DNA of 64,000 nt from Candidatus Physcocola equi (lineage in GTDB: Bacteria > Bacteroidota > Bacteroidia > Bacteroidales > Paludibacteraceae): positions 1-64,000 of the forward strand of contig JAGHUM010000003.1 in assembly GCA_018064855.1 (NCBI GenBank). The letters are read 5' to 3'. Positions 1 through 64,000 of this stretch are shown here, piece after piece. Under the pieces are notes generated by a model that made no database searches, was not told where the DNA came from, and was given only the letters and a program-made list of their open reading frames with translations. A program made the translations under genes and the position numbers. Positions within the stretch are counted from its first letter, which is position 1, and every line of letters begins with the position of its first letter.

Positions 1-141
1 GATTTTTTCCTTTCCAATGGTTCTTATAATTTGCCTATTCCTGTGGCGGAGCTTTCTGTTTGCTCTTGTGCGAGACTTCTTGTTTGAAAAATAGTACACA
101 TAACTTCTAAACTCTGGGGGTTTCTTGTAACTTCTGCTCAT
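1..141 (-). CDS. small basic hypothetical protein (MSRSYKK family), 3' end beyond window
   Basis: This is an open frame of 47 codons from an ATG at 141 that runs off the window start without a stop. The N-terminus MSRSYKKPPEF followed by many Arg and Lys residues matches a recurring small Bacteroidetes protein that begins MSRSYKK and has no known function. I recall such proteins near toxin/immunity and other accessory loci, but nothing here proves that role. An AAGGA sequence lies just before the ATG. The gene is the end of whatever accessory cluster lies to the left of the window. The family call rests on the N-terminal motif only. Confidence 0.55.
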   Translation of the reverse strand, partial: MSRSYKKPPEFRSYVYYFSNKKSRTRANRKLRHRNRQIIRTIGKEKI

Positions 142-299
142 AGTCCTTGTTTTTCCGCCATCTTCACAGATAGCATTGTAATAAATTCAAATTTCGTTTT
201 TCTCTACAAATATAAGATTATTTTCCCATTTTCAGACCTACCTTAATTTACCATTCCACAAATTCACCTCACACCTCATCAAACACAACATCAATATGC

Positions 300-449
300 T
301 CATCCTTCCTTAAAACTAATGTCCCGTCGAAATTTGTCCCATTCGGCAGGATACAGTTCGCACTTCAACCCGTTGTCTGCCGCAAACCGTTCGCCGACTC
401 CACACCGCCAAGCGCATTGCTGGCATTCATATAGGTCATGATGTTTAAT
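300..449 (-). pseudogene. remnant of a DUF2493/SLOG-like protein (C-terminal part only)
   Basis: The stretch 142-459 holds no intact gene. On the minus strand one frame (stop at 300-302, upstream in-frame stop at 450-452) reads about 50 residues with protein-like composition and no start codon. It includes the segments GVGERFAADNGLKCEL and YPAEWDKFRRD. These resemble the part of DUF2493 (SLOG nucleotide-binding fold) proteins where a GADxLxERYA helix is followed by a PADWxxYG motif. The N-terminal half is missing, so I read it as a truncated remnant. The family match is by eye and tentative. Confidence 0.35.
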
Positions 450-459
450 TCAGAACCTA

Positions 460-2754
460 TCAGTTGACATATAGTTCAAAGTATTTACACTTCGACACTA
501 TGGTCTTGTAGTAGTCCGTATTGTTCGATTTCTTTAGTTCTTTGTAATAAAAAATTGGTTCCGACCGAGTATAGGAGTTGTAGAAGGAATCTCCTTCGTT
601 ATTATTCTTGGCTAATGCAAATAACAGGCGGGCCTTTAACTCCTTGTCAGGATTCATATCTAACCCGCTTTTGTAAAAATGGTTAGCTGAAGAGGCTAAG
701 TCATATGAGCAGAATCCGAGGCAACCGCTCCAGCGGTAATACCCCTCATCTTCCCTCAAGTTGTAGTAAAAATTACCCAAGAGGAATGCAGCCTTTGGAG
801 AAGCACTGTTCTTTCTTTTCCGCAACTGGTCAAGTTTCATTAGCAAACCTATGTAGTCTTTTACAGGCATACTGTCTAGCTTTACATTACCAAGCAGTTC
901 CTTAATATAATCGTATTGGAAATCGTTTTTCTCCTCCGGATCGTTGTAGTTGAAACCACGGATATTGCTGCAGAAGGCGCACTTCCACTTCACATACACA
1001 TTAGGAGAAACAAGTTTATAGGCATCTTCGAAATTTCCTTTAAACATGTGAATCATGGCTCTCTTTTGGTTCAGTTCTTCAAGAGAGAGATTTCCCGATT
1101 CCTTTAACAACCATTTTTCGAAGCCATTGTGTACCGTCTGCTTTTTGAAATCTACAATCTTGTTCCACAAGTCAATGTTATTTGCCGATTGCTGCATGCT
1201 GTTCGTATTATTCACCAAAAATGCGGTGGTAGTGTCGCCGGCTTCAGCAAACTTCGCGCTCCAAAAGCGCTGAATAAGGAAGAAAGATTTACGATAAAGA
1301 TAATAATTGCCGATGTCCCCATGGCAGAAAAATCCAACATTAGGGAACAACGCTTTTTGAACTTTGTAGAGGGAGTCGGCAACGCTTTTCGTCATGTTGT
1401 CCTCCTTCATAATATCAATATACAACGACAGGAAGGCTTTCGCTTCAACATACATCTGGTCCTTATTGTTCACCCTGCGCAGCTGTTCGGTAGCGGCATC
1501 GTAATTTTCGGCAAAAGCATTCAGTGTAGCGGCTGCAAAGCGCCAGAAATCCTTATGCTTGGATTGTTGCACCATTCGTTCCGCAATAGCAATGGCCCTA
1601 TTGCAGCTCTTTAATTGTTCATTTTCATTTGAAAGGCGACTGCTAGCTATACATTTAGTAAAGTCGTTGAGTTTTTCCTCTTCGTGTATGTTTCTTTCTA
1701 ACCCGTTGATGTAACGAGCCATCAGCACGAGCGCTGTTTCCGCATTAGGGTCAAGCGCAACAATTTTCTCCATCTCGTTAACCGGATCAGCGAATCTCTG
1801 GTAACCCAACAGAAAGTAGAGGCTAATCCTATTCTTTACCGATAAAGAAGAAGCGTTTTCAAAGAGTCCTTCTAACGAACCCGTGCTCTGCAACGACGTA
1901 TACGCAATAAACTTCATATCGTGCGACTTTTCAAAAACGGTCAGGAAGTCGGCAGTATAGTTGGTGTTGGCAGGTTTCAGGAATACTTCTATATCCCCAT
2001 TACTAACATCTTCTTCACACTCTCCCCCATCGTCATGCAGACAATAGTTTCTGGCTGCACCCGCTTTCTGGCATAGGGCATAGTAGTAAATTTCAGTCTT
2101 CAGTTTAAGCGGTTCCACATATTTGTAGAAGTACGCTATGGCTTCTTTGCAATAGCCGGTGTAGTGTGCAAGACGCACCATCTGGTAACCATATCTCAGT
2201 TTCAAAAACTTATCGTTTTGGTTGTTGTAGAGTTGTATTAAAGTCTGCAGTGTTCTCTTGTAATCAAGATCGTATATAGAACTGCTTGATTCATAATCGT
2301 AACTCCATACTGAAGTGAACTCATTACCCATATATGGTTCCAAATACTTTGCGTATGATATGTAAATCAAAGCATTGTGGTTGCTCTTACAGAATTTTTC
2401 ATTGGCAAATTTCAGTTTGGGATCAGGGCAGGAATGGTAATTCAAGAGCGAATCGACAGCCTCCCTCGACGCCTTCATGACCAGATAATAAGCCTGTTCG
2501 TTAGAGATTTTCATAAAGGCTGACCACTCCTTTATGTTTGCATTATACCGCGTATGTACGGAATCGTCGTCCATAATAGGGGTATACACGTCACGGTATG
2601 TCAACAGGAATTCGGATAAATCATTGGTTTGCGTCAACTCTTGAGGGAAGAGTGCGAAATAAATTTCGTGGTAGTCAAATGGGTCACCACACGCTTTTGC
2701 CTTTTGGAAAGGCAATGCCAGCAGAAGCAGGAAATAAAGCGCTATCTTTTTCAT
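460..2754 (-). CDS. large secreted protein of unknown function, helical/TPR-like
   Basis: This 764-residue protein starts with a signal peptide (MKKIALYFLLLLALP, cleavage probably near residue 21 before CGDP). The rest is rich in Tyr, Asn, Lys and amphipathic helices of about 30-40 residues, resembling a tetratricopeptide-type solenoid, for example around EAIAYFYKYVEPLK and NGLERNIHEEEKLNDF. I recognise no catalytic motif. It lies 3 bp downstream of the 347-residue membrane-anchored protein at 2758-3801, so the two are almost certainly co-transcribed and likely act together at the envelope. Cys22 after the signal could also make it a lipoprotein, though the preceding KAKA is a poor lipobox. 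Function unknown. Confidence 0.75.
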   Translation of the reverse strand: MKKIALYFLLLLALPFQKAKACGDPFDYHEIYFALFPQELTQTNDLSEFLLTYRDVYTPIMDDDSVHTRYNANIKEWSAFMKISNEQAYYLVMKASREAVDSLLNYHSCPDPKLKFANEKFCKSNHNALIYISYAKYLEPYMGNEFTSVWSYDYESSSSIYDLDYKRTLQTLIQLYNNQNDKFLKLRYGYQMVRLAHYTGYCKEAIAYFYKYVEPLKLKTEIYYYALCQKAGAARNYCLHDDGGECEEDVSNGDIEVFLKPANTNYTADFLTVFEKSHDMKFIAYTSLQSTGSLEGLFENASSLSVKNRISLYFLLGYQRFADPVNEMEKIVALDPNAETALVLMARYINGLERNIHEEEKLNDFTKCIASSRLSNENEQLKSCNRAIAIAERMVQQSKHKDFWRFAAATLNAFAENYDAATEQLRRVNNKDQMYVEAKAFLSLYIDIMKEDNMTKSVADSLYKVQKALFPNVGFFCHGDIGNYYLYRKSFFLIQRFWSAKFAEAGDTTTAFLVNNTNSMQQSANNIDLWNKIVDFKKQTVHNGFEKWLLKESGNLSLEELNQKRAMIHMFKGNFEDAYKLVSPNVYVKWKCAFCSNIRGFNYNDPEEKNDFQYDYIKELLGNVKLDSMPVKDYIGLLMKLDQLRKRKNSASPKAAFLLGNFYYNLREDEGYYRWSGCLGFCSYDLASSANHFYKSGLDMNPDKELKARLLFALAKNNNEGDSFYNSYTRSEPIFYYKELKKSNNTDYYKTIVSKCKYFELYVN

Positions 2755-2757
2755 ATC

Positions 2758-3801
2758 TTATTTCAAATCGTTAATAGGGAAACGTTCTAAATATCCTTTG
2801 CTCAGATGGTAATAGACTATAGTAGGGTCGCCTACCTTGTCGTTTATGTACTGCCTTGCCTGCATTAAGAGCGAAGGGGTTATTTCTTCTATTTCAATGG
2901 TGTAATTCTTGTTAACATAAAAGCCGTTTATGAAGCAGTCGTTCACGGCCTTATAGGTGTTCTCTCCTGTCTTCGTGAAGTTGTCGTTGTTGCTGAGTTC
3001 TTTGTGAGAGAGTCCGTTAATCAGCCTTATTTTTTGGCTGTTGTTCGTGACTATACCCCAAGAGTACAACGGCAAGGCGTAAGTTAGAGGAAGCGGATAG
3101 CTGTTGACATTCTTTGTGTAGTTTTTCAACAGACCGATGTCTAAAATGGAGTTTGTGTTTGAAGTCTCCGTCGGGTCGGAAGTGGCATAGCACATCAGAC
3201 AACCCTTTACCGCGGGGGGGACCCCCATTTTATCTACATCCTTTACCTGATGCAGACGAATGGTGCATGAAATCTTTTTTTCGGTGAACTTGGCCAAAGA
3301 GTCGAGAAACGCAAAATATGCGCTCCGTGTACTTTGGGTCCAGTCGCAGTCAATCTGTATTTCGTCTTCACACTTTCCCAATAATTCGTTATAGTTGGCA
3401 ATTCTACTTATAAGGTAATTCACATTTTTTGCCAGTTCCGAAATTCCTGTTTCTTGTTTAGTGTTGGCAAAGACCTCGTTGGTAATAAAAACTACAGGAA
3501 CCATTTTTACCGAATCGGCAAAGAGAGGGTTCGACTTAACAGGTGCAAGTTTCGCAACAGGCATACTCATGCCGTTTTTCCAAATCACATCGAAGAAGTG
3601 AAGATATACCCTGTTACATTCCAGCTGTTTTACTTTTTCCCTTAAAGTTTCGTCTATATTATAATGCGTTCTCCAATAATAGAACTGTACCTTGCTACCG
3701 CCATCAGAAACAAAGAAATGTTTCCTGCTTCCTATATAAAACAGACAACCTATCAGTAGTACCAATAGAGGTATAAGGATTTTCGCTGTTTTGTGTGTCA
3801 T
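2758..3801 (-). CDS. membrane-anchored protein of unknown function, TIM-barrel-like (DUF3142-like?)
   Basis: This 347-residue protein has one N-terminal hydrophobic segment (about residues 8-25) and then an extracytoplasmic domain. Segments such as CNRVYLHFFDVIW, VPVVFITNEVF, EIQIDCDW and MCYATSD look like successive beta strands of a (beta/alpha)8 barrel, with an IDCDW motif followed by a Tyr. That pattern reminds me of DUF3142 and other glycoside-hydrolase-like barrels, but the match is weak. It is the first gene of a pair with the large secreted protein 3 bp downstream, and a TAnnTTTG promoter lies about 50 bp before its start. Substrate and activity cannot be inferred. Confidence 0.7.
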   Translation of the reverse strand: MTHKTAKILIPLLVLLIGCLFYIGSRKHFFVSDGGSKVQFYYWRTHYNIDETLREKVKQLECNRVYLHFFDVIWKNGMSMPVAKLAPVKSNPLFADSVKMVPVVFITNEVFANTKQETGISELAKNVNYLISRIANYNELLGKCEDEIQIDCDWTQSTRSAYFAFLDSLAKFTEKKISCTIRLHQVKDVDKMGVPPAVKGCLMCYATSDPTETSNTNSILDIGLLKNYTKNVNSYPLPLTYALPLYSWGIVTNNSQKIRLINGLSHKELSNNDNFTKTGENTYKAVNDCFINGFYVNKNYTIEIEEITPSLLMQARQYINDKVGDPTIVYYHLSKGYLERFPINDLK

Positions 3802-3850
3802 TTATATAATATGTTTTTCTTTGTTTAATAAACGTCTAACTTATTATCTG

Positions 3851-3858
3851 CAAAAATA
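3851..3858 (-). promoter_or_regulatory. -7 promoter box for the 347/764-residue gene pair
   Basis: The minus strand reads TATTTTTG here, which fits the Bacteroidetes -7 consensus TAnnTTTG. It lies 50 bp upstream of the ATG at 3801. No clear -33 TTTG is visible. Confidence 0.45.
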
Positions 3859-3965
3859 GCCTATAAACGTGTTTAACGTCAAACAAAATATTAACGATTT
3901 GATGTTTTATCATCACGAAATCATGTAATTTCCTAAAGTTATCAAAACTTCATCGGCACCACATT

Positions 3966-3986
3966 CATCCCTGCAAAAGCAGGATG
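3966..3986. repeat. short imperfect palindrome CATCCCTGC-AAAA-GCAGGATG
   Basis: A GC-rich inverted repeat with an AAAA loop sits in the AT-rich 534-bp gap 3802-4335. Similar small palindromes of this type occur as dispersed intergenic repeats in some bacteria. No T-run follows on either strand, so it is not a clear terminator. Only one copy was noticed in this window. Confidence 0.3.
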
Positions 3987-4086
3987 ATGGCGATAAGCAT
4001 ATCCCGTTCCAATCGGACTTCTGTTCTTTCCCTATTTATTGGTCAAACGGATGTTTATCGGACAGCAATAATTATTTAACCACTAA

Positions 4087-4287
4087 TTAAATCAAGTCAT
4101 ACTTAACCACCTGCAAATCCTTCATGTTCGCAATGTCAACCATGTTTTTGGTTTCCCTGCTCTTCACTTTCCAAAATACAAAAATCTTAAAAGAGTCTGG
4201 TATAATTTTCTTTTAAAAATCATTATATAGTATGCTTTTGGGGTACTCAAAGATAATGTCTTTTATTGACTTTCGTAAATCTTTTTT
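4087..4287 (-). pseudogene. decayed C-terminal remnant of an unrecognised gene
   Basis: On the minus strand a single frame reads protein-like sequence that ends in KDLQVVKYDLI and a TAA at 4087-4089. Upstream in the same frame it contains FKIFVFWKVKSRETKNM and IIFEYPKSILYNDF, but these are separated by an in-frame TAA (4213-4215), and another stop (TAG, 4288-4290) precedes the readable part. The composition and the continuity of frame across the stop suggest a broken gene rather than chance. No family was recognised. The rest of the gap 3802-4335 holds only a promoter and a small palindrome. Confidence 0.35.
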
Positions 4288-4335
4288 CTACTTTTCCACA
4301 AAATCCCCCAATCTTTCACTTTGAAGGATATAATG

Positions 4336-4848
4336 CTAAGGGATGGGCTTCTTGAGTTCTTTTCTCCACTGATATGGATTTACAGGTGCATCATCAGCCC
4401 AAAGACCTAATCTGTGAGTTTTTGCAAATAGTTCTGCTTCCGCATAAGCCTTGGTGTTGTCAAAATATGAGTAATGCCATGCCAATCCACTCTTAATCAT
4501 TTCAAGATTAACATCGTCACATCCATCCACACTAACGGTTCCTAATATTCTTCCATACTGGTCTCTGCTTGTAAAAGTCACTTTTACGATTTTCTTGTCA
4601 ATCAGTTTTGCCAGAAAGTTTCTGCTTTGTTGCCAATAAGGTTGGTTTCCTTTTCCTTCTGGAGCATCTATTCCTTGAAGCCTCACCCTTTCTCTAAACA
4701 ATGCAGTTTCGGCACACCCCTCCATGGTGAAAGTGTCTCCATCGCTGACCTTAACCACTTCGCCATATATAACAGTTTGACAAAAAACGTTGTTTTCTGT
4801 CAACAGTAACAATAAAAGGAAAATATATCTGATTAACACGTTTTTCAT
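4336..4848 (-). CDS. secreted thermonuclease (staphylococcal nuclease family)
   Basis: This 170-residue protein has a signal peptide of about 24 residues (ending VFCQ) followed by one SNase-fold domain. It would cut DNA and RNA outside the inner membrane in a calcium-dependent way. The family's active-site pattern is present: calcium-binding acids in SDGDTF (Asp36, Asp38), RVRLQGIDAPE supplying Arg56, Asp61 and Glu64, and Arg100 in DQYGRILG. These correspond to Arg35, Glu43 and Arg87 of staphylococcal nuclease. It is a lone gene with its own promoter 52 bp upstream, and both neighbours are unrelated. A role in nucleic acid scavenging is inferred. Confidence 0.9.
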   Translation of the reverse strand: MKNVLIRYIFLLLLLLTENNVFCQTVIYGEVVKVSDGDTFTMEGCAETALFRERVRLQGIDAPEGKGNQPYWQQSRNFLAKLIDKKIVKVTFTSRDQYGRILGTVSVDGCDDVNLEMIKSGLAWHYSYFDNTKAYAEAELFAKTHRLGLWADDAPVNPYQWRKELKKPIP

Positions 4849-4899
4849 ATCCTATTCTTGTAGATGTTTTCTTAAAAAAAGAACTACTCTTTCCGGCTC

Positions 4900-4907
4900 C
4901 AAATATA
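4900..4907 (-). promoter_or_regulatory. -7 promoter box for the thermonuclease gene
   Basis: The minus strand reads TATATTTG, a full match to TAnnTTTG, 52 bp upstream of the ATG at 4848. Confidence 0.5.
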
Positions 4908-5017
4908 CAACAATAAGATGACAGATATTGTCATTTTCAAAAAAGATAAAAAAAATTGAGGAGAAATAAAACAAGTCATCTTTATGCAAACATTCCAAAT
5001 CGTATTCCAAAAGGTGC

Positions 5018-5025
5018 TATATTTG
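5018..5025 (+). promoter_or_regulatory. -7 promoter box for the deformylase gene
   Basis: TATATTTG fits TAnnTTTG and lies 40 bp before the ATG at 5065. Confidence 0.5.
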
Positions 5026-5064
5026 TATCATATACGAAAATAACGAAACTATTGAAGAAAAAAA

Positions 5065-5475
5065 ATGATACAAGAAATAAACCATGATCTCGCATTTCTT
5101 TCTCAAAAAGCAGAGAAAGCCACCGAAGCGGACAAACAAGTGATAGAAGACCTGCTCGACACATTGCGCGCACATCTTGAAGAGTGCGTGGGCATGGCAG
5201 CCAATATGATCGGAGTCAACAAAAGCATCATCGTTTTCTGCAAAGGGAAAAAACAGATTGCCATGGTCAATCCTGTCATCATAAAGAAAGACGGACCTTA
5301 TGCCGCAGAGGAAACCTGTCTTTCCGTTCCAGGCTCAAAACAAATTATTCGCTACAACGAAATTGAAGTGGTATATCTGGATAGCGATTTCAAACGTCAA
5401 CGCGGGAAATTTTCCGGATGGACAGCCCAAATCATTCAGCATGAAATCGACCACACCAATGGAGTTTTAGTATAG
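5065..5475 (+). CDS. def: peptide deformylase
   Basis: This 136-residue enzyme would remove the formyl group from the N-terminal Met of new proteins. All three family motifs are visible: GMAANMIG (residues 43-50, the GxGxAAxQ position with Asn47 in place of the usual Gln), EETCLSVPG with metal ligand Cys85, and HEIDH with His126, Glu127 and His130. It is shorter than classical deformylases of about 170-190 residues and resembles the compact form found as a second deformylase in many anaerobes. It ends two residues after the NGVLV segment and so lacks a C-terminal helix. It is a single-gene unit upstream of the DUF4403 gene, which has its own promoter. Confidence 0.88.
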   Translation: MIQEINHDLAFLSQKAEKATEADKQVIEDLLDTLRAHLEECVGMAANMIGVNKSIIVFCKGKKQIAMVNPVIIKKDGPYAAEETCLSVPGSKQIIRYNEIEVVYLDSDFKRQRGKFSGWTAQIIQHEIDHTNGVLV

Positions 5476-5529
5476 TACGACAAGTCAAGGAAAATCCCCC
5501 ATCTCGGAACAATAGATATATCTTTTTCT

Positions 5530-5537
5530 TAACTTTG
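5530..5537 (+). promoter_or_regulatory. -7 promoter box for the DUF4403 gene
   Basis: TAACTTTG fits TAnnTTTG and lies 24 bp upstream of the ATG at 5561, the usual distance in Bacteroidetes. Confidence 0.5.
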
Positions 5538-5560
5538 CAGAAAAGATAAAAACAAGTAAC

Positions 5561-7018
5561 ATGACTACAAACAAGAAGATGAGACTATTTGTCACCATTA
5601 TGTTTACAATAATGGCGTCTTTTGTGAATTCAATATCCGCCAGTGAGGAAGAAGACTCTTTGGCGATTGTCAAACAGTTGGAAGAAAAACCTTGGGAAGC
5701 GACAGCAGAAGATTCCACTGAGAAACCAGAAGAGAACTATACCGAATTAAAATATGTGGCAAAAAAAAGCCATTTCAACATACCTCTGCATATAGACATC
5801 CCTACACTTCAGAAGAACATCAACAAGAGCTTTAGCGGACTGCTGTATGAAGACAACAACATAGAAGATGACAGCATACGCGTGAAAGTATGGGAACAGG
5901 GGGAATTTAAAATCTCGTTTGAAGGGAACAAACTGAGCGTGGAAGTGCCGGTAAAAATATGGATTCAGAAACGCATGGGAATAATGGGATTTACCCATAC
6001 CGACAGAGAAGCAAACGCTGCCATAAGAATAAAAATGGAAACCCCCATCCAAATCAACAAAGCATGGGGCATCATCACCAAATGCAAAATCACCGGATAT
6101 GACTGGATCAGCAAACCCACAGCAAAATTGGCAGGATGGGACATGCCAATCACATATTTCGTAGATAAAGTGCTAAAAAGCAACACAAAAGAAATAGAAA
6201 AAGTGGTTGATGAGACCATTAGGGAAAACATCCCTTTCACCGCCTATGCCAAGCAATTATGGGAAACAATCCACCAACCTATATATGTGGAAGCAGACAG
6301 CAGTTACAAAGCATGGATCAGCATCACACCTGAAAACATCCTGATAGCACCCATAGAAGGGAAAAACAACCAGATATGCACCGGCATGAAACTAGACTGC
6401 AAAGTAAACATCGACCTGAATGAGCCTAAAAAGCAAAACATACCAGCAATGCCAGAGTGCCGATTGTACCCATCGATCCAACCAGGTTTCACTCTGAATT
6501 TATTGGCCAACGCCCCATACAGCATACTTTCAGAATTGGCCATGCAAAACCTACGCGGCGTAGAATTTGGCGATGGTAAACACACCATTTTCGTGGACAA
6601 TATTGAGATGTATGGCACCGATGACCGACTGACCATTGGATTGGACATGACCGGCTTTGTAAACGGAAGAGTTTACTTCACCAGCACACCATATTATGAC
6701 AGCGAAAGCAAAAGCATAAAACTCAAAGACATCAAATACAAGCTGAAGACAAAGAATCTGTTTCACAAGGCAGTAAACGCCATAGTGCGTCCGATTTTGA
6801 AAAATAAACTTGAAAAGAAATTTGAATTTTCACTGCAAGAAAGTTTCTACCTGATAGAACAAATGAGCAATTCCAAACTGCTCAATTCCATGTGGACAGA
6901 AAACATCTATACACAAGGGAAAATCAAGAATATTGAAGGCGGCCGATTATTCATCACCCCAATCGGCATCCAAGCCGAACTAAGCATAGAGGGGGAAATA
7001 GAAGTAGTTTACAAGTAA
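5561..7018 (+). CDS. DUF4403 family exported protein
   Basis: This 485-residue protein has an N-terminal signal sequence (about residues 7-27, ending SISAS) and a low-complexity acidic linker. A long beta-rich region beginning at HFNIPLHIDIPTLQKNIN matches the DUF4403 pattern. The motif LPLHIDLPTLQ..IN followed by repeats of GKLSVEVPVKI and RIKMETPIQINKAW type is typical, and the fold of this family is thought to be a lipid-binding tubular (TULIP/SMP-like) shape. The function in the cell is not established; envelope lipid handling is an inference from fold. It is a single gene with its own promoter and a shared terminator downstream. Confidence 0.8.
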   Translation: MTTNKKMRLFVTIMFTIMASFVNSISASEEEDSLAIVKQLEEKPWEATAEDSTEKPEENYTELKYVAKKSHFNIPLHIDIPTLQKNINKSFSGLLYEDNNIEDDSIRVKVWEQGEFKISFEGNKLSVEVPVKIWIQKRMGIMGFTHTDREANAAIRIKMETPIQINKAWGIITKCKITGYDWISKPTAKLAGWDMPITYFVDKVLKSNTKEIEKVVDETIRENIPFTAYAKQLWETIHQPIYVEADSSYKAWISITPENILIAPIEGKNNQICTGMKLDCKVNIDLNEPKKQNIPAMPECRLYPSIQPGFTLNLLANAPYSILSELAMQNLRGVEFGDGKHTIFVDNIEMYGTDDRLTIGLDMTGFVNGRVYFTSTPYYDSESKSIKLKDIKYKLKTKNLFHKAVNAIVRPILKNKLEKKFEFSLQESFYLIEQMSNSKLLNSMWTENIYTQGKIKNIEGGRLFITPIGIQAELSIEGEIEVVYK

Positions 7019-7065
7019 ACAACTATTATAGCCGCATACACAAATACTGCTTATCTGAAATCAAA

Positions 7066-7097
7066 CAAAAAAATCAGCCCGAAGGCTGATTTTTTTA
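7066..7097. terminator. bidirectional rho-independent terminator
   Basis: AAAATCAGCC-CGAA-GGCTGATTTTT forms a stem with A-runs and T-runs on both sides. It can end transcription of the DUF4403 gene on the plus strand and of the GH98 gene on the minus strand, which converge here. Confidence 0.85.
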
Positions 7098-7118
7098 TGC
7101 ATGAATCTTTATAAAAGA

Positions 7119-10013
7119 TTAACGTCTAAGTTCTTTCTTTACAGAGCCATCTTTCATACGCACGATTTGCACGCCATGGTAGTTTTTCTCGACACGCTCA
7201 CCTGCAACGTTAAAACGTCCATTCTCTTCTGAAGATTGAGCATTGACCAATGGAATGTCTGTCGTATCCAATTCTCCCATAATCGCTTCAATGTTTGTGA
7301 GTGTAAAGAAATATTTATCTTCCGAATCTTCAGGAATGGCAGTATTCAGACGGATCTGGCCGAAGGTGCACCCTGGATATTGGGTGATAAACTGCGACAA
7401 CAACTCATGAAGATTGTAAGTCTTGGACAATATAGGATCAGAAGAAGAAGTGCCAGCAGCCGCAGAACCGATATACCAGTTATCGTTCACTTTATTACCA
7501 TCGGCATCGAAGATTTCAAAGTCCAGACGATAGCCTGTAGTGCTCTCCTCTCCGCATTCAATAAGCAAACCGCCGACCTCTTCAACCTTTTTCCCTTTCA
7601 GGATATCAGATGGGAAATAGGCCCACGTTGTTGTCTTGAAATAGTGGCGGTCGCCAACAGCCTCCGCATTACCAACTCCATTCAAAGCAATAAAGACAGG
7701 AGAGAAAGTCACATTATCAACATACATATCCACTCCACCTGTATTCACAAGAGAGAATGTGTTATCCCCCTCCTTGACATTGGTTTTGTAGGTGGCATAT
7801 TTCCATTCTGAGCCTGTATTAACGACATCCAGCGTCACATTTTCCGCATCACCAAACGATGAGGTAATAGAGCCAGAGCCCTTAGACATGTATTTGACAC
7901 GCACTTCATACATACTTGTTTTGCCAATAGAACCAGACCAACGGAGAGCAGCAGCCTTGTTTGTCCCCATCATCTGGAAACCCATAGCAGAATGTCCTCT
8001 AATGCTTCGCAATTGCCCACCATTCCAATTGTATTGGTGTGTCACGCATGAAGCGACATTCTTGTAATCCATATCTTCGGCTTCAATAATAAGGTCGGTG
8101 GCGTAACTTGCAGGTTGCATGATTGAAGAAGCATCAAGAGCGGCAGAAGGAAGAAAATCGGTCGAACGACCGGACTCAACACCTGCGCAATCAATAGTCA
8201 AGTCGCAAGGACCGCAGTGAGAGACAGTGCAAGTATATACCCCACCATTCCAGTTTTCCGACAAAGTCGCTTTATCAGATGAGTTAGAAGCCTGACGGCG
8301 CTCGTTCAACATTGCTTTAGGTTGAGACTTTGCCCCATAAATAGTGATAACGTCAGATTTCACAGATTTATCGTCAGTACGATAGTTGTTGAAGTAGCAG
8401 ACCATCTTATCGGCATATTCATTAATAATGGCACTGCTATATTGAGCAAACTTCAAATCCATCTTTTGGCAGGTATTGTATTTCAAAGGAACACTTGCCG
8501 ATGCCGAAGTTTTAGAATTCATGAATGAATATGGGAAATAACAAACAAGAGCGTTCTTGTTTCGTGCCACGAAGAGGTCTCCAGTGCTAACTTCCGGATA
8601 GTTGGCATTAAAGAGTTGCACCTTAGCGCTTTGATTCGCCCATGCTGTTTTATTATTGATAGCAGAGCGTTTTATCTGATTAGGAATCTTCTTTGCCACA
8701 TTGTCGTAAAGATCTATGACGATAGGAATAGATTGATAACGTCCTGTCTTCTTAAAATAGAGATAGTTGTTGTTACCATAGCCATTTATCGTACCAATAC
8801 CACCTTCCGAACTTGTGCGTCCATTAGCAGGATCGTCTTGGAGATAAAGCCCATGATAGAGGTCGATTGGAGCCGCATAGGCGTTTACCTTCAGGCTTGT
8901 AGGATCTTGGCTGGCACTTACATCGTTAATAATACAAATCTTAGTACGTTCGATGACCTCCTCCCGACTTGGGATGTAAATAGTACCATCAATGACCTTA
9001 CGCCACATATCAACCCAGATATTGTCGAAATTGGCAAAGGTTGTCCAATTGCGTTGTGTGTATCCGTCGGCAGTCTTTGTAGCATTGAGGTTTCTGAAAT
9101 CTTCGGTCCAGATGAGTTCAGGTCCATCCCAAACACAAGCACCGTTGAGCGCCATCTGTTCAAGGACAGGAGCGACACCGACAGCACCAGGATAAGACTG
9201 GCTTTTGTAAGCATCATTAGACTTGGCGAATTCGTCAATCATTCCGTTCCATCCACAGTTGTCGTAACGAACGCCATAATTTTTAGCCAACCCAGAAATA
9301 AACGGAGCCAAAGTGACCGATTCATTATTAAACCAGTTTGCCGAAGTGGTGTATTTATAAAGGAAAAGCACAGCCTCTGGAGCCGCTTTGCAGGCATTGA
9401 GGAAATCTGCATTTCGCTTCATCATACCAATAGGGTTTACAGGGTGCGACCATACATTTCCGCAAAAAGAAATGGTGAGGAACCCTCCGTATTTATGATG
9501 CATTGGGACAAGACGAGCGAAAAACTTAATTCGGTCTGTATCCGTACTTGAACTGGCGTCATTAAATTCGCCGAATCCCCAAAACTGCTCTGCATAATTC
9601 CAACCCAGAAAGTTTTTATAGTCCTTAAAGAACGACTCCATGATAGCAAACGATTCATCTGCATGATATACATCGTCTTGCAAGTGAGTGTGCCCCCCGG
9701 AAGCAGGCTGACAGGTAAACCATAAGTTGTTTTTGCAGCAGACCGATGCCCAAGAGCGATAAGTTTGTATGGCATTTTGAGGCATCTTGTAGATCTTCAA
9801 ATCCTTGTCATACTGACAAGAGAGCGAAAGATTCATACACACATAAGGCTTGATGTCCTCCGGAACCAAATCAATAATCTTTTGAGGATCAGCCTCATTC
9901 CAAACATCGACATGAATCATCCACATAGGGTGTCGATTGTCGATAGGACGTCTGGACTGAGCAAATGCTGTGACACACAACATCAGCATCAATAAAGTAA
10001 TTAACTTTTTCAT
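7119..10013 (-). CDS. secreted GH98 endo-glycosidase with CBM35-like module and sorting tail
   Basis: This 964-residue enzyme has a signal peptide (ending AFAQ), then a GH98 catalytic module (about residues 25-370) starting MWMIHVDVWNEADPQKIIDL, followed by a beta-rich GH98 C-terminal part. Likely catalytic residues are Glu142 in NYAEQFWGF, with Asp251 in RYDNCGW and Glu299 in WDGPELIW. Residues about 640-770 (DLIIEAEDMDYKN) resemble a CBM35/CBM6 module. Known GH98 enzymes cleave either blood-group glycans (endo-beta-galactosidase) or arabinoxylan (endo-xylanase). The plant-wall enzymes elsewhere in the window favour xylan, but this is inference. The last 30 residues (FNVAGERVEKNYHGVQIV) look like a T9SS-type sorting tail. 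It has its own promoter, and no SusC/SusD lies beside it. Confidence 0.85.
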   Translation of the reverse strand: MKKLITLLMLMLCVTAFAQSRRPIDNRHPMWMIHVDVWNEADPQKIIDLVPEDIKPYVCMNLSLSCQYDKDLKIYKMPQNAIQTYRSWASVCCKNNLWFTCQPASGGHTHLQDDVYHADESFAIMESFFKDYKNFLGWNYAEQFWGFGEFNDASSSTDTDRIKFFARLVPMHHKYGGFLTISFCGNVWSHPVNPIGMMKRNADFLNACKAAPEAVLFLYKYTTSANWFNNESVTLAPFISGLAKNYGVRYDNCGWNGMIDEFAKSNDAYKSQSYPGAVGVAPVLEQMALNGACVWDGPELIWTEDFRNLNATKTADGYTQRNWTTFANFDNIWVDMWRKVIDGTIYIPSREEVIERTKICIINDVSASQDPTSLKVNAYAAPIDLYHGLYLQDDPANGRTSSEGGIGTINGYGNNNYLYFKKTGRYQSIPIVIDLYDNVAKKIPNQIKRSAINNKTAWANQSAKVQLFNANYPEVSTGDLFVARNKNALVCYFPYSFMNSKTSASASVPLKYNTCQKMDLKFAQYSSAIINEYADKMVCYFNNYRTDDKSVKSDVITIYGAKSQPKAMLNERRQASNSSDKATLSENWNGGVYTCTVSHCGPCDLTIDCAGVESGRSTDFLPSAALDASSIMQPASYATDLIIEAEDMDYKNVASCVTHQYNWNGGQLRSIRGHSAMGFQMMGTNKAAALRWSGSIGKTSMYEVRVKYMSKGSGSITSSFGDAENVTLDVVNTGSEWKYATYKTNVKEGDNTFSLVNTGGVDMYVDNVTFSPVFIALNGVGNAEAVGDRHYFKTTTWAYFPSDILKGKKVEEVGGLLIECGEESTTGYRLDFEIFDADGNKVNDNWYIGSAAAGTSSSDPILSKTYNLHELLSQFITQYPGCTFGQIRLNTAIPEDSEDKYFFTLTNIEAIMGELDTTDIPLVNAQSSEENGRFNVAGERVEKNYHGVQIVRMKDGSVKKELRR

Positions 10014-10047
10014 GTAGTTTATTGTTTATGTTTATTAAGTTCAAGTT

Positions 10048-10055
10048 CAAATATA
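10048..10055 (-). promoter_or_regulatory. -7 promoter box for the GH98 gene
   Basis: The minus strand reads TATATTTG, 35 bp upstream of the ATG at 10013. It indicates that the GH98 gene is transcribed separately from topB. Confidence 0.5.
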
Positions 10056-10079
10056 CGCAAAAAAGACATTGGAAGCATC

Positions 10080-12260
10080 TTATACTTCACAAATCACACC
10101 GTTGACCAAACCCAAATTCTTACCTTCAACAGCCACCGAACGTCCTTCCAGCAATTCGGCCACCTCCGATTCGGTCAAAGCATGGTTCATCACCACAAAA
10201 GGCAAACGGAATCCACAGCCCGTTTTCCACTTTGAACAACCATAAGCAGCCTTACCCCTCAACACGGGAGCGCCACATAACGGACAAACGAGAGATGCAG
10301 TAGTTGATACAGCATCATCTATTTTATTAGCCGGAGCAATTGGTTTTGATTCTTTAACCTCCGCTTTATTGACTGCATCCGGTTTCTTCTCTGTTTTCGT
10401 CTTTTTTTTCTTCGTTTGTTCCGTTGTTCCAGTCTGAGTCTGTTCCGTCGAGATTCTGATATTTGGGCTTTCCTTAACCTTAGCAATCACATCAGCAACC
10501 ATGTCTTTAAGTTCGTTCATGAACAACTGGCTATCAAAAGAGCCCCGTTCCACTTCACGAAGTTTCTTTTCCCAAAGGCCTGTCAGTTCCGCCGATTTAA
10601 GCAGTTCAACATTGATGGTAGCAATCAGATCGATACCAGTCTGCGTTGCTTCGATGTTCTTTTTCCCCACTTTGCGCATATACTGACGTTTATAGAGCGT
10701 CTCGATAATGCTTGCACGGGTAGAAGGTCTGCCGATGCCATTCTGTTTCAAGGCATCGCGCAATTCCTCATTATCGACAAACTTACCAGCGGTTTCCATC
10801 GCTCGGAGCAAAGTTGCCTCGGTATAAGGTTTTGGAGGAGTTGTCCATTTCTCTGCCAAAGAAGGCAAATGAGGTCCAGATTCAGCCACAGTGAACTGCG
10901 GAAGGATTTTCTCATCCTCGTTTTTTTCATCATCAGCGACCGCCTTTTCTTTTGCATAGAGAGCACGCCAGCCTTCTTCCAAAATCTGCTTTCCAGTTGT
11001 CTTAAAATCAACAGTATCTTGTTTTGATTCACTATTTGTGTAGTCCACTTTTCCTTGCACAGTAGTGGTAGCGAACTTGCAGTTCGGATAAAAATTAGCG
11101 ATAAAACGACGCACAACCGTATCGAATACCTGCTGCTCAAGATTGGTCAGCACGCCAGGCTGAACTCCGGTTGGGATGATGGCATGGTGGTCCGTAATCT
11201 TGCTATTATCGAAAACATATTTCGTTTTAGGTATTGGTTTTGCCAATACGGGCGCGGTTTCTGCAGCATAATTTTTCAAGCCACTCAAAATGGCCGGTAT
11301 TTTAGGATGCAAATCATCCGGAAGGTATGTTGTATCGACACGGGGATAGGTAGCCACTTTCTTTTCGTAGAGCGACTGTATTATTTTCAGTGTATCGTCA
11401 GCAGACAGTCCAAGTTTCTTATTACATTCCACTTGAAGAGATGTCAAGTCAAACAAACGAGGCGGTTTTTCCTCGCCATTTTTCACAGTCACATCTGTCA
11501 CGGAAAAATCGTTATCCGCAATAGCAGAAAGAAAAACTTCTCCATCTTCCTTTTTAGTGAATTTTCCCTTTGTAGAATTAAAAGAGACATTGCGATAAAC
11601 AGTCTTCAATTCCCAATATTGTTCAGGAACGAAATTGGCAATTTCCAAATGTCGTGCCACCACCAAAGCCAAGGTAGGAGTCTGGACACGGCCAATAGAA
11701 AGAACGCTTCTATTATGTCCGAACTTACACGTAAAAGCCCTTGTGGCATTCATACCAAGCAGCCAATCGCCTATGGCACGCAAAGAACCAGCCTTATACA
11801 GATTATCGTATTCGCATTGGTCTTTCAAGTTGTTGAAGCCTTCCCGAATAGCATCCTCGGTAAGAGATGAAATCCAAAGACGCTTAACGGGGCATTTGCA
11901 TTTTGCCAAATGATAAACCCATCGCTGAATCAACTCACCTTCCTGTCCGGCATCACCACAGTTGATTACCTCATCGGCACCAGCAATAAGATTCGCAATA
12001 GTCTTGAATTGTTTCTCGACACCGGTGTCATTTTTCAGACGGATGGAAAAACGTTGAGGAATCATGGGCAAATAGAACAACTCCCAACGTTTCCATTGAG
12101 GATTATACTCGTGTGGCTCCTTCAATTCGCACAGATGACCAAACACCCATGTCACTTGATACCCATTCCCCTCCAGATAGCCATCTCGGGGGATAGTGGC
12201 ACCAAGTATAGAAGCAATCTCACGAGCCACACTCGGTTTCTCGGCTACACAAACTTTCAT
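10080..12260 (-). CDS. topB: DNA topoisomerase III
   Basis: This 726-residue type IA topoisomerase relaxes and decatenates DNA through a 5'-phosphotyrosine intermediate. The Toprim domain is at the N-terminus (VAEKPSVAREIA, with GDAGQEGELI giving the metal-binding acids). The active-site Tyr305 lies in KVATYPRVDTTYL. A TTPPKPYTEATLL and GIGRPSTRASIIETL region is typical of the family. After a Lys/Thr-rich linker (about 615-665) a four-cysteine zinc finger (LVCPLCG...YGCSKWKTGCGF) closes the protein. It lies 38 bp downstream of nadE and is probably co-transcribed with it. Copies of TopB also occur on conjugative elements, but the neighbourhood here looks chromosomal. Confidence 0.93.
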   Translation of the reverse strand: MKVCVAEKPSVAREIASILGATIPRDGYLEGNGYQVTWVFGHLCELKEPHEYNPQWKRWELFYLPMIPQRFSIRLKNDTGVEKQFKTIANLIAGADEVINCGDAGQEGELIQRWVYHLAKCKCPVKRLWISSLTEDAIREGFNNLKDQCEYDNLYKAGSLRAIGDWLLGMNATRAFTCKFGHNRSVLSIGRVQTPTLALVVARHLEIANFVPEQYWELKTVYRNVSFNSTKGKFTKKEDGEVFLSAIADNDFSVTDVTVKNGEEKPPRLFDLTSLQVECNKKLGLSADDTLKIIQSLYEKKVATYPRVDTTYLPDDLHPKIPAILSGLKNYAAETAPVLAKPIPKTKYVFDNSKITDHHAIIPTGVQPGVLTNLEQQVFDTVVRRFIANFYPNCKFATTTVQGKVDYTNSESKQDTVDFKTTGKQILEEGWRALYAKEKAVADDEKNEDEKILPQFTVAESGPHLPSLAEKWTTPPKPYTEATLLRAMETAGKFVDNEELRDALKQNGIGRPSTRASIIETLYKRQYMRKVGKKNIEATQTGIDLIATINVELLKSAELTGLWEKKLREVERGSFDSQLFMNELKDMVADVIAKVKESPNIRISTEQTQTGTTEQTKKKKTKTEKKPDAVNKAEVKESKPIAPANKIDDAVSTTASLVCPLCGAPVLRGKAAYGCSKWKTGCGFRLPFVVMNHALTESEVAELLEGRSVAVEGKNLGLVNGVICEV

Positions 12261-12298
12261 TTAAGGCGCAAAAGATTAGATCTCAACCAACAGAAGAA

Positions 12299-14236
12299 TC
12301 AAAGCATAATAGCCTCAAGTTCATTGCGCCAAAGAGTTGCAGAAGCATCGCTAGGCATACGCCAGTCGCCACGAGGGGAAAGGTTTACAGAACCGACCTT
12401 GACACCATCAGGCATACAAGAACGCTTGAATTGCTGTGCAAAGAAACGACGATAGAAAGTCTTCATCCATTTGAGCAAAGTTGCAGCGTCATAAATTCCT
12501 TCAAATGCCTTTTTAGCCATGAAGAATATCTTTGACGGAGAGAAACCAAAACGCAACATATAGTAAAGACAGAAATCGTGGATTTCATAAGGGCCTACGA
12601 TATCTTCAGTTTTTTGCGCGATTTCGCCTTTATCATCAGCAGGAAGAAGTTCAGGGCTGACAGGCGTATCAACGACATCCAACAAAGTAGTTTGAGCCAG
12701 ACCTTCCATTAAATTGTCAGCAACATATTTCACAAGACTTCTAACAAGCGTCTTAGGAATAGAAGTATTTACCGCATACATACTCATGTGATCGCCATTA
12801 TAGGTGCACCATCCGAGCGCCAATTCCGACAAATCTCCGGTACCAATCACAAGGCCTCCACATTTGTTGGCAATATCCATCAAAATTTGAGTTCGTTCAC
12901 GCGCCTGTGTGTTCTCATAGGTCACATCAAGGATGGCAGCATCGTGTTGTATATCTTTAAAATGTTGGAAACAAGCATCTTTGATATTGATTTCCATAGC
13001 AGTAATACCCAATGCCTCCATCAAAATAGTGGAATTGTTTTTAGTGCGTTTAGTGGTACCAAAACCAGGCATGGTAATACCCACAATATTCTTACGAGGC
13101 AAGCCCAATTTATCGAAAGTGCGGACAGTCACCAAGAGGGCAAGAGTAGAATCAAGCCCGCCAGAAATACCAATAACAGCACTTTTTATGCCTGTATGAT
13201 GCAAACGAGTGGCCAATCCCCAAACTTGAATATTGAAAATCTCTTCACAACGTTCATTCAAACCAATTCCAAAAGGAACAAAAGGAAGATGTGACTCTTT
13301 GCGTGTAACGTCTTCAACAGAAACCGCATTGAAAACAAAATCAACTATCTGATACCCTGCAGCGACCTGTGGATTCCCTTGTTCGAAGAATGCAGTGCTA
13401 CGCATACGGTCTGCATTGAGTTTCTGAATATCAACATCGGCAACCAAAAGTTGCTCATCAAGAGAGAAACGCTGAGAAGAAGCCAAGCAAGATCCGTTTT
13501 CATAAATCATGGCGGTGCCAGAGAACACAAGGTCGGTGCTTGACTCTCCAAAACCAGCACCTGCGTAAGCGTAGGCAGCAACACATTTTCCAGACTGCTG
13601 GGAGATGAGTTGCTTGCGATAGTTTTCCTTTCCAATAACCTCATTAGATGCAGAAAGGTTGAGGATAAGTTGAGCACCATTCAGCGAATGTCTGTAAGAA
13701 GGAGCCTGTGGCAACCACAAGTCTTCACAAATCTCAATCGCAAAAGTGAAATAAGCACCACGGAAAAGGATGTCTGTGCCAAACGGGACATCACATCCCG
13801 CGAAAGAAATTGAAGCATCCTTTGGCAATCCAGCAGCTGGCGAGAACCATCGTTTTTCATAAAACTCGTTGGTAGAAGGCATGAACGACTTTGGAACAAG
13901 ACCAAGTAATTTGCCATGGAAGCAAACAGCGGCACAGTTAAAAAGTCTGCAATTATTACGAACAGGCAGTCCAACCACAATAACCATATCGACAGCCGTC
14001 GTTTTCACAAGCAACTGCTTCAACGCATCTTCAGCCGCATTAAGCAACGTTTCCTGATAAAACAAATCAGCACAAGTATAGGCAGTCAGGCTAAGTTCGG
14101 GGAACAATAAGACCTTAACATTCTGTTTGTCTGCCTCATTAACAAGATTAAGAATGTGATCTAAATTATAATTGCAGTCGGCCACCTTCACATTCGGAAT
14201 AGCGGTAGCCACTTTAACAAATCCAAAGTTATTCAT
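12299..14236 (-). CDS. nadE: NAD+ synthase, glutamine-hydrolysing
   Basis: This 645-residue enzyme makes NAD+ from deamido-NAD+, ATP and glutamine, the last step of NAD synthesis. The N-terminal nitrilase-type glutaminase carries the Glu47 (FPELSLT), Lys116 (LVPKSF) and Cys170 (IEICEDLW) triad. The C-terminal ATP pyrophosphatase domain begins near residue 340, with the P-loop SGGLDS at 358-363. Full domain length matches the bacterial glutamine-dependent form. A promoter lies 17-24 bp upstream, back to back with the promoter of pgeF. topB follows 38 bp downstream. No anomaly seen. Confidence 0.95.
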   Translation of the reverse strand: MNNFGFVKVATAIPNVKVADCNYNLDHILNLVNEADKQNVKVLLFPELSLTAYTCADLFYQETLLNAAEDALKQLLVKTTAVDMVIVVGLPVRNNCRLFNCAAVCFHGKLLGLVPKSFMPSTNEFYEKRWFSPAAGLPKDASISFAGCDVPFGTDILFRGAYFTFAIEICEDLWLPQAPSYRHSLNGAQLILNLSASNEVIGKENYRKQLISQQSGKCVAAYAYAGAGFGESSTDLVFSGTAMIYENGSCLASSQRFSLDEQLLVADVDIQKLNADRMRSTAFFEQGNPQVAAGYQIVDFVFNAVSVEDVTRKESHLPFVPFGIGLNERCEEIFNIQVWGLATRLHHTGIKSAVIGISGGLDSTLALLVTVRTFDKLGLPRKNIVGITMPGFGTTKRTKNNSTILMEALGITAMEINIKDACFQHFKDIQHDAAILDVTYENTQARERTQILMDIANKCGGLVIGTGDLSELALGWCTYNGDHMSMYAVNTSIPKTLVRSLVKYVADNLMEGLAQTTLLDVVDTPVSPELLPADDKGEIAQKTEDIVGPYEIHDFCLYYMLRFGFSPSKIFFMAKKAFEGIYDAATLLKWMKTFYRRFFAQQFKRSCMPDGVKVGSVNLSPRGDWRMPSDASATLWRNELEAIML

Positions 14237-14252
14237 AAGAAAAAAGTTTTAT

Positions 14253-14260
14253 CAAAGTTA
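14253..14260 (-). promoter_or_regulatory. -7 promoter box for nadE
   Basis: The minus strand reads TAACTTTG, 17 bp from the nadE ATG at 14236. It is divergent from the pgeF box at 14285. Confidence 0.5.
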
Positions 14261-14284
14261 CAATTTTATCTTGATATAAAAAAG

Positions 14285-14292
14285 TATATTTG
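14285..14292 (+). promoter_or_regulatory. -7 promoter box for pgeF
   Basis: TATATTTG fits TAnnTTTG, 27 bp upstream of the ATG at 14319. Confidence 0.5.
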
Positions 14293-14318
14293 CAAACGAA
14301 GCGAAAGAAACAAAACTG

Positions 14319-15095
14319 ATGAAAAAAGCAATAATAAACAAACCATACGAAGATTCAGAATTCCTGTGTTTCACCACCACCAACAAAGGTGGATACAGCC
14401 AAGGGAACTACGGTGAACTGAATTTAGGGGCTTATTGTGGAGAAAAAATAGATATTGTTCGGGAAAACCGTTCATTAGTCTGTTCCGAAGTCGGAGTTAA
14501 GGGCAATATGTTATTTGTGCCACGAGAAACACATCAGACAGAGTCCATAATAATTGATGAGAGTTTCATTCAGTTGAGCGAAGAAGAACAGGAACAACGC
14601 ATGAGCAATGCTGACGCACTAATCACATCACAACCTGCCATTGCCATAGCCATCAGCACAGCCGATTGTGTTCCAGTAGTAATCATTGACAAAAAAAACA
14701 AAAGAACAGCCGCCATACACGCTGGCTGGCGTGGCATAGCGGCAGAAATCATCATAAAGACATTAGACAAAATGCAGACATTGCAACCAATGGACAGGGA
14801 TCAAACCATAGCCATAATTGGTCCGTGCATCGGTGCAAACAGTTTTGAAGTTGACTATGACGTATGGGAGCAGATAGCGGGAGTCTTCACAAACCCCACC
14901 TCAATTTTCAAGGAAAAGAATGACAAAAAATACAAAGTTGATTTGCGCAGAGCTGCAGAAATACAATCAAATCGATACTGCGGGGAAATCATAATCTCCC
15001 AGGAAGACACAAAAACAAGCAACAATTATTACTCCGCCAGACGAGATGGTTTCGCCACAGGGCGTTTTTTATCTGGCGCTGTCATCAAAGGGTGA
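14319..15095 (+). CDS. pgeF: PgeF/YfiH family protein (laccase-domain, peptidoglycan editing)
   Basis: This 258-residue single-domain protein belongs to the family once called multicopper polyphenol oxidase (DUF152). Members are zinc enzymes; E. coli YfiH corrects wrongly built cell-wall precursors, and relatives act on purine nucleosides. The zinc-binding triad is present: His72 (ETHQTES), Cys117 (TADCVPV) and His134 (AIHAGWRGI), followed by IGPCIG. Length is normal. It has its own promoter divergent from nadE and converges on tsaC, whose stop lies 13 bp away. No terminator is visible between them. Confidence 0.88.
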   Translation: MKKAIINKPYEDSEFLCFTTTNKGGYSQGNYGELNLGAYCGEKIDIVRENRSLVCSEVGVKGNMLFVPRETHQTESIIIDESFIQLSEEEQEQRMSNADALITSQPAIAIAISTADCVPVVIIDKKNKRTAAIHAGWRGIAAEIIIKTLDKMQTLQPMDRDQTIAIIGPCIGANSFEVDYDVWEQIAGVFTNPTSIFKEKNDKKYKVDLRRAAEIQSNRYCGEIIISQEDTKTSNNYYSARRDGFATGRFLSGAVIKG

Positions 15096-15108
15096 AGGTA
15101 ACCTAAAA

Positions 15109-15714
15109 TTATTTGCGAATAATAGTAATCGCACCATTCGGTTTTAAGCGAATAATCTTCGAAGGCTTATGAGGAGCGTTATCATTCTGGCGATATTTCA
15201 CGACATAATCCACTTTCGTTTTTATCTCATCTGAGATATCACTGAAAGAAGCCGGACTTGGCTGACCTGATATATTGGCAGAAGTAGAAACCAATGGGCG
15301 GCGAAGACGATGACACAATTCTGCTGAGAACTTTTCAAATGTGACACGAATACCAATACTGCCATCTTCAGCCAAAAGATTAGAAGCCACATTTTTACCT
15401 CCATCGTAAATGATGGTCATAGGTTGTTCTTCGGCACAAGCCTCTATCACATCATAAGCGACAGCAGGCATATCCGCAATACGTTCTATTGCAGCAGCAC
15501 TGTCAGTCAAAGTAATTAACGCTTTCGAATCATCGCGTTGTTTTATTTCATAGACTTTTTTCACTGCATCCTCATTGGTGGCGTCACATCCGATTCCCCA
15601 AATCGTATCCGTAGGATAAAGAATCACACCTCCCTTTTTCAGTACTTCAACAGCAGTTCTCAAATCATCTTCCATTTCAGCAAAAGGATTGCTGACCTTA
15701 GCATCGTTTTTCAT
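15109..15714 (-). CDS. tsaC: L-threonylcarbamoyladenylate synthase (Sua5/YrdC/YwlC)
   Basis: This enzyme forms threonylcarbamoyl-AMP from threonine, bicarbonate and ATP, the first step of the t6A37 modification of ANN-decoding tRNAs. The YrdC motif KKGGVILYPTDTIWGIGCDAT and the later STSANISGQP segment are clear. I chose the ATG at 15714 (MKNDAKVSNPF, 201 residues) because the longer frame from 15762 would overlap the preceding methyltransferase by 34 bp and begins with an unlikely Cys-rich stretch. It is the last gene of the five-gene nrnA unit, 14 bp behind the methyltransferase. Confidence 0.92.
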   Translation of the reverse strand: MKNDAKVSNPFAEMEDDLRTAVEVLKKGGVILYPTDTIWGIGCDATNEDAVKKVYEIKQRDDSKALITLTDSAAAIERIADMPAVAYDVIEACAEEQPMTIIYDGGKNVASNLLAEDGSIGIRVTFEKFSAELCHRLRRPLVSTSANISGQPSPASFSDISDEIKTKVDYVVKYRQNDNAPHKPSKIIRLKPNGAITIIRK

Positions 15715-15728
15715 ACAATAACAAAAAA

Positions 15729-16490
15729 TCAAGAGTTTACCCTTCGACGGAACTCGGCACAAGTGATAGCAGTAGCCACTGCCACATTTAAAGACTCGGA
15801 GGTCGGTTCTCCCTTCGGAAAACTTGGTATAAACAATTTATTTGTGACACATTTTTCCACATCAGGAGAAATGCCATTGCCTTCATTTCCCATGACTATG
15901 ACACCGTTTTCCTGCAATTCGGTTTTATAAATATCCACCCCATCCAAAAATGTTCCATAAACAGGGAGGCCGTTAGGCAGACTATTTATAAAAGGAACCA
16001 AATCAGCATAAGCGACATTTACACGAGCCAAAGCACCCATAGTCGCCTGAATCGTTTTAGGATTGAACACGTCGGCAGAGTCATTGGAACACACAATTTG
16101 TCGGATTCCAAACCAATCCGCAATACGAATAATCGTACCCAAATTACCAGGGTCTTGAACCCTGTCGAGCATCAAAGAAAGTTTACCAGACAAGGCTGAA
16201 GGCTGAATGCCACGAGACGGCAAGTGAAACAAAGCGATCACCCTTTGAGGGGCATTTAGAAGAGAGGCGCGTTCCAAATCGGCATGTGGGCACTCCACCA
16301 CTTCCTCCGCCTTCAGATTAGGATATTCAGAAAGGAAATCGGGCGTTGCAATCAACAGTTTACAACGAAAAGCCGAAAAGAGATCAGGCACAAGTTTGTC
16401 ACCTTCCGCGACAAACAAGCCAAGTTCATTTCGGAATTTCCGCTGCGACAACGAGCGAACCAATTTAATTTGATTCTTTGAAATCGACAT
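15729..16490 (-). CDS. SpoU/TrmH family RNA 2'-O-methyltransferase
   Basis: This 253-residue enzyme would methylate ribose 2'-OH in tRNA or rRNA using S-adenosylmethionine. An N-terminal substrate-binding region (SQRKFRNELGLFVAEG) precedes the SPOUT domain. All three knot motifs are visible: LDRVQDPGNLGTIIRIADWF, VIVMGNEGNGIS and SLNVAVATAI. It is the usual TrmH/RlmB-like paralogue of Bacteroidetes; the exact target nucleotide cannot be read from sequence. It lies 15 bp after the DUF4827-like lipoprotein gene and 14 bp before tsaC, so two tRNA/rRNA modification genes sit together. Confidence 0.88.
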   Translation of the reverse strand: MSISKNQIKLVRSLSQRKFRNELGLFVAEGDKLVPDLFSAFRCKLLIATPDFLSEYPNLKAEEVVECPHADLERASLLNAPQRVIALFHLPSRGIQPSALSGKLSLMLDRVQDPGNLGTIIRIADWFGIRQIVCSNDSADVFNPKTIQATMGALARVNVAYADLVPFINSLPNGLPVYGTFLDGVDIYKTELQENGVIVMGNEGNGISPDVEKCVTNKLFIPSFPKGEPTSESLNVAVATAITCAEFRRRVNS

Positions 16491-16505
16491 ATCCAGAGAA
16501 AAGAA

Positions 16506-17096
16506 TTATTCCACGCGGCAAAGCCATATTTCATAAATCATTGGCTGATACATACCAGCATCGGTTATGGTAGTACCATGCACCGTATTATTGTATCCGT
16601 TTCCAATTTTGAACGGTATAATGATTTTACAATGACCGCCACTGTAAAGGTTACGAACAGCCTTTTGGAAACCCTGACCAAACGTATTGTCGGAAGAAGG
16701 AGACGAAAGGATTCGGAAATTCTGCGGATTGGCAGCCAACTTTGACGAGCAGTCATAAACCACAGTTCCAGCCATATTCGTACCGACATAACGAATAAAA
16801 GCGGTATTACCAACATTCGGAGCGAGAGTTGTTGTATCACCTTTTTCGATCAAATGAAAATAAAGCCCATCAGAGAAATGATAATAGACAGGATTGCCAT
16901 CCTCATCGAGCCATTCTTCTGCAGAGGCTGGTTTTTCATCCACCACCTGAATGCTGTTGTTCTTTATATAAGAACGGATAGCCGCTCTTTCATCTTCCAG
17001 GTAATCTGCATATCTTTTATCATGTCTGCAAGAGCCCAAAGAGAGAACGAGAAGAGCAGAAAGTGCGAAAAAAACACCGAGTTTAGAAAAACGCAT
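16506..17096 (-). CDS. DUF4827-like lipoprotein (FKBP-like fold)
   Basis: This 196-residue lipoprotein has a lipobox at the end of the signal (LSLGSC, acylated Cys near residue 23). The rest matches the pattern of the DUF4827/FKBP-like family of Bacteroidales: an N-terminal helical part (YLEDERAAIRSYIKNNSIQVV), then a beta-rich part with GNTAFIRYVGTNM, FGQGFQKAVRNL and a closing YEIWLCRVE strand. Catalytic residues of true prolyl isomerases are not obvious, so a chaperone or structural role in the periplasm is as likely. It sits 24 bp after an FKBP-type lipoprotein gene, suggesting a duplicated pair. Confidence 0.7.
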   Translation of the reverse strand: MRFSKLGVFFALSALLVLSLGSCRHDKRYADYLEDERAAIRSYIKNNSIQVVDEKPASAEEWLDEDGNPVYYHFSDGLYFHLIEKGDTTTLAPNVGNTAFIRYVGTNMAGTVVYDCSSKLAANPQNFRILSSPSSDNTFGQGFQKAVRNLYSGGHCKIIIPFKIGNGYNNTVHGTTITDAGMYQPMIYEIWLCRVE

Positions 17097-17120
17097 ATTG
17101 AATAAATAAATTTGACACTA

Positions 17121-17669
17121 TTATTTAATATTTTCCGAAGGCACCTTCTCCAGTCTCAGCAATTCAACCTGACAACGAACGGGAGAATAAGAAGGCACAC
17201 AACCTTTAAGACCGCTCACCCCATAAGCCAACATGGCAGGAATGATGCAATCGGTTATTCCTCCGACCTTCATGGAAAGGACAACATCCTCAAGGCCAAT
17301 AATCACATTTGAAGCACCCAAAACGAAATCCTTAGGTTTTTCAATGTAATCAGAACAAGGATTAGAATGAAGCGGAGCCAACGTCACCAAAGTATAAGCC
17401 CTGTACGTTTTTTCGGCTTTTTGTCCGGCACCTTCGCGAAGGACTCTATAATAAAATCCCATCGGAGAAAGTTTCATATCGAGTTGAAGGGAATCAATAT
17501 AATCCTTGATTTCATTTTCTTCAAACTCCATATATCCCTTGTTAAAGTCAATGAAATCCTGTTTCAGATTATCCTTCGGCTTTTTATTCTCAGGTATTTG
17601 AGGCTGTTCGGTATTCGAACAGGAAAAGAGTAAAAAAGCAGAAAGGAAAAGACAAAACGATTTAATCAT
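17121..17669 (-). CDS. FKBP-type peptidyl-prolyl isomerase lipoprotein (GldI-like)
   Basis: This 182-residue lipoprotein has a short signal with lipobox LLFSC (Cys17). A Pro/Lys/Glu-rich stalk and an N-terminal helix (FIDFNKGYMEFEENEIKDYI) lead into an FKBP domain with the pieces GFYYRVLREGAG, VIIGLEDVVLSMKVGG and the substrate-pocket region IPAMLAYGVSG. It would speed proline isomerisation of envelope proteins. Homologues such as GldI in Flavobacteria are linked to gliding and T9SS, but that role is only inference here. Its start overlaps the nrnA stop by 1 nt (TGATG). Confidence 0.82.
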   Translation of the reverse strand: MIKSFCLFLSAFLLFSCSNTEQPQIPENKKPKDNLKQDFIDFNKGYMEFEENEIKDYIDSLQLDMKLSPMGFYYRVLREGAGQKAEKTYRAYTLVTLAPLHSNPCSDYIEKPKDFVLGASNVIIGLEDVVLSMKVGGITDCIIPAMLAYGVSGLKGCVPSYSPVRCQVELLRLEKVPSENIK

Positions 17670-18721
17670 CAGTCTTGCAATTTAGCCAATTCAACATCAA
17701 AATACTGCTTGTAATTTGGCAAAGCATCAATCAACTTCTGTTTTGCCTCAGCAATTGTGATATTGTGGGCCTCACCACCAGAAGCATTAAGATGTCCGCC
17801 ACCACCAAACACATCAGTGGCTATAATATTACAAGGGAAATCGCCTTGTGAACGGAGAGAAACCTTGATAAAGCCATCCTCCTCCTTAAAGAAAACAGAG
17901 AAGAAAACATTATGAATAGAAAGCGGAATATTAACAAAGCCTTCGGTATCACCTTTCTTATAAGACTGGCTATTCAATTCATCACGAGAAAGGGAAAGAA
18001 CGGCTGTGCCGTATTCCTCCAAAACCTCCATATTGTTGAGAGCTATACCTTGCAACTTAATGCGACCAGCAGAACAATTAAAGAAAACCTTCTTATAGAT
18101 TTCATCTTTGTTGATACCAGATTTTATCAAAGAAGCGATTGTCTCATAAATTTGCGGGTCGTTGGAATTATAAGAGAAGTTACCAGTATCGGTCATCATA
18201 CCTGTATATATGCACTGAGCGATATCTGTTGGAAGAGTTTCCGATTGCATCCATTCAGACAGGAGCAAATATACCAAATGACAAGTGGAAGAAGCTAAAG
18301 GGTAAGAAATGGTCAGAACAGTAAAATCACCAGGATAAAGGTGATGATCAATCATCAATTTCTTAGCGCGTGCACCAGCCACATAATCAGGCATACCATC
18401 TTCGCCAAGGCGGCTGATTTCATTAAAATCGACACAAACAATTAAATCAGAATGCTTAATAGCCTCCTTGGACATAGCACGCTGATCTTTATAAACAAGA
18501 ATATTGCGTGCATCGGGAAGCCACTTCAAGAAAGCAGGGAAAGCTGTAGGAACAACAACAGTGACATTTTTACCAATAGATTTGAGATAATGATAAACAG
18601 CCAAAGAAGAACCAATGGCATCACCATCTGGAGAAACATGGCAAGTAACAACAATGTCGTTAGCCGAAAGAATAATCTGCTTTGCCTTTGCTGATAAAGA
18701 GGCGTCGATATTGATTGGCAT
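17669..18721 (-). CDS. nrnA: DHH-family phosphoesterase (nanoRNase / pAp phosphatase type)
   Basis: This roughly 350-residue enzyme would degrade 2-5 nt RNAs or dephosphorylate pAp, or cleave cyclic dinucleotide products. The N-terminal DHH domain shows CHVSPDGDAIGSS, VCVDFNE and the DHH motif in IDHHLYPGDF. The C-terminal DHHA1 domain ends with GGGGHLNASGG. I chose the ATG at 18721 (MPINIDASLSA), since the extra 14 codons of the longer frame from 18763 run into the upstream terminator stem. It heads a five-gene unit (nrnA, FKBP, DUF4827-like, methyltransferase, tsaC). No TAnnTTTG box was found upstream. Confidence 0.88.
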   Translation of the reverse strand: MPINIDASLSAKAKQIILSANDIVVTCHVSPDGDAIGSSLAVYHYLKSIGKNVTVVVPTAFPAFLKWLPDARNILVYKDQRAMSKEAIKHSDLIVCVDFNEISRLGEDGMPDYVAGARAKKLMIDHHLYPGDFTVLTISYPLASSTCHLVYLLLSEWMQSETLPTDIAQCIYTGMMTDTGNFSYNSNDPQIYETIASLIKSGINKDEIYKKVFFNCSAGRIKLQGIALNNMEVLEEYGTAVLSLSRDELNSQSYKKGDTEGFVNIPLSIHNVFFSVFFKEEDGFIKVSLRSQGDFPCNIIATDVFGGGGHLNASGGEAHNITIAEAKQKLIDALPNYKQYFDVELAKLQD

Positions 18722-18739
18722 AGTGTATATATCTATATT

Positions 18740-18777
18740 AAAAAAACGATTTATTGAAATCAATAAATCGTTTTTAA
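18740..18777 (-). terminator. terminator of the tRNA-Met/tRNA-Glu unit
   Basis: AACGATTTATTGA-AA-TCAATAAATCGTT forms a long stem flanked by A-runs and T-runs. On the minus strand it lies directly after tRNA-Glu. It sits just before nrnA, so nrnA may depend on read-through or an unseen promoter. Confidence 0.75.
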
Positions 18778-18784
18778 TGTTCAG

Positions 18785-18857
18785 TAGCGGATCCGGGATT
18801 CGAACCCGAGTCTCAACCGTGAGAGGGTCGCGTGCTAGGCCTCTACACTAATCCGCC
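18785..18857 (-). tRNA. tRNA-Glu (anticodon CTC)
   Basis: The 73-nt minus-strand sequence folds as a full cloverleaf: acceptor GGCGGAT/ATCCGCT, D arm, anticodon stem CGACC/GGTTG around loop CTCTCAC, and T arm with GGTTCGAATCCC. The anticodon is CTC, decoding GAG. Discriminator base is A and no CCA is encoded. It lies 24 bp downstream of tRNA-Met and shares its promoter. Confidence 0.93.
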
Positions 18858-18881
18858 AAGTATAAAATAATTTATAAGTAG

Positions 18882-18955
18882 TAGCGGGAACGAGAATTGA
18901 ACTCGTGACCTCCGGGTTATGAATCCGACGCTCTAACCAACTGAGCTATCCCGCC
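18882..18955 (-). tRNA. tRNA-Met (anticodon CAT, elongator-like)
   Basis: The 74-nt minus-strand sequence has acceptor GGCGGGA/TCCCGCT, D arm GCTCAGTTGGTTAGAGC, anticodon loop TTCATAA and T loop TTCAATT. The anticodon CAT fits elongator Met. A tRNA-Ile that is later modified at C34 cannot be fully excluded, but the acceptor is Met-like. The anticodon stem shows an A31-C39 mismatch. No CCA is encoded. Confidence 0.88.
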
Positions 18956-18975
18956 ATCATTTTTGTTTTGCGTTG

Positions 18976-18983
18976 CAAAGTTA
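18976..18983 (-). promoter_or_regulatory. -7 promoter box for the tRNA pair
   Basis: The minus strand reads TAACTTTG, 21 bp upstream of the first base of tRNA-Met. Confidence 0.5.
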
Positions 18984-19035
18984 GGAAACATTTAGCAATT
19001 ATCCAAAACAAAAAAGAAATAAATTAGAAAAAAAT

Positions 19036-19461
19036 TCACTTTGGAATTTTATGAACTTGTTCGTCAATTTGTTCATTGCCTCTCTTGTAAACAAATACAA
19101 GAGAATCGGCTCCAGAGTCTTTGACCTTAAATATCCATTCCTCCACCCCACCAGCACCAACCATCATAGGTGATGTAGAGTTACCAATAAACTTATGTTC
19201 CAACAGTTCAGCTGCGGCTTCATCTTTATTGATCCAAACCCATCTAAAACCAGTGGAGGGATTAGATTCCATTTTCACATGAAACTCTGCAGGATTAGAG
19301 ACCGGATTGCTTTCCTTCGCTGCCATAAGAGCAGCAGATGGCTGACCGTATATCTCATCCACATTGGCATTATTTTGACTTACAGTTTCTTTAGACGATG
19401 AGCAAGAAGAGACCAAACCTAAAATAACACCCAATGACAAAAAACAGCGTTTCATGTTCAT
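19036..19461 (-). CDS. chagasin-like (I42) protease inhibitor lipoprotein
   Basis: This 141-residue lipoprotein has a signal ending in LVSSC (acylated Cys20) and a single inhibitor I42 domain. The three loops that plug papain-type cysteine proteases are visible: NPSTGFRW (67-74), GAGGVEEW (102-109) and VYKRG (124-128). It would block C1-family cysteine proteases, host or self, from the cell envelope. It is the last gene of the adhesin/OmpA/PorP unit, only 12 bp after the PorP gene, so it is probably co-expressed with a T9SS surface protein. Start could equally be the ATG two codons later. Confidence 0.87.
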   Translation of the reverse strand: MNMKRCFLSLGVILGLVSSCSSSKETVSQNNANVDEIYGQPSAALMAAKESNPVSNPAEFHVKMESNPSTGFRWVWINKDEAAAELLEHKFIGNSTSPMMVGAGGVEEWIFKVKDSGADSLVFVYKRGNEQIDEQVHKIPK

Positions 19462-19473
19462 TAAGAATAAAGA

Positions 19474-20397
19474 TTATTCAAAACGTTCGTAATCTGGTGC
19501 AGTCTGTTTGTTTCTAACAGAGTAAGAAATATACAATTCATGAGCATTACCAGCGTATTTAGCCACCTTACCGAAGTTGTAATCGAAGGTGTAACCGATA
19601 CGGAAGTTCAAGAATTCAAGACCTGCAGAAACAGCGACAGGATTAGAGCCAAGACCGTCAACCAAATCAGGATGCCAAGTCAAACCACCCCAGAACAAAC
19701 GATTATAGAAACCAGTCACATTAAGTTCGGTAACATTAACCTTCTCCTTGTTCATCCAACTAACCATTGGAGCCACATCAAAATGTTCATTGATATTGAA
19801 AAGGTAACGACCATACACATAAATGTGACGCGAATTCATAAGCGTAGTAGATTCATTTTGTGCCAAATGAGTCACAGAAGCACCAACCAGGAACTGAGGG
19901 GAAACAATTTCAGCACCGAAATCAAAATCTGGGCTGAACTTAGTCTGTTTATCATCTGGGAAATCGCCATCGGAACGTTCAGACTCATCTTCAAGCGTAT
20001 ATTTTGCAGCGTCAAAATAACCATATTGAAGACCTGCAGCAAGACCAAGAGAAAGAACCAATTCATCATTAAGATTGAACTGATAAGCATAGGCCAGTTT
20101 AGGATTGAACATCTGCTTAGCCACACCCAGATTATCGTAAGCCATAGAGACTGCGAATCCAGAATGGAGATTATCGCGGAAGGTTTGAACATTGAGGACA
20201 CCAGACTTAGGAGAATCATCCATGCTTGCCCACTGATAACGGCCAAGCAAGAACACATCTAAGTCGGCAATATTACCGATACCGGCTGGGTTCTTATTGA
20301 CACGCGAGAAAAACTGCTGAGTCAACATGAGATCCTGTTGAGCTGCGGCAGACAGCGCCATAAAGAGAGCCGAAACGAATATCAGAATTTTTTTCAT
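19474..20397 (-). CDS. PorP/SprF family outer-membrane protein
   Basis: This 307-residue protein has a signal peptide (ending LSAAAQ) followed by QDLMLTQQFFSRVNKNPAGIG, the family's hallmark start (tells of the type QDPQFTQYMFNPAGIN). An outer-membrane beta barrel of alternating strands follows. SprF in Flavobacterium is needed to export and attach the adhesin SprB, and PorP family members are found beside T9SS substrates with type B C-terminal domains. The same arrangement occurs here. I use the ATG at 20397 (MKKILIF), which gives a normal signal peptide. It is third in the unit. Confidence 0.88.
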   Translation of the reverse strand: MKKILIFVSALFMALSAAAQQDLMLTQQFFSRVNKNPAGIGNIADLDVFLLGRYQWASMDDSPKSGVLNVQTFRDNLHSGFAVSMAYDNLGVAKQMFNPKLAYAYQFNLNDELVLSLGLAAGLQYGYFDAAKYTLEDESERSDGDFPDDKQTKFSPDFDFGAEIVSPQFLVGASVTHLAQNESTTLMNSRHIYVYGRYLFNINEHFDVAPMVSWMNKEKVNVTELNVTGFYNRLFWGGLTWHPDLVDGLGSNPVAVSAGLEFLNFRIGYTFDYNFGKVAKYAGNAHELYISYSVRNKQTAPDYERFE

Positions 20398-20445
20398 AAC
20401 GAAATACATATTTCAGATAAAAAGAATCAAATAAAACTTCAAAGA

Positions 20446-21750
20446 TTAATCGTCAAGTAGTTTAACCTCAACACGACGGTTTTGTTCGTGTTCCTCTTCA
20501 GTTTGAGCATCTTTGACAATTGGTTCATACAAACCACGTCCGACTGCTTTAATCTTCTTAGGATTCATACCGCGCTGAATAAGTAGTTGACGAATATAAT
20601 CGGCACGTTTTTGAGACAGTTTTTGGTTGAACTCAGCAGAACCACGGCTGTCGGTGTGGCCTGAGATTTCGAAAGTAAAGCCAGGGAACTCCTGCATTGC
20701 CTCATAAAGTTCGTTCAACTGGATTTCATATTCAGGCTTGGAATCTGTTGCACCAAAGTCAAAGAAGAAGAGGACCCAGTTGAAGCCCTTAGGTTCTTCA
20801 AGAGTTGGATGCATTTGCAATTCAGGTTCACGAACGAATTCGAAACGTGCAGGATAATAAATATCAGCCTTACCTGAGCCACCGGAACGCTTAGAGATGA
20901 AATACATTGCTCTTTTATTATAAGCGATGTTATAATCTGCAGCCTCAGAGTTGAAAACATCCGACAAAAGGATAGGATCTTCAAAATTGTCTTTGAAGCG
21001 AAGTTTGTGTGCTCCATACAAATCGAAGTCGCCCATACCACCTGGACGATTAGAAGCGAAATAGAGCGCAGTATCACCAACCAAGATAGGATAATCTTCA
21101 GTGTATTTAGAGTTTACAGAGTCACCAACAAGAATAGGTCTAGACCATACACCTTCTTCCTTTGCCTCCTTATCTATGTAATAGATATCGCGTCCACCCA
21201 CACCGGCCTTAAAGTCACCAGAGAAATAAATACGCGTGCCATTCTTGGCAAGAGAAAGATTGTGGAAACCTTTAACACCAGGGTGAGAGAAATTATAACG
21301 TCCCATGGTCAAAGTAGAACCTACCATTTGATTCTTTTCTGCCATAGCACCTTTAATCTTAAGAAGCTTCACAGAACCGAATTCACCTTTTTCATCTTGA
21401 GTTGCTTCGAAAATCTGAGTCATGTTATCAGCTTCCGCCTTTTTCACGAAGTAAATTTTCTTGCTGTTCTCATCATAAGCAAAAGTACCTTCGATATTGA
21501 GTTTCATCAATTCAGGACAAACGACAAGAGAATCAAGATCAAGATGCTTTTGAGGATAGAACATATATGCAGTATCGTTTCTGAAGAAAACAATAGAGCC
21601 ACCCTTATAAGCAGACATAGGTCTCTCTTCGGCCTTGGTATTTTTTTCAGAAGATGCAAATTCGTACCAACCTGTGCCGAACTTTCCTTCTAGCGCTACA
21701 GCATCAGCCATAGCGAGAAGAGAGAAGACTGCTACCAATAATTTTTTCAT
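20446..21750 (-). CDS. OmpA-family protein with beta-propeller (PD40/WD40-like) repeats
   Basis: This 434-residue protein has a signal peptide, then a beta-propeller-type region (about 90-310) with repeats of the kind GGRDIYYID, GMGDFDLYGA and GSGKADIYYPA. A C-terminal OmpA peptidoglycan-binding domain (about 325-434) follows with ISGHTDSRGS, NQKLSQKRADYI and EQNRRVEV. The domain order resembles PorE-type and SprE-neighbour proteins that tether T9SS structures to the cell wall. It lies between the giant adhesin and the PorP gene with gaps of 33 and 48 bp. A scaffold role for the adhesin is inferred. Confidence 0.87.
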   Translation of the reverse strand: MKKLLVAVFSLLAMADAVALEGKFGTGWYEFASSEKNTKAEERPMSAYKGGSIVFFRNDTAYMFYPQKHLDLDSLVVCPELMKLNIEGTFAYDENSKKIYFVKKAEADNMTQIFEATQDEKGEFGSVKLLKIKGAMAEKNQMVGSTLTMGRYNFSHPGVKGFHNLSLAKNGTRIYFSGDFKAGVGGRDIYYIDKEAKEEGVWSRPILVGDSVNSKYTEDYPILVGDTALYFASNRPGGMGDFDLYGAHKLRFKDNFEDPILLSDVFNSEAADYNIAYNKRAMYFISKRSGGSGKADIYYPARFEFVREPELQMHPTLEEPKGFNWVLFFFDFGATDSKPEYEIQLNELYEAMQEFPGFTFEISGHTDSRGSAEFNQKLSQKRADYIRQLLIQRGMNPKKIKAVGRGLYEPIVKDAQTEEEHEQNRRVEVKLLDD

Positions 21751-21783
21751 ATATTGAACGTGTCTAGTTAGTCAATAAAAAGA

Positions 21784-24700
21784 TTAGAATTTAACGAGCT
21801 CAATAGTACCCTTGATCATACGTCCATCCTTTTTCCAAAGGCGATAGAAGTAAGTTCCAGGGTCAGCGAGTTTACCATTGTATTCACCATTCCAGCCATC
21901 ATAGCCTTCGAATACAGACTGCTGATAACGGTTGAAGATTTGAACATGATAGCCTTTAAGGAACACATTGTTTTTAGGGTTATCATTGTAAGGAGTGAAT
22001 GCAGTTGGAATGTTGTAGTAGTCTGCAACAAAGATATCAACCTTGTTAGATGTGATAGTGCCGCAATAGCCACCGTCTGCCTGTGCGTAGAAAGTGTAAG
22101 TACCATCATCATGAAGATTCTGCTTATACTTTTCACCAGTAGATTCACCAGTCTGTACCATATTGGTAATCCAAGTATATTTACCAGTATAGGTATATGG
22201 AAGATCAATAGTAGTGACTGTGAACTGTGCATCTTCACCCATCTGCACTTCGATAGATTCAGGAGTGATTTCAATATCGAAGAGATTAGAAACAGCCACT
22301 GGCTTAGAAGTAATCACATTCGAATTAGCACATACCTTATCGATAGCAAAGACTGAGAAAGTCATTGTAGAAGCAGGATTGTAGAAAACACTGATTGAAT
22401 CGGCAGTCACCTTCGTAGTATCACCAGTTGACCAAACGAGGAACTGAGGATTACCATTTAGAATATAGGTCTTCAATTCAACCACCTCTGAAGTATCAGG
22501 AGTTTGACAGAGACTTTCTGGAACTTTAATAGCGATGCGTACAGAATCTTGAACTGTAATGCTTCTGCTATCAGTCTGAGCAGGACAAACAGCATTACCC
22601 TCTTCCTCAACAGTGAGTGATACGTTAGTAGAACCAACACCAGGAGTCAAAGAAACAACACCTGTTCCAGAAAGAGAAGAAGGAGTCCAAGTATATTTGA
22701 TCTTGTCACCAGGGAAGACATTACCAACAGTTGGTTCAAACTTAACAGTCTCACCGATACAAGTTGGATTAGAGCCTACAACCTGAGCGAGAGATACAGA
22801 AAGCGGCTGACGAGTTCTAATTGAAACTTCAGAATTTGCTTCATCGGCATCACTGCTGCAGACAGAGTCAACAGCCTTAACAGAAATATGATTAGAACCA
22901 AGAGCGAGAGTATAAGGACGAGAATTGGTAGAAGTAGTTTTACCATCGTTCCAAATAAACAACTTAGGTTCACCAGACTTCACATTGGCAGTAAGTTCAA
23001 TCAAAGCATCAGCAGTCGTCTTCAAGCAATGCAAACTGTCAACGCCATTAGCAACAAGCTCAATATTGAGTTTCTTGTGAAGATCTACATTTACGGTCTT
23101 TTTAAGAGGGCTGTTTTGAGGACAAACCTTATCATCTACCGAAGCAGAGATTTCAATCTTTTCAGTCTTGTTGTTTGAAGAAACCGGAGCAACAATATTA
23201 GAAGTAGTTGATTTCTCAGTACCAGTAGAAGTTGCAGAAAGTTTACCTGCGGCATTTACAGTCCAAGCAACCATTGTAGGTTCTTCCAAGAGATGCTTGA
23301 AGTTAGCAACAAGGTTAACAAGAGAGTCTTCACAAATACGGCTTCTGTCAGCCAAGAGTTCCATTGATATTGGTTCACGAACATTGATTGGAGTGTAGGT
23401 GATGAAATCAGACAAGTCAGCCTTATTACAAACGCCATCAACAACCATTACGCCAAACGCGTGAACACCCTCTTCCAAATTAGCGAAAGAATAAGTGTTG
23501 ACAGGGGCATTTGTTGATTCAACAGCGACACCGTTATAAGTCCATTTATAAACTGAAGGATTACCGCTATCCACAACTGCAGTCATAGTAAGCTTAGCAT
23601 CAGAGGAACCCAAACAGAAGAGGCTGTCGTCTCTGTCAGTTACAAGATGCACCTTGATCTTTTTGTAGATATCAATAAGTTTGGTATCCTTTGGCTGATT
23701 ATCCTTACAAACCTTATCTGTAATAGTTGCAACCACAGTTACAGTTTCTTTTTCGTTTGAAGAAGATACAGGGTCGAAACTATTAGAAGAAGCAGCGCTT
23801 GCAGTAGTAGTAGTGATTGAGGCAAGTTTTGCATTGTTAGATGCATTCCAGTTCACTTCAGTAGGATCACCGAGGAGATGATTAGCAGTCAGATTAACAA
23901 CCACATTTTCATCTGCACAAGCTTTATCAACCGAAGAAAGAGAGAGTGTGATTGGCTCACGAACCTCAACAGGAAGATTTGCAACGAAATCAGAAGTACC
24001 TTCAAGATTACAAATTGCATCAGAAGACATCACACCAAACTGGTGAGAACCTTCAGAAAGAGAAGCGAAATCGTAATAATTAATAGGAGCAGTTGTAGTG
24101 GCTACAGCCGCGCCATCGAGAGTCCAAACATACTTTTCAGGGTTACCACTATCAGTCTTAGCAACAAGGTGGAATTTAGTTTCAGCGCTGCTTAAGCAGA
24201 AGAGGCTGTCTGAACGTTCGGCTTCAAGAGAAAGTTTGATGAACTTATGAACATTAACAACAACCTTGGCTTCATGTACATTCTGTTTACAAACATTATC
24301 TGTAACTTTTGCAATGATAGTAACGTCTTCCTTTTCATTAGAAGAAGAAACAGCCACTGCAGCGTTAGTTGATTCAGAAGAAGCATTAGTCTTAGTAGCA
24401 GTCTTCTCAACTTTCGCATTATTTGAAGCGTTCCAAGACACATCAGTTGGATTAGTCAACAAGTGCTTCAAAGTTACCTTCAAATGAATAGAATCATTTA
24501 CACAGACAACAGGAGCGTCAGATTCAAGGGAGATGGTAATTGGTTCACGAACCTCAGTTGGAAGAGCGATTTTGAAATCAGACTGTCCACTTACATTACA
24601 TACACCATCGGAAACCTTAACACCGAAAGTGTGTTTGCCTTCAGTAAGATTAGCGTAAGCGTAGAAATTAGTAGGAGCATCGGTAGTTGCCACCTCTGCA

Positions 24701-27549
24701 CCGTCATAAGTCCAGGTGTATTTAGCAGGAGCACCAGCAGTTGTCTTAGCAGTGAGTTTGAATGTCAAATCAGAAGCAGACAAGCAGAAGAGGCTATCGT
24801 CGCGGTCAGCAGCGAGAGCAACTCCAACAGTATCGTGCACATCAAAATCAAACGACTTAGTGGTAGGACAAAAATCAGGAGCAGATGCAGTAACTGTGAT
24901 TACACCCTTATACTGAGAACCAGGAGTAATGGCAACAGCAGGAATGGTGTATTGAGCTGATGTGCTTGAAGGATCAACAGTACCATTGAGCTTCCATTCA
25001 TAAGTTGCGCCAGTAGTAGGACGAAGATCTGTGAGGGATGCTACAGAATCGAACAGACAAACCTGGAACAAATCTGGAGTTTCGAATTTAGTGTAAAGTT
25101 GACGATGAATTGAGATACGTATTGTATCGGTACATCCAAGTCTTTCTTCTGAAACAAATGTAAATACAGAATCAGCAGGAGCATCTTCAGTTGGGACATA
25201 AGAGATGATGCTATCCTGAGCAAGAATAGTGTTACCTGCAAGATCTACCCAACGATATTTATCACGGCCATGAACGGCTTTGATAACAGTGGTATCACCT
25301 ACACAAAGTGTTTCCCTGGTGGCAGAGATTGAAAGAGGTCCAGAATAATTGAAGTTAACAGGGAATCCTTCAGAGATTGAGTAAACGTGGTTACAAGAAA
25401 CAGCAGGATAAACACCCTCTTTAACCAATTCAAGAGTAGCAGTATCAGCAGCAACTACGCCACGATAGAAAGTCTTACCCCAGCTCTTAGGATCATCTTT
25501 ACGAAGTTTAACGACAACAGAGTCAATATTTACGATATCAGTAATTGTAGTCCAATTGACAGAGTCTTTACTGGTTTGATAAATATACAAAGGGAAATCA
25601 ATAAAGGTCTTGATATCGTACTTTGACATCATATAAAGAGGGACATCGACTTCTGCACAAGTGTCAATTGGAGAAACATCAGTCTTTTCGCGGTTACGAT
25701 AAACCTGGAGGTCTGGATAAACCACAGTAATAGAGATATCGTCGAAAAGCAAGTCGTTACCATTTACACCGTCGATATTGTTCTGCAACTGAATTGTATA
25801 TTTACCACCCTTTGCAGCAACGAACTTGTATGAAAGGTTAGCCCAGTTACCACCATTTTCTCCACGAGGGAAGATGTTACCAGAGGCCACACTATAAATT
25901 TCAGTATCAGAAGCATCTTTAACTACCATTCTGATGTTAACCGGACTATTTTCAACCTTAGCAGTTGCGTTGTTAACGTAAGCAGTAAGCAAGAGCATTG
26001 TATTTTCGCAATCGTTGTCGAGAGTGAAAGTACGTTCAAACACAACCTTTCTAAGAGAGTTGTCAGCAACGTTCACGAAAAGCATACCACCGCGAACACC
26101 CGGCTGATTAGTATGGTCGGTACCATTCCAATAGTCACCTGAGTGCTGACAGTTACTGTAGTTAGGATTTGAATAGATTGCATAGTAACCATTTTCAACA
26201 CGATTACCGTCGCAGGCGCCACTAGCATAATTCCAGCAAGAATAGTGAGAATAACCATCAGCAGCGCAATCGCCACCGAAAGGACCAACCAATGGGTCAT
26301 TTGTTACATATTCGTGGTTACGAATAGAATTGAAATAGTCTGGTGCCCAACCATTCTTAACAGGGTAAGTATCGCCGTTTACGTCGGTAAGTTCACCTGC
26401 GAATTTATTTCCATCAAATGTAGTATAAGTATCGTCGTCCTGGAAACTACCAAAGTTATCGGAGAAAAGAGTATCGATTCTGGCAGCATTTACCCAAATG
26501 TGTCTAACACGAACAAAGAAAGTATCTGAAACTTCAACATCTTCACCTTCATGGCCAGGTCTGAGGTCTTTACCAGCCACCTGAATTAAATACTCCATGT
26601 TCTGAACTGGAGCCAACTCAAATTCTGGAGAATTTGAAGATTTCAAAAGAGTGAATGTTTGGTCATTATCAGTTCTTGTCAAAATATTGTAAGTAGGAGT
26701 GCCAAGACAATATACTTTGTTCACCTTAACATTAAAGGTATCCTCGTTGTATATTTCATGTTCGTAAAGAGGTTTCTGAACAGTAGGGAATGGAATTGTA
26801 CCATTGATTTCAAATTCAAATTTAGGCAAAGCATAAGTCACCATGATAGGAGCAGTATTCACATCACCGCTTGCAAGAGTCATCACCACACGGTAAGAAA
26901 TACTGTCTGGTCCACCCGCAGCAGGAGTGAAAGTCAAGCCAGTTTCGCCAGTGACATCAGCCCATACAGTTTCACCATTCAGCAATTTCTGCCATTGGAA
27001 AGTAGCATCAGATGGAATTTCATTCACAGAGCAGTTAGAAACAGAGAAAGAAGGGACATCAGCCAAATCGATATCCTTATAGTTTTCACCTTTGATACCT
27101 ATCATCGGATAAGTAGGCAAAGAGAAAGTAAGAGTGTCTTTTTCAGCACCCTTTATGAAATACAATTTAACGGTAGCTGTTGAACCAGACACATTTTTGA
27201 CAGCCGACACACCATCGCCGACCTGCCAAGTGTATCCAGTAACATCATCTGCAAACACCGTGTTTGAGCCGTTCACGTTCACGCCGTCCAAATTAAGCTC
27301 GAATTGGCCATCATTTTGACATGAACCAGAAATAGCAAAAATGCTACCGCAATCATTGGCTGGAGCAACCTTCACGTTGTCCGCGCCCCACCAGTTTTTG
27401 ATGGTCATATCTGCATTTGCAGTTGACGGTAACAAAACAGATAACGTTGGTAACAGCAAACGTCCCATTGTTTTTGCGAGACTTGCTGAATGTTTTTTCT
27501 CAGTCTTGGACGATAATCCAAAGACAGAAGCAAGACGTTTAGAAGTCAT
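21784..27549 (-). CDS. giant repeat surface protein with gliding-motility-type (type B) C-terminal domain
   Basis: This 1921-residue protein is an SprB-like candidate adhesin secreted by T9SS. An unusually long N-terminal leader (signal core GRLLLPTLSVLLPSTANA, residues about 29-47) precedes beta-sandwich regions, a jelly-roll-like part (about 360-620) and at least four tandem Ig/PKD-like modules of about 190-196 residues. Each module has VREPI, SSNEKE and DSLFCL segments and regularly placed Cys pairs. The last 80 residues (IPTAFTPYNDNPKN, then HVQIFNRYQ, DGWNGEYNG and PGTYFYRL) match the gliding-motility-associated C-terminal domain. It heads a four-gene unit with OmpA, PorP/SprF and an I42 inhibitor. 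Confidence 0.9.
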   Translation of the reverse strand: MTSKRLASVFGLSSKTEKKHSASLAKTMGRLLLPTLSVLLPSTANADMTIKNWWGADNVKVAPANDCGSIFAISGSCQNDGQFELNLDGVNVNGSNTVFADDVTGYTWQVGDGVSAVKNVSGSTATVKLYFIKGAEKDTLTFSLPTYPMIGIKGENYKDIDLADVPSFSVSNCSVNEIPSDATFQWQKLLNGETVWADVTGETGLTFTPAAGGPDSISYRVVMTLASGDVNTAPIMVTYALPKFEFEINGTIPFPTVQKPLYEHEIYNEDTFNVKVNKVYCLGTPTYNILTRTDNDQTFTLLKSSNSPEFELAPVQNMEYLIQVAGKDLRPGHEGEDVEVSDTFFVRVRHIWVNAARIDTLFSDNFGSFQDDDTYTTFDGNKFAGELTDVNGDTYPVKNGWAPDYFNSIRNHEYVTNDPLVGPFGGDCAADGYSHYSCWNYASGACDGNRVENGYYAIYSNPNYSNCQHSGDYWNGTDHTNQPGVRGGMLFVNVADNSLRKVVFERTFTLDNDCENTMLLLTAYVNNATAKVENSPVNIRMVVKDASDTEIYSVASGNIFPRGENGGNWANLSYKFVAAKGGKYTIQLQNNIDGVNGNDLLFDDISITVVYPDLQVYRNREKTDVSPIDTCAEVDVPLYMMSKYDIKTFIDFPLYIYQTSKDSVNWTTITDIVNIDSVVVKLRKDDPKSWGKTFYRGVVAADTATLELVKEGVYPAVSCNHVYSISEGFPVNFNYSGPLSISATRETLCVGDTTVIKAVHGRDKYRWVDLAGNTILAQDSIISYVPTEDAPADSVFTFVSEERLGCTDTIRISIHRQLYTKFETPDLFQVCLFDSVASLTDLRPTTGATYEWKLNGTVDPSSTSAQYTIPAVAITPGSQYKGVITVTASAPDFCPTTKSFDFDVHDTVGVALAADRDDSLFCLSASDLTFKLTAKTTAGAPAKYTWTYDGAEVATTDAPTNFYAYANLTEGKHTFGVKVSDGVCNVSGQSDFKIALPTEVREPITISLESDAPVVCVNDSIHLKVTLKHLLTNPTDVSWNASNNAKVEKTATKTNASSESTNAAVAVSSSNEKEDVTIIAKVTDNVCKQNVHEAKVVVNVHKFIKLSLEAERSDSLFCLSSAETKFHLVAKTDSGNPEKYVWTLDGAAVATTTAPINYYDFASLSEGSHQFGVMSSDAICNLEGTSDFVANLPVEVREPITLSLSSVDKACADENVVVNLTANHLLGDPTEVNWNASNNAKLASITTTTASAASSNSFDPVSSSNEKETVTVVATITDKVCKDNQPKDTKLIDIYKKIKVHLVTDRDDSLFCLGSSDAKLTMTAVVDSGNPSVYKWTYNGVAVESTNAPVNTYSFANLEEGVHAFGVMVVDGVCNKADLSDFITYTPINVREPISMELLADRSRICEDSLVNLVANFKHLLEEPTMVAWTVNAAGKLSATSTGTEKSTTSNIVAPVSSNNKTEKIEISASVDDKVCPQNSPLKKTVNVDLHKKLNIELVANGVDSLHCLKTTADALIELTANVKSGEPKLFIWNDGKTTSTNSRPYTLALGSNHISVKAVDSVCSSDADEANSEVSIRTRQPLSVSLAQVVGSNPTCIGETVKFEPTVGNVFPGDKIKYTWTPSSLSGTGVVSLTPGVGSTNVSLTVEEEGNAVCPAQTDSRSITVQDSVRIAIKVPESLCQTPDTSEVVELKTYILNGNPQFLVWSTGDTTKVTADSISVFYNPASTMTFSVFAIDKVCANSNVITSKPVAVSNLFDIEITPESIEVQMGEDAQFTVTTIDLPYTYTGKYTWITNMVQTGESTGEKYKQNLHDDGTYTFYAQADGGYCGTITSNKVDIFVADYYNIPTAFTPYNDNPKNNVFLKGYHVQIFNRYQQSVFEGYDGWNGEYNGKLADPGTYFYRLWKKDGRMIKGTIELVKF
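22790..24840 (-). repeat. tandem coding repeats of about 570-590 bp in the giant surface protein
   Basis: The DNA encoding the VREPI or RQPLS motif recurs near 24542, 23954, 23372 and 22800, so the period is about 588, 582 and 570 bp. Neighbouring motifs SSNEKE, DSLFCL, EGxHxFGV and VCN keep the same spacing. The modules are clearly related but have diverged. Confidence 0.8.
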
Positions 27550-27627
27550 ATTTAACTATATTATGATATCAGATCTGTTAAATAAAAATAAATCAATTTA
27601 CAAAGAAAACAAAAAAAATTAACAATG

Positions 27628-27635
27628 CAAACATA
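27628..27635 (-). promoter_or_regulatory. -7 promoter box for the adhesin unit
   Basis: The minus strand reads TATGTTTG, 79 bp upstream of the ATG at 27549. This would give a fairly long, A-rich leader. Confidence 0.4.
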
Positions 27636-27641
27636 TGACCA

Positions 27642-27686
27642 TAAAAAAAGGTTGAATATTCAAAAATATACTTGAATATTCAACCT
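27642..27686 (-). terminator. strong terminator of the lptF-to-amidohydrolase unit
   Basis: AGGTTGAATATTCAA and TTGAATATTCAACCT form a 15-bp perfect stem with an 8-nt loop. On the minus strand it is followed by a T7 run. It lies 29 bp after the amidohydrolase stop. Confidence 0.88.
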
Positions 27687-27715
27687 ATATACAAAAAATA
27701 TGAAATTTCAAACAA

Positions 27716-28969
27716 TTATCTCTTGGGCAAATTTTCACAAATAAATTTTGCTCTGTCTATAATTTCCTCTTCACCTGGCACCACCCTATTTCTCATCACA
27801 AAACGTCCATTACAGATAACCGAATCAACACAGGAAGAGTCGGCAGAATAAACCAAATTAGAAATAAGATTATAGTTTGGCACAAGTTTTTCGTTGTTCA
27901 GATCGACAAGAAGCGCATCGGCCAATTTGCCTTCTTTTATTTCACCCGCATCGATACCAAAAGCCTGTGCAGCGATTCGTGTGGACATATCAAAAATGTC
28001 TGTTGCAGATCCAGCCTCTGGGTTATCATTGACCTTTGCGAGCAACGCTGCCAGTTTCATTTCCTCGAGCATATCGAGATTGTTGTTGGAAGAAGCCCCA
28101 TCGGTACCAAGGACTACTGTGCATCCGTTCTTTTTCATTTCGCTGAACTTAAACACACCGCTTGACAATTTCATATTGGAAGCCGGGTTGTGAACGGAAA
28201 TAGCTCCAGATTTAGCCAACAACTCCTGATCAAGCTGATCAACATGCACAACGTGTCCCAAAATGGTTTTATTATCGAGCAAACCGATGCTGTTCATATA
28301 CTGAACAGGTGAAAGTCCGCCATATTGTTTGCGACAGTTTTCATCCTCCACCAACGTTTCTGCCAGATGCACATTAAGGTAGAGATTATTTTCATCTGCC
28401 ACAGCCTTGCACTTTCTCAGCAAATCGGTAGAAACCGTATATATCGCATGAGGAGCAACAGTCGTAGAGATACGATCTGTGGAATATGGATGTTTTGCCA
28501 ATTCAAAGAGATGATCTTTAACATCATCGGACAAACGGTCCATAATAGAAAGACCGATAGCAGCGCGAATACCCATCTCATCGACGACACGTACCGTTTC
28601 CTGTTCCTCCCAATACATATCTGCGAAGAAAACAGTACCACTTTTAATCATCTCCAAGACCGCCAAACGAGATCCCACTTCAATATCCTCGGCTGTCATT
28701 TTGGCTTCCATAGGCCAAATGGCATCGTTCAGCCAGGATTGTAATGGCATATCATCTGCATATCCACGCAACAAAGACATAGCAGCATGGCAGTGTCCGT
28801 TATAAAAAGGAGGAATTATGGCAAAACCTGTACCATCCACGATCTCACAACCTTCTGGAGCCTGTATTGGCTCATTGGAAATCTTTGAGAAACAGGCACC
28901 TTCAATAAGGACATTAACCAATGCATGACTGGCAGTCTGCACATTATTAATTAGAATGGCATTTGACAT
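27716..28969 (-). CDS. amidohydrolase, MTA/SAH deaminase-like
   Basis: This 417-residue metal-dependent deaminase belongs to the TrzN/ATZ/MtaD branch. Metal-binding motifs are visible: HCHAAMSLLRGYADD (HxH), VHLAET, GHVVH and LGTDGASSNNNLDM. Such enzymes usually deaminate 5'-methylthioadenosine, S-adenosylhomocysteine or related purines to inosine derivatives. The exact substrate cannot be read here. I use the ATG at 28969 (MSNAILINN) since the longer frame would overlap the cvfB gene. It is the last gene of the eight-gene unit, 13 bp after cvfB, with a strong terminator behind it. Confidence 0.87.
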   Translation of the reverse strand: MSNAILINNVQTASHALVNVLIEGACFSKISNEPIQAPEGCEIVDGTGFAIIPPFYNGHCHAAMSLLRGYADDMPLQSWLNDAIWPMEAKMTAEDIEVGSRLAVLEMIKSGTVFFADMYWEEQETVRVVDEMGIRAAIGLSIMDRLSDDVKDHLFELAKHPYSTDRISTTVAPHAIYTVSTDLLRKCKAVADENNLYLNVHLAETLVEDENCRKQYGGLSPVQYMNSIGLLDNKTILGHVVHVDQLDQELLAKSGAISVHNPASNMKLSSGVFKFSEMKKNGCTVVLGTDGASSNNNLDMLEEMKLAALLAKVNDNPEAGSATDIFDMSTRIAAQAFGIDAGEIKEGKLADALLVDLNNEKLVPNYNLISNLVYSADSSCVDSVICNGRFVMRNRVVPGEEEIIDRAKFICENLPKR

Positions 28970-28982
28970 GGGCAGAAAAAAA

Positions 28983-29831
28983 TTAGTTTTTAGGAGCAAT
29001 AAGACGGATTCCATCCTCCTCTATAGAGATACGGCGATGTTTATAAAGGACACCGATACACTTTTTGAACGCCTTTTTACTGCATCCGAAATGGTCGGCA
29101 ATATCATCGGGATCACTTTTATCAGTAAAAGGAAGAAAACCATTGTTTCTCTGAAGTTCAGAAAGGATGATATCATCAATAGAATTGACGACACTAAGTC
29201 CTTGCTTTTGCAAAGCAACGTCAATTTTTCCATCTTGACGGACAAACTTAATATAGCCTTTGGTACGCATTCCGACCTCGACATACTCAAATATCTCACT
29301 TTGATATACCATGCCTTTAAAAGCGTCGTCCACAATAACACGGTAGCCTCTTTCATGCTCTTCGGTAAAGAGGACAGAGACTACCTGATTCATCTGATAC
29401 TCTGGTTTGCGAAGATCGAGGTAACGTTCCGTATGCATAGTTGCAATAATCTGTTCTGTTTCCTTGTCATAATAAACATAAACAAGATATATGCCACCCA
29501 CACGGATGCGTGTTTTCCATTCACGAGAAGGCATGAACACAGGAGTCGTCAGTCCCCAATCGAGCAGAGCGCCATAAGGTGAAACCGACTCTGCAGAAAG
29601 AAAACCGAACTGGCCAGGCATTACTGATGGTTCATGCGTGGTAGCCACCGCATTTCGACGTGCATTTCGATAAAGGAAAACCCTGATTTCATCGCCAACA
29701 TTTATTTCGTCTTTGTGCACATCGGTCTTCGGCAAAAAGATTTCACCTTCGGTGTCCCCGCCATCCAAATAACAACCAGTACCAGCCACACGCGCAACTT
29801 TGAGCGTGTTCATTTCTCCAATATTCAGCAT
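28983..29831 (-). CDS. cvfB: CvfB-type S1-domain RNA-binding protein
   Basis: This 282-residue protein has several S1-like OB folds (about residues 8-65, 70-135 and 145-215), seen in GEIFLPKTDV, YGALLDWGLTTPVFMP and FKGMVYQSEIFEYVEVG. A C-terminal winged-helix region follows (PDDIADHFGCSKKAFKKCIGVLYK). The order matches CvfB (YitL), an RNA-binding virulence regulator in Staphylococcus; the job in Bacteroidales is unknown. It sits between the DJ-1 gene (20 bp) and the amidohydrolase gene (13 bp). Confidence 0.86.
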   Translation of the reverse strand: MLNIGEMNTLKVARVAGTGCYLDGGDTEGEIFLPKTDVHKDEINVGDEIRVFLYRNARRNAVATTHEPSVMPGQFGFLSAESVSPYGALLDWGLTTPVFMPSREWKTRIRVGGIYLVYVYYDKETEQIIATMHTERYLDLRKPEYQMNQVVSVLFTEEHERGYRVIVDDAFKGMVYQSEIFEYVEVGMRTKGYIKFVRQDGKIDVALQKQGLSVVNSIDDIILSELQRNNGFLPFTDKSDPDDIADHFGCSKKAFKKCIGVLYKHRRISIEEDGIRLIAPKN

Positions 29832-29851
29832 AAAAAAAACGATTTAAAACA

Positions 29852-30406
29852 TCAAGATTCGGGCTGATAGTTGACAGACTGACGAATAAGGTCAGACACA
29901 CGTTTGTCACTCATCACTTCAAGGATCTTGAAACCCAAATAAATGGCAGCACCCGCACCTGCTGCTGTAATAAACTGACCAGAGGTCACGACAGAAGCAT
30001 GCACAAATTCCGCTCCAATCAAATCCTTTTCAAACCCAGGATAGCAAGTCGCCTTTTCCCCTTTGAGGATTCCGTAGGTACCATACACCATAGGAGCAGC
30101 ACAAATTGCGGAAAGATGTTTTCCGGCTTGATAGTGGCTCATCACCACAGATTTCAAATGATCGTACTTCAAGTAATTAAGAGTTGTGCCGCCTCCTGGT
30201 AAAAAGATAAGATCCGCATCGGTGAAATCTTTGACATCTTCAAACAAGACGTCGGTTTTCAGCGAAATACCATGTGCTCCATCCACTTGAAGGCGTCCCA
30301 TCAAAGAAACCATCACAACATCGTATTTAGCGCGTCGCATAATATCAATAGGAGCGACAGCCTCAGTAGGTTCGAAGCCATCTATAAAAAATGCATATAC
30401 TTTCAT
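29852..30406 (-). CDS. DJ-1/PfpI family protein
   Basis: This 184-residue single-domain protein has the class I glutamine-amidotransferase-like fold. The nucleophile elbow SAICAAP places the reactive Cys102, and Glu15 (FEPTEAVAP) is the partner acid that lowers its pKa. The FLPGGGTTLNYLK segment is typical of the YajL/ThiJ/DJ-1 branch. Members act as oxidative-stress sensors, chaperones or glyoxalase-type enzymes; which applies here is open. Located between tonB (26 bp) and cvfB (20 bp). Confidence 0.88.
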   Translation of the reverse strand: MKVYAFFIDGFEPTEAVAPIDIMRRAKYDVVMVSLMGRLQVDGAHGISLKTDVLFEDVKDFTDADLIFLPGGGTTLNYLKYDHLKSVVMSHYQAGKHLSAICAAPMVYGTYGILKGEKATCYPGFEKDLIGAEFVHASVVTSGQFITAAGAGAAIYLGFKILEVMSDKRVSDLIRQSVNYQPES

Positions 30407-30432
30407 GATAATTAGAAATAAAGAGCCAACGA

Positions 30433-31305
30433 TTAGTTCAGTTTAAACTCGTAAGTAATGGTACCTTTCTGGTTTGGTCCCTTTTTATAGTTGAACTTGG
30501 CCTTATAGGCAGCAGCGACAGCAGCATCCTTAAGCACTTTGCTTGTGATGCCCTTACATCTTTGAACGGTAGCCGCCACAACTGTGCCTTCACTATTCAC
30601 CTCGACATTGACGATGACAGAGCCCTGTTCGTTCACAGTATAAGCAGGACGAGGCAAAGAGCCGACAATAGTTCGTCCAGCCAAGTCGAAACGGTTTCCA
30701 TTTCCGCCTAATCCACCACCCGATTTGCCATCTGGGGCGCCTTGGTTACCCGGATTTGCACCGTTTCCAGTACCTTTAGAGTTGGCATCCGCTCCACCGC
30801 CATTGGCATCCGTCTTTTTCTTAAAGATATTAGTGGCGTTTTGCGCTCTCTGACGAGCCGCCTCCTCCTCTTCAGCTTTCTTTCGAGCCTCCTCTTTTTT
30901 GCGTAGTTCCTCTTCCTTACGAAGACGTTCGGCTTCTTTCTGTGCTTTTTGTTGAGCAAGAAGTTCCTGATCGATTTTCTCCTGTTCCTTTTTCTTTTCC
31001 TTTGAAGTAGGCACAGTCACCGTTTCCTCAATTTCTTGGGTTGGAAGATCAGGAGCCTGAGATGCAGCCAATTCAGAAGATTGAGGTTGCGCTTCAGCCA
31101 CCTCTGGGACTTCCGATGCTGGAGTGGGTTCAAAAAAATCGGGACCACCTTGGTCGGGCATTCCCATAGAGACAGGCACACCGTCTTCTTCCTGAACAGG
31201 TGTTTCATTTCTCATATAAACGAACAAGAGAATGAGCAGCACTGCAACATGGAACAAGAACGAGGCAACGCCTCCAAACCATTTTGATTTTTCTTCCAAC
31301 TGCAT
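30433..31305 (-). CDS. tonB: TonB-like energy transducer
   Basis: This 290-residue protein has one N-terminal transmembrane helix (about 10-30, FLFHVAVLLILLFVYM), then a Pro/Glu-rich part and a charged coiled coil of Glu/Lys/Arg (about 100-160). A Gly/Asn-rich linker and a C-terminal TonB domain (about 215-290, VIVNVEVNSEGTVVAATVQR) follow. It would pass proton-motive energy from ExbB-ExbD to outer-membrane receptors. The coiled-coil stalk resembles TolA more than classical TonB. exbD and exbB lie directly upstream in the same unit, which supports the assignment. Confidence 0.88.
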   Translation of the reverse strand: MQLEEKSKWFGGVASFLFHVAVLLILLFVYMRNETPVQEEDGVPVSMGMPDQGGPDFFEPTPASEVPEVAEAQPQSSELAASQAPDLPTQEIEETVTVPTSKEKKKEQEKIDQELLAQQKAQKEAERLRKEEELRKKEEARKKAEEEEAARQRAQNATNIFKKKTDANGGGADANSKGTGNGANPGNQGAPDGKSGGGLGGNGNRFDLAGRTIVGSLPRPAYTVNEQGSVIVNVEVNSEGTVVAATVQRCKGITSKVLKDAAVAAAYKAKFNYKKGPNQKGTITYEFKLN

Positions 31306-31348
31306 AGATGAAAAAATATTTGATTACAAAAAAATTAGGAGCGAGTCC

Positions 31349-31768
31349 TCATTGTTTTTTATCCAATGGCATAGTAGCAATAACCAATTTGAACTTATTT
31401 GTATTGGCAATGCTAAGCACCTTCACCACCTCGCCAAGAGGCACAGTTGATTCACCGTAGAGAGCCACATACATGTCAGGCTCAGTGGCAGCCTCATTTT
31501 GCAGCCAAGGTTCAAGCTCGTCAAACGAGATGGGACGTTCCTTCTCACTACCGAAACCGACGTAATAGTTGAGATTTTCGTCGATAACCACGCGAGCCAA
31601 AGGCTTAGCCTTAGTCTGAACATTACTCTGAGGTAGGTTGATCTTGATAGCATTTGGATGCACGACCGAAGATGTCAACATGAAAAAGACGAGGATTTGG
31701 AACACAAAGTCCGTCATCGACGACATGTTGAAAGATGCATCGGCTTTATTTCTTCTTTTAAGCGCCAT
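31349..31768 (-). CDS. exbD: ExbD/TolR biopolymer transport protein
   Basis: This 139-residue protein has a cytoplasmic basic start (MALKRRNKAD), one transmembrane helix with the proton-carrying Asp20 (SSMTDFVFQILVFFML) and a periplasmic domain with the usual INLPQS segment. It forms the inner-membrane motor with ExbB and drives the TonB protein encoded 43 bp downstream. Length and residues are typical. Confidence 0.92.
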   Translation of the reverse strand: MALKRRNKADASFNMSSMTDFVFQILVFFMLTSSVVHPNAIKINLPQSNVQTKAKPLARVVIDENLNYYVGFGSEKERPISFDELEPWLQNEAATEPDMYVALYGESTVPLGEVVKVLSIANTNKFKLVIATMPLDKKQ

Positions 31769-31801
31769 AATGAATACCCTAAATTAGAAATAACACAAGA
31801 A

Positions 31802-32494
31802 TCATTCGTTGAGGATGTCCATAAACTCAAGCGAGCGCGCTTCAAGGTCACGAACCACCTTATCCACACGAGACACCAAATAGTTGTATGCGAAGAAAGC
31901 AATAACACCTACGATAAGACCTGCCAAAGTAGTCACCATTGCGGTATAGATACCACCTGCGAGATTGGTCACATCAACATTGTTTCCAGCAGTTGACATA
32001 TTGAAGAAAGCCTGAATCATACCAATGACAGTACCCATGAAACCGATCATTGGACCACCACCAGCAGTTGTTGCCAACCAAGAAAGGCCTTTTTCAAGTT
32101 TAGCGACCTCAAGGTTACCAACGTTTTCAATAGAGACTTGAACGTCGTTCATAGGACGTCCCAAACGAGAGATACCCTTTGCCACCATGCGCGAATATGG
32201 GGTGTTGGTACGACTACAAAGTTCCTCAGCCTCGGTGATTTTACCATCGTGAAGAAAATCTTTGATACGATCCATAAACGAGTTATCCTGCTTGTTGGCC
32301 TGACGAAGCACCATAAGACGTTCAAAAAAGATATAAATAGACATGATGCAAAGGAAGAGCAACGGAATCATGGTGAAACCACCCTTGCAAGCGAGTTCAA
32401 ACAAGTTTATTTCCTGAGCTGGAGCATCAGCTACGGTCTGTGCAGCGGCTGCAAGCGAATCCTGAGCCTGCAATAATACGTTTAAAAGCGTCAT
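31802..32494 (-). CDS. exbB: ExbB/MotA/TolQ proton channel protein
   Basis: This 230-residue protein has three transmembrane helices: about 36-55 (GGFTMIPLLFLCIMSIYIFF), 130-160 (TAGGGPMIGFMGTVIGMI) and 175-205 (TAMVTTLAGLIVGVIAFFAY). The GPMIGFMGTVIGM region is the family signature. It builds the pentameric motor around ExbD. It lies 33 bp before exbD and 36 bp after ribBA. Confidence 0.92.
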   Translation of the reverse strand: MTLLNVLLQAQDSLAAAAQTVADAPAQEINLFELACKGGFTMIPLLFLCIMSIYIFFERLMVLRQANKQDNSFMDRIKDFLHDGKITEAEELCSRTNTPYSRMVAKGISRLGRPMNDVQVSIENVGNLEVAKLEKGLSWLATTAGGGPMIGFMGTVIGMIQAFFNMSTAGNNVDVTNLAGGIYTAMVTTLAGLIVGVIAFFAYNYLVSRVDKVVRDLEARSLEFMDILNE

Positions 32495-32530
32495 ATTCGA
32501 AAAAGTATTTTAATCAAAAGAAAAATTTTA

Positions 32531-33745
32531 TTAGAGTTTGTTGAGATTATGTCTCATGCGGTCGCGTTTTGTGCGGAGATAATCGATATCGTATTTGTTT
32601 GGTTCGATTTCGATAGGTACGTTTTCAACCACCTCCAAGCCATAACTTTCAAGCCCGACACGTTTCACAGGGTTGTTTGTCATCAGTCTCATTTTTGAGA
32701 CACCGAGTTCACGAAGAATTTGAGCGCCAACACCGTAATCACGTTCATCTGGTTTGAAGCCAAGATGTGTGTTTGCATCCACAGTATCCATACCGTTTTC
32801 CTGCAACTTGTAGGCGCGAATCTTATTCATCAAGCCGATACCACGACCTTCTTGATTCATGTAAAGAACGATACCCTTACCTGCCTCATCGACCAACTGC
32901 ATGGCTTTGTGAAGTTGGTCTCCGCAATCGCAGCGATAAGAGCCGAAGATGTCGCCCGTAGCGCAAGACGAATGCACACGAACGAGCACAGCCTCGCCTT
33001 CCTTCCATTCCCCTTTGATGAGGGCCACGTGTTCCAATCCATTATCGATTTGACGGAAAGGAATGAGTCGGAACTGTCCGTATTTAGTCGGCATATTCAC
33101 TTCCTCGCCTTTTTCAACAAGTTTTTCACGTTTCAAGCGATATGCGATAAGGTCTTTTATAGTAATCAGTTTTATACCGAATTTCTTTGCCACTTCAATA
33201 AGTTGAGGCATACGCGCCATAGTGCCATCCGGATTCATGATTTCGATAAGAGCAGCTGCAGGCTGGAGCCCCGCCAATCGAGCCAGATCCACAGCAGCCT
33301 CAGTATGTCCAGCACGAGCCAAAACACCTTTTTCCTGAGCATAAAGCGGATTGATGTGTCCTGGACGTCCGAAAGTGGCAGAAGTGGAAGAAGGATCAGC
33401 CAAAGCTCGAATTGTAGCACAACGATCGTGAACTGAGACACCCGTTGAACATCCTTCCAACTTGTCAACAGTCACAGTAAAAGGAGTACCAAGAATGGAA
33501 GTGTTTTCTTGAACCTGACGTTGGAGGTTCAACTCCTCACAACGTTTCATTGTGATAGGAGCACAAAGCAATCCACGTCCTTCCTTCAACATGAAATTCA
33601 CTTTATCTTCCGTGATAGTCTCAGCAGCAGTAATGAAGTCGCCTTCATTTTCGCGGTCTTCATCATCTACCACGATAAGAAATTTGCCTTGTTTGAAATC
33701 TTCCAAGGCTTCTTCTATAGAGTTTATATAATTATTATTTTCCAT
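32531..33745 (-). CDS. ribBA: bifunctional DHBP synthase / GTP cyclohydrolase II
   Basis: This 404-residue enzyme makes both starting blocks of riboflavin. The N-terminal domain (1-200) is RibB, with [11 protein letters not shown] and the [17 protein letters not shown] segments. The C-terminal domain (about 205-404) is RibA, with zinc-binding cysteines in [18 protein letters not shown] and [10 protein letters not shown]. No FMN riboswitch was recognised upstream; the gene lies inside a longer unit, 57 bp after the LptF/LptG-like gene. Confidence 0.95.
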
Positions 33746-33802
33746 TTCTTTGAAAAAATATTATCCTAAAAACTATTTCGTTATTCTTGTCCAATCGCCA
33801 GA

Positions 33803-35281
33803 TCATCGGGCGAAACGGGAAAGAATCTTCGCCCATTGTTCAATTCTCTTCAACTGTTCGGCACTGATATTCCAAGTAGAATCTGTTGCTGCCTGATAAG
33901 TAAGGAAGGCCCCCAATGGTAATAAAACAGCAGAACTGAACCATATACCCATCCATACATACCAAGCACCTTCTCGTGCCATTTTATAGCCTGAGTTATC
34001 TATAACGTAGTAGAGAATAAAAATGAACACTGATATAACAATCGGCGTACCAAGTCCACCCTTTCGGATGATAGAGCCAAGCGGCGCACCGATAAAGAAG
34101 AAGAGCAAGCAAGCGACAGACACAGTAAGTTTGCGGTGCCACTCAATATTATGTCGGCGAGCGCTTCGGTCAACGAGATAGTCTTTCTCACCAGCCATAC
34201 GTTCACACGTCATCAAGCAATTGTTGACAGTGCCCAATGCATCTTCATAAACAGCGTAGGCATTATCCTTGTTGAGTTTACCCATCAAATCGTCAATCGA
34301 CAAGCCTTCTTTTGGAGTCAATTCGGATAATTTCGCCTTATTGGCGGTATTACGTTCAAAATAGAAGTCAGTCAAAAATTCAAGAGCATGTTTATTGCCG
34401 ACCTCCACAGAGACAATGTTCAAAGAATCGACCACAGTGGCCAACTGTTGCATGTTCTTACCGATGTATTTATTGGCAGTCACACTAGCATCAACCGTCT
34501 TAAACGAGTTGTCGAACTCCATTGTGATTTGTTTGTATGCGAACTCTTCACGTCTGTATGGAATGGATTTAGTATTCGACTTTCCCGACTGCTGATTCTT
34601 CATGTTTTCGAATGTCACACCATTGTAAAGAGTAAGATACATATTATGTCCATCGGACTCAATACGTCCCGAATCGGCACAAATGATAGAGATATTATCT
34701 GCTATGGACTGATTGCCACCAGTGGAGTTGGAGCTGGTGAAATCATAAATCATGATGTTTTCAAGCAATTTGGTATCCGAATCCTTGTGTCCGACATACA
34801 CGCTCACATTTGGGATACCTTGGTAAAAAGAACCTTCGGGGATTTCCACTTCGGGTGATTTCTCAGCCATGGAGCGCGTCAGAATATACAGGCGTTCCTG
34901 TATTATAGGAAGGACATTGTTGGCGTAATAAAAAGCGCCAACAGCCACTATCGCCACAAATACGATAAAAGGCTTCATGATGCGGAAAAGCGAGATACCA
35001 GAGGCTTTCATAGCAAGCAGTTCGAGACGTTCTCCCAAGTTTCCGAAATTCATCAGAGAAGAAAGGAGAATGGAAAGAGGTAGCGCCATTGGCACCAGCG
35101 AAAGTGCCGCATAATAGAAAAACTGTAAAAGAACGGATGTAGAAAGACCTTTGCCCACCATATCATCCACATATCTCCACAGGAACTGCATAAGCACAAT
35201 AAAAAGGCAGACACAGAACGTGGCAAAGAAAGTACCGAGATAACCTTTGATAAGGTATATATGTAAGCGCTTAATGCCCAT
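33803..35281 (-). CDS. LptF/LptG family permease (YjgP/YjgQ)
   Basis: This 492-residue inner-membrane protein is a component of the ABC-type lipopolysaccharide export machine. It has three N-terminal transmembrane helices (within 14-125), a periplasmic beta-jellyroll region (about 130-370) and three C-terminal helices (about 395-465). The N-terminus MGIKRLHIYLIKGYLGTFF and segments GERLELLAMKASGISLFRIMKP are diagnostic. Whether it plays the F or G role cannot be told. It heads the eight-gene unit, with a promoter 28 bp upstream. Confidence 0.92.
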   Translation of the reverse strand: MGIKRLHIYLIKGYLGTFFATFCVCLFIVLMQFLWRYVDDMVGKGLSTSVLLQFFYYAALSLVPMALPLSILLSSLMNFGNLGERLELLAMKASGISLFRIMKPFIVFVAIVAVGAFYYANNVLPIIQERLYILTRSMAEKSPEVEIPEGSFYQGIPNVSVYVGHKDSDTKLLENIMIYDFTSSNSTGGNQSIADNISIICADSGRIESDGHNMYLTLYNGVTFENMKNQQSGKSNTKSIPYRREEFAYKQITMEFDNSFKTVDASVTANKYIGKNMQQLATVVDSLNIVSVEVGNKHALEFLTDFYFERNTANKAKLSELTPKEGLSIDDLMGKLNKDNAYAVYEDALGTVNNCLMTCERMAGEKDYLVDRSARRHNIEWHRKLTVSVACLLFFFIGAPLGSIIRKGGLGTPIVISVFIFILYYVIDNSGYKMAREGAWYVWMGIWFSSAVLLPLGAFLTYQAATDSTWNISAEQLKRIEQWAKILSRFAR

Positions 35282-35308
35282 TTTAGCGAATTTATAAAAA
35301 CGTTTTTA

Positions 35309-35316
35309 CAAAATTA
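35309..35316 (-). promoter_or_regulatory. -7 promoter box for the eight-gene unit
   Basis: The minus strand reads TAATTTTG, 28 bp upstream of the ATG at 35281. No comparable box was found in the intergenic gaps of the following seven genes. Confidence 0.45.
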
Positions 35317-35374
35317 TCGAAAAAGGGGAAACAATTAAACAAATGGGAAATAAAAAAAACGAAAAAAGGCAAAA

Positions 35375-35800
35375 TCACACTCCTAACTTCTTTTGCAAAT
35401 CTGCGACTTGCAAATTCCACAATTCGGTAGCGCTTTCAACCTCCTCTGGATCCACCATATCGGTAATAGACAAGACCACATCGCGCGTCAGAGCGTCTTC
35501 GTTTATTCTGAATTCAAAAAAAGATTTCGGGTTATCATCATCTGTCCAATGAAATCTCACATACACGCCCAGCCGGCTTTGCTTCAATATGGCAGACTCG
35601 CTCTCGTCGTCCCAGTAGAAAGTGTAATCTATACCATCAGCCACGACCTTATCGGCAAACCACTCCGACAACCCGTGTGTAGTGGAAATGTTTTCCCAAA
35701 GCAGGCTCATCGGAATATGTCCAAACAGGTATTCCAACACTAATGTTTGCTTATGCGTCTTTGTCGTTGTTTTTGAATCTTTGTCTTTCATAGGCCTCAA
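35375..35800 (-). CDS. START-like domain protein
   Basis: This 141-residue cytoplasmic protein has no signal. The part from about residue 20 onward (LVLEYLFGHIPMSLLWENISTTHGLSEWFADKV) matches the small START/AHSA1-like proteins common in Bacteroidales, with helix-grip fold and a C-terminal amphipathic helix (ATELWNLQVADLQKKL). Ligand unknown. Start may be the ATG at 35791, three codons later. It lies between the LptF/LptG-like gene and cysS; a shared terminator separates it from cysS. Confidence 0.78.
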   Translation of the reverse strand: MRPMKDKDSKTTTKTHKQTLVLEYLFGHIPMSLLWENISTTHGLSEWFADKVVADGIDYTFYWDDESESAILKQSRLGVYVRFHWTDDDNPKSFFEFRINEDALTRDVVLSITDMVDPEEVESATELWNLQVADLQKKLGV

Positions 35801-35877
35801 TTTATGGTGGTATCACAAATAGTTTCACCAATTTAGCACAAATAATCGGAATACACAAGAAAAATAAGTGCAACAAC

Positions 35878-35920
35878 AAAAAAACGGCATTACTTTCTGT
35901 AAGCAATGCCGTTTTTTTTG
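35878..35920. terminator. terminator behind cysS
   Basis: AAAACGGCATT and AATGCCGTTTT pair around a 14-nt loop, with A-run and T-run flanks. It lies 24 bp past the cysS stop on the minus strand. Confidence 0.8.
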
Positions 35921-35943
35921 ATTAAAAGCGAGTTATTCTCTTA

Positions 35944-37410
35944 TCAAAGAGACCATTCAAAACCGTCTTTTGTATCTTTTACAGAGAAGCCGAGCGCTGC
36001 AAGTTTATCGCGGATCAGGTCGCTTGTAGCCCAGTCTTTGTTTGCCTTTGCCTGTTTGCGGATATCAAGCAAAAGATCGATAGCCCCTTTGTAAGCCTCA
36101 TTCTTTCCGCCGCCAACCGATTCGAAGCGGAGACCGAGGATATCATTGATGAACAAGTCAAACACAGATTTCAACTCGTCGAGATCCTCCTTGTTGATAG
36201 TAGCCTTTCCGTCGGTAATAAGGTTGATCGCCTTTGTCGCATCGAAAAGATGGCTGATTACGATAGGAGTATTGAGGTCGTCGCACATGGCAGCCTCGCA
36301 TTTTTCACGCAAGCCTTTCACATCCACAGTTGTTTGAGTTGCAGGCTGAATACGTTGCAAGCGAGCATAAGCCTCACCGAGACGAGCCAATCCCTTTTCT
36401 GCAGCCTGCAGCGCCTCGTTACTGAAATCGACGGTGCTGCGATAATGAGCCTGAAGAATGAAGAAACGAATCGTCATAGGTGCGTAAGGCTGCACCAGTT
36501 TAGGATGTGTACCTTCAAAGAACTCATTCAGCGTGATGAAGTTACCCAAAGATTTGCCCATCTTCTGGCCTTCGATGGTAATCATATTATTGTGCATCCA
36601 GTAGTGCACGCTTGGTTTGCCGAGAGCCGCAGTAGATTGTGCTATTTCACATTCGTGGTGCGGGAACATGAGGTCCATACCTCCACCGTGAATATCAAAT
36701 TCCTCACCAAGGTATTTTGTGCTCATTGTAGAGCATTCCAAGTGCCATCCTGGGAAGCCTTCACTCCAAGGAGAAGGCCAATGCATGATGTGTTCCGGCT
36801 GTGCTTTCTTCCAGAGAGCGAAATCCACAGCGTTTCTCTTTTCGCTCTGGCCATCCAGTTCGCGTGTGTTTTCAAGCGTCTCTTCAATGTTACGTCCGGA
36901 GAGTTCGCCATAATTGAACTTCTTAGCATATTTAGGGACATCAAAATAGATGGACCCTTCGCTTTCGTAGGCATAACCGGCATCAAGGATTTTCTTCACG
37001 AACTCGATTTGTTCAATGATGTGTCCCGAAGCATGAGGTTCGATGCTTGGAGGCAACACATTAAGAGCCTCCATGGCCTTATGGTAACGAGTAACATAAT
37101 ACTGCACGACTTCCATAGGTTCCTTCTGCTCAAGTCTTGCTTTCTTTGAGATTTTATCTTCTCCTTCATCTGCATCATGTTCTAGGTGACCTACGTCAGT
37201 AATGTTCCTGACGTAGCGCACTTTATAACCAAGGTGCTGAAGATAACGGAAGAGTGTGTCGAAAGTGATAGCAGGTCGAGCGTGTCCGAGGTGTCCATCG
37301 CCATAGACAGTAGGTCCGCAAACATACAAGCCCACATGAGGGGCATGAAGCGGCACGAAAAGCTCCTTCTTTCGTGTCAGCGTATTATAAATGGTAAGTT
37401 TATTCTCCAT
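35944..37410 (-). CDS. cysS: cysteinyl-tRNA synthetase
   Basis: This 488-residue class I enzyme charges tRNA-Cys. The zinc ligand Cys31 lies in [17 protein letters not shown], which also carries the HIGH-type motif as HLGH (40-43). The second motif is KMGKS in [10 protein letters not shown], with Gly in place of the usual Ser. CSTM and HHECE supply further zinc ligands. It is a single gene with a -7 box 20 bp upstream and a terminator behind. Confidence 0.95.
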
Positions 37411-37429
37411 AAAAACATTTTATATAGTG

Positions 37430-37437
37430 CAAAGATA
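37430..37437 (-). promoter_or_regulatory. -7 promoter box for cysS
   Basis: The minus strand reads TATCTTTG, 20 bp from the ATG at 37410. Confidence 0.5.
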
Positions 37438-37605
37438 ATGAAAAAAAATAGTCTTTCATAAATATAAAGTTTCGTTTTTGTATATTTACAAAGATAGACA
37501 AAAATAATAGAAGTATTCAGATTCATGCGAAGAAGGTTGCAAAGTGGAAACCTTCAAAAGGCTTGATTGACTAATACAGCAATAGAAATAAATTTGAGAA
37601 CTATT

Positions 37606-37640
37606 AAGCAGTAGTTGAAACTTCAGTCGCTGCTTTTTTT
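37606..37640 (+). terminator. orphan hairpin with T-run before the FISUMP gene
   Basis: AAGCAG and CTGCTT, with an inner TGAAACTTCA, form a hairpin followed by T7 on the plus strand. No plus-strand gene lies upstream in the 195 bp back to cysS. It may end a small transcript; a TAAATTTG box sits at 37589-37596. Confidence 0.4.
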
Positions 37641-37642
37641 GT

Positions 37643-37650
37643 TATCTTTG
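37643..37650 (+). promoter_or_regulatory. -7 promoter box for the FISUMP gene
   Basis: TATCTTTG lies 20 bp upstream of the ATG at 37671, right behind the orphan hairpin. Confidence 0.45.
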
Positions 37651-37670
37651 CCAGACATTTAATTACTAAT

Positions 37671-38372
37671 ATGAATAAGACAATATACACGCTGATCACA
37701 ATGCTGTTGATGGTTTGTGGAATAGAATGTTCCGCACAGACTGTTAGCGGACAAGTGGAAGGACACGACTATGTGGACCTTGGCTTACCAAGTGGCACCA
37801 AGTGGGCAACCTACAATATAGGTGCCACCAAGCCAACCGAATACGGCGACTACTTCGCCTGGGGGGAGACAAAACCACAAAGAGACTATAGTTGGGACTC
37901 CTATAAATGGTGCCATTATAAAAGTTCTGATGGCTACGGAGATCCAACAGATTTCAATAAGTATGTGACAGACAGCAAACGAGGAAGTGTCGATAATAAA
38001 ACTGTATTAGATGCAGAAGATGACGCTGCCACCACTAATTGGGGCAGTGCATGGCGCACGCCGACAGAAAAAGAAATGACGGAATTAAAAGATGGTTGCA
38101 ATTGGGAGTGGACGGACAACTATAACGAAACAAAAGTGACAGGAATGATAGGACGTTCTAAGACCAACGGCAATACAATTTTTCTACCAGCAGCACAAAG
38201 TAAGGATGATGAAATTTACACATCGAATGTCAACTATGGAAAATACCTGACGTGTTCACTTCACCAAAAAGAATCAATCCTAGCAATTTATCTCTTCATT
38301 GAAAAAGAAAAAATCGGATTTGGATACGACAGCAGATGTTATGGTATGACAGTAAGATCCGTCTTGAAGTAA
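37671..38372 (+). CDS. secreted FISUMP-type protein (Fibrobacter major paralogous domain-like)
   Basis: This 233-residue protein has a signal peptide (ending IECSAQ) and one domain beginning HDYVDLGLPSGTKWATYNIG, with YGDYFAWGET and WGSAWRTPTEKEM. These segments are typical of a family repeated many times in Prevotella, Bacteroides and Fibrobacter surface proteins. The domain is related to the sulfatase-modifying/C-type-lectin-like fold. Function is not known; binding at the cell surface is a guess. It has its own promoter and is followed by a MITE-like element 16 bp past the stop. Confidence 0.82.
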   Translation: MNKTIYTLITMLLMVCGIECSAQTVSGQVEGHDYVDLGLPSGTKWATYNIGATKPTEYGDYFAWGETKPQRDYSWDSYKWCHYKSSDGYGDPTDFNKYVTDSKRGSVDNKTVLDAEDDAATTNWGSAWRTPTEKEMTELKDGCNWEWTDNYNETKVTGMIGRSKTNGNTIFLPAAQSKDDEIYTSNVNYGKYLTCSLHQKESILAIYLFIEKEKIGFGYDSRCYGMTVRSVLK

Positions 38373-38388
38373 GAATCATAAAATTGGC

Positions 38389-38567
38389 TTAGAAGCTGTT
38401 TATATTTTTGCGAACTGCTTCTTTTGGGCTTTTTATAGGTCTTTTTCGTCCGTTTTGAGTGAATCTTCAGTCACAATGGGCATCCATTGCTCCTTTCAAA
38501 TCCACTTCAAAACATCCTGAAAAATACACACATATAAATCTCCAACAAAAATTGAAACAACTTCTAA
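38389..38567 (+). mobile_element. MITE-like element, copy 1 (about 179 bp)
   Basis: A non-coding block begins TTAGAAGCTGTTT and ends AAACAACTTCTAA, so its two ends are inverted copies (about 19 of 22 terminal bases pair). The inner part TTTTATAGGTCTTTTTCGTC, the GAGTGAATC and CACAATGGG segments and the CTCCAACAAAAATT segment recur in copy 2 at 57472. No transposase frame is inside. It follows the FISUMP gene and abuts a truncated reading frame. Confidence 0.75.
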
Positions 38568-38568
38568 G

Positions 38569-38709
38569 AATCACTCTGTTCCAAAATATGTTATTGATCC
38601 GGGAGAAATGAAGATGTGTGAGGAACTTGGCTATGTGCATATTAAGGAATCAGCTACAATAGGAATGAAAAAACTATTGGACTTGTTTAAGGAATTGCAG
38701 AATATATAA
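38569..38709 (+). pseudogene. C-terminal gene fragment cut off at the MITE-like element
   Basis: An open frame of 46 codons starts exactly at the element's right end and reads NHSVPKYVIDPGEMKM, CEELGYVHIKESATIGMKKL and LDLFKELQNI before a stop. It has protein-like composition, no start codon of its own in a sensible place and no promoter. I read it as the tail of a gene whose 5' part was lost at the insertion point. Family not recognised. The rest of the gap 38373-38841 holds the MITE and the promoter of the next gene. Confidence 0.4.
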
Positions 38710-38794
38710 TGCCCGTTTGTCATGAGATAAGGGGAATGAAACGGAAATACTATTGATTGCAACAAATTTCGCATCATAACTATGTAAAAAGCAC

Positions 38795-38802
38795 TATATT
38801 TG
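38795..38802 (+). promoter_or_regulatory. -7 promoter box for the PL11 gene
   Basis: TATATTTG lies 40 bp upstream of the ATG at 38842. Confidence 0.5.
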
Positions 38803-38841
38803 TGACTAATAAACTAAATTGAAACACAAAACGTCATCGCC

Positions 38842-41800
38842 ATGAAAAACAATTTACGCAAAGCATTTACTTTTCTGCTGTTAATACTACTGAGTATCAG
38901 CCACACAATGAGTGCGACCAAGCAGATGGAATATCTGGACAGAGGTGTTGTCGCAGTCAAGACAGCCAACGGTGTATTTGTCAGTTGGCGTTTTCTTGGT
39001 ACTGACGCCGCATCGACCTCATTCAATCTTTACCGTGATGGAGTGAAGGTAAACAACACCCCCATCGGCGACAAGACGAACTATGTGGATGCAGCAGGCA
39101 CACAAAATTCCAAATACATAGTAAAAGCAGTAAAAGACGGCAAAGAAACAGACGCTTCAATTGCCACCCCTGTATGGGCGGAGCAATACAAGACGCTTAC
39201 ACTGAAACGTCCGACAGCAAATGGCTGCACCTACACACCTAACGACATGAGCGTAGGAGATGTGGATGGAGACGGGCAATATGAATTGTTTGTAAAATGG
39301 GATCCCAGCAACTCAAAAGACAACTCCCAATCCGGCGTCACAGACAAAGTTTATATTGATTGTTATAGGCTTGACGGCACCTTTTTATGGCGCATTGATT
39401 TAGGGGTAAACATCCGTGCCGGCGCACACTACACGCAGTTTCAGGTATATGATTTTGATGGAGATGGCAAGGCCGAGATGGTCTGCAAAACAGCCCCTGG
39501 CACCATCGACGGGAAAGGGAAATATGTGGTCATGGGGAATGACGATCCAAGCAGGAACTACCGGAATTCAAGCGGTTACATTCTTGACGGACCTGAATAT
39601 CTCACCATTTTTGAAGGTGCCACAGGCGCCCAAATCAACACTGTTGCGTTCAACCCAGGGCGCGGAAACATCAGCAACAAGAGCACATGGGGAGACAATT
39701 ATGGCAACCGTTGCGACCGCTACTTAGCCTGCACTGCTTACCTCGATGGTGTTCATCCAAGTGTGGTAATGTGCCGCGGCTACTACACCCAGTCCAACCT
39801 GGTCGCTTATGACTTTAAAGGCGGGAAATTGGTTCAACGCTGGGAGCACCACTCCACCACATCGGGCCAAGGAGCATACGGAGAAGGATTCCACAATCTG
39901 ACTTCTGCCGATGTTGATGGTGACGGGTATGATGAAATCATATACGGATCGGCGTGCATAGATCACGACGGCAAACTATTCTACCGCACGGGATTGGGCC
40001 ACGGAGACGCTATGCACGTGTCGCAAATGGACCCATCCACCACCGATTTATTAGGGTGGTTTGTCCATGAAGAGACCAGCAGCGCGTATGGATACGAACT
40101 ACGCAACCTACGGACAGGCAAAGTGGTTTTCGGAGAAAAACTTGGCAAAGATGTCGGGCGTGGTTTGGCTGCGGATATCGACGCATCTCACCCTGGCTTT
40201 GAATGTTGGAGCACAGGCAACAACAACGTATATGACATCAAAGGCAACATCATTTCCACCAAGCGCCCATCTATCAACTTCCGCATATATTGGGATGGAG
40301 ATTTGCAAGATGAACTGCTCGACGGAACCACCATTACCAAGTGGAATGGTAACGGAACATCCACACTCATCACGTTAAAAGGATCTTCAATCAACTCTAC
40401 CAAAGCCAATCCTTGCTTATCTGCCGACATATTCGGAGACTGGCGAGAAGAGGTTATCACCTACAACACCGACGACCCAAGTCAGATATTCATCTACACC
40501 ACCATCATAGAAAGCAAGTATCGATTGTTCACACCAATGCACGACGCTGTTTACCGATGTGGCGTGGCTTGGCAGAACACAGCATACAACCAACCACCTC
40601 ACCTTAGTTTCTACATTGGGGATGGTGTGGAAAAAGTGAAACAACCAGACATTGCTGTTGTGGGAAACAGTCCTGTTGTCCGCGACACAGCCACCATCGG
40701 CCGAAAAGGGTCTGGCGGCGCGCGCAATCAGACCATCGTAGTAGGTCAGCCAATGACGAGCACCATATATACCTACACCAATGCCGACCGTTTACAAGTT
40801 CTGGGCAATTTGCCAAAAGGAGTGACAGCCACAGACGTCAACGGAACACTCACCATAGCAGGCACGCCAAGCATGGTCGGCACTTATTCCTACACTCTTC
40901 AAACAGAAGGGCCAAACGTCAACGTGGAAGGGCCTGGAGGCACACTTACCATCATTCCAGACAGCACTGATTTACGCAAAAAAGTGGCCTACATCACCGA
41001 TGCCACCAATGCCAACTACGCCAATGATCAGGTTTTACTTCCTGCGCTAAAAGCATCGAACAACCTATATGTAACAGAAGTTGACGCCCAACAAAAGTAT
41101 GTAGATTTTTCCATGTATGACATGGTGATCATCAGTGAGATCACGCCATCCAACGCGCCTATCATGATGAGTCTGAAAGGACTCAACAAACCAATGCTCA
41201 ACATGAAAGTTCATGTCTATAAAACAAGTGAAGGCACTTGGAATTGGGCCACATCGGGCTATGGAGACGATGCCACAGCCACCACTTTAGTAGTTACAGG
41301 CGACCCTTCCCACCCTATCTTCAAAAATGTAAACATCGACAATGGCGAAATAGCATTGCTGACCAACGTCAACACCAAAGGATTCACCTACATGAATCCA
41401 GAGAATTTCACTTCCGTTGAAGGGAAAATCACCCCTTTGGCAAGCATTAAAGGCACTGAGAACGTCTGCATTTTCGAAGCAGAACCTGGCGCCGTGATTG
41501 CAGGAACGCCACTAAACGAAAAATACATTCAAATCGGCATCAACGGCAGTTCAATCGGTTTGGTGAGCGATGAGGCAGTGACACTTGTAGAGAATGCGTG
41601 CCGCTATTTGCTGAATGATTACACAGCCTCTGAAATCATGAGAAAGACACCAAGACTGACAGTGACGCCAAATCCGGTTGAAGACCAGATTGAAATCTTA
41701 TATCAATCTGAAAAAGAAGGCAAAACAGCCATACGTCTTACCAACATCTTAGGGGAATTGGTACAAAACACCATATTTGACGCCGAAGTCGGCAGCAATA

Positions 41801-41886
41801 GGTTTAATCTCCGTCGTGGAGATTTACCAGCAGGCATCTATATGTTGAATATTGGGAAAGAACAAATCAAGTTACTTTTCAAATAA
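38842..41886 (+). CDS. secreted rhamnogalacturonan lyase (PL11) with T9SS sorting domain
   Basis: This 1014-residue enzyme has a signal peptide (ending TMSA) and an eight-bladed-propeller PL11 module (about 28-615). The start MEYLDRGVVAVKTANGVFVS and Ca-binding loops DVDGDGQYE, DFDGDGKAE and DVDGDGYDE are typical. It would cut rhamnogalacturonan I of pectin by beta-elimination. A putative Ig domain follows (about 640-710, LPKGVTATDVNGTLTIAGTP), then an unassigned flavodoxin-like region (about 725-935) and a T9SS type A sorting tail (LTVTPNPVEDQIEI to the end). It stands alone with its own promoter and no SusC/SusD nearby. Confidence 0.92.
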   Translation: MKNNLRKAFTFLLLILLSISHTMSATKQMEYLDRGVVAVKTANGVFVSWRFLGTDAASTSFNLYRDGVKVNNTPIGDKTNYVDAAGTQNSKYIVKAVKDGKETDASIATPVWAEQYKTLTLKRPTANGCTYTPNDMSVGDVDGDGQYELFVKWDPSNSKDNSQSGVTDKVYIDCYRLDGTFLWRIDLGVNIRAGAHYTQFQVYDFDGDGKAEMVCKTAPGTIDGKGKYVVMGNDDPSRNYRNSSGYILDGPEYLTIFEGATGAQINTVAFNPGRGNISNKSTWGDNYGNRCDRYLACTAYLDGVHPSVVMCRGYYTQSNLVAYDFKGGKLVQRWEHHSTTSGQGAYGEGFHNLTSADVDGDGYDEIIYGSACIDHDGKLFYRTGLGHGDAMHVSQMDPSTTDLLGWFVHEETSSAYGYELRNLRTGKVVFGEKLGKDVGRGLAADIDASHPGFECWSTGNNNVYDIKGNIISTKRPSINFRIYWDGDLQDELLDGTTITKWNGNGTSTLITLKGSSINSTKANPCLSADIFGDWREEVITYNTDDPSQIFIYTTIIESKYRLFTPMHDAVYRCGVAWQNTAYNQPPHLSFYIGDGVEKVKQPDIAVVGNSPVVRDTATIGRKGSGGARNQTIVVGQPMTSTIYTYTNADRLQVLGNLPKGVTATDVNGTLTIAGTPSMVGTYSYTLQTEGPNVNVEGPGGTLTIIPDSTDLRKKVAYITDATNANYANDQVLLPALKASNNLYVTEVDAQQKYVDFSMYDMVIISEITPSNAPIMMSLKGLNKPMLNMKVHVYKTSEGTWNWATSGYGDDATATTLVVTGDPSHPIFKNVNIDNGEIALLTNVNTKGFTYMNPENFTSVEGKITPLASIKGTENVCIFEAEPGAVIAGTPLNEKYIQIGINGSSIGLVSDEAVTLVENACRYLLNDYTASEIMRKTPRLTVTPNPVEDQIEILYQSEKEGKTAIRLTNILGELVQNTIFDAEVGSNRFNLRRGDLPAGIYMLNIGKEQIKLLFK

Positions 41887-41912
41887 AACTCCCAGTCGTA
41901 AGCAAAGCCCCC

Positions 41913-41920
41913 TATATTTG
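41913..41920 (+). promoter_or_regulatory. -7 promoter box for the murF-alr unit
   Basis: TATATTTG lies 83 bp upstream of the ATG at 42003. A second weaker candidate, TAACTTCG, lies near 41941. Confidence 0.4.
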
Positions 41921-42002
41921 TGAAATTTGCAATTTGTTTGTAACTTCGCAGATGGTAAAAATGACCACAATAAAGTCGTCATAAGCAAAACTTACAAAAA
42001 GA

Positions 42003-42749
42003 ATGGAAAACAAGCCTCTAAACGAACAAGCAGAAAAACCCAAAGGCTCCATGAAGAGCCTGTTATTCAACATAATCCTTCCGGTATTGTGTTTATTTCA
42101 GTTACCAAAACTAATAACTGCTGCAACAGGTTTAGAGCGGGCAGACGCTGGTAAATATGGACTAATCATCGCATTGGCGTTTCCTGTGGGCTTTTTTCTA
42201 TACCATTTTATCAAAGAGCGGAAAACCAGTCTGCTGGCTGTAGTCGGCTTTTTCGGCATTTTAGTCACCGGGTTGATTGGGCTATTGGAACTACCCAGAG
42301 AATATGTGGCCTATGAACGCGCGGCTGTACCATTGATGATCGGTTTGGTCCTCGTGTTAAGCAATTTCGGCAAGAACCCATTGGTGAAGAAAATGTTTTA
42401 CAACCCAATGATGTTCAACACCGAAAAAATCGATCAACTGATTACAGAAAAAGGCAATCAAGAGCCATTTATGAAAACATTGCGCAACACCTCATTCATG
42501 ATTGCCGCATCGTTTGTCTTATCCTCTATTGTCAACTACTTCGTCACCCAGCACTACATGGGCATAATTGAAGATTACAACGAAGCATTGGGCAAAGTGA
42601 AATTGATCAGTCTGGCAGTCATATTCATACCGAGCATGATCGTCATGATAGTAGCACTCATGTATTTCATGAACCAACTCAAAAAATTAACCGGCGTAAG
42701 CGACAGCGAAGAACTGTATGCCGAGCAGATGAAGGAAAAAAGCAAATAA
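42003..42749 (+). CDS. multi-pass membrane protein (VC0807-like)
   Basis: This 248-residue protein has about six predicted transmembrane segments, for example SLLFNIILPVLCLF, YGLIIALAFPVGFFLYHF, LLAVVGFFGILVTGLIGL, VPLMIGLVLVLS and a C-terminal pair. The layout resembles VC0807-type or septation-protein-A-like families. No catalytic residues are evident. It lies 4 bp before murF-alr and so may work with cell-wall synthesis, but this is only context. Confidence 0.7.
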   Translation: MENKPLNEQAEKPKGSMKSLLFNIILPVLCLFQLPKLITAATGLERADAGKYGLIIALAFPVGFFLYHFIKERKTSLLAVVGFFGILVTGLIGLLELPREYVAYERAAVPLMIGLVLVLSNFGKNPLVKKMFYNPMMFNTEKIDQLITEKGNQEPFMKTLRNTSFMIAASFVLSSIVNYFVTQHYMGIIEDYNEALGKVKLISLAVIFIPSMIVMIVALMYFMNQLKKLTGVSDSEELYAEQMKEKSK

Positions 42750-42753
42750 AAAG

Positions 42754-45219
42754 ATGTACACTTCAGCAGAAATCGCCCAAATGACGGGCGGACGCCTTGA
42801 AGGAGACGGAAACAAAAAAACAGCACACCTTTGTACCGACAGCCGCGCCCTTGCGATTGCAGAGCAGACATTGTTTATAGCCTTAAAAACCTCGCGGCGC
42901 AACGGTCACCAATATATCGACAATCTTTACAAAAACGGAGTTCGCAGTTTTCTGATCAGTGAGCCCAAGGCCATGATAGGGAAAAGTGACGCCGATTTTA
43001 TCGTTGTAAGCGACACGCTTGAAGCACTCCAGCGCCTTGCGGGTGAACACCGCCGCCGCTTCACCTGTCCGCTTATCAGCATCACAGGCAGCAACGGGAA
43101 AACCATCGTGAAAGAATGGCTCTATCAGTTGCTCCACGAAGACCACAAAATATGCAGGTCGCCAAGAAGTTACAACTCACAGATCGGCGTACCACTTTCA
43201 TTGTGGGAAATGTCGGAAGACACCGAACTGAGCATCATTGAAGCCGGCATCTCACAAGTAGGCGAAATGGGCAACCTCGCCCGCATCATCCGACCTACCA
43301 TCGGAGTATTCACCAACTTGGGAGAGGCTCACCAGGAAAACTTCGCAAGCCAGAAAGAGAAGTGCATGGAAAAAATGCAACTCTTTGAGCACTGCAACAC
43401 CATCATCTACAACAAAGACAACAAACTGGTGGATATCTGTGTGCATCAGGCTTGCCTGAATGCCGACCTCATCGGAATAGGCACCAGCAAAGATGCGGAC
43501 ATCCGCATTGTCAGCATTGAGAAAAACGGGAAACAGAGCACCATTGGCTATGAAGTTCCCCAAAAACACATTTCCGGCAACTACACAATCTATTACAGCG
43601 ACCAAGCATCCATTGAAAATTCAACCATCTGCTTGGGAGTAATGATACAGTTGGGCTACAACGCCGAACAAATCAGCGTCCGCATGAACAGATTAGAGCC
43701 GGTAGCCATGCGATTGGAGTTGAAACGCGGACAAAACGACTGCACCATCATAGACGACAGTTATAACAGCGACATCAACTCGCTCGCCATCGCATTGGAT
43801 TGCCTCAACCAGCAATCTGCCATAAAAGACAGCAAAAAGACATTGATATTGAGCGACATCATGCAAAGTGGCAAAACCGAAGAAGAATTGTATGATGAAG
43901 TGCAAGATTTAATATCGAGCAAAGGTCTCGACCGCCTTATTGGCATAGGCCAACAAATCAGTCAACACCAAGACCAACTGCACGTGGGAGAGAAACATTT
44001 CTTCACCACCACAGCCGACTTTATCGCTCACTTCGGCAGTTTTGCATTCCACCATGAGACCATACTGCTCAAAGGCAGCCGCCAATTCCACTTTGAAGAC
44101 ATCAGCGACTTGCTGTCTTACGCCGTTCATGAAACCATTATGGAGGTAAACCTGAGCGCATTGGTGAGCAACTTCAACTATTTCAGGAGTTTTCTGAAAC
44201 CAGGCACAAAGATTTGCAGCATGGTAAAAGCCTACGCCTACGGTAGTGGAGATGTGGAAGTAAGCCGAGCCCTCCAGCAAAACGGTTGCGACTATCTGGC
44301 AGTGGCAGTAGCCGATGAAGGTGCCAACCTGCGCAAAGAAGGAATCCATATTCCAATCATGGTGATGGACCCTGCGCCAAACACGTTCCCCAAAATATTT
44401 GAATACAATCTCGAACCAGAGATTTATAACTTCAAGATGCTGGAATTGGTGATAAAAGAAGCCAAACGGATGGACATCACCGACTACCCTATCCACTTGA
44501 AGATAGACACCGGCATGCACCGCCTTGGTTTCATTCCAGACGAAATTGCGGAATTGATAGAAGTGCTGAAAAGCCAGAATCAAGTGCGACCTCGCAGCGT
44601 GTTCAGCCACTTGGTAGGTAGCGACAGCGCCGATTTTGACTCATTCACACTCCAACAAATCGAGACATTTGAAAATGTCAGGAAACAGTTGGAAAACGCG
44701 TTTGACTACAAAATCATGGCTCACATCTGCAACTCGGCAGGCATAGAGCGTTTCAGCCAATACCAATACGACATGGTGCGTCTGGGCATCGGGCACTATG
44801 GCATAAGCGCCATAGACAACAGTCGTTTGCAGGAAGTATGTGCCCTTAAAACCAACATTTTCCAGATAAAACATGTGCCAGCCAACGAGACTGTAGGCTA
44901 CAGCCGCAAAGGAAAACTCAGCCAGGACAGCGTCATCGGCGCCATACCTATCGGTTATGCAGACGGACTTGACCGCCACCTTGGCAACCGAAAAGGTAAA
45001 GTGTGGATCAATGGGAAATTCGCTCCTATCGTAGGAAACGTCTGCATGGACGTCTGCATGATTGACCTTACAGGCATAGACGCCCAAGAGGGAGACGTGG
45101 TGGAAGTATTCGGTCCTCACCAAAGCATTTGCGAGGTAGCTGACCTGCTTGGCACCATTCCTTACGAAATACTTACCAGTGTAAGCAGACGCGTAAAACG
45201 CGTATATGTAATCAACTAA
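42754..45219 (+). CDS. murF-alr: fused MurF ligase and alanine racemase
   Basis: This 821-residue cytosolic protein carries two cell-wall enzymes, a fusion typical of Bacteroidetes. The N-terminal part (1-450) is MurF, which adds D-Ala-D-Ala to UDP-MurNAc-tripeptide; its ATP loop is ITGSNGKTIVKEW (Lys116). The C-terminal part (about 455-821) is a PLP alanine racemase, with Lys492 in SMVKAYAYGSGDVEVS and catalytic Tyr716 in VGYSRKGKL. The fusion joins production of D-Ala with its use. It is co-transcribed with a membrane protein upstream and a nitroreductase downstream. Confidence 0.95.
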   Translation: MYTSAEIAQMTGGRLEGDGNKKTAHLCTDSRALAIAEQTLFIALKTSRRNGHQYIDNLYKNGVRSFLISEPKAMIGKSDADFIVVSDTLEALQRLAGEHRRRFTCPLISITGSNGKTIVKEWLYQLLHEDHKICRSPRSYNSQIGVPLSLWEMSEDTELSIIEAGISQVGEMGNLARIIRPTIGVFTNLGEAHQENFASQKEKCMEKMQLFEHCNTIIYNKDNKLVDICVHQACLNADLIGIGTSKDADIRIVSIEKNGKQSTIGYEVPQKHISGNYTIYYSDQASIENSTICLGVMIQLGYNAEQISVRMNRLEPVAMRLELKRGQNDCTIIDDSYNSDINSLAIALDCLNQQSAIKDSKKTLILSDIMQSGKTEEELYDEVQDLISSKGLDRLIGIGQQISQHQDQLHVGEKHFFTTTADFIAHFGSFAFHHETILLKGSRQFHFEDISDLLSYAVHETIMEVNLSALVSNFNYFRSFLKPGTKICSMVKAYAYGSGDVEVSRALQQNGCDYLAVAVADEGANLRKEGIHIPIMVMDPAPNTFPKIFEYNLEPEIYNFKMLELVIKEAKRMDITDYPIHLKIDTGMHRLGFIPDEIAELIEVLKSQNQVRPRSVFSHLVGSDSADFDSFTLQQIETFENVRKQLENAFDYKIMAHICNSAGIERFSQYQYDMVRLGIGHYGISAIDNSRLQEVCALKTNIFQIKHVPANETVGYSRKGKLSQDSVIGAIPIGYADGLDRHLGNRKGKVWINGKFAPIVGNVCMDVCMIDLTGIDAQEGDVVEVFGPHQSICEVADLLGTIPYEILTSVSRRVKRVYVIN

Positions 45220-45239
45220 TAAGCTGTTTAAAAATATCC

Positions 45240-45929
45240 ATGACACTACTCGAAGCCATAGCAGCACGACATTCAGTCAGAAAATATAAAGACCTCCCCC
45301 TGCCACAAGACGTGGTGGAGAACATTCAGCAAAAAACAGAAACTGTTAATGCAGAAAGTGGGCTTCACATCCAGTTGGTGACCAACGAGCCCAAGGGATT
45401 TAAAGGTCTGCTTTGCTATGGTACTTTCAAAGGAGTGAAGAATTACCTCGTAATTGCCGGGAAAAAAGGTCAAGACCTTGACGAAAAAGTGGGTTACTAC
45501 GGCGAACAGCTGGTGCTTTTAGCGCAACAACTTGGTCTAAACACCTGCTGGGCGGCATTGACCTATCAAAAAGTGAAAGGCGCATTCACCCTGAACGATG
45601 ACGAAAAAGTAATTTGTTTTATCGCGTTGGGATATGGAGAAACACAAGGCTCAATGCGAAAACACAAGCGTGTGGAAGAGTTGAGCAATGCCACAGAAGA
45701 CAGTCCGACATGGTTCAGGCAAGGAATGGAAGCAGCACGTCTGGCACCCACAGCAATCAACCAACAAAAATTCCACATCGAATATATTGACGAAGGCAAG
45801 AATGGGAAACCGAGAGTAAAAGCAGAACGATTGTTTTCGTTTTTCGGATATACCAAAATGGATTTAGGCATCGTAAAACTACATTTTGAGATAGGTGCAG
45901 GCAAAGAGAACTTTGAGTGGATTTCGTAA
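45240..45929 (+). CDS. nitroreductase family protein
   Basis: This 229-residue flavoprotein of the TM-nitroreductase type begins LLEAIAARHSVRKYKDLPLP, the FMN-phosphate-binding RHSVR motif. GYYGEQLVLLAQQLGLNTCW and ARLAPTAINQQKFHI complete the pattern. Physiological substrate unknown. It follows murF-alr by 20 bp, a gap that contains the sequence AAGCTGTTTAAAA, which resembles the end of the MITE-like element. Confidence 0.85.
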   Translation: MTLLEAIAARHSVRKYKDLPLPQDVVENIQQKTETVNAESGLHIQLVTNEPKGFKGLLCYGTFKGVKNYLVIAGKKGQDLDEKVGYYGEQLVLLAQQLGLNTCWAALTYQKVKGAFTLNDDEKVICFIALGYGETQGSMRKHKRVEELSNATEDSPTWFRQGMEAARLAPTAINQQKFHIEYIDEGKNGKPRVKAERLFSFFGYTKMDLGIVKLHFEIGAGKENFEWIS

Positions 45930-46046
45930 AAAAATGATTCCCTTAAAAACACTCTATAAATCCGTAAAAAAATTCTTCAGCAAAAAAAATCAAACAGCAT
46001 CTCAAAAAAAATCGCTAAAACATTTGGAAAAAGGGAAAATAAAGTC

Positions 46047-46054
46047 TAACTTTG
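46047..46054 (+). promoter_or_regulatory. -7 promoter box for tRNA-Cys
   Basis: TAACTTTG lies 20 bp before the first base of tRNA-Cys. Confidence 0.55.
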
Positions 46055-46073
46055 CATCGCAATTAAGAACAAC

Positions 46074-46145
46074 GGTCTCTTGGATGAGTGGCTTAGTCAC
46101 CGGTCTGCAAAACCGTTTACGGCGGTTCGAATCCGCCAGAGACCT
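46074..46145 (+). tRNA. tRNA-Cys (anticodon GCA)
   Basis: The 72-nt sequence folds with acceptor GGTCTCT/AGAGACC, anticodon loop CTGCAAA (GCA) in stem CGGT/ACCG and T arm GGCGGTTCGAATCCGCC. The discriminator base is T (U73), the hallmark of tRNA-Cys. No CCA is encoded. Confidence 0.95.
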
Positions 46146-46146
46146 C

Positions 46147-46178
46147 AAAGCATCGAAAGTAATTTCGGTGCTTTTTTT
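46147..46178 (+). terminator. terminator of tRNA-Cys
   Basis: AAAGCATCGAAA-GTAA-TTTCGGTGCTTT forms a stem followed by a T-run, directly behind the tRNA. Confidence 0.8.
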
Positions 46179-46238
46179 TATTTGGATAAGTTTTAATAAA
46201 GTTACCAAGGATTGACAACCATCATCAAGAAGAAAAAA

Positions 46239-47531
46239 ATGAAAGAAATACGAGAGACAGAACCTCGAAGACCCAACCTATGGGCACTTAGTCCACTGAT
46301 CCTGTTTCTATGCCTGTATGTAGTGACTGCCGTCGTTGCCAAAGACTTTTATGCCGTTCCCATCACGGTAGCATTCGCCACATCGTCCGCCTTCGCCATT
46401 GTGATGACCAAAGGAATCAGTTTAAGTCAGCGCATCGACCAATATAGCAAAGGAGCAGGAAACTCCAACATCATGCTGATGATATGGATCTTTGTTATGG
46501 CAGGAGCATTTGCGCAAAGCGCCAAAAGCATGGGAGCAGTAGATGCCACAGTACAAGCAACTCTACATCTCATGCCAGAGAGTATGTTATTGCCCGGACT
46601 ATTTATAGCAGCCTGTTTCATATCCCTTTCAATCGGCACATCCGTTGGTACCATTGTAGCCCTCACACCAGTAGCAGCCGGCATTGCCAGTCAAACAGGA
46701 GGAGACACCGCAATGGTGGTAGCCATCGTAGTAGGCGGCGCATTCTTCGGTGACAACCTTTCGTTCATATCAGACACCACCATCGTTGCCACTCAAACGA
46801 TGGGTTGCGAAATGAAAGACAAATTCAAAGCCAACATATTCATCGTATTGCCAGCCGCCATCGCCGTACTGGTTTATTACAGTCTCTTTGGTGGGGAACT
46901 GCACAGCCCCGCATCGGAAGGAGAAATCGAATGGCTGAAGGTTCTACCCTACATGGCAGTCCTCGTAACCGCAATCATTGGACTTAATGTGATGGTTGTT
47001 CTCGCAATAGGTATAATTTTGGCCGGCATTGTCGGCATCAGCCTTGGCAGTTACAACGCCATCGGTTATATGGGCAGCATGGGAGACGGCATTATCGGCA
47101 TGGGAGAACTGATCATAGTGACAATGATGGCCGGTGGAATGTTGGAGTTGATTCGATTCAATGGCGGAATATCGTACATCACCAGTAAACTCAGCAAACA
47201 GGTAAGCGGCAAAAGAAGCGGCAGTCTTTGCATAGCGGCATTGGTCATGATCAGCGATTTTTGCACCGCCAACAACACTGTCGCCATAGTAACAGTTGGG
47301 CCAATCGCTAAGCAGATAGCAGACAAGTGCGGTCTGACGCCCAAAAAAGCAGCCAGCATTTTAGACACCTTCTCTTGCTTTGCACAAGGGCTGATCCCAT
47401 ACGGAGCACAGGTTTTGATGGCCTCTGGACTAAGCCAAGTGTCATCAGTAGACATCATATCTCACCTCTACTACCCTTTTGGCGTAGGTATTTGCGCCAC
47501 AATAGCCTGCCTAATGACGAAGAAGCCTTGA
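46239..47531 (+). CDS. nhaC: NhaC-family Na+/H+ antiporter
   Basis: This 430-residue inner-membrane protein has about 11-12 transmembrane helices. The segments SIGTSVGTIVALTPVAAG, GGAFFGDNLSFISDTTI and ISDFCTANNTVAIVTVGP match the NhaC/YfkE-type antiporter core. It exchanges sodium for protons or a related amino-acid/ion pair. I use the ATG at 46239 (MKEIRETEPRRPN); the longer frame begins with TTG and a Lys run. Single gene, no clear terminator. Confidence 0.88.
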   Translation: MKEIRETEPRRPNLWALSPLILFLCLYVVTAVVAKDFYAVPITVAFATSSAFAIVMTKGISLSQRIDQYSKGAGNSNIMLMIWIFVMAGAFAQSAKSMGAVDATVQATLHLMPESMLLPGLFIAACFISLSIGTSVGTIVALTPVAAGIASQTGGDTAMVVAIVVGGAFFGDNLSFISDTTIVATQTMGCEMKDKFKANIFIVLPAAIAVLVYYSLFGGELHSPASEGEIEWLKVLPYMAVLVTAIIGLNVMVVLAIGIILAGIVGISLGSYNAIGYMGSMGDGIIGMGELIIVTMMAGGMLELIRFNGGISYITSKLSKQVSGKRSGSLCIAALVMISDFCTANNTVAIVTVGPIAKQIADKCGLTPKKAASILDTFSCFAQGLIPYGAQVLMASGLSQVSSVDIISHLYYPFGVGICATIACLMTKKP

Positions 47532-47589
47532 AACAGAAAAAAATGTGCGTCTTGAATAAACAATAAACAAGAAAAAAGTAATTGAAAAA

Positions 47590-48522
47590 ATGAACGAATT
47601 GCTTAAAATAAAAGAGAAAAAAGGCTCAAAAATAGCTCTATATCTATTTAACTCAATCATCATCTGCTTTTTCATTTATATTCTCAGATGCTACTTTGAT
47701 ACAACCGATGGAGAATTAGACCACCCCGCTATTTTTGGAATATGCCTATTCCTGATATTCGTCAGCACAGTCTCTATCGTCAACCTATGGAAAGCTAAAG
47801 AACCATTTCTAACAATTAGCGATCAAGGCATAATGCTTCAACGCGCAAATTACGAATACTTTATCAACCTAACCAACATAAAAAGAATCCTGTTTTTCGA
47901 AGGGGAATCAAAAGACCATGGTAAATGGTTGTTGATTCAATTAAACAATAGTTTGATAAGGCCCGTCTGTTTGAAAAATTTCAGATATAAATCCAAGAAT
48001 ATCAATGAAACTCTCAGCATGCTGCAACAAAAGAAGGGAATTGGCTACAAATATTCGCAATCAATAAATCTTGTTGAAGATCTTTTTACAACCAGTGAAG
48101 TCAAGCCACAAGGTGAACACACTACGGAAATAACAATCAAGACAGAAATCCTACTCATAGCTGCATTTCTTTTTCTGGCCATATGTGTCTATTTAGAGGT
48201 CGGACAAAGTATGAAAGGTTTAATTGGCTGCACCGTTTTCACAATATTCAGCGTTGGGTTACCGATATTATCCATAATCGATAAAAAAGATAATGGGGAA
48301 AAACAATTAAACATGAATGGGAAAGGCTTTTTCAACAGCAAAGGAATGGTTTTGTGGGAACACATAAGTTTCCTGAAACTTGAGAGCGGTGGGAAATACT
48401 CTTATTTGTATGCCCACATGAAAAACGGAGATGATGTACTAACTCCGGATATTAGCACAATCGAAATGGAAGAAGAAGCCAGCTACTACGCACAACAATT
48501 TATGCCCATTCAATATTGCTAA
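47590..48522 (+). CDS. membrane protein of unknown function with duplicated layout
   Basis: This 310-residue protein has two transmembrane pairs, about residues 18-65 and 186-230. Each pair is followed by a soluble beta-rich part (FLTISDQGIMLQRANYEYFI and MNGKGFFNSKGMVLWEHISF) that looks like a small PH-like or STM3941-like domain. The internal similarity suggests an old duplication. No catalytic residues are seen. Neighbours on both sides are unrelated. The 287-bp gap behind it holds no recognisable gene, only the promoter of the VWA gene. Confidence 0.65.
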   Translation: MNELLKIKEKKGSKIALYLFNSIIICFFIYILRCYFDTTDGELDHPAIFGICLFLIFVSTVSIVNLWKAKEPFLTISDQGIMLQRANYEYFINLTNIKRILFFEGESKDHGKWLLIQLNNSLIRPVCLKNFRYKSKNINETLSMLQQKKGIGYKYSQSINLVEDLFTTSEVKPQGEHTTEITIKTEILLIAAFLFLAICVYLEVGQSMKGLIGCTVFTIFSVGLPILSIIDKKDNGEKQLNMNGKGFFNSKGMVLWEHISFLKLESGGKYSYLYAHMKNGDDVLTPDISTIEMEEEASYYAQQFMPIQYC

Positions 48523-48754
48523 ACCATAGAGGAAGGCAAAAACCTGGCAGAATGAAAGTACATGTAGCACATATCATTACCACCATGGCTGGCCTATTTC
48601 TACGGAAGTATGGTGATTGGGGTATATGAACTGAGAGATATGGGTTGTAGGTTGGAAGAACCGAGAAATGGGAAATGAAATGGTTGCTATTGTAAAATGA
48701 AAATGACAAAAAAATACAACGTTGTAGGAATTTTAGGATGAAAAATGGGTGCTG

Positions 48755-48762
48755 TATATTTG
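48755..48762 (+). promoter_or_regulatory. -7 promoter box for the VWA gene
   Basis: TATATTTG lies 48 bp upstream of the ATG at 48810. Confidence 0.5.
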
Positions 48763-48809
48763 CATCAAGAAAAAAACAACAGCAAATATCAACACTTAAA
48801 TAACAGATT

Positions 48810-49484
48810 ATGAAACAGAAAATTTACAACATGCTCATTTTGGACAAAAGCGGTTCAATGAACAGCATCCGTGAAGCAACCGTAGGCGGCGTGAACGAAA
48901 CCATCGGCGGCGTAAAAAGCGTTGCAAAGAAGAACGCCGAAGAACAAGAACATTTTTTCTCCCTTTTCCAGTTCTGCGGATGCGAAAAAACATTCGTGAA
49001 ACACAACATTCCCGCCGATGAAGCCGAACTTATCACCATGAACGATTTTGTACCATGCTGCAACACCCCACTCTACGACGCCATTGGAATTGCCTGCAAC
49101 AAATTGGAACACGAAATTGAAAATGAAGGAAACGCATTGGTTCAAGTTACCATCATCACAGACGGATATGAAAATTCATCAACAGAGTACCGAGCAAACG
49201 ATGTGAAAAGTCTGATTGAAAGACTTCGCAGAAAAGGATGGACCTTTGCTTATATGGGTGCGAACCATGACGTGAAAGAAGTGGGAGAACTGCTTTCCAT
49301 CAGAAACACCATGTCTTTCAACGCAGATGTGGAAGGCACACGTCACGCATTCGCTGTTCAAAGAGCCGCAAACGAGAACTGGTCAGATAGAGTTAAAGCA
49401 GTCGAATTCTGCAACTGCAGCATTAGTGAAAAGATAGCCCTTGACGAAGACTTTTTTGAAGACAAAGACGAAAAAAAGAAATGA
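48810..49484 (+). CDS. cytoplasmic von Willebrand factor A (VWA) domain protein
   Basis: This 224-residue protein lacks a signal or membrane segment. The metal-ion-dependent adhesion site is intact: DKSGSM (12-17), the Thr in CNTPLYDAIG and the Asp in ITDGYEN. Such cytosolic VWA proteins often act in stress or metal-resistance complexes (TerY-like) or with AAA ATPases; no such partner lies nearby. The tail is acidic then basic (DEDFFEDKDEKKK). The unknown 402-residue gene follows after 151 bp with its own promoter. Confidence 0.82.
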   Translation: MKQKIYNMLILDKSGSMNSIREATVGGVNETIGGVKSVAKKNAEEQEHFFSLFQFCGCEKTFVKHNIPADEAELITMNDFVPCCNTPLYDAIGIACNKLEHEIENEGNALVQVTIITDGYENSSTEYRANDVKSLIERLRRKGWTFAYMGANHDVKEVGELLSIRNTMSFNADVEGTRHAFAVQRAANENWSDRVKAVEFCNCSISEKIALDEDFFEDKDEKKK

Positions 49485-49559
49485 GTGGGCTCCAACTAAC
49501 TCAGCAATGAAATGAATGGAGAAAAAACGAAAAATCTGTAAAAATGTGAGAGAAAAGTT

Positions 49560-49567
49560 TATCTTTG
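49560..49567 (+). promoter_or_regulatory. -7 promoter box for the 402-residue gene
   Basis: TATCTTTG lies 69 bp upstream of the ATG at 49636. Confidence 0.4.
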
Positions 49568-49635
49568 TGGAAACATGGAGATAGACTTTTCTGCATATAA
49601 ACAACTTCTATAAATTCACCGATAAAAGAAACAAC

Positions 49636-50844
49636 ATGAACATCCAATTATACTCAAGTCTCTTTGATATTCCCAACATTAAAAACCTGGAATACCAGAC
49701 CATATACATCACCTACTCCAACCGTTATGAAACAGATGCTCAACAAGCCTATGAAGAGATAGTTTCCGGCAATGTAATCAGCAACTGCGGAATAGAATAC
49801 AGAGTTGAATTTCTGCCTATACCAGAACAACAAAAAGAAGTATTCGGTTTCACAATAAGACGATTCGATTTCAGCGCACTTGGAAGATACGCATTGCTGA
49901 CATACAGTTACGAGCCAAACCTCGATTCTCAACACATAACAAAAGCACAGGAAATCATCCGTACAGCAGAAGAATACACGAACTGGGACAGGAATGAATG
50001 GATAAAAGAATGCAATTACAAAGTGCCTCCCGTAGAGACACCAGAAGAATCCTGCGGAGTACAAAGTTCGAAAGGAACCACCTTTTCCGATTTCAAAAAG
50101 GGAAAATACGATGTAAAAGATAAAGTATTTCCTTCATTACAGTTTGAGATTATCATTCCAAGCAGAAAAGAGGTAATAACTGATTTTACTGCAGAAGGAT
50201 TTTCAGATAAGACTATTGAGCTTGAAGAAGAAACGATAAACACATATACAGAATCGCCAATAGCAGAGGAAAGAGAAGAAAAGAACACATTAGAAGAGTT
50301 GACAAATGATTTCAACCGCCTACTAAAAGAAAAACTAAAAAACGGATTCCCCCTGAACGCAAAACTGCTGCAAGACATCGCAAAAGAGATGAGTGTTTTG
50401 GTGCCCGAAGACGACGATGTGAAAATCATCGTAAACGAGAAATACGACGTCATTTTGACGACCGACAACAAAGAAGAAATAACCTTGAAATTCAATGGCA
50501 TCATCGACAAGGTGCTCTATTTGTTCTTTCTCGTTTACGCCGTGAGCATTCCACTGAGAGACCTATGTGACTACAAAAAAGAATTGAATAGAATATATCT
50601 TTACTGCAAACCAGGAGCAAGCGACGAAACGAGAATCCAAGCAATCGATAATTTGATTGACACCTCCACAGGAACAGTCAACCAAGTAAAATCGAGGATT
50701 TCCAAAGCCATCAGTCTAGCCATTCCGTCACCATCACAAAACGAGAAACTGAAAATAACGGGAAAAAGAAACGGCAACTTCTCCATAAAAATAGATAGAA
50801 GTTTGGTCAGCATATTTGGGAAATTTGATGGGCTCTATAACTGA
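49636..50844 (+). CDS. unrecognised 402-residue cytoplasmic protein
   Basis: No signal or membrane span is clear. The protein has an N-terminal folded part (about 1-125), a charged, Glu-rich middle linker (about 195-235, TIELEEETINTYTESPIAEE) and a C-terminal part (about 240-402). The C-terminal part contains a hydrophobic segment (KVLYLFFLVYAVSI) and helices ending in a Lys-rich tail. The C-terminal layout, with LCDYKKELNRIYLYC and RIQAIDNLIDTSTGTVNQVKSRISKAI, looks like a helical DNA- or protein-binding domain. I recognise no family. Convergent with the HD gene, 18 bp away, with no terminator between. Confidence 0.6.
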   Translation: MNIQLYSSLFDIPNIKNLEYQTIYITYSNRYETDAQQAYEEIVSGNVISNCGIEYRVEFLPIPEQQKEVFGFTIRRFDFSALGRYALLTYSYEPNLDSQHITKAQEIIRTAEEYTNWDRNEWIKECNYKVPPVETPEESCGVQSSKGTTFSDFKKGKYDVKDKVFPSLQFEIIIPSRKEVITDFTAEGFSDKTIELEEETINTYTESPIAEEREEKNTLEELTNDFNRLLKEKLKNGFPLNAKLLQDIAKEMSVLVPEDDDVKIIVNEKYDVILTTDNKEEITLKFNGIIDKVLYLFFLVYAVSIPLRDLCDYKKELNRIYLYCKPGASDETRIQAIDNLIDTSTGTVNQVKSRISKAISLAIPSPSQNEKLKITGKRNGNFSIKIDRSLVSIFGKFDGLYN

Positions 50845-50862
50845 GAAGCAGATAATACAGCC

Positions 50863-51501
50863 TTACATATCGGTACATTCTTTCCAGCACTTCTCAAAAA
50901 AAGATTTGAGCACTTCCTCATCATCAATAATGCATCGCAGCCGCTCCAGATTTTCGGCATTTCTTGATTGTGGCAGCCAAAGAGATAAATATCCTCCACG
51001 GGCGTATTTTTCGTTAAGATGCTGAATAAAACGTTCAAAATGCTGCAGTTTCGTCAATTCCGGATAATGAGAAAGGCCATATTGCACCGTTCGGAGCAAA
51101 ATTTTTTCCGGATTGATGTCGCGATCCGCCTCTGCAATTATCCTGCCCAACAACGACCGAGGAGCTGATTTAGCAGAAGCCCGATGATCTTCAACAGCCT
51201 GTGCCATCAACTCGATTTCCTCAGACGAGAACCATTCACGCAACCGAACGTCTTGACGCAGCATAGCGCCAGAAACCAAATGATGCGTTTCACGTCCGGC
51301 TGTAAGCCCCAAATCGTGGTAAGCAGCCGCCAGAAAGACGCAATCGGTACGCACCTCAGCATAATATTTTGCCAAATACAAAGCGTTGTCGATGACAGTT
51401 TCAGCGTGGCCCACTTGATGAGCGGCATCAAAAGAATGATAGCGCGGCAAAACAAACGCATTGACATATTCCACCAAAGAGGGAGTCAAAAAAACTTCCA
51501 T
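50863..51501 (-). CDS. HD-domain phosphohydrolase
   Basis: This 212-residue enzyme has the HD metal-binding pattern: His in QVGHAETVIDNA, the HD pair in AAAYHDLGL, and His in the VEDHRAS region. A further Asp lies in IIAEADRDI. Such proteins hydrolyse nucleotides or phosphoesters. I use the ATG at 51501 (MEVFLTPSLVEYV) because the longer frame from 51531 starts with an unlikely segment. Divergent from maf, with about 90 bp between starts. Confidence 0.83.
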   Translation of the reverse strand: MEVFLTPSLVEYVNAFVLPRYHSFDAAHQVGHAETVIDNALYLAKYYAEVRTDCVFLAAAYHDLGLTAGRETHHLVSGAMLRQDVRLREWFSSEEIELMAQAVEDHRASAKSAPRSLLGRIIAEADRDINPEKILLRTVQYGLSHYPELTKLQHFERFIQHLNEKYARGGYLSLWLPQSRNAENLERLRCIIDDEEVLKSFFEKCWKECTDM

Positions 51502-51559
51502 AAGACAAAAAGAATTAAAATCCAAACGCAAAGGAAGGTAAAAATGAGGAAAAATTGGG

Positions 51560-51567
51560 TAAATTTG
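51560..51567 (+). promoter_or_regulatory. -7 promoter box for maf
   Basis: TAAATTTG lies 24 bp upstream of the ATG at 51591. It also decides the start, since the longer open frame would begin upstream of this box. Confidence 0.5.
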
Positions 51568-51590
51568 CTCCGGAAAAAGATGATAAAAAC

Positions 51591-52163
51591 ATGTTGAATC
51601 AATATCGAATCATCCTTGCATCGGGCTCTCCCCGCCGCCAGGAACTGTTGAAAGGGTTGGAACTAACATTTAGTGTAAAAACCAAAAACGGCATAAAGGA
51701 AGACTACCCAGCCGACCTGAAAGGAGAAGAAATCCCCCTTCACATTGCCCGAAACAAAGCAAACGCATATCTGCAAGACCTTCAGGCCAACGACCTGCTC
51801 ATCACAGCAGACACTATCGTATGGAAAGACGGGAAAGTGCTTGGGAAGCCCAAAGATGAAGAAGAGGCCAAGCGCATGATACGTCAGTTAAGCGGAAGCG
51901 AGCACGAAGTCTTTACCGGTGTGTGCATCCGCACCCTCGACAAAGAAGACGCCTTCGTAGTTGGGAGCAAAGTACGCTTCACACAACTGAGCGACGAAGA
52001 AATCAACCATTATGTAGAACAATACCACCCTACCGACAAGGCAGGAGCCTATGGCATACAAGAATGGATCGGCTACATAGGCATTGAGCACATTGAAGGC
52101 AGCTATTTCAACATCATGGGGCTGCCAGTTCAGAAATTGTGGCAACACCTGAAAAACTTCTAA
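51591..52163 (+). CDS. maf: Maf-family nucleoside triphosphate pyrophosphatase
   Basis: This 190-residue enzyme would hydrolyse dTTP, UTP or modified nucleotides and has been linked to control of septum formation. The Maf motifs are clear: ILASGSPRRQELL near the N-terminus, ITADTIVWKDGKVLGKP in the middle and the KAGAYGIQ segment near the C-terminus. Start at 51591 is chosen because of the promoter position and the family's usual length. The DUF4105 gene follows 63 bp downstream. Confidence 0.92.
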   Translation: MLNQYRIILASGSPRRQELLKGLELTFSVKTKNGIKEDYPADLKGEEIPLHIARNKANAYLQDLQANDLLITADTIVWKDGKVLGKPKDEEEAKRMIRQLSGSEHEVFTGVCIRTLDKEDAFVVGSKVRFTQLSDEEINHYVEQYHPTDKAGAYGIQEWIGYIGIEHIEGSYFNIMGLPVQKLWQHLKNF

Positions 52164-52226
52164 CCGCGTAATTCCCCAAAACGCACAATCAGACGAGGGG
52201 AACCACACGAAAGACCACACAAAAAA

Positions 52227-53441
52227 ATGAGAAAAGAAATCCTCAACATAGCCAGCAGTGTTTTCATTTTCGTGCTCACACTATTGGGAGCAATGGAAGC
52301 CAACGCCGAACAACTCAGCCCCGAAGTCAGCATCAGTCTTCTCACGAGCGGTCCGAGCGACAAAGCCATTTTCACAGCCTGGGGACACACTGCCATCAGA
52401 GTGAAAGACCCGATGATGGGAACAGACTATGTATATAATTACGGAATATTCCATTTCGGCAACGACTTCATACCCAGATTCGTCAGTGGACAGACCGACT
52501 ACCGACTGGGAGTGAGCAATATGTTTCACGTTTTCGAAGAAGTGGAATACAAAAATTGTGACTTGATAGAGCAAGAACTCAATCTGACACAAAAAGAAAA
52601 AGAGCGACTGGTAGAAGCATTAGAAGAAAACTACAAACCGGAAAACCGCTATTACCGTTACAAATTCTTTGGCGACAACTGTGCCACACGTCCGCGCCAC
52701 ATCATAGCAGAAAGCATTGACGGAACAGTGAGTTACCCCTCAACCGGAGACGACAGCACCACCTACAGAGACTACATCTACGACCTTCTGAAGACCAGTC
52801 CGTGGTTTATTTTAGGCATAGACCTTTGCTTGGGCACACCCACCGACAAAGTGGTAACCGATCAGGAGCGCTTGTTTCTACCTGCCGAATTGTGCAAAAC
52901 CTACAATGGAGCGCAAATCGTAAAAGCCGATACCATCATTCCAATAGTAAAAGAGACACGACTTTTATATGAAAAACAAGCGAATGCAGGAGAAACAATA
53001 GAAGGAACATCCCTACCCGGTCCAACAACGGTCTTCGGGGTGCTATTACTCCTTATTGTAGCACACATCATTTTTTACACCTACACCCAGAAAGACGATC
53101 GTTGGTTTCACTTGATCTACTTTGGTTTAGTCGGGCTGATAGGAGTAGTGCTTACATTCGTAAGTTGGATTTCAGTGCACGAATTTGTATTTCCGAACTG
53201 GAACATCCTTTTGCTCAACCCTTTGCAATTAGCAATCGCGGTACTAATATATACAAAGAAAGTCGGTATTAGGACCAGATTATACCAAATCGTGTTGGGA
53301 TTAACCCTACTTTACATACTTGTTGACATAACCGACATCACAGGCCAACATTTCAATGACGCCACATTTGCAATAGCCATTATACAAAGTCTGTTGTGCT
53401 GGGAGTATTTGTTGAAAGCACAAAAAAAAGACCTTGCATAA
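52227..53441 (+). CDS. DUF4105 (Lnb-like) membrane enzyme
   Basis: This 404-residue protein has a signal sequence (to about residue 27, NAEQ), a periplasmic DUF4105 domain (about 30-235) and about five C-terminal transmembrane helices (270-395). The periplasmic domain carries TAWGHTAIRVKD and FFGDNCATRPR, which look like the His and Cys of an NlpC/P60-like cysteine active site. I recall that Bacteroides proteins with this domain have recently been reported as lipoprotein N-acyltransferases (Lnb); the assignment here rests on domain order and those two residues. It would finish acylation of lipoproteins. Confidence 0.8.
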   Translation: MRKEILNIASSVFIFVLTLLGAMEANAEQLSPEVSISLLTSGPSDKAIFTAWGHTAIRVKDPMMGTDYVYNYGIFHFGNDFIPRFVSGQTDYRLGVSNMFHVFEEVEYKNCDLIEQELNLTQKEKERLVEALEENYKPENRYYRYKFFGDNCATRPRHIIAESIDGTVSYPSTGDDSTTYRDYIYDLLKTSPWFILGIDLCLGTPTDKVVTDQERLFLPAELCKTYNGAQIVKADTIIPIVKETRLLYEKQANAGETIEGTSLPGPTTVFGVLLLLIVAHIIFYTYTQKDDRWFHLIYFGLVGLIGVVLTFVSWISVHEFVFPNWNILLLNPLQLAIAVLIYTKKVGIRTRLYQIVLGLTLLYILVDITDITGQHFNDATFAIAIIQSLLCWEYLLKAQKKDLA

Positions 53442-53481
53442 AAAAAACGTAGCATAAAGAACAAGAATGTCAAAAAATTAT

Positions 53482-53489
53482 TATTTTTG
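53482..53489 (+). promoter_or_regulatory. -7 promoter box for the lipoprotein-gapA unit
   Basis: TATTTTTG fits TAnnTTTG, 24 bp before the ATG at 53514. No such box is found in the two gaps before the second lipoprotein and gapA. Confidence 0.5.
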
Positions 53490-53513
53490 CAGAAGAAAAA
53501 AACATATAAGAAC

Positions 53514-53657
53514 ATGAAAGCTATTAAATTGATAATTGCCGCTGCCTTGGCTGCAGCGTTGTTTAGCGCATGCAAATCGTCAACCTGCCCAGGTTACGGA
53601 GGTGTACAGCGCAACTATGGTGCTGCTGTAGAGATTGAAAACGTTGATTTGGTGTAA
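53514..53657 (+). CDS. small lipoprotein A (47 residues)
   Basis: A 47-codon gene starts MKAIKLIIAAALAAALFSAC, a clear lipoprotein signal with acylated Cys20. The mature part is only 28 residues (KSSTCPGYGGVQRN, then an acidic tail). It has its own promoter and is followed by a second 47-residue lipoprotein and gapA. The mature peptide contains CPGYGG, and the neighbour has a comparable Cys/Lys/Tyr-rich start. Function unknown; the pattern suggests a short surface or periplasmic peptide made at high level with glycolysis genes. Confidence 0.72.
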   Translation: MKAIKLIIAAALAAALFSACKSSTCPGYGGVQRNYGAAVEIENVDLV

Positions 53658-53715
53658 ATTATCTCATCGAAGAGGCGTTAACAACAATCAGAATCGGAAA
53701 ACATAAAGAACAGAT

Positions 53716-53859
53716 ATGGCAAGAGTAATGAAACTAACAGCCGCCATTATATTAATGGCCTTAGGTTTGAGTTCATGTAAAAGTGGATGTGACTGCTACA
53801 AGCACAGCTATGGAACATTGGAACAGCAGGACTCTACCGTTGAAGTTCACAATGCATAA
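53716..53859 (+). CDS. small lipoprotein B (47 residues)
   Basis: A second 47-codon gene reads MARVMKLTAAIILMALGLSSC (lipobox GLSSC, Cys21), then KSGCDCYKHSYGTLEQQDST and a short acidic end. It resembles lipoprotein A in length, position of the acylated Cys, the Cys-Lys-Ser start of the mature chain, further Cys residues and the SYG/NYG motif, so the two are probably paralogues. It lies 42 bp before gapA with no promoter between. Confidence 0.7.
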   Translation: MARVMKLTAAIILMALGLSSCKSGCDCYKHSYGTLEQQDSTVEVHNA

Positions 53860-53897
53860 ACAGACTACACTATTAATTTATTTTTTAACAATTTTAA

Positions 53898-54914
<1,017 letters not shown>

Positions 54915-54938
54915 TTCCCGAAAGATACCTAAAAAACT

Positions 54939-54967
54939 GGAGTGCTCTTAAAGGGCACTCCTTTTTT
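54939..54967 (+). terminator. terminator of gapA
   Basis: GGAGTGCTCTT-AA-AGGGCACTCC with a T6 run behind, 25 bp after the gapA stop. Confidence 0.9.
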
Positions 54968-55051
54968 ATTTAAAAATATTGTTCACCCAAACCCATTCTC
55001 TCCGACCAACAGCCGAACAGAAAAAGGAGGATGGTTCATTATTTAACACAC

Positions 55052-55549
55052 ATGAAAAGAAATTGCATTATTACCACACTTACATTATTGATGGTAGTGG
55101 GCTCGACAGCATTATCATCGGCTCAAAACAAGAGATACACAGCGCCTGATGCAGTGACCTCAGCAACATCAAGCGAACAAAACAAAAAAACAGTAAAAGA
55201 ATCAAATTCGGCAATGGAAACAAAATCCACCATTAAGGACCTGACGCCAAAAGAATTTCAAGAGGATTACGAAAAGAGCAAAGAAAATGCGATTCTTTTA
55301 GACGTAAGACGTCCGGATGAATACCAAAACGGTCATCTTAAAGGAGCTACATTGATCAATCTGATGGATGAGAAATTTGCAGAAGAAGTTTTAAAATTAG
55401 ATTCAAAGAAAACAATCTTCATCTATTGCAGAAGTGGCAGAAGAAGTATGAAAGCAGCAGAATTCCTCACAGGGAAAGGATACACTTGTGTCAACATGAA
55501 AGGTGGTATTCTTGCCTGGGGAAATGAAGGGTTCCCTGTTGAGCAATAA
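55052..55549 (+). CDS. exported rhodanese-domain protein
   Basis: This 165-residue protein has a signal peptide (MKRNCIITTLTLLMVVG, cleaved near SSAQ), a Ser/Thr/Lys linker and one rhodanese domain (about 70-165). The active-site loop is YCRSGRRSMKAA with the persulfide Cys. It would move sulfane sulfur or reduce thiols in the periplasm. An earlier ATG at 55031 sits immediately after AGGAGG with no spacer, so I prefer the ATG at 55052, which gives a normal signal peptide. Confidence 0.86.
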   Translation: MKRNCIITTLTLLMVVGSTALSSAQNKRYTAPDAVTSATSSEQNKKTVKESNSAMETKSTIKDLTPKEFQEDYEKSKENAILLDVRRPDEYQNGHLKGATLINLMDEKFAEEVLKLDSKKTIFIYCRSGRRSMKAAEFLTGKGYTCVNMKGGILAWGNEGFPVEQ

Positions 55550-55896
55550 TGATGGGTTCCATAAAATCTCACATTAAAGTCGTCAAGTAATGAAAGACAC
55601 CAAGTGATCATTTCTGGTGTATTTTGAGGTCATATTTAAGAAATTCAAAAGAAAAAACGCTGCTGAAAAAATACAGATGAGTTAACATAAATAAAACCAA
55701 CATTCTGATATACAGCAAAAGTCTATTAACATTTTTTCGTCAACACCCATTTCAACCGGTAAAAAAAGAAATGAGAAACAAAAAAAAAGAAATGTTAAAA
55801 TGAATTACTGCAAAAGTGTGAACTTTGCATCGTCGGCAAGGGGACAAGACTTATAACATTCATCTTGCCGGCACTCCTATCTAATACAACACGCTT
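55550..55896 (+). other. intergenic leader region of the GH5 gene
   Basis: No gene is seen in these 347 bp. Near 55820 GAACTTTG differs by one base from a -7 box. At 55832-55840 and 55864-55872 GTCGGCAAG and CTTGCCGGC pair to form a 9-bp stem (one G-T pair) about 25 bp before the GH5 start, which would lie in the mRNA leader and could affect translation. Confidence 0.4.
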
Positions 55897-57369
55897 ATGA
55901 AAACACAATTACTAAAGAAAGCAAACAAGGCTGCCAAAACGATTGCCGCGGCACTCTTGGTTGGCTGCAGCGCAAACATTGGTAATGCGCAGGAAGTAAC
56001 AGGCTACACTGCCACACAGTTGACAGAGATGCTTGGAACTGGATGGAACTTAGGAAACTCCCTTGACGCCGTAGGCGGAAAAGGCAACGGTTCGGAAACA
56101 AGTTGGGGAAATCCAGCGACCACCCAGGCAATGATCGACTCAATTAGAAAAATAGGTTTCAAAACCATCAGAATTCCGGTATCATGGTGCCAACACACAT
56201 ATGATGCTACGGGCGGTGGGGAAATAGAAGGATACGAATACAAAATCTATCCAAACTGGATGAACCGAGTGAAAGAAGTAGTTGATTACGCATATCACAG
56301 AGGAATGTTCGTCATCATCAACATCCATCATGACAACGACATCGAAAAAAGAGATATGCAGTACGGCTGCTTTTCACCTCAGACAAAATACAAGGAAGAA
56401 AGCCTGACATACGTAAGAGAGATTTGGGAACAATGCGCCGAGGCATTCGCAGAATATGACCAAAGATTGATATTCGAAACACTCAATGAGCCCCGCGTCA
56501 TCAAGAATGCCAACGAATGGTGGTTTTGGCCAGTAGATAATCCAAATCAGCAAATTGTAGTTACCGCCATGGACATCATCAACCAGATGAACCAAGCCGG
56601 TGTGGATGCAGTCCGCAAAAACGGTCAGGGCCACAACAAAGAAAGAATGATTTTGGTGCCAGGATATGCAGCATGTCCAGACGGTGTTATCAGCAGCAAC
56701 TTCGTAAAACCAACAGACCCATCCAACATGATTGGACTTGAAGTACACGCCTACCGTCCAACAGAGCTTTGCCTTAACGGTACAAAGACCACGATGACAG
56801 ACGCAGATTGTGAAAAAGTCAGAACGGAAGTATTTGAGCCATTGAGCAACAAATGGGTAAAAAATGGCACACCGGTCATCATTGATGAAACAAGTTGCAG
56901 CAACAAAAACAACATGGAAGCACGCTTGGAATGGGTAAAATGCTTCTATGGTATGAGCAAAGAATACAATATGCCATGCGTACTTTGGGACAACAACACC
57001 CGAGTAAACAAAAGCAACCCAGGAGAAGTCCACGGATTCTTTAACCGTCAGCAATGCCACTGGGATGAAGAAAACCTTCCGTTCATAACCGAGTTGTTCA
57101 AGACACTCGACCTTACAATGTGGTCGAGCAGCGAAAATCAGTTGGCAGACAACGTAAGCATCTCAATAGATAAAGAAAACATATACGTTGAATGTCCAGA
57201 CATGATTGAAAACGTAAGAATATTCAACACAAATGGTCAGATAGTGGATGATAAAGAAGTCAACTCGACTAATGCAATAATCAACATAACATCCCTCAAA
57301 AGTGGTTTCTATTTAGCAATGATCTCAACAGATAAAGGATCAATCAGCAAGAAGTTTGTAGTAAAATAA
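55897..57369 (+). CDS. secreted GH5 endoglucanase-type enzyme with T9SS tail
   Basis: This 490-residue enzyme has a signal (ending IGNAQE) and a GH5 catalytic domain (about 35-400) that begins GTGWNLGNSLDAVG. The acid/base is Glu198 in FETLNEPR and the nucleophile Glu331 in VIIDETS, with supporting IRIPVSW and INIHHDN segments. The residue pattern is like GH5 subfamily 4 endo-beta-1,4-glucanases (cellulose, xyloglucan or mixed-linkage glucan). The C-terminal 70 residues (IFNTNGQIVDDKEV to SISKKFVVK) are a T9SS type A sorting domain. A membrane-bound AraC-type regulator lies downstream. Substrate not certain. Confidence 0.92.
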   Translation: MKTQLLKKANKAAKTIAAALLVGCSANIGNAQEVTGYTATQLTEMLGTGWNLGNSLDAVGGKGNGSETSWGNPATTQAMIDSIRKIGFKTIRIPVSWCQHTYDATGGGEIEGYEYKIYPNWMNRVKEVVDYAYHRGMFVIINIHHDNDIEKRDMQYGCFSPQTKYKEESLTYVREIWEQCAEAFAEYDQRLIFETLNEPRVIKNANEWWFWPVDNPNQQIVVTAMDIINQMNQAGVDAVRKNGQGHNKERMILVPGYAACPDGVISSNFVKPTDPSNMIGLEVHAYRPTELCLNGTKTTMTDADCEKVRTEVFEPLSNKWVKNGTPVIIDETSCSNKNNMEARLEWVKCFYGMSKEYNMPCVLWDNNTRVNKSNPGEVHGFFNRQQCHWDEENLPFITELFKTLDLTMWSSSENQLADNVSISIDKENIYVECPDMIENVRIFNTNGQIVDDKEVNSTNAIINITSLKSGFYLAMISTDKGSISKKFVVK

Positions 57370-57429
57370 AATATAATAATTGGTAATAAGGTAAATTATT
57401 AAAAGCCAATACAATAGTAAGTGTGTGAG

Positions 57430-57462
57430 CAGGGGTATCCGTGAGGACGCCCCTGTTTTTTT
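57430..57462 (+). terminator. terminator of the GH5 gene
   Basis: CAGGGG and CCCCTG with an inner TCC-GTGA-GGA form a stem followed by a T7 run, about 60 bp after the GH5 stop. Confidence 0.8.
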
Positions 57463-57471
57463 ACATAAAAT

Positions 57472-57649
57472 AAGAAGCTGTTTAAATTTTTGCGAACTTT
57501 TTCTGTTGGGCTTTTTATAGGTCTTTTTCGTCTGTTTTGAGTGAATCCTCAGTCACAATGGGATTCCATTGCTCCTTTCAGATTCACAACAAAACATCCT
57601 GAAAAAATCCCTTATAAAAATCTCCAACAAAAATTCAAACAACTTCTAA
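57472..57649 (+). mobile_element. MITE-like element, copy 2 (about 178 bp)
   Basis: The same element as at 38389: begins AGAAGCTGTTTAAATTTTTG and ends CAAACAACTTCTAA, with the same inner TTTTATAGGTCTTTTTCGTC and GTGAATC...CACAATGGG segments. The ends are inverted copies of each other. It lies between the GH5 terminator and the regulator gene and has no coding frame of note. Together with its promoter region this accounts for the 385-bp gap 57370-57754. Confidence 0.75.
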
Positions 57650-57754
57650 GGGAAATAGAAAAAAAAATTGTATTTTTATGGTTTGAAATAAGTAAGGTGC
57701 CCCAATATATACACCATCTACTTACCAGAAAAAACAGCAACAATATCCGCTAAA

Positions 57755-58951
57755 ATGGACAAACGGAGAAAAAACACACGAACTATTTATGCTTTGCTAT
57801 CGGTATTACCACTGATAGCGACAGCATTATTATATATGCAATTCAGCCTTCCCACCATTGATTTGCTTAACGACGCCTCATTTATTCAAAATGAATTCAG
57901 CGACCAATCAGAAGGAGGCAAATCCATCTCACTCATTACAAAAAGCAAAAACGAACTTATATTTGACTTCGAATTAAAGCCCGATTATGCCACTCCATAC
58001 ACAGGTATAGAACTCTGCAAGAAGAATCTGGAGCCATTTTCCGTAGAAGGATACAAAATGAGAATCGACATCAAGACCAAAGTCGATCTAAGAATGTCGG
58101 TCCGCTTGGGACAATATATCGGGAAAGACAAAGAAGGCAATGATTTGTGCTCCGTCATAGCAAAATCATTTCCGGTGAAAGCCGGCGAAAGTCCAATGCT
58201 GTTTGCCACTGAAGAGATCAGCGAAGTTCCAGAATGGTGGTTTTACAAAAACCCATCCCAGCAGATATCGGAGGGGTTGAACGAAAAAGACAAAATCAAA
58301 TACCTTTGGTTGATGCCGGAAAGCATGATACAGCGCAACAAAGGATACACCATCACCATTAAATCCCTCTTATTGGAGTGGGACAGCAGCGCATTCTGGC
58401 TTTCAACCGCAGTTGCCTGCGCCATTTTCTACATTATACTTTTCGCCACCTACCTTCTGACCAGGAAAAAAGAAGAAGACGATGAAAATGAAGCGATAAA
58501 CAAGGGAAATGAACGAAACGGGGCTACTTACACCCCATCAAACACCCACGAAGACGACAAAAAAGAAATCGAATATGTATATGTGCCGATAGAACGTACG
58601 GAAAGTCCTAAACACGACACTGGAGGAGAAGAAGACCTGGGAGACAAGTTGCTTCAGTATATGGGTGCGAACTATCCGAATCCGGATTTGAAAGTCAGTG
58701 ACGTGGCAACGGAATTGAGAATATCAGAAGACAGTGTCAGCGAAACCCTGAAAAGCAAAGTAGGCGTAAGTTTCCGTCAGCATCTCAACAACATTCGTCT
58801 TGAAGAAGCCAAACGTCTGTTAAAAGAAACAGACCTTCAAATATCCGAAATCGCATATCGTGTCGGTTACAACAACATACAGCACTTCAATCGTGTGTTT
58901 AAAGAAAACATCGGCACAGCGCCAGGCACATGGAGAATGGGGAATAACTAA
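57755..58951 (+). CDS. membrane-anchored AraC-type transcription regulator
   Basis: This 398-residue protein has two transmembrane helices (about 11-28 and 212-235) enclosing a periplasmic domain of about 180 residues, a charged cytoplasmic linker (about 240-295) and an AraC/XylS DNA-binding domain (about 298-398). The last domain ends ISEIAYRVGYNNIQHFNRVF. The periplasmic part is beta-rich (KNELIFDFELKPDY, YKMRIDIKTKVDLRMSVRLG) and reminiscent of a carbohydrate-binding jelly roll, which is inferred only. Its place after the GH5 gene suggests it senses a glucan product and controls enzyme genes. It is smaller than hybrid two-component sensors. Confidence 0.85.
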   Translation: MDKRRKNTRTIYALLSVLPLIATALLYMQFSLPTIDLLNDASFIQNEFSDQSEGGKSISLITKSKNELIFDFELKPDYATPYTGIELCKKNLEPFSVEGYKMRIDIKTKVDLRMSVRLGQYIGKDKEGNDLCSVIAKSFPVKAGESPMLFATEEISEVPEWWFYKNPSQQISEGLNEKDKIKYLWLMPESMIQRNKGYTITIKSLLLEWDSSAFWLSTAVACAIFYIILFATYLLTRKKEEDDENEAINKGNERNGATYTPSNTHEDDKKEIEYVYVPIERTESPKHDTGGEEDLGDKLLQYMGANYPNPDLKVSDVATELRISEDSVSETLKSKVGVSFRQHLNNIRLEEAKRLLKETDLQISEIAYRVGYNNIQHFNRVFKENIGTAPGTWRMGNN

Positions 58952-58996
58952 AGCAAAAAAAAAGTTATCAAAAACTCACCAAAAAGAAACGCAGAC

Positions 58997-59662
58997 ATGG
59001 ACATGAAAGAAAGCGCAGTTGTGCTATTGAGTGGCGGTCAAGATTCGACCACCTGCTTATATTGGGCAAAAAAACATTTCAAAAAAGTGTATGCCATCGG
59101 TTTCAGATACGGTCAAAAGCACCAACAGGAAAACGAGATCGCCGCACAAATTGCCAAAGAGGAAGGTGTGCCTTTCCAGTTGTGTGAATTGGACTTATTC
59201 AAGCAATTCACGCACAACTCTCTCACCGACGAGAACATGATCGTTGACACAGAAAAGCCAGAGGGAGCGCTGCCGAACACATTCGTTCCAGGCCGAAACA
59301 TGCTGTTTCTTGGCTATGCGGCTGTATATGCCTACGGTTTAGGCGTTCACAATCTGGTGACAGGAGTTGGTCAAGCCGATTTCAGCGGTTATCCAGACTG
59401 CAGAAACAACTTCATAAAAAGCATGAATGCCACCTTAGGCTTGGCCATGGACTATGAATTTGAGATTCACACCCCACTGATGTGGCTGAACAAAGAGCAG
59501 ACCTGGGAAATGGCGGATCAGCTGGGCGTGCTGGACAAGATACGCTATCGCACCATGACATGCTACAACGGAATCATCGCCGACGGATGTGGCAACTGTC
59601 CGGCCTGCAAACTACGCAGAGAAGGACTTGAGAAATATTTGAAACGAAAAGCGAACAAATAA
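58997..59662 (+). CDS. queC: 7-cyano-7-deazaguanine synthase
   Basis: This 221-residue enzyme makes preQ0 for queuosine in tRNA. The ATP-binding motif [15 protein letters not shown] is at the N-terminus, and the C-terminal zinc site has four Cys in [20 protein letters not shown]. queF follows after 2 bp, giving consecutive pathway steps. queD and queE are not in this window. Confidence 0.95.
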
Positions 59663-59664
59663 TA

Positions 59665-60135
59665 ATGGACGAATTGAAACAGTTGGGCAAAAAGACCAAC
59701 TACCCTACCGACTATGCACCCGAAGTGCTGGAAACATTTGAGAACAGACATCCAGAAAACGACTATTGGGTGAAATTCAACTGTCCAGAGTTTACGAGTT
59801 TGTGTCCCATCACAAGCCAGCCAGACTTTGCGACAATATACATCAGTTATGTACCGGCGCAGCGCATGGTAGAGAGTAAGAGTCTCAAACTGTATCTTTT
59901 CAGTTACCGCAACCATGGCGATTTTCACGAAAACTGTGTAAACACCATCATGAAAGACCTCATCAAGCTCATGGAGCCAAAATACATTGAGGTCTGGGGC
60001 AAATTCCTCCCACGCGGAGGCATTTCAATAGACCCTTGGTGCAACTGGGGGCAGCCAGGCACAAAATATGAACGATTGGCAGAAACACGATTCGCTCAAC
60101 ACGACATGATGCCAGAGCATATAGATAACCGATAA
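59665..60135 (+). CDS. queF: NADPH-dependent preQ0 reductase
   Basis: This 156-residue type I QueF reduces the nitrile of preQ0 to the amine preQ1. Catalytic Cys47 and Asp54 lie in [13 protein letters not shown], and the QueF family motif is seen in [20 protein letters not shown]. It follows queC by 2 bp. No terminator is obvious behind it. Confidence 0.95.
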
Positions 60136-60164
60136 ATGGTATCTCTTTTTTGACTGAAAAACGC

Positions 60165-60172
60165 TAAATTTG
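60165..60172 (+). promoter_or_regulatory. -7 promoter box for the DUF5063 gene
   Basis: TAAATTTG lies 26 bp upstream of the ATG at 60199. Confidence 0.5.
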
Positions 60173-60198
60173 CAGATTGAAACAACTAGATATGTAAT

Positions 60199-60750
60199 AT
60201 GCAGCAAAACGAAGATTCGCCTTTATATACCAAAGACGTGGTAGAGTTTGTCACCGTTGCGAAAGAATATTGTGTGCAGCTTGAGCAGGCAAAAGACCAG
60301 AAGCAGAAAAGCTTCATGGAAAGAATGAGCAAGATTGCTCCACTACTTTATCTGAAAGCCTCGATGCTACCCGATTTATACACCGGTTTTGGCGATGACT
60401 TGGAAAGTTTCGTCACAGAAGAAGAATATGAGAGCGTGCGTCAAAGCTTGAGCGCGCTTTTTGGAGAGATCGACGACTACCTCGACACTCAGGTGACCGA
60501 CATGCAATATAGTGAAAGCGCATTGCCAACCAGCATATCGGAAAACATGAGCGACGTCTATCAAGACTTGAAGGACATGCTGTGTAATTTTCAGAGTGCC
60601 AATCATGACGTGATGGTTCAAAGCGTGGCCGAATGTAAGGAAAACTTCAAGAACCACTGGGGGCAGAAACTCCTCAGCGCACTTGGGGCACTGCACAAAG
60701 GCTTGTACCGTCCCGACTCTTCCGTAGAATATGATTCGGAGGAGTTCTAA
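60199..60750 (+). CDS. DUF5063 family protein
   Basis: This 183-residue all-helical acidic protein has the DUF5063 pattern: VVEFVTVAKEYCVQLEQA at the start, then KIAPLLYLKASMLPD and FKNHWGQKLLSALGALH near the end. No function is known for the family. It stands next to a 3'-5' exonuclease gene 60 bp downstream; in many Bacteroidales these two are neighbours, so a shared role in nucleic acid handling is possible. Confidence 0.82.
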   Translation: MQQNEDSPLYTKDVVEFVTVAKEYCVQLEQAKDQKQKSFMERMSKIAPLLYLKASMLPDLYTGFGDDLESFVTEEEYESVRQSLSALFGEIDDYLDTQVTDMQYSESALPTSISENMSDVYQDLKDMLCNFQSANHDVMVQSVAECKENFKNHWGQKLLSALGALHKGLYRPDSSVEYDSEEF

Positions 60751-60810
60751 CAAACAACATCACAGCGTCCTTCACAAAGACAAAACGCACGACAACGAAA
60801 AAAACATAAA

Positions 60811-61422
60811 ATGAAACAATATAAAGCCACACTGACAAAGGAAGAACTAAACGCCCACATAGCAGAAAACTTTGAGGGTGAGATAAGTGTGGTGAACACC
60901 ATAGAAGAAGCCGAGGAAGCAGTCAAGAGACTTCGCGAAGAACAATTCATCGGATTTGACACAGAAACCCGTCCTTCATTTGTAAAGGGAGAATCACACA
61001 ATGTATCGCTCCTGCAACTGAGCGGAGAGAGCAAGTGCTACTTGTTCAGGCTAAATCTGATCGGGATGCCCGACTGTCTTGTAAAGTTGCTCCGCAGCCG
61101 AAAAATCAAAAAGATAGGCTTGTCAACAAAAGATGACTTCAGAGCACTCAGCGCATTAAAATCGGATCTTCGGCCATGCAATTTTGTTGAGTTACAAAGT
61201 TACGTTTCCCAATTCGGCATTGAAGAAAAGAGTCTTTCAAAGGTGTATGCCATCGTATTTGGCAAACGCATATCGAAAGGTCAGCGCCTCAGCAACTGGG
61301 AAGCGGAGGAACTAGGCATCAAGCAGCAGCAATACGCCGCTTTGGATGCCTGGGCGACACGCCGAATCTACGAAGAACTGGAGAAGCAACACGACACAGA
61401 AATTGCAACCGAATCAAAATAG
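60811..61422 (+). CDS. 3'-5' exonuclease (RNase D-like DEDD domain)
   Basis: This 203-residue protein has a DEDDy-type exonuclease domain: Asp50 and Glu52 in IGFDTETRPSF, an Asp in LSTKDDFRAL and the final tyrosine motif QQQYAALDAWATRRIYEEL. It would remove nucleotides from the 3' end of RNA or DNA. There is no HRDC domain, so it is shorter than RNase D. It sits 60 bp behind the DUF5063 gene. Confidence 0.87.
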   Translation: MKQYKATLTKEELNAHIAENFEGEISVVNTIEEAEEAVKRLREEQFIGFDTETRPSFVKGESHNVSLLQLSGESKCYLFRLNLIGMPDCLVKLLRSRKIKKIGLSTKDDFRALSALKSDLRPCNFVELQSYVSQFGIEEKSLSKVYAIVFGKRISKGQRLSNWEAEELGIKQQQYAALDAWATRRIYEELEKQHDTEIATESK

Positions 61423-61458
61423 GAAGATCACCTCGAAAGAAAAAAAGAACTAACACAT

Positions 61459-63135
61459 ATGAGCAAAACTATTATCTATCAAGTATTGCCTAGGTTGTTT
61501 GGCAACCAAAACAGCACAAACATTCCGAATGGAACACTAAAAGAAAACGGATGCGGTAAATTCGACGATTTCAACGAAAAGGCACTCGCAGCCATCAAGA
61601 AACTGGGAGCCACTCACGTTTGGTACACAGGAGTGATAGAACATGCAACCCAAACCGAATACAAAGGCATTTGCAAAGACCATGCAGACGTAGTCAAAGG
61701 CAAGGCTGGTTCGCCATACGCCATCAAAGACTACTACGATGTTGACCCAGACTTAGCCAACAACGTCAAAAACCGCATGAAAGAATATGAAAATCTGATA
61801 GAGCGCACCCACTTAGCAGGTCTCAAAGTCATCATGGACTTTGTACCAAACCATGTGGCACGCCATTATGAAAGTGACGCACGTCCGGCAGGTGTGCGCG
61901 ATTTAGGAGAAGACGACATTGACGCCGTATCATTCAATCGCGACAACAACTTCTACTACCTTCCAGGTCAGCAGTTCACCCCATGCAAAAACAGCGGCGC
62001 CAAAAAAGCCTATGTAGAAAATCCAGCAAAAGTAACCGGCAACGACTGTTTCAGCGCAAGTCCGTCGATGTATGACTGGTATGAAACCGTGAAACTCAAC
62101 TACGGTGTTGATTATAACAACTGGCGCTACAAAGACTTTTTCCCAACACCAAGCACATGGGAAAAGATGCGCGACATCCTACTCTACTGGGCAGGCAAGC
62201 AGGTTGACGGTTTCCGCTGCGACATGGCAGAAATGGTGCCAGTGGAATTCTGGGATTGGGTGATTCCACAAATCAAGAACGTCAACCCAGACATCATCTT
62301 CATTGCAGAGACCTACGATCCAGGTCAATACTGGATGTATCTCAACAATGGTCATTTTGACTATCTCTACGACAAAGTGGGACTCTATGACACCTTGAAA
62401 GCAGTCATCAGAGGAGAACAGCCAACCAGCAACATCACGCACTGCTGGCAACAACACCCAGATTTGGAAGACCGTCTGCTCAACTTCCTGGAAAACCACG
62501 ACGAGCAACGTATTGCTTCAGAATTTTTCGCAGGCAACGCAGAAAAAGCGATGCCAGCCATGCTCATCAGCGCAACCATGAGCAAAGCTCCTGTCATGGT
62601 GTATTTCGGTCAGGAATTTGGAGAGCCAGGAATGGACGAAGAAGGATTCAGCGGACTCGACGGACGCACCACAATATTCGACTATTGGAGTGTGGAAAGT
62701 GTACGCAACTGGGTAAATGGAGGCAAAATGGACGGCAGAAAACTCACTGCAGCCCAGAAAGAGCTTCAAAAGAGATATAGTGCCCTTTTGAATGTCTGCC
62801 AGAAAGAGAAAGCCATCGGAGAAGGCGCATTCTTCGATTTGATGTATTGCAACTATGAGAACCAGAATTTCGACTCAACCAAGCAATTCGTCTTCCTCCG
62901 CAAACAAGACAAAGACCTTCTTTTGATTGTCAGCAACTTTGCGAACGAAGAAGCCAACATCACCGTCAACATTGCTCAACACGCATTTGACTACCTTCAG
63001 ATTCCAGAAGGCAAGACCTATGAAGCAAAAGAACTGCTTCGAGGAGAAAAAGCCACTATGACACTTGCCCCAGAACAGCCAATAGCAATGACCATTGCGG
63101 CCAACAGTGGCGTGGTTTGGAAAATCAAGTTGTAA
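61459..63135 (+). CDS. GH13 alpha-amylase-type enzyme, cytoplasmic
   Basis: This 558-residue enzyme has no signal peptide. The four GH13 regions are clear: DFVPNHV, GFRCDMAE (nucleophile Asp255), IFIAETYD (acid/base Glu284) and ENHDEQR (Asp348). A C-terminal beta domain closes the protein. It would cut alpha-1,4-glucans inside the cell, for example glycogen or imported maltodextrins. Subfamily cannot be fixed, and the N-terminal start IIYQVLPRLFGNQN is common in Bacteroidales members. A hairpin terminator follows. Confidence 0.92.
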   Translation: MSKTIIYQVLPRLFGNQNSTNIPNGTLKENGCGKFDDFNEKALAAIKKLGATHVWYTGVIEHATQTEYKGICKDHADVVKGKAGSPYAIKDYYDVDPDLANNVKNRMKEYENLIERTHLAGLKVIMDFVPNHVARHYESDARPAGVRDLGEDDIDAVSFNRDNNFYYLPGQQFTPCKNSGAKKAYVENPAKVTGNDCFSASPSMYDWYETVKLNYGVDYNNWRYKDFFPTPSTWEKMRDILLYWAGKQVDGFRCDMAEMVPVEFWDWVIPQIKNVNPDIIFIAETYDPGQYWMYLNNGHFDYLYDKVGLYDTLKAVIRGEQPTSNITHCWQQHPDLEDRLLNFLENHDEQRIASEFFAGNAEKAMPAMLISATMSKAPVMVYFGQEFGEPGMDEEGFSGLDGRTTIFDYWSVESVRNWVNGGKMDGRKLTAAQKELQKRYSALLNVCQKEKAIGEGAFFDLMYCNYENQNFDSTKQFVFLRKQDKDLLLIVSNFANEEANITVNIAQHAFDYLQIPEGKTYEAKELLRGEKATMTLAPEQPIAMTIAANSGVVWKIKL

Positions 63136-63183
63136 GTTTTGCGAACAACTTCCAAAAGAAAATTATCCAAACATCATATCAAT

Positions 63184-63240
63184 ATTGCATTTGCAACCTT
63201 ACTTTCCTAAATGGGAGAAAGGTTGCAAATGTAATTTTAT
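63184..63240 (+). terminator. terminator of the GH13 gene
   Basis: ATTGCATTTGCAACCTT and AAGGTTGCAAATGTAAT pair with few mismatches around an 18-nt loop that itself can pair (TTTCCT/GGGAGA), followed by TTTTATT. It lies 49 bp after the stop. Confidence 0.75.
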
Positions 63241-63275
63241 TTAGAAGCTGTTTAAATTTTGCGAACTGCTTAGAT
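63241..63275 (+). mobile_element. terminal fragment of the MITE-like element
   Basis: TTAGAAGCTGTTTAAATTTT followed by GCGAACTGCTTAG matches the left end of copies 1 and 2, but the inner part and right end are missing. It lies directly before the MATE gene. A partial echo (TTTTGCGAACAACTTC) occurs at about 63137-63152. Confidence 0.55.
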
Positions 63276-63284
63276 ACCAAGACA

Positions 63285-64000
63285 ATGAAACTGAATATAC
63301 AAAAACGATTAAGACTACAAAGAAGGAAACGGACACCAATCCAGTTGTCCGACCACTTTTCATACGGACGTCTTCTTCGCTTCACATGGCCGACCATGAT
63401 GATGTTAATCATCACATCCATATATGGTCTGGTCGATGGTTTGATGGTATCAAACTTTGTTGGGAACACAGAATTCGCAGCGCTAAATCTGATATGGCCA
63501 TTCGTGGCGATAATGGCGTCCATCGGCAATATGTTCAGCACAGGAGGCAGCGCATTAGTCGCCAAAATCATGGGTGAAGGAGACGAGAAGAAATCGCGCG
63601 ACGTATTTTCACTTCTCACCTATTGTGTTATCATTTCGGCAATAACACTGGGTTTTGCGGGGCGATTAGTGGTGCGAGACGTTGCGGTGTTCATGGGAGC
63701 CAAAGGAGAAATGATTTCGCTATGCGTGGAATACGGTGAAATTTTATTGCTCATGCTTCCCGCATTTGTTTTGCAGATCTACTTTCAGACGTTTCAAATA
63801 ACCGCAGAAAAACCAAAAATGGGTATGTGGGTAACCATAATCGCAGGAATAATCAACATCATCTTCGATTGGGTTTTCATCAAAGAATGGGGATGGGGTC
63901 TAAAAGGAGCGGCATGGGGCACATCGATAAGTCTGTGTTTTGGCGGATTCTTCCCATTGTTGTATTTCGCACGAAAGAGAGAAGGGGAAAGCAAATTGTG
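63285..64000 (+). CDS. MATE-family efflux transporter (5' part, runs off window)
   Basis: The open frame from ATG at 63285 (MKLNIQKRLRLQRRKRTP) gives 238 codons without a stop. About six transmembrane helices are visible, with LSDHFSYGRLLRFTWPTMMM, VSNFVGNTEFAALNLIWPFV and MFSTGGSALVAKIMGEGDEK typical of the MATE/MepA group, followed by YFQTFQITAEKPKMGM. It would export drugs or organic cations using Na+ or H+. The start lies just after a MITE-like fragment, so its promoter could be affected by it. The 3' half lies beyond the window. Confidence 0.88.
   Translation, partial: MKLNIQKRLRLQRRKRTPIQLSDHFSYGRLLRFTWPTMMMLIITSIYGLVDGLMVSNFVGNTEFAALNLIWPFVAIMASIGNMFSTGGSALVAKIMGEGDEKKSRDVFSLLTYCVIISAITLGFAGRLVVRDVAVFMGAKGEMISLCVEYGEILLLMLPAFVLQIYFQTFQITAEKPKMGMWVTIIAGIINIIFDWVFIKEWGWGLKGAAWGTSISLCFGGFFPLLYFARKREGESKL

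Follow-up and report, generated by a model that had tools for sequence, protein, structure and literature searches.

In Porphyromonas gingivalis, the MITEs BrickBuilt and MITEPgRS/MITE464 carry ends of the IS5 family, according to the accessible text of PMC4596501, and they are the nearest precedent for the element described here. As portrayed there, they resemble it in belonging to the Bacteroidales, in lying between genes, in lacking a transposase, and in sharing their terminal repeats with IS5-family insertion sequences (ISPg1, ISPg4, and ISPg9). MITECca01 of Cardinium (PMC9769881, available part) is likewise a MITE present in many copies in a genome of the Bacteroidota, and its parental IS can be identified. 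ERIC and Correia/NEMIS are, like the present element, short intergenic foldback repeats, and their transcripts form stable hairpins, as stated in the accessible portion of PMC10969869.

The present element was located in the window, a stretch of 64,000 nucleotides from Candidatus Physcocola equi, whose genome assembly (G000) was 2.99 Mb in 121 contigs and 90% complete. A preliminary description had proposed a non-coding 179-bp block with inverted ends, recurring elsewhere in the window and moved by a full-length IS outside it. The evidence below makes it very probable that the element is a non-autonomous, TIR-only ('type II') MITE mobilised in trans by an IS5-family transposase.

Structure, copy number, and insertion sites

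The 179-bp block had been placed correctly, and was composed of a 173-bp core flanked by two triplets. The features of the window were as follows.

38392–38564, + strand: core of MITE copy 1, 173 bp, GCGAAC-bearing end first
38389–38391, unstranded: left flanking target triplet TTA (TNA stood left and right of the element in 25 of the 33 rows of the own genome)
38565–38567, unstranded: right flanking target triplet TAA, its middle base differing from the left TTA
38392–38410, + strand: left terminal inverted repeat (TIR) GAAGCTGTTTATATTTTTG, common to IS5-family ends
38546–38564, − strand: right TIR, whose complement starts GAAGTTGTTTCAATTTTTG
38474–38489, unstranded: apical hairpin CAATGG-GCAT-CCATTG, the interior part that is most conserved between species
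57474–57646, + strand: MITE copy 2, flanked by TAA/TAA, 89% identical to copy 1
63241–63271, + strand: single-ended remnant with the left TIR only

The family ends were GAAGCTGTTTAAATTT and AAATTTAAACAACTTC. The ends first taken as matching in copy 1, TTAGAAGCTGTTT on the left and the complement TTAGAAGTTGTTT on the right, agreed at 12 of 13 positions but not at all of them, and the inverted arms reached 23 nt with 87% complementarity (38388–38410 and 38546–38568). Copy 1 thus combined a short length (173 bp), the lack of a transposase gene, and terminal inverted repeats (23-nt ends), as in other MITEs. Its GC content was 35%, versus 42% in the window. The non-coding character held, as no ORF of at least 25 aa lay wholly within copy 1; two short ORFs (50 and 57 aa) crossed its right edge. 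The element started 19 bp past the stop codon of a 233-aa ORF. The gene before it (37671–38372) was one of a set of paralogs that was matched many times in the congeneric genomes G002–G005, and a 33-codon ORF directly behind it (38608–38709) resembled the tail of a lost gene, which is a guess.

The shared body was not confined to the second copy in the window. At least 41 matches, one of merely 34 bp, were found in the own genome when 40 of 138 candidates were scored. The fetched stretches of this genome contained 56 distinct places of at least 60 bp, and addition of five places outside these stretches gave about 61. The 32 near-full-length rows, in which a few copies were present twice, had a mean pairwise identity of 91.7%. 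The end motif (at most one mismatch) occurred 55 + 56 times, versus 1 + 4 times for a reversed-pattern control. These many dispersed copies were mostly intergenic; only three of 45 rows (two copies counted twice) overlapped an ORF of at least 80 aa by a crude ORF caller. Minimal derivatives were also present, such as a pair of fused ends on C36 and a form of 40 bp on C103.

Two further arrangements were observed in the own genome. Back-to-back ends with one common triplet (GCTTCTTAGAAG) occurred at the end of L050 and at L049:888–910 (contigs C25 and C24), which suggests that one element was inserted beside another or that the two were joined head to head. A second repeat family (GTCTATATACAAGTTGGCAC..., for example L031:1–117 on C20) gave 60 matches in the genome and none in the window. 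It had inverted arms of up to about 70 bp, spaced roughly 50–170 bp, and sometimes directly adjoined a MITE copy (C55, C56, and C72).

In the alignment of the copies, the element was bounded by GAAG...CTTC, and TNA lay outside these borders. Identical TNA triplets flanked 19 of 33 rows in the own genome (shuffle mean 12.4, P 0.0015) and 10 of 15 rows in the congeneric genome G005 (shuffle mean 5.3, P 0.0028), counts in which one copy (L071) was entered twice; with TNA at nearly every flank, the shuffle was a conservative test. All identical flanking triplets in both genomes were TNA. The target duplications looked for in the flanks were therefore found at the level of the family but not at copy 1 of the window, whose triplets TTA/TAA are not an exact repeat; of the 32 remaining rows, 13 likewise lacked identical triplets. 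In G002, no MITE followed the ortholog of the upstream gene, and the downstream side was not alignable. When the flanks of 54 rows were joined, cross-junction matches were found only at loci with the same copies or within short end-motif stretches, so that neither comparison provided a clean empty site.

As 21 of the 56 places lay within 25 bp of a contig end, the repeat does break the assembly, and its copy number is probably underestimated; the family helps to explain the breaks in such assemblies. The same contig-end placement would fit an assembly artefact, or an ordinary intergenic repeat that recombination has spread. Such an origin is very improbable, since it is already contradicted by the many loci whose flanks are unique and bear TNA duplications, and the same element was present in the independent genome G005 and in a third genome.

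Probable IS5-family partner and distribution

Seven PF01609 matches were found in G000 and G005, and three of them lay between MITE-type ends (C103 and C27 of G000, and C49 of G005). Complete IS elements of about 920 bp were present in G005, G064, and G170, bounded by GAA(A/G)(C/T)TGTTTAAATTT and, at the opposite end, by GAAGCTGTTTAA(A/T)TTT.

G005:C49, 924 bp: flanks TAA/TAA, frame opening at 235 codons
G170:C8, 924 bp: flanks TTA/TTA, coding sequence split over two frames
G064:C25, about 928 bp: flanks TAA/TTA, intact open frame of 263 codons

The target type of these three elements, a small sample, was that of the MITE. Their ends, GAAGCTGTTTAAATTTTAG and GAAATTGTTTAAATTT, were those of the MITE and enclosed transposases matching NCBIfam NF033580 (IS5 family; E values of 1e-59 to 3e-63) and also PF01609/PF13340. 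The full-length IS with the same ends, sought on the advice of the preliminary description, was thus found in the genus and the family, and together with the copy number and the TNA duplications it bears out the view of a MITE moved by an IS absent from the window. The names ISL2 and IS1031 are associated with TNA targets. In the accessible parts of PMC7031236 and PMC3196728, no TNA target rule for these two was found.

The similarity between MITE and IS stopped after the terminal 15–18 bp, and the interiors were unrelated. The subterminal sequence that a Type I MITE has in common with its IS was not seen, and the MITE is therefore not a simple deletion product of the IS. In the proposed mechanism, an IS5-family transposase would recognise the terminal GAAG(C/T)TGTTTAAATTT repeats common to the MITE and the IS5 elements of about 920 bp, and would insert the MITE into TNA triplets to give a 3-bp duplication. 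From the common ends and targets, we infer that the IS5 transposase identified here may be the one that moved the MITE. Both IS copies with MITE ends in the own genome were damaged; the copy on C103 was without the middle of the protein and that on C27 was split over frames, and no intact transposase of this IS5 type was found in this genome. As the IS copies seen in the assembly are broken, it is probable that the MITE family is at rest in this genome or depends on an IS that the assembly lacks. A transposase fragment on C64, which adjoins a degenerate MITE copy, was rejected as the mover since common ends were not demonstrated.

Full-length matches among 61 genomes (the own genome and 60 relatives) were limited, besides the own genome, to the congeneric G005 at 79% identity, and G049 gave a 34-bp match only. 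G005 had its own version of the family, with at least 49 matches. Among 358 genomes of the family Paludibacteraceae, with two candidates scored per genome, nine matched the MITE, and three of these (G000, G005, and G140) contained it at full length. The IS was more widespread, as a protein search recovered transposase relatives, at all degrees of similarity, in 29 of 200 family genomes. The placement in Bacteroidales was borne out by G005, a genome of the same genus (Paludibacteraceae bacterium Horse_feces78). The 'Prevotella-type' origin was unsupported, as the named relatives of the own genome were Paludibacteraceae from horse faeces.

A search of the named collection with the apex pattern gave 15 stretches, 14 from Horse_feces78, matching G005, and one from Horse_feces81; no match to this pattern was found in viral contigs. 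By position, the Horse_feces81 copy was the single copy of G140, a genome of another genus. This copy (L176:6211–6384) was very like the G005 family, and it could represent a recent transfer or a misbinned contig.

A set of elements of similar size was found in G170, a genome of another genus (g27), in which the end motif occurred 114 + 118 times; 13 of 17 genomes searched had such matches. Thirty loci, drawn from 82 exact motif sites, were examined in G170. The elements were 187–193 bp long and had the same ends as the MITE with a different body. Identical TNA triplets flanked nine of the 10 listed elements shorter than 400 bp (12 were found), with one TGA/TGA. Three elements of 391–393 bp (L217, L221, and L226), whose outer parts matched the 190-bp element with about 200 bp extra inside, are a nested or longer form of it.

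Foldback structure and its conservation

The predicted RNA fold of copy 1 had an energy of −37.5 kcal/mol (z −3.6), which was equalled by one of 200 shuffles, and the MITE was predicted to fold on itself over its whole length. For the fold alignment, 45 copies (28 from G000, 16 from G005, and one from Horse_feces81) were used after removal of two duplicate rows and the degenerate copy L110. A strand-neutral self-alignment of the G000 consensus supplied the stem pairs, which were compared with the consensus of the other 17 rows. Among the 64 pairs, 50 were unchanged, eight were changed on both sides and still paired, one was changed to G.T, four were broken, and one was gapped. Double compensatory changes accounted for eight of the 13 changed pairs, with a shuffle mean of 2.3, and none of 20,000 shuffles reached eight. 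Over all rows, 133 double-changed cells were counted versus 51.4 in shuffles and 7–20 when slid; the consensus count is the safer one because the rows are related. A statistic of further pair types was unexceptional (73 of 500 shuffles as high). These results are strong evidence that the foldback pairing of the whole element was maintained between species.

Between the species, three columns among the 34 of the apex, TGAAAGGAGCAATGG..CCATTGTGACTGAA, were different, and these were confined to the loop; in the arms, 13 of 53 and 18 of 65 columns were different. Among copies, the apex was significantly conserved in G000 (P 0.002) and not in the G005 set (P 0.5). Within genomes, paired positions were about half as variable as unpaired ones, and changes were mainly one-sided, with 94 one-sided versus six double changes in G000 and 46 versus five in the G005 set. 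Since the changes within species contrast in this way with those between species, selection most likely falls on copies that are still proliferating and not on each inserted copy.

A pairing maintained along the whole length would also be expected of a regulatory repeat of the ERIC/NEMIS type, in which processing of a transcribed hairpin, by RNase III for instance, changes the stability of the mRNA, so that the fold is kept for the host. The ERIC and Correia precedents (PMC10969869, accessible portion), the intergenic positions, often close behind genes as at copy 1 of the window, and the better folding of one strand in every copy compared (31 of 31 and 16 of 16) are consistent with this function. 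However, the better-folding strand showed no excess of G.U pairs in the strand-neutral self-alignment, where mismatches were mostly A.G, and strand-specific RNA selection by G.U pairs was accordingly rejected. The orientation bias to co-directional neighbouring genes was weak and not convincing (22 versus 10 rows, with duplicates still included), an Rfam scan gave a chance-level match and none above the threshold, and inserted copies gained mainly one-sided changes (140, versus 11 double). A regulatory repeat kept for the host is thus rather unlikely.

Arm-to-arm correction is possible in any foldback. The compensatory pattern might then be mechanical and owe nothing to selection on the fold, if template switching or intrastrand repair lets one arm of a quasi-palindrome correct the other. 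The within-genome doubles exceeded chance, with six (three Watson–Crick) versus about 1.6 in G000 and five (all Watson–Crick) versus about 0.8 in G005, as such correction would produce. If it were frequent, however, many private doubles would be predicted, whereas the copies showed the above preponderance of one-sided changes, and the consensus pairs showed eight double changes versus five others. Mechanical correction as the source of the pattern is rather unlikely.

It is possible, as a tentative proposal, that the foldback is itself a working part, in that one IS5 type drives elements of about 175–195 bp across Paludibacteraceae with bodies differing by genus, all closing into full-length hairpins whose apical stem measures 6 bp, and that further proliferation is restricted to copies in which the hairpin is retained. 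If so, the hairpin, as DNA or as RNA from one strand, would be needed for mobility or for a tolerable insertion, beyond the ends. The maintained fold may serve mobility or an RNA, or it may be a by-product of copying between the arms. With two species and dozens of copies in each, the family is an unusually clean case for asking whether and why the internal hairpin of a MITE is selected.

Comparison with known elements

No description of this MITE family was found in the literature searched, and no paper was found with both 'Paludibacteraceae' and 'transposable'. The ends of the P. gingivalis MITEs are GAGAC(C/T)..TTGCA, whereas those of the present family are GAAG(C/T)TGTTTAAATTT; BrickBuilt contains a minisatellite and has irregular target duplications, as characterized in the same portion of its source, whereas the present element is a foldback of 173–176 bp with TNA duplications. 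MITECca01 has a parent of the IS982 family and was derived from a defective parent copy, as far as its source was available, whereas the present MITE shares only the ends with its IS5-family IS. ERIC and Correia/NEMIS, in the part of the source at hand, differ in sequences and taxa, and the hairpin of the present element is a predicted fold with covariation.

An IS5-family element on the Bacteroides fragilis plasmid CP103159 had a transposase 63.5% identical, with ends GAAACTGTTTTGAATT and GAAGCTGTTTTGATTT and TTA on both sides. This IS is autonomous and occurs in a different family of Bacteroidales, whereas the present element is non-autonomous. The putative IS5-type mover and its foldback passenger form a clear two-part system in an uncultured gut lineage. 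IS5-driven, TIR-only MITEs are already known, as in P. gingivalis, and the present family is a further example, of which the unusual feature is the strong evidence of fold maintenance.
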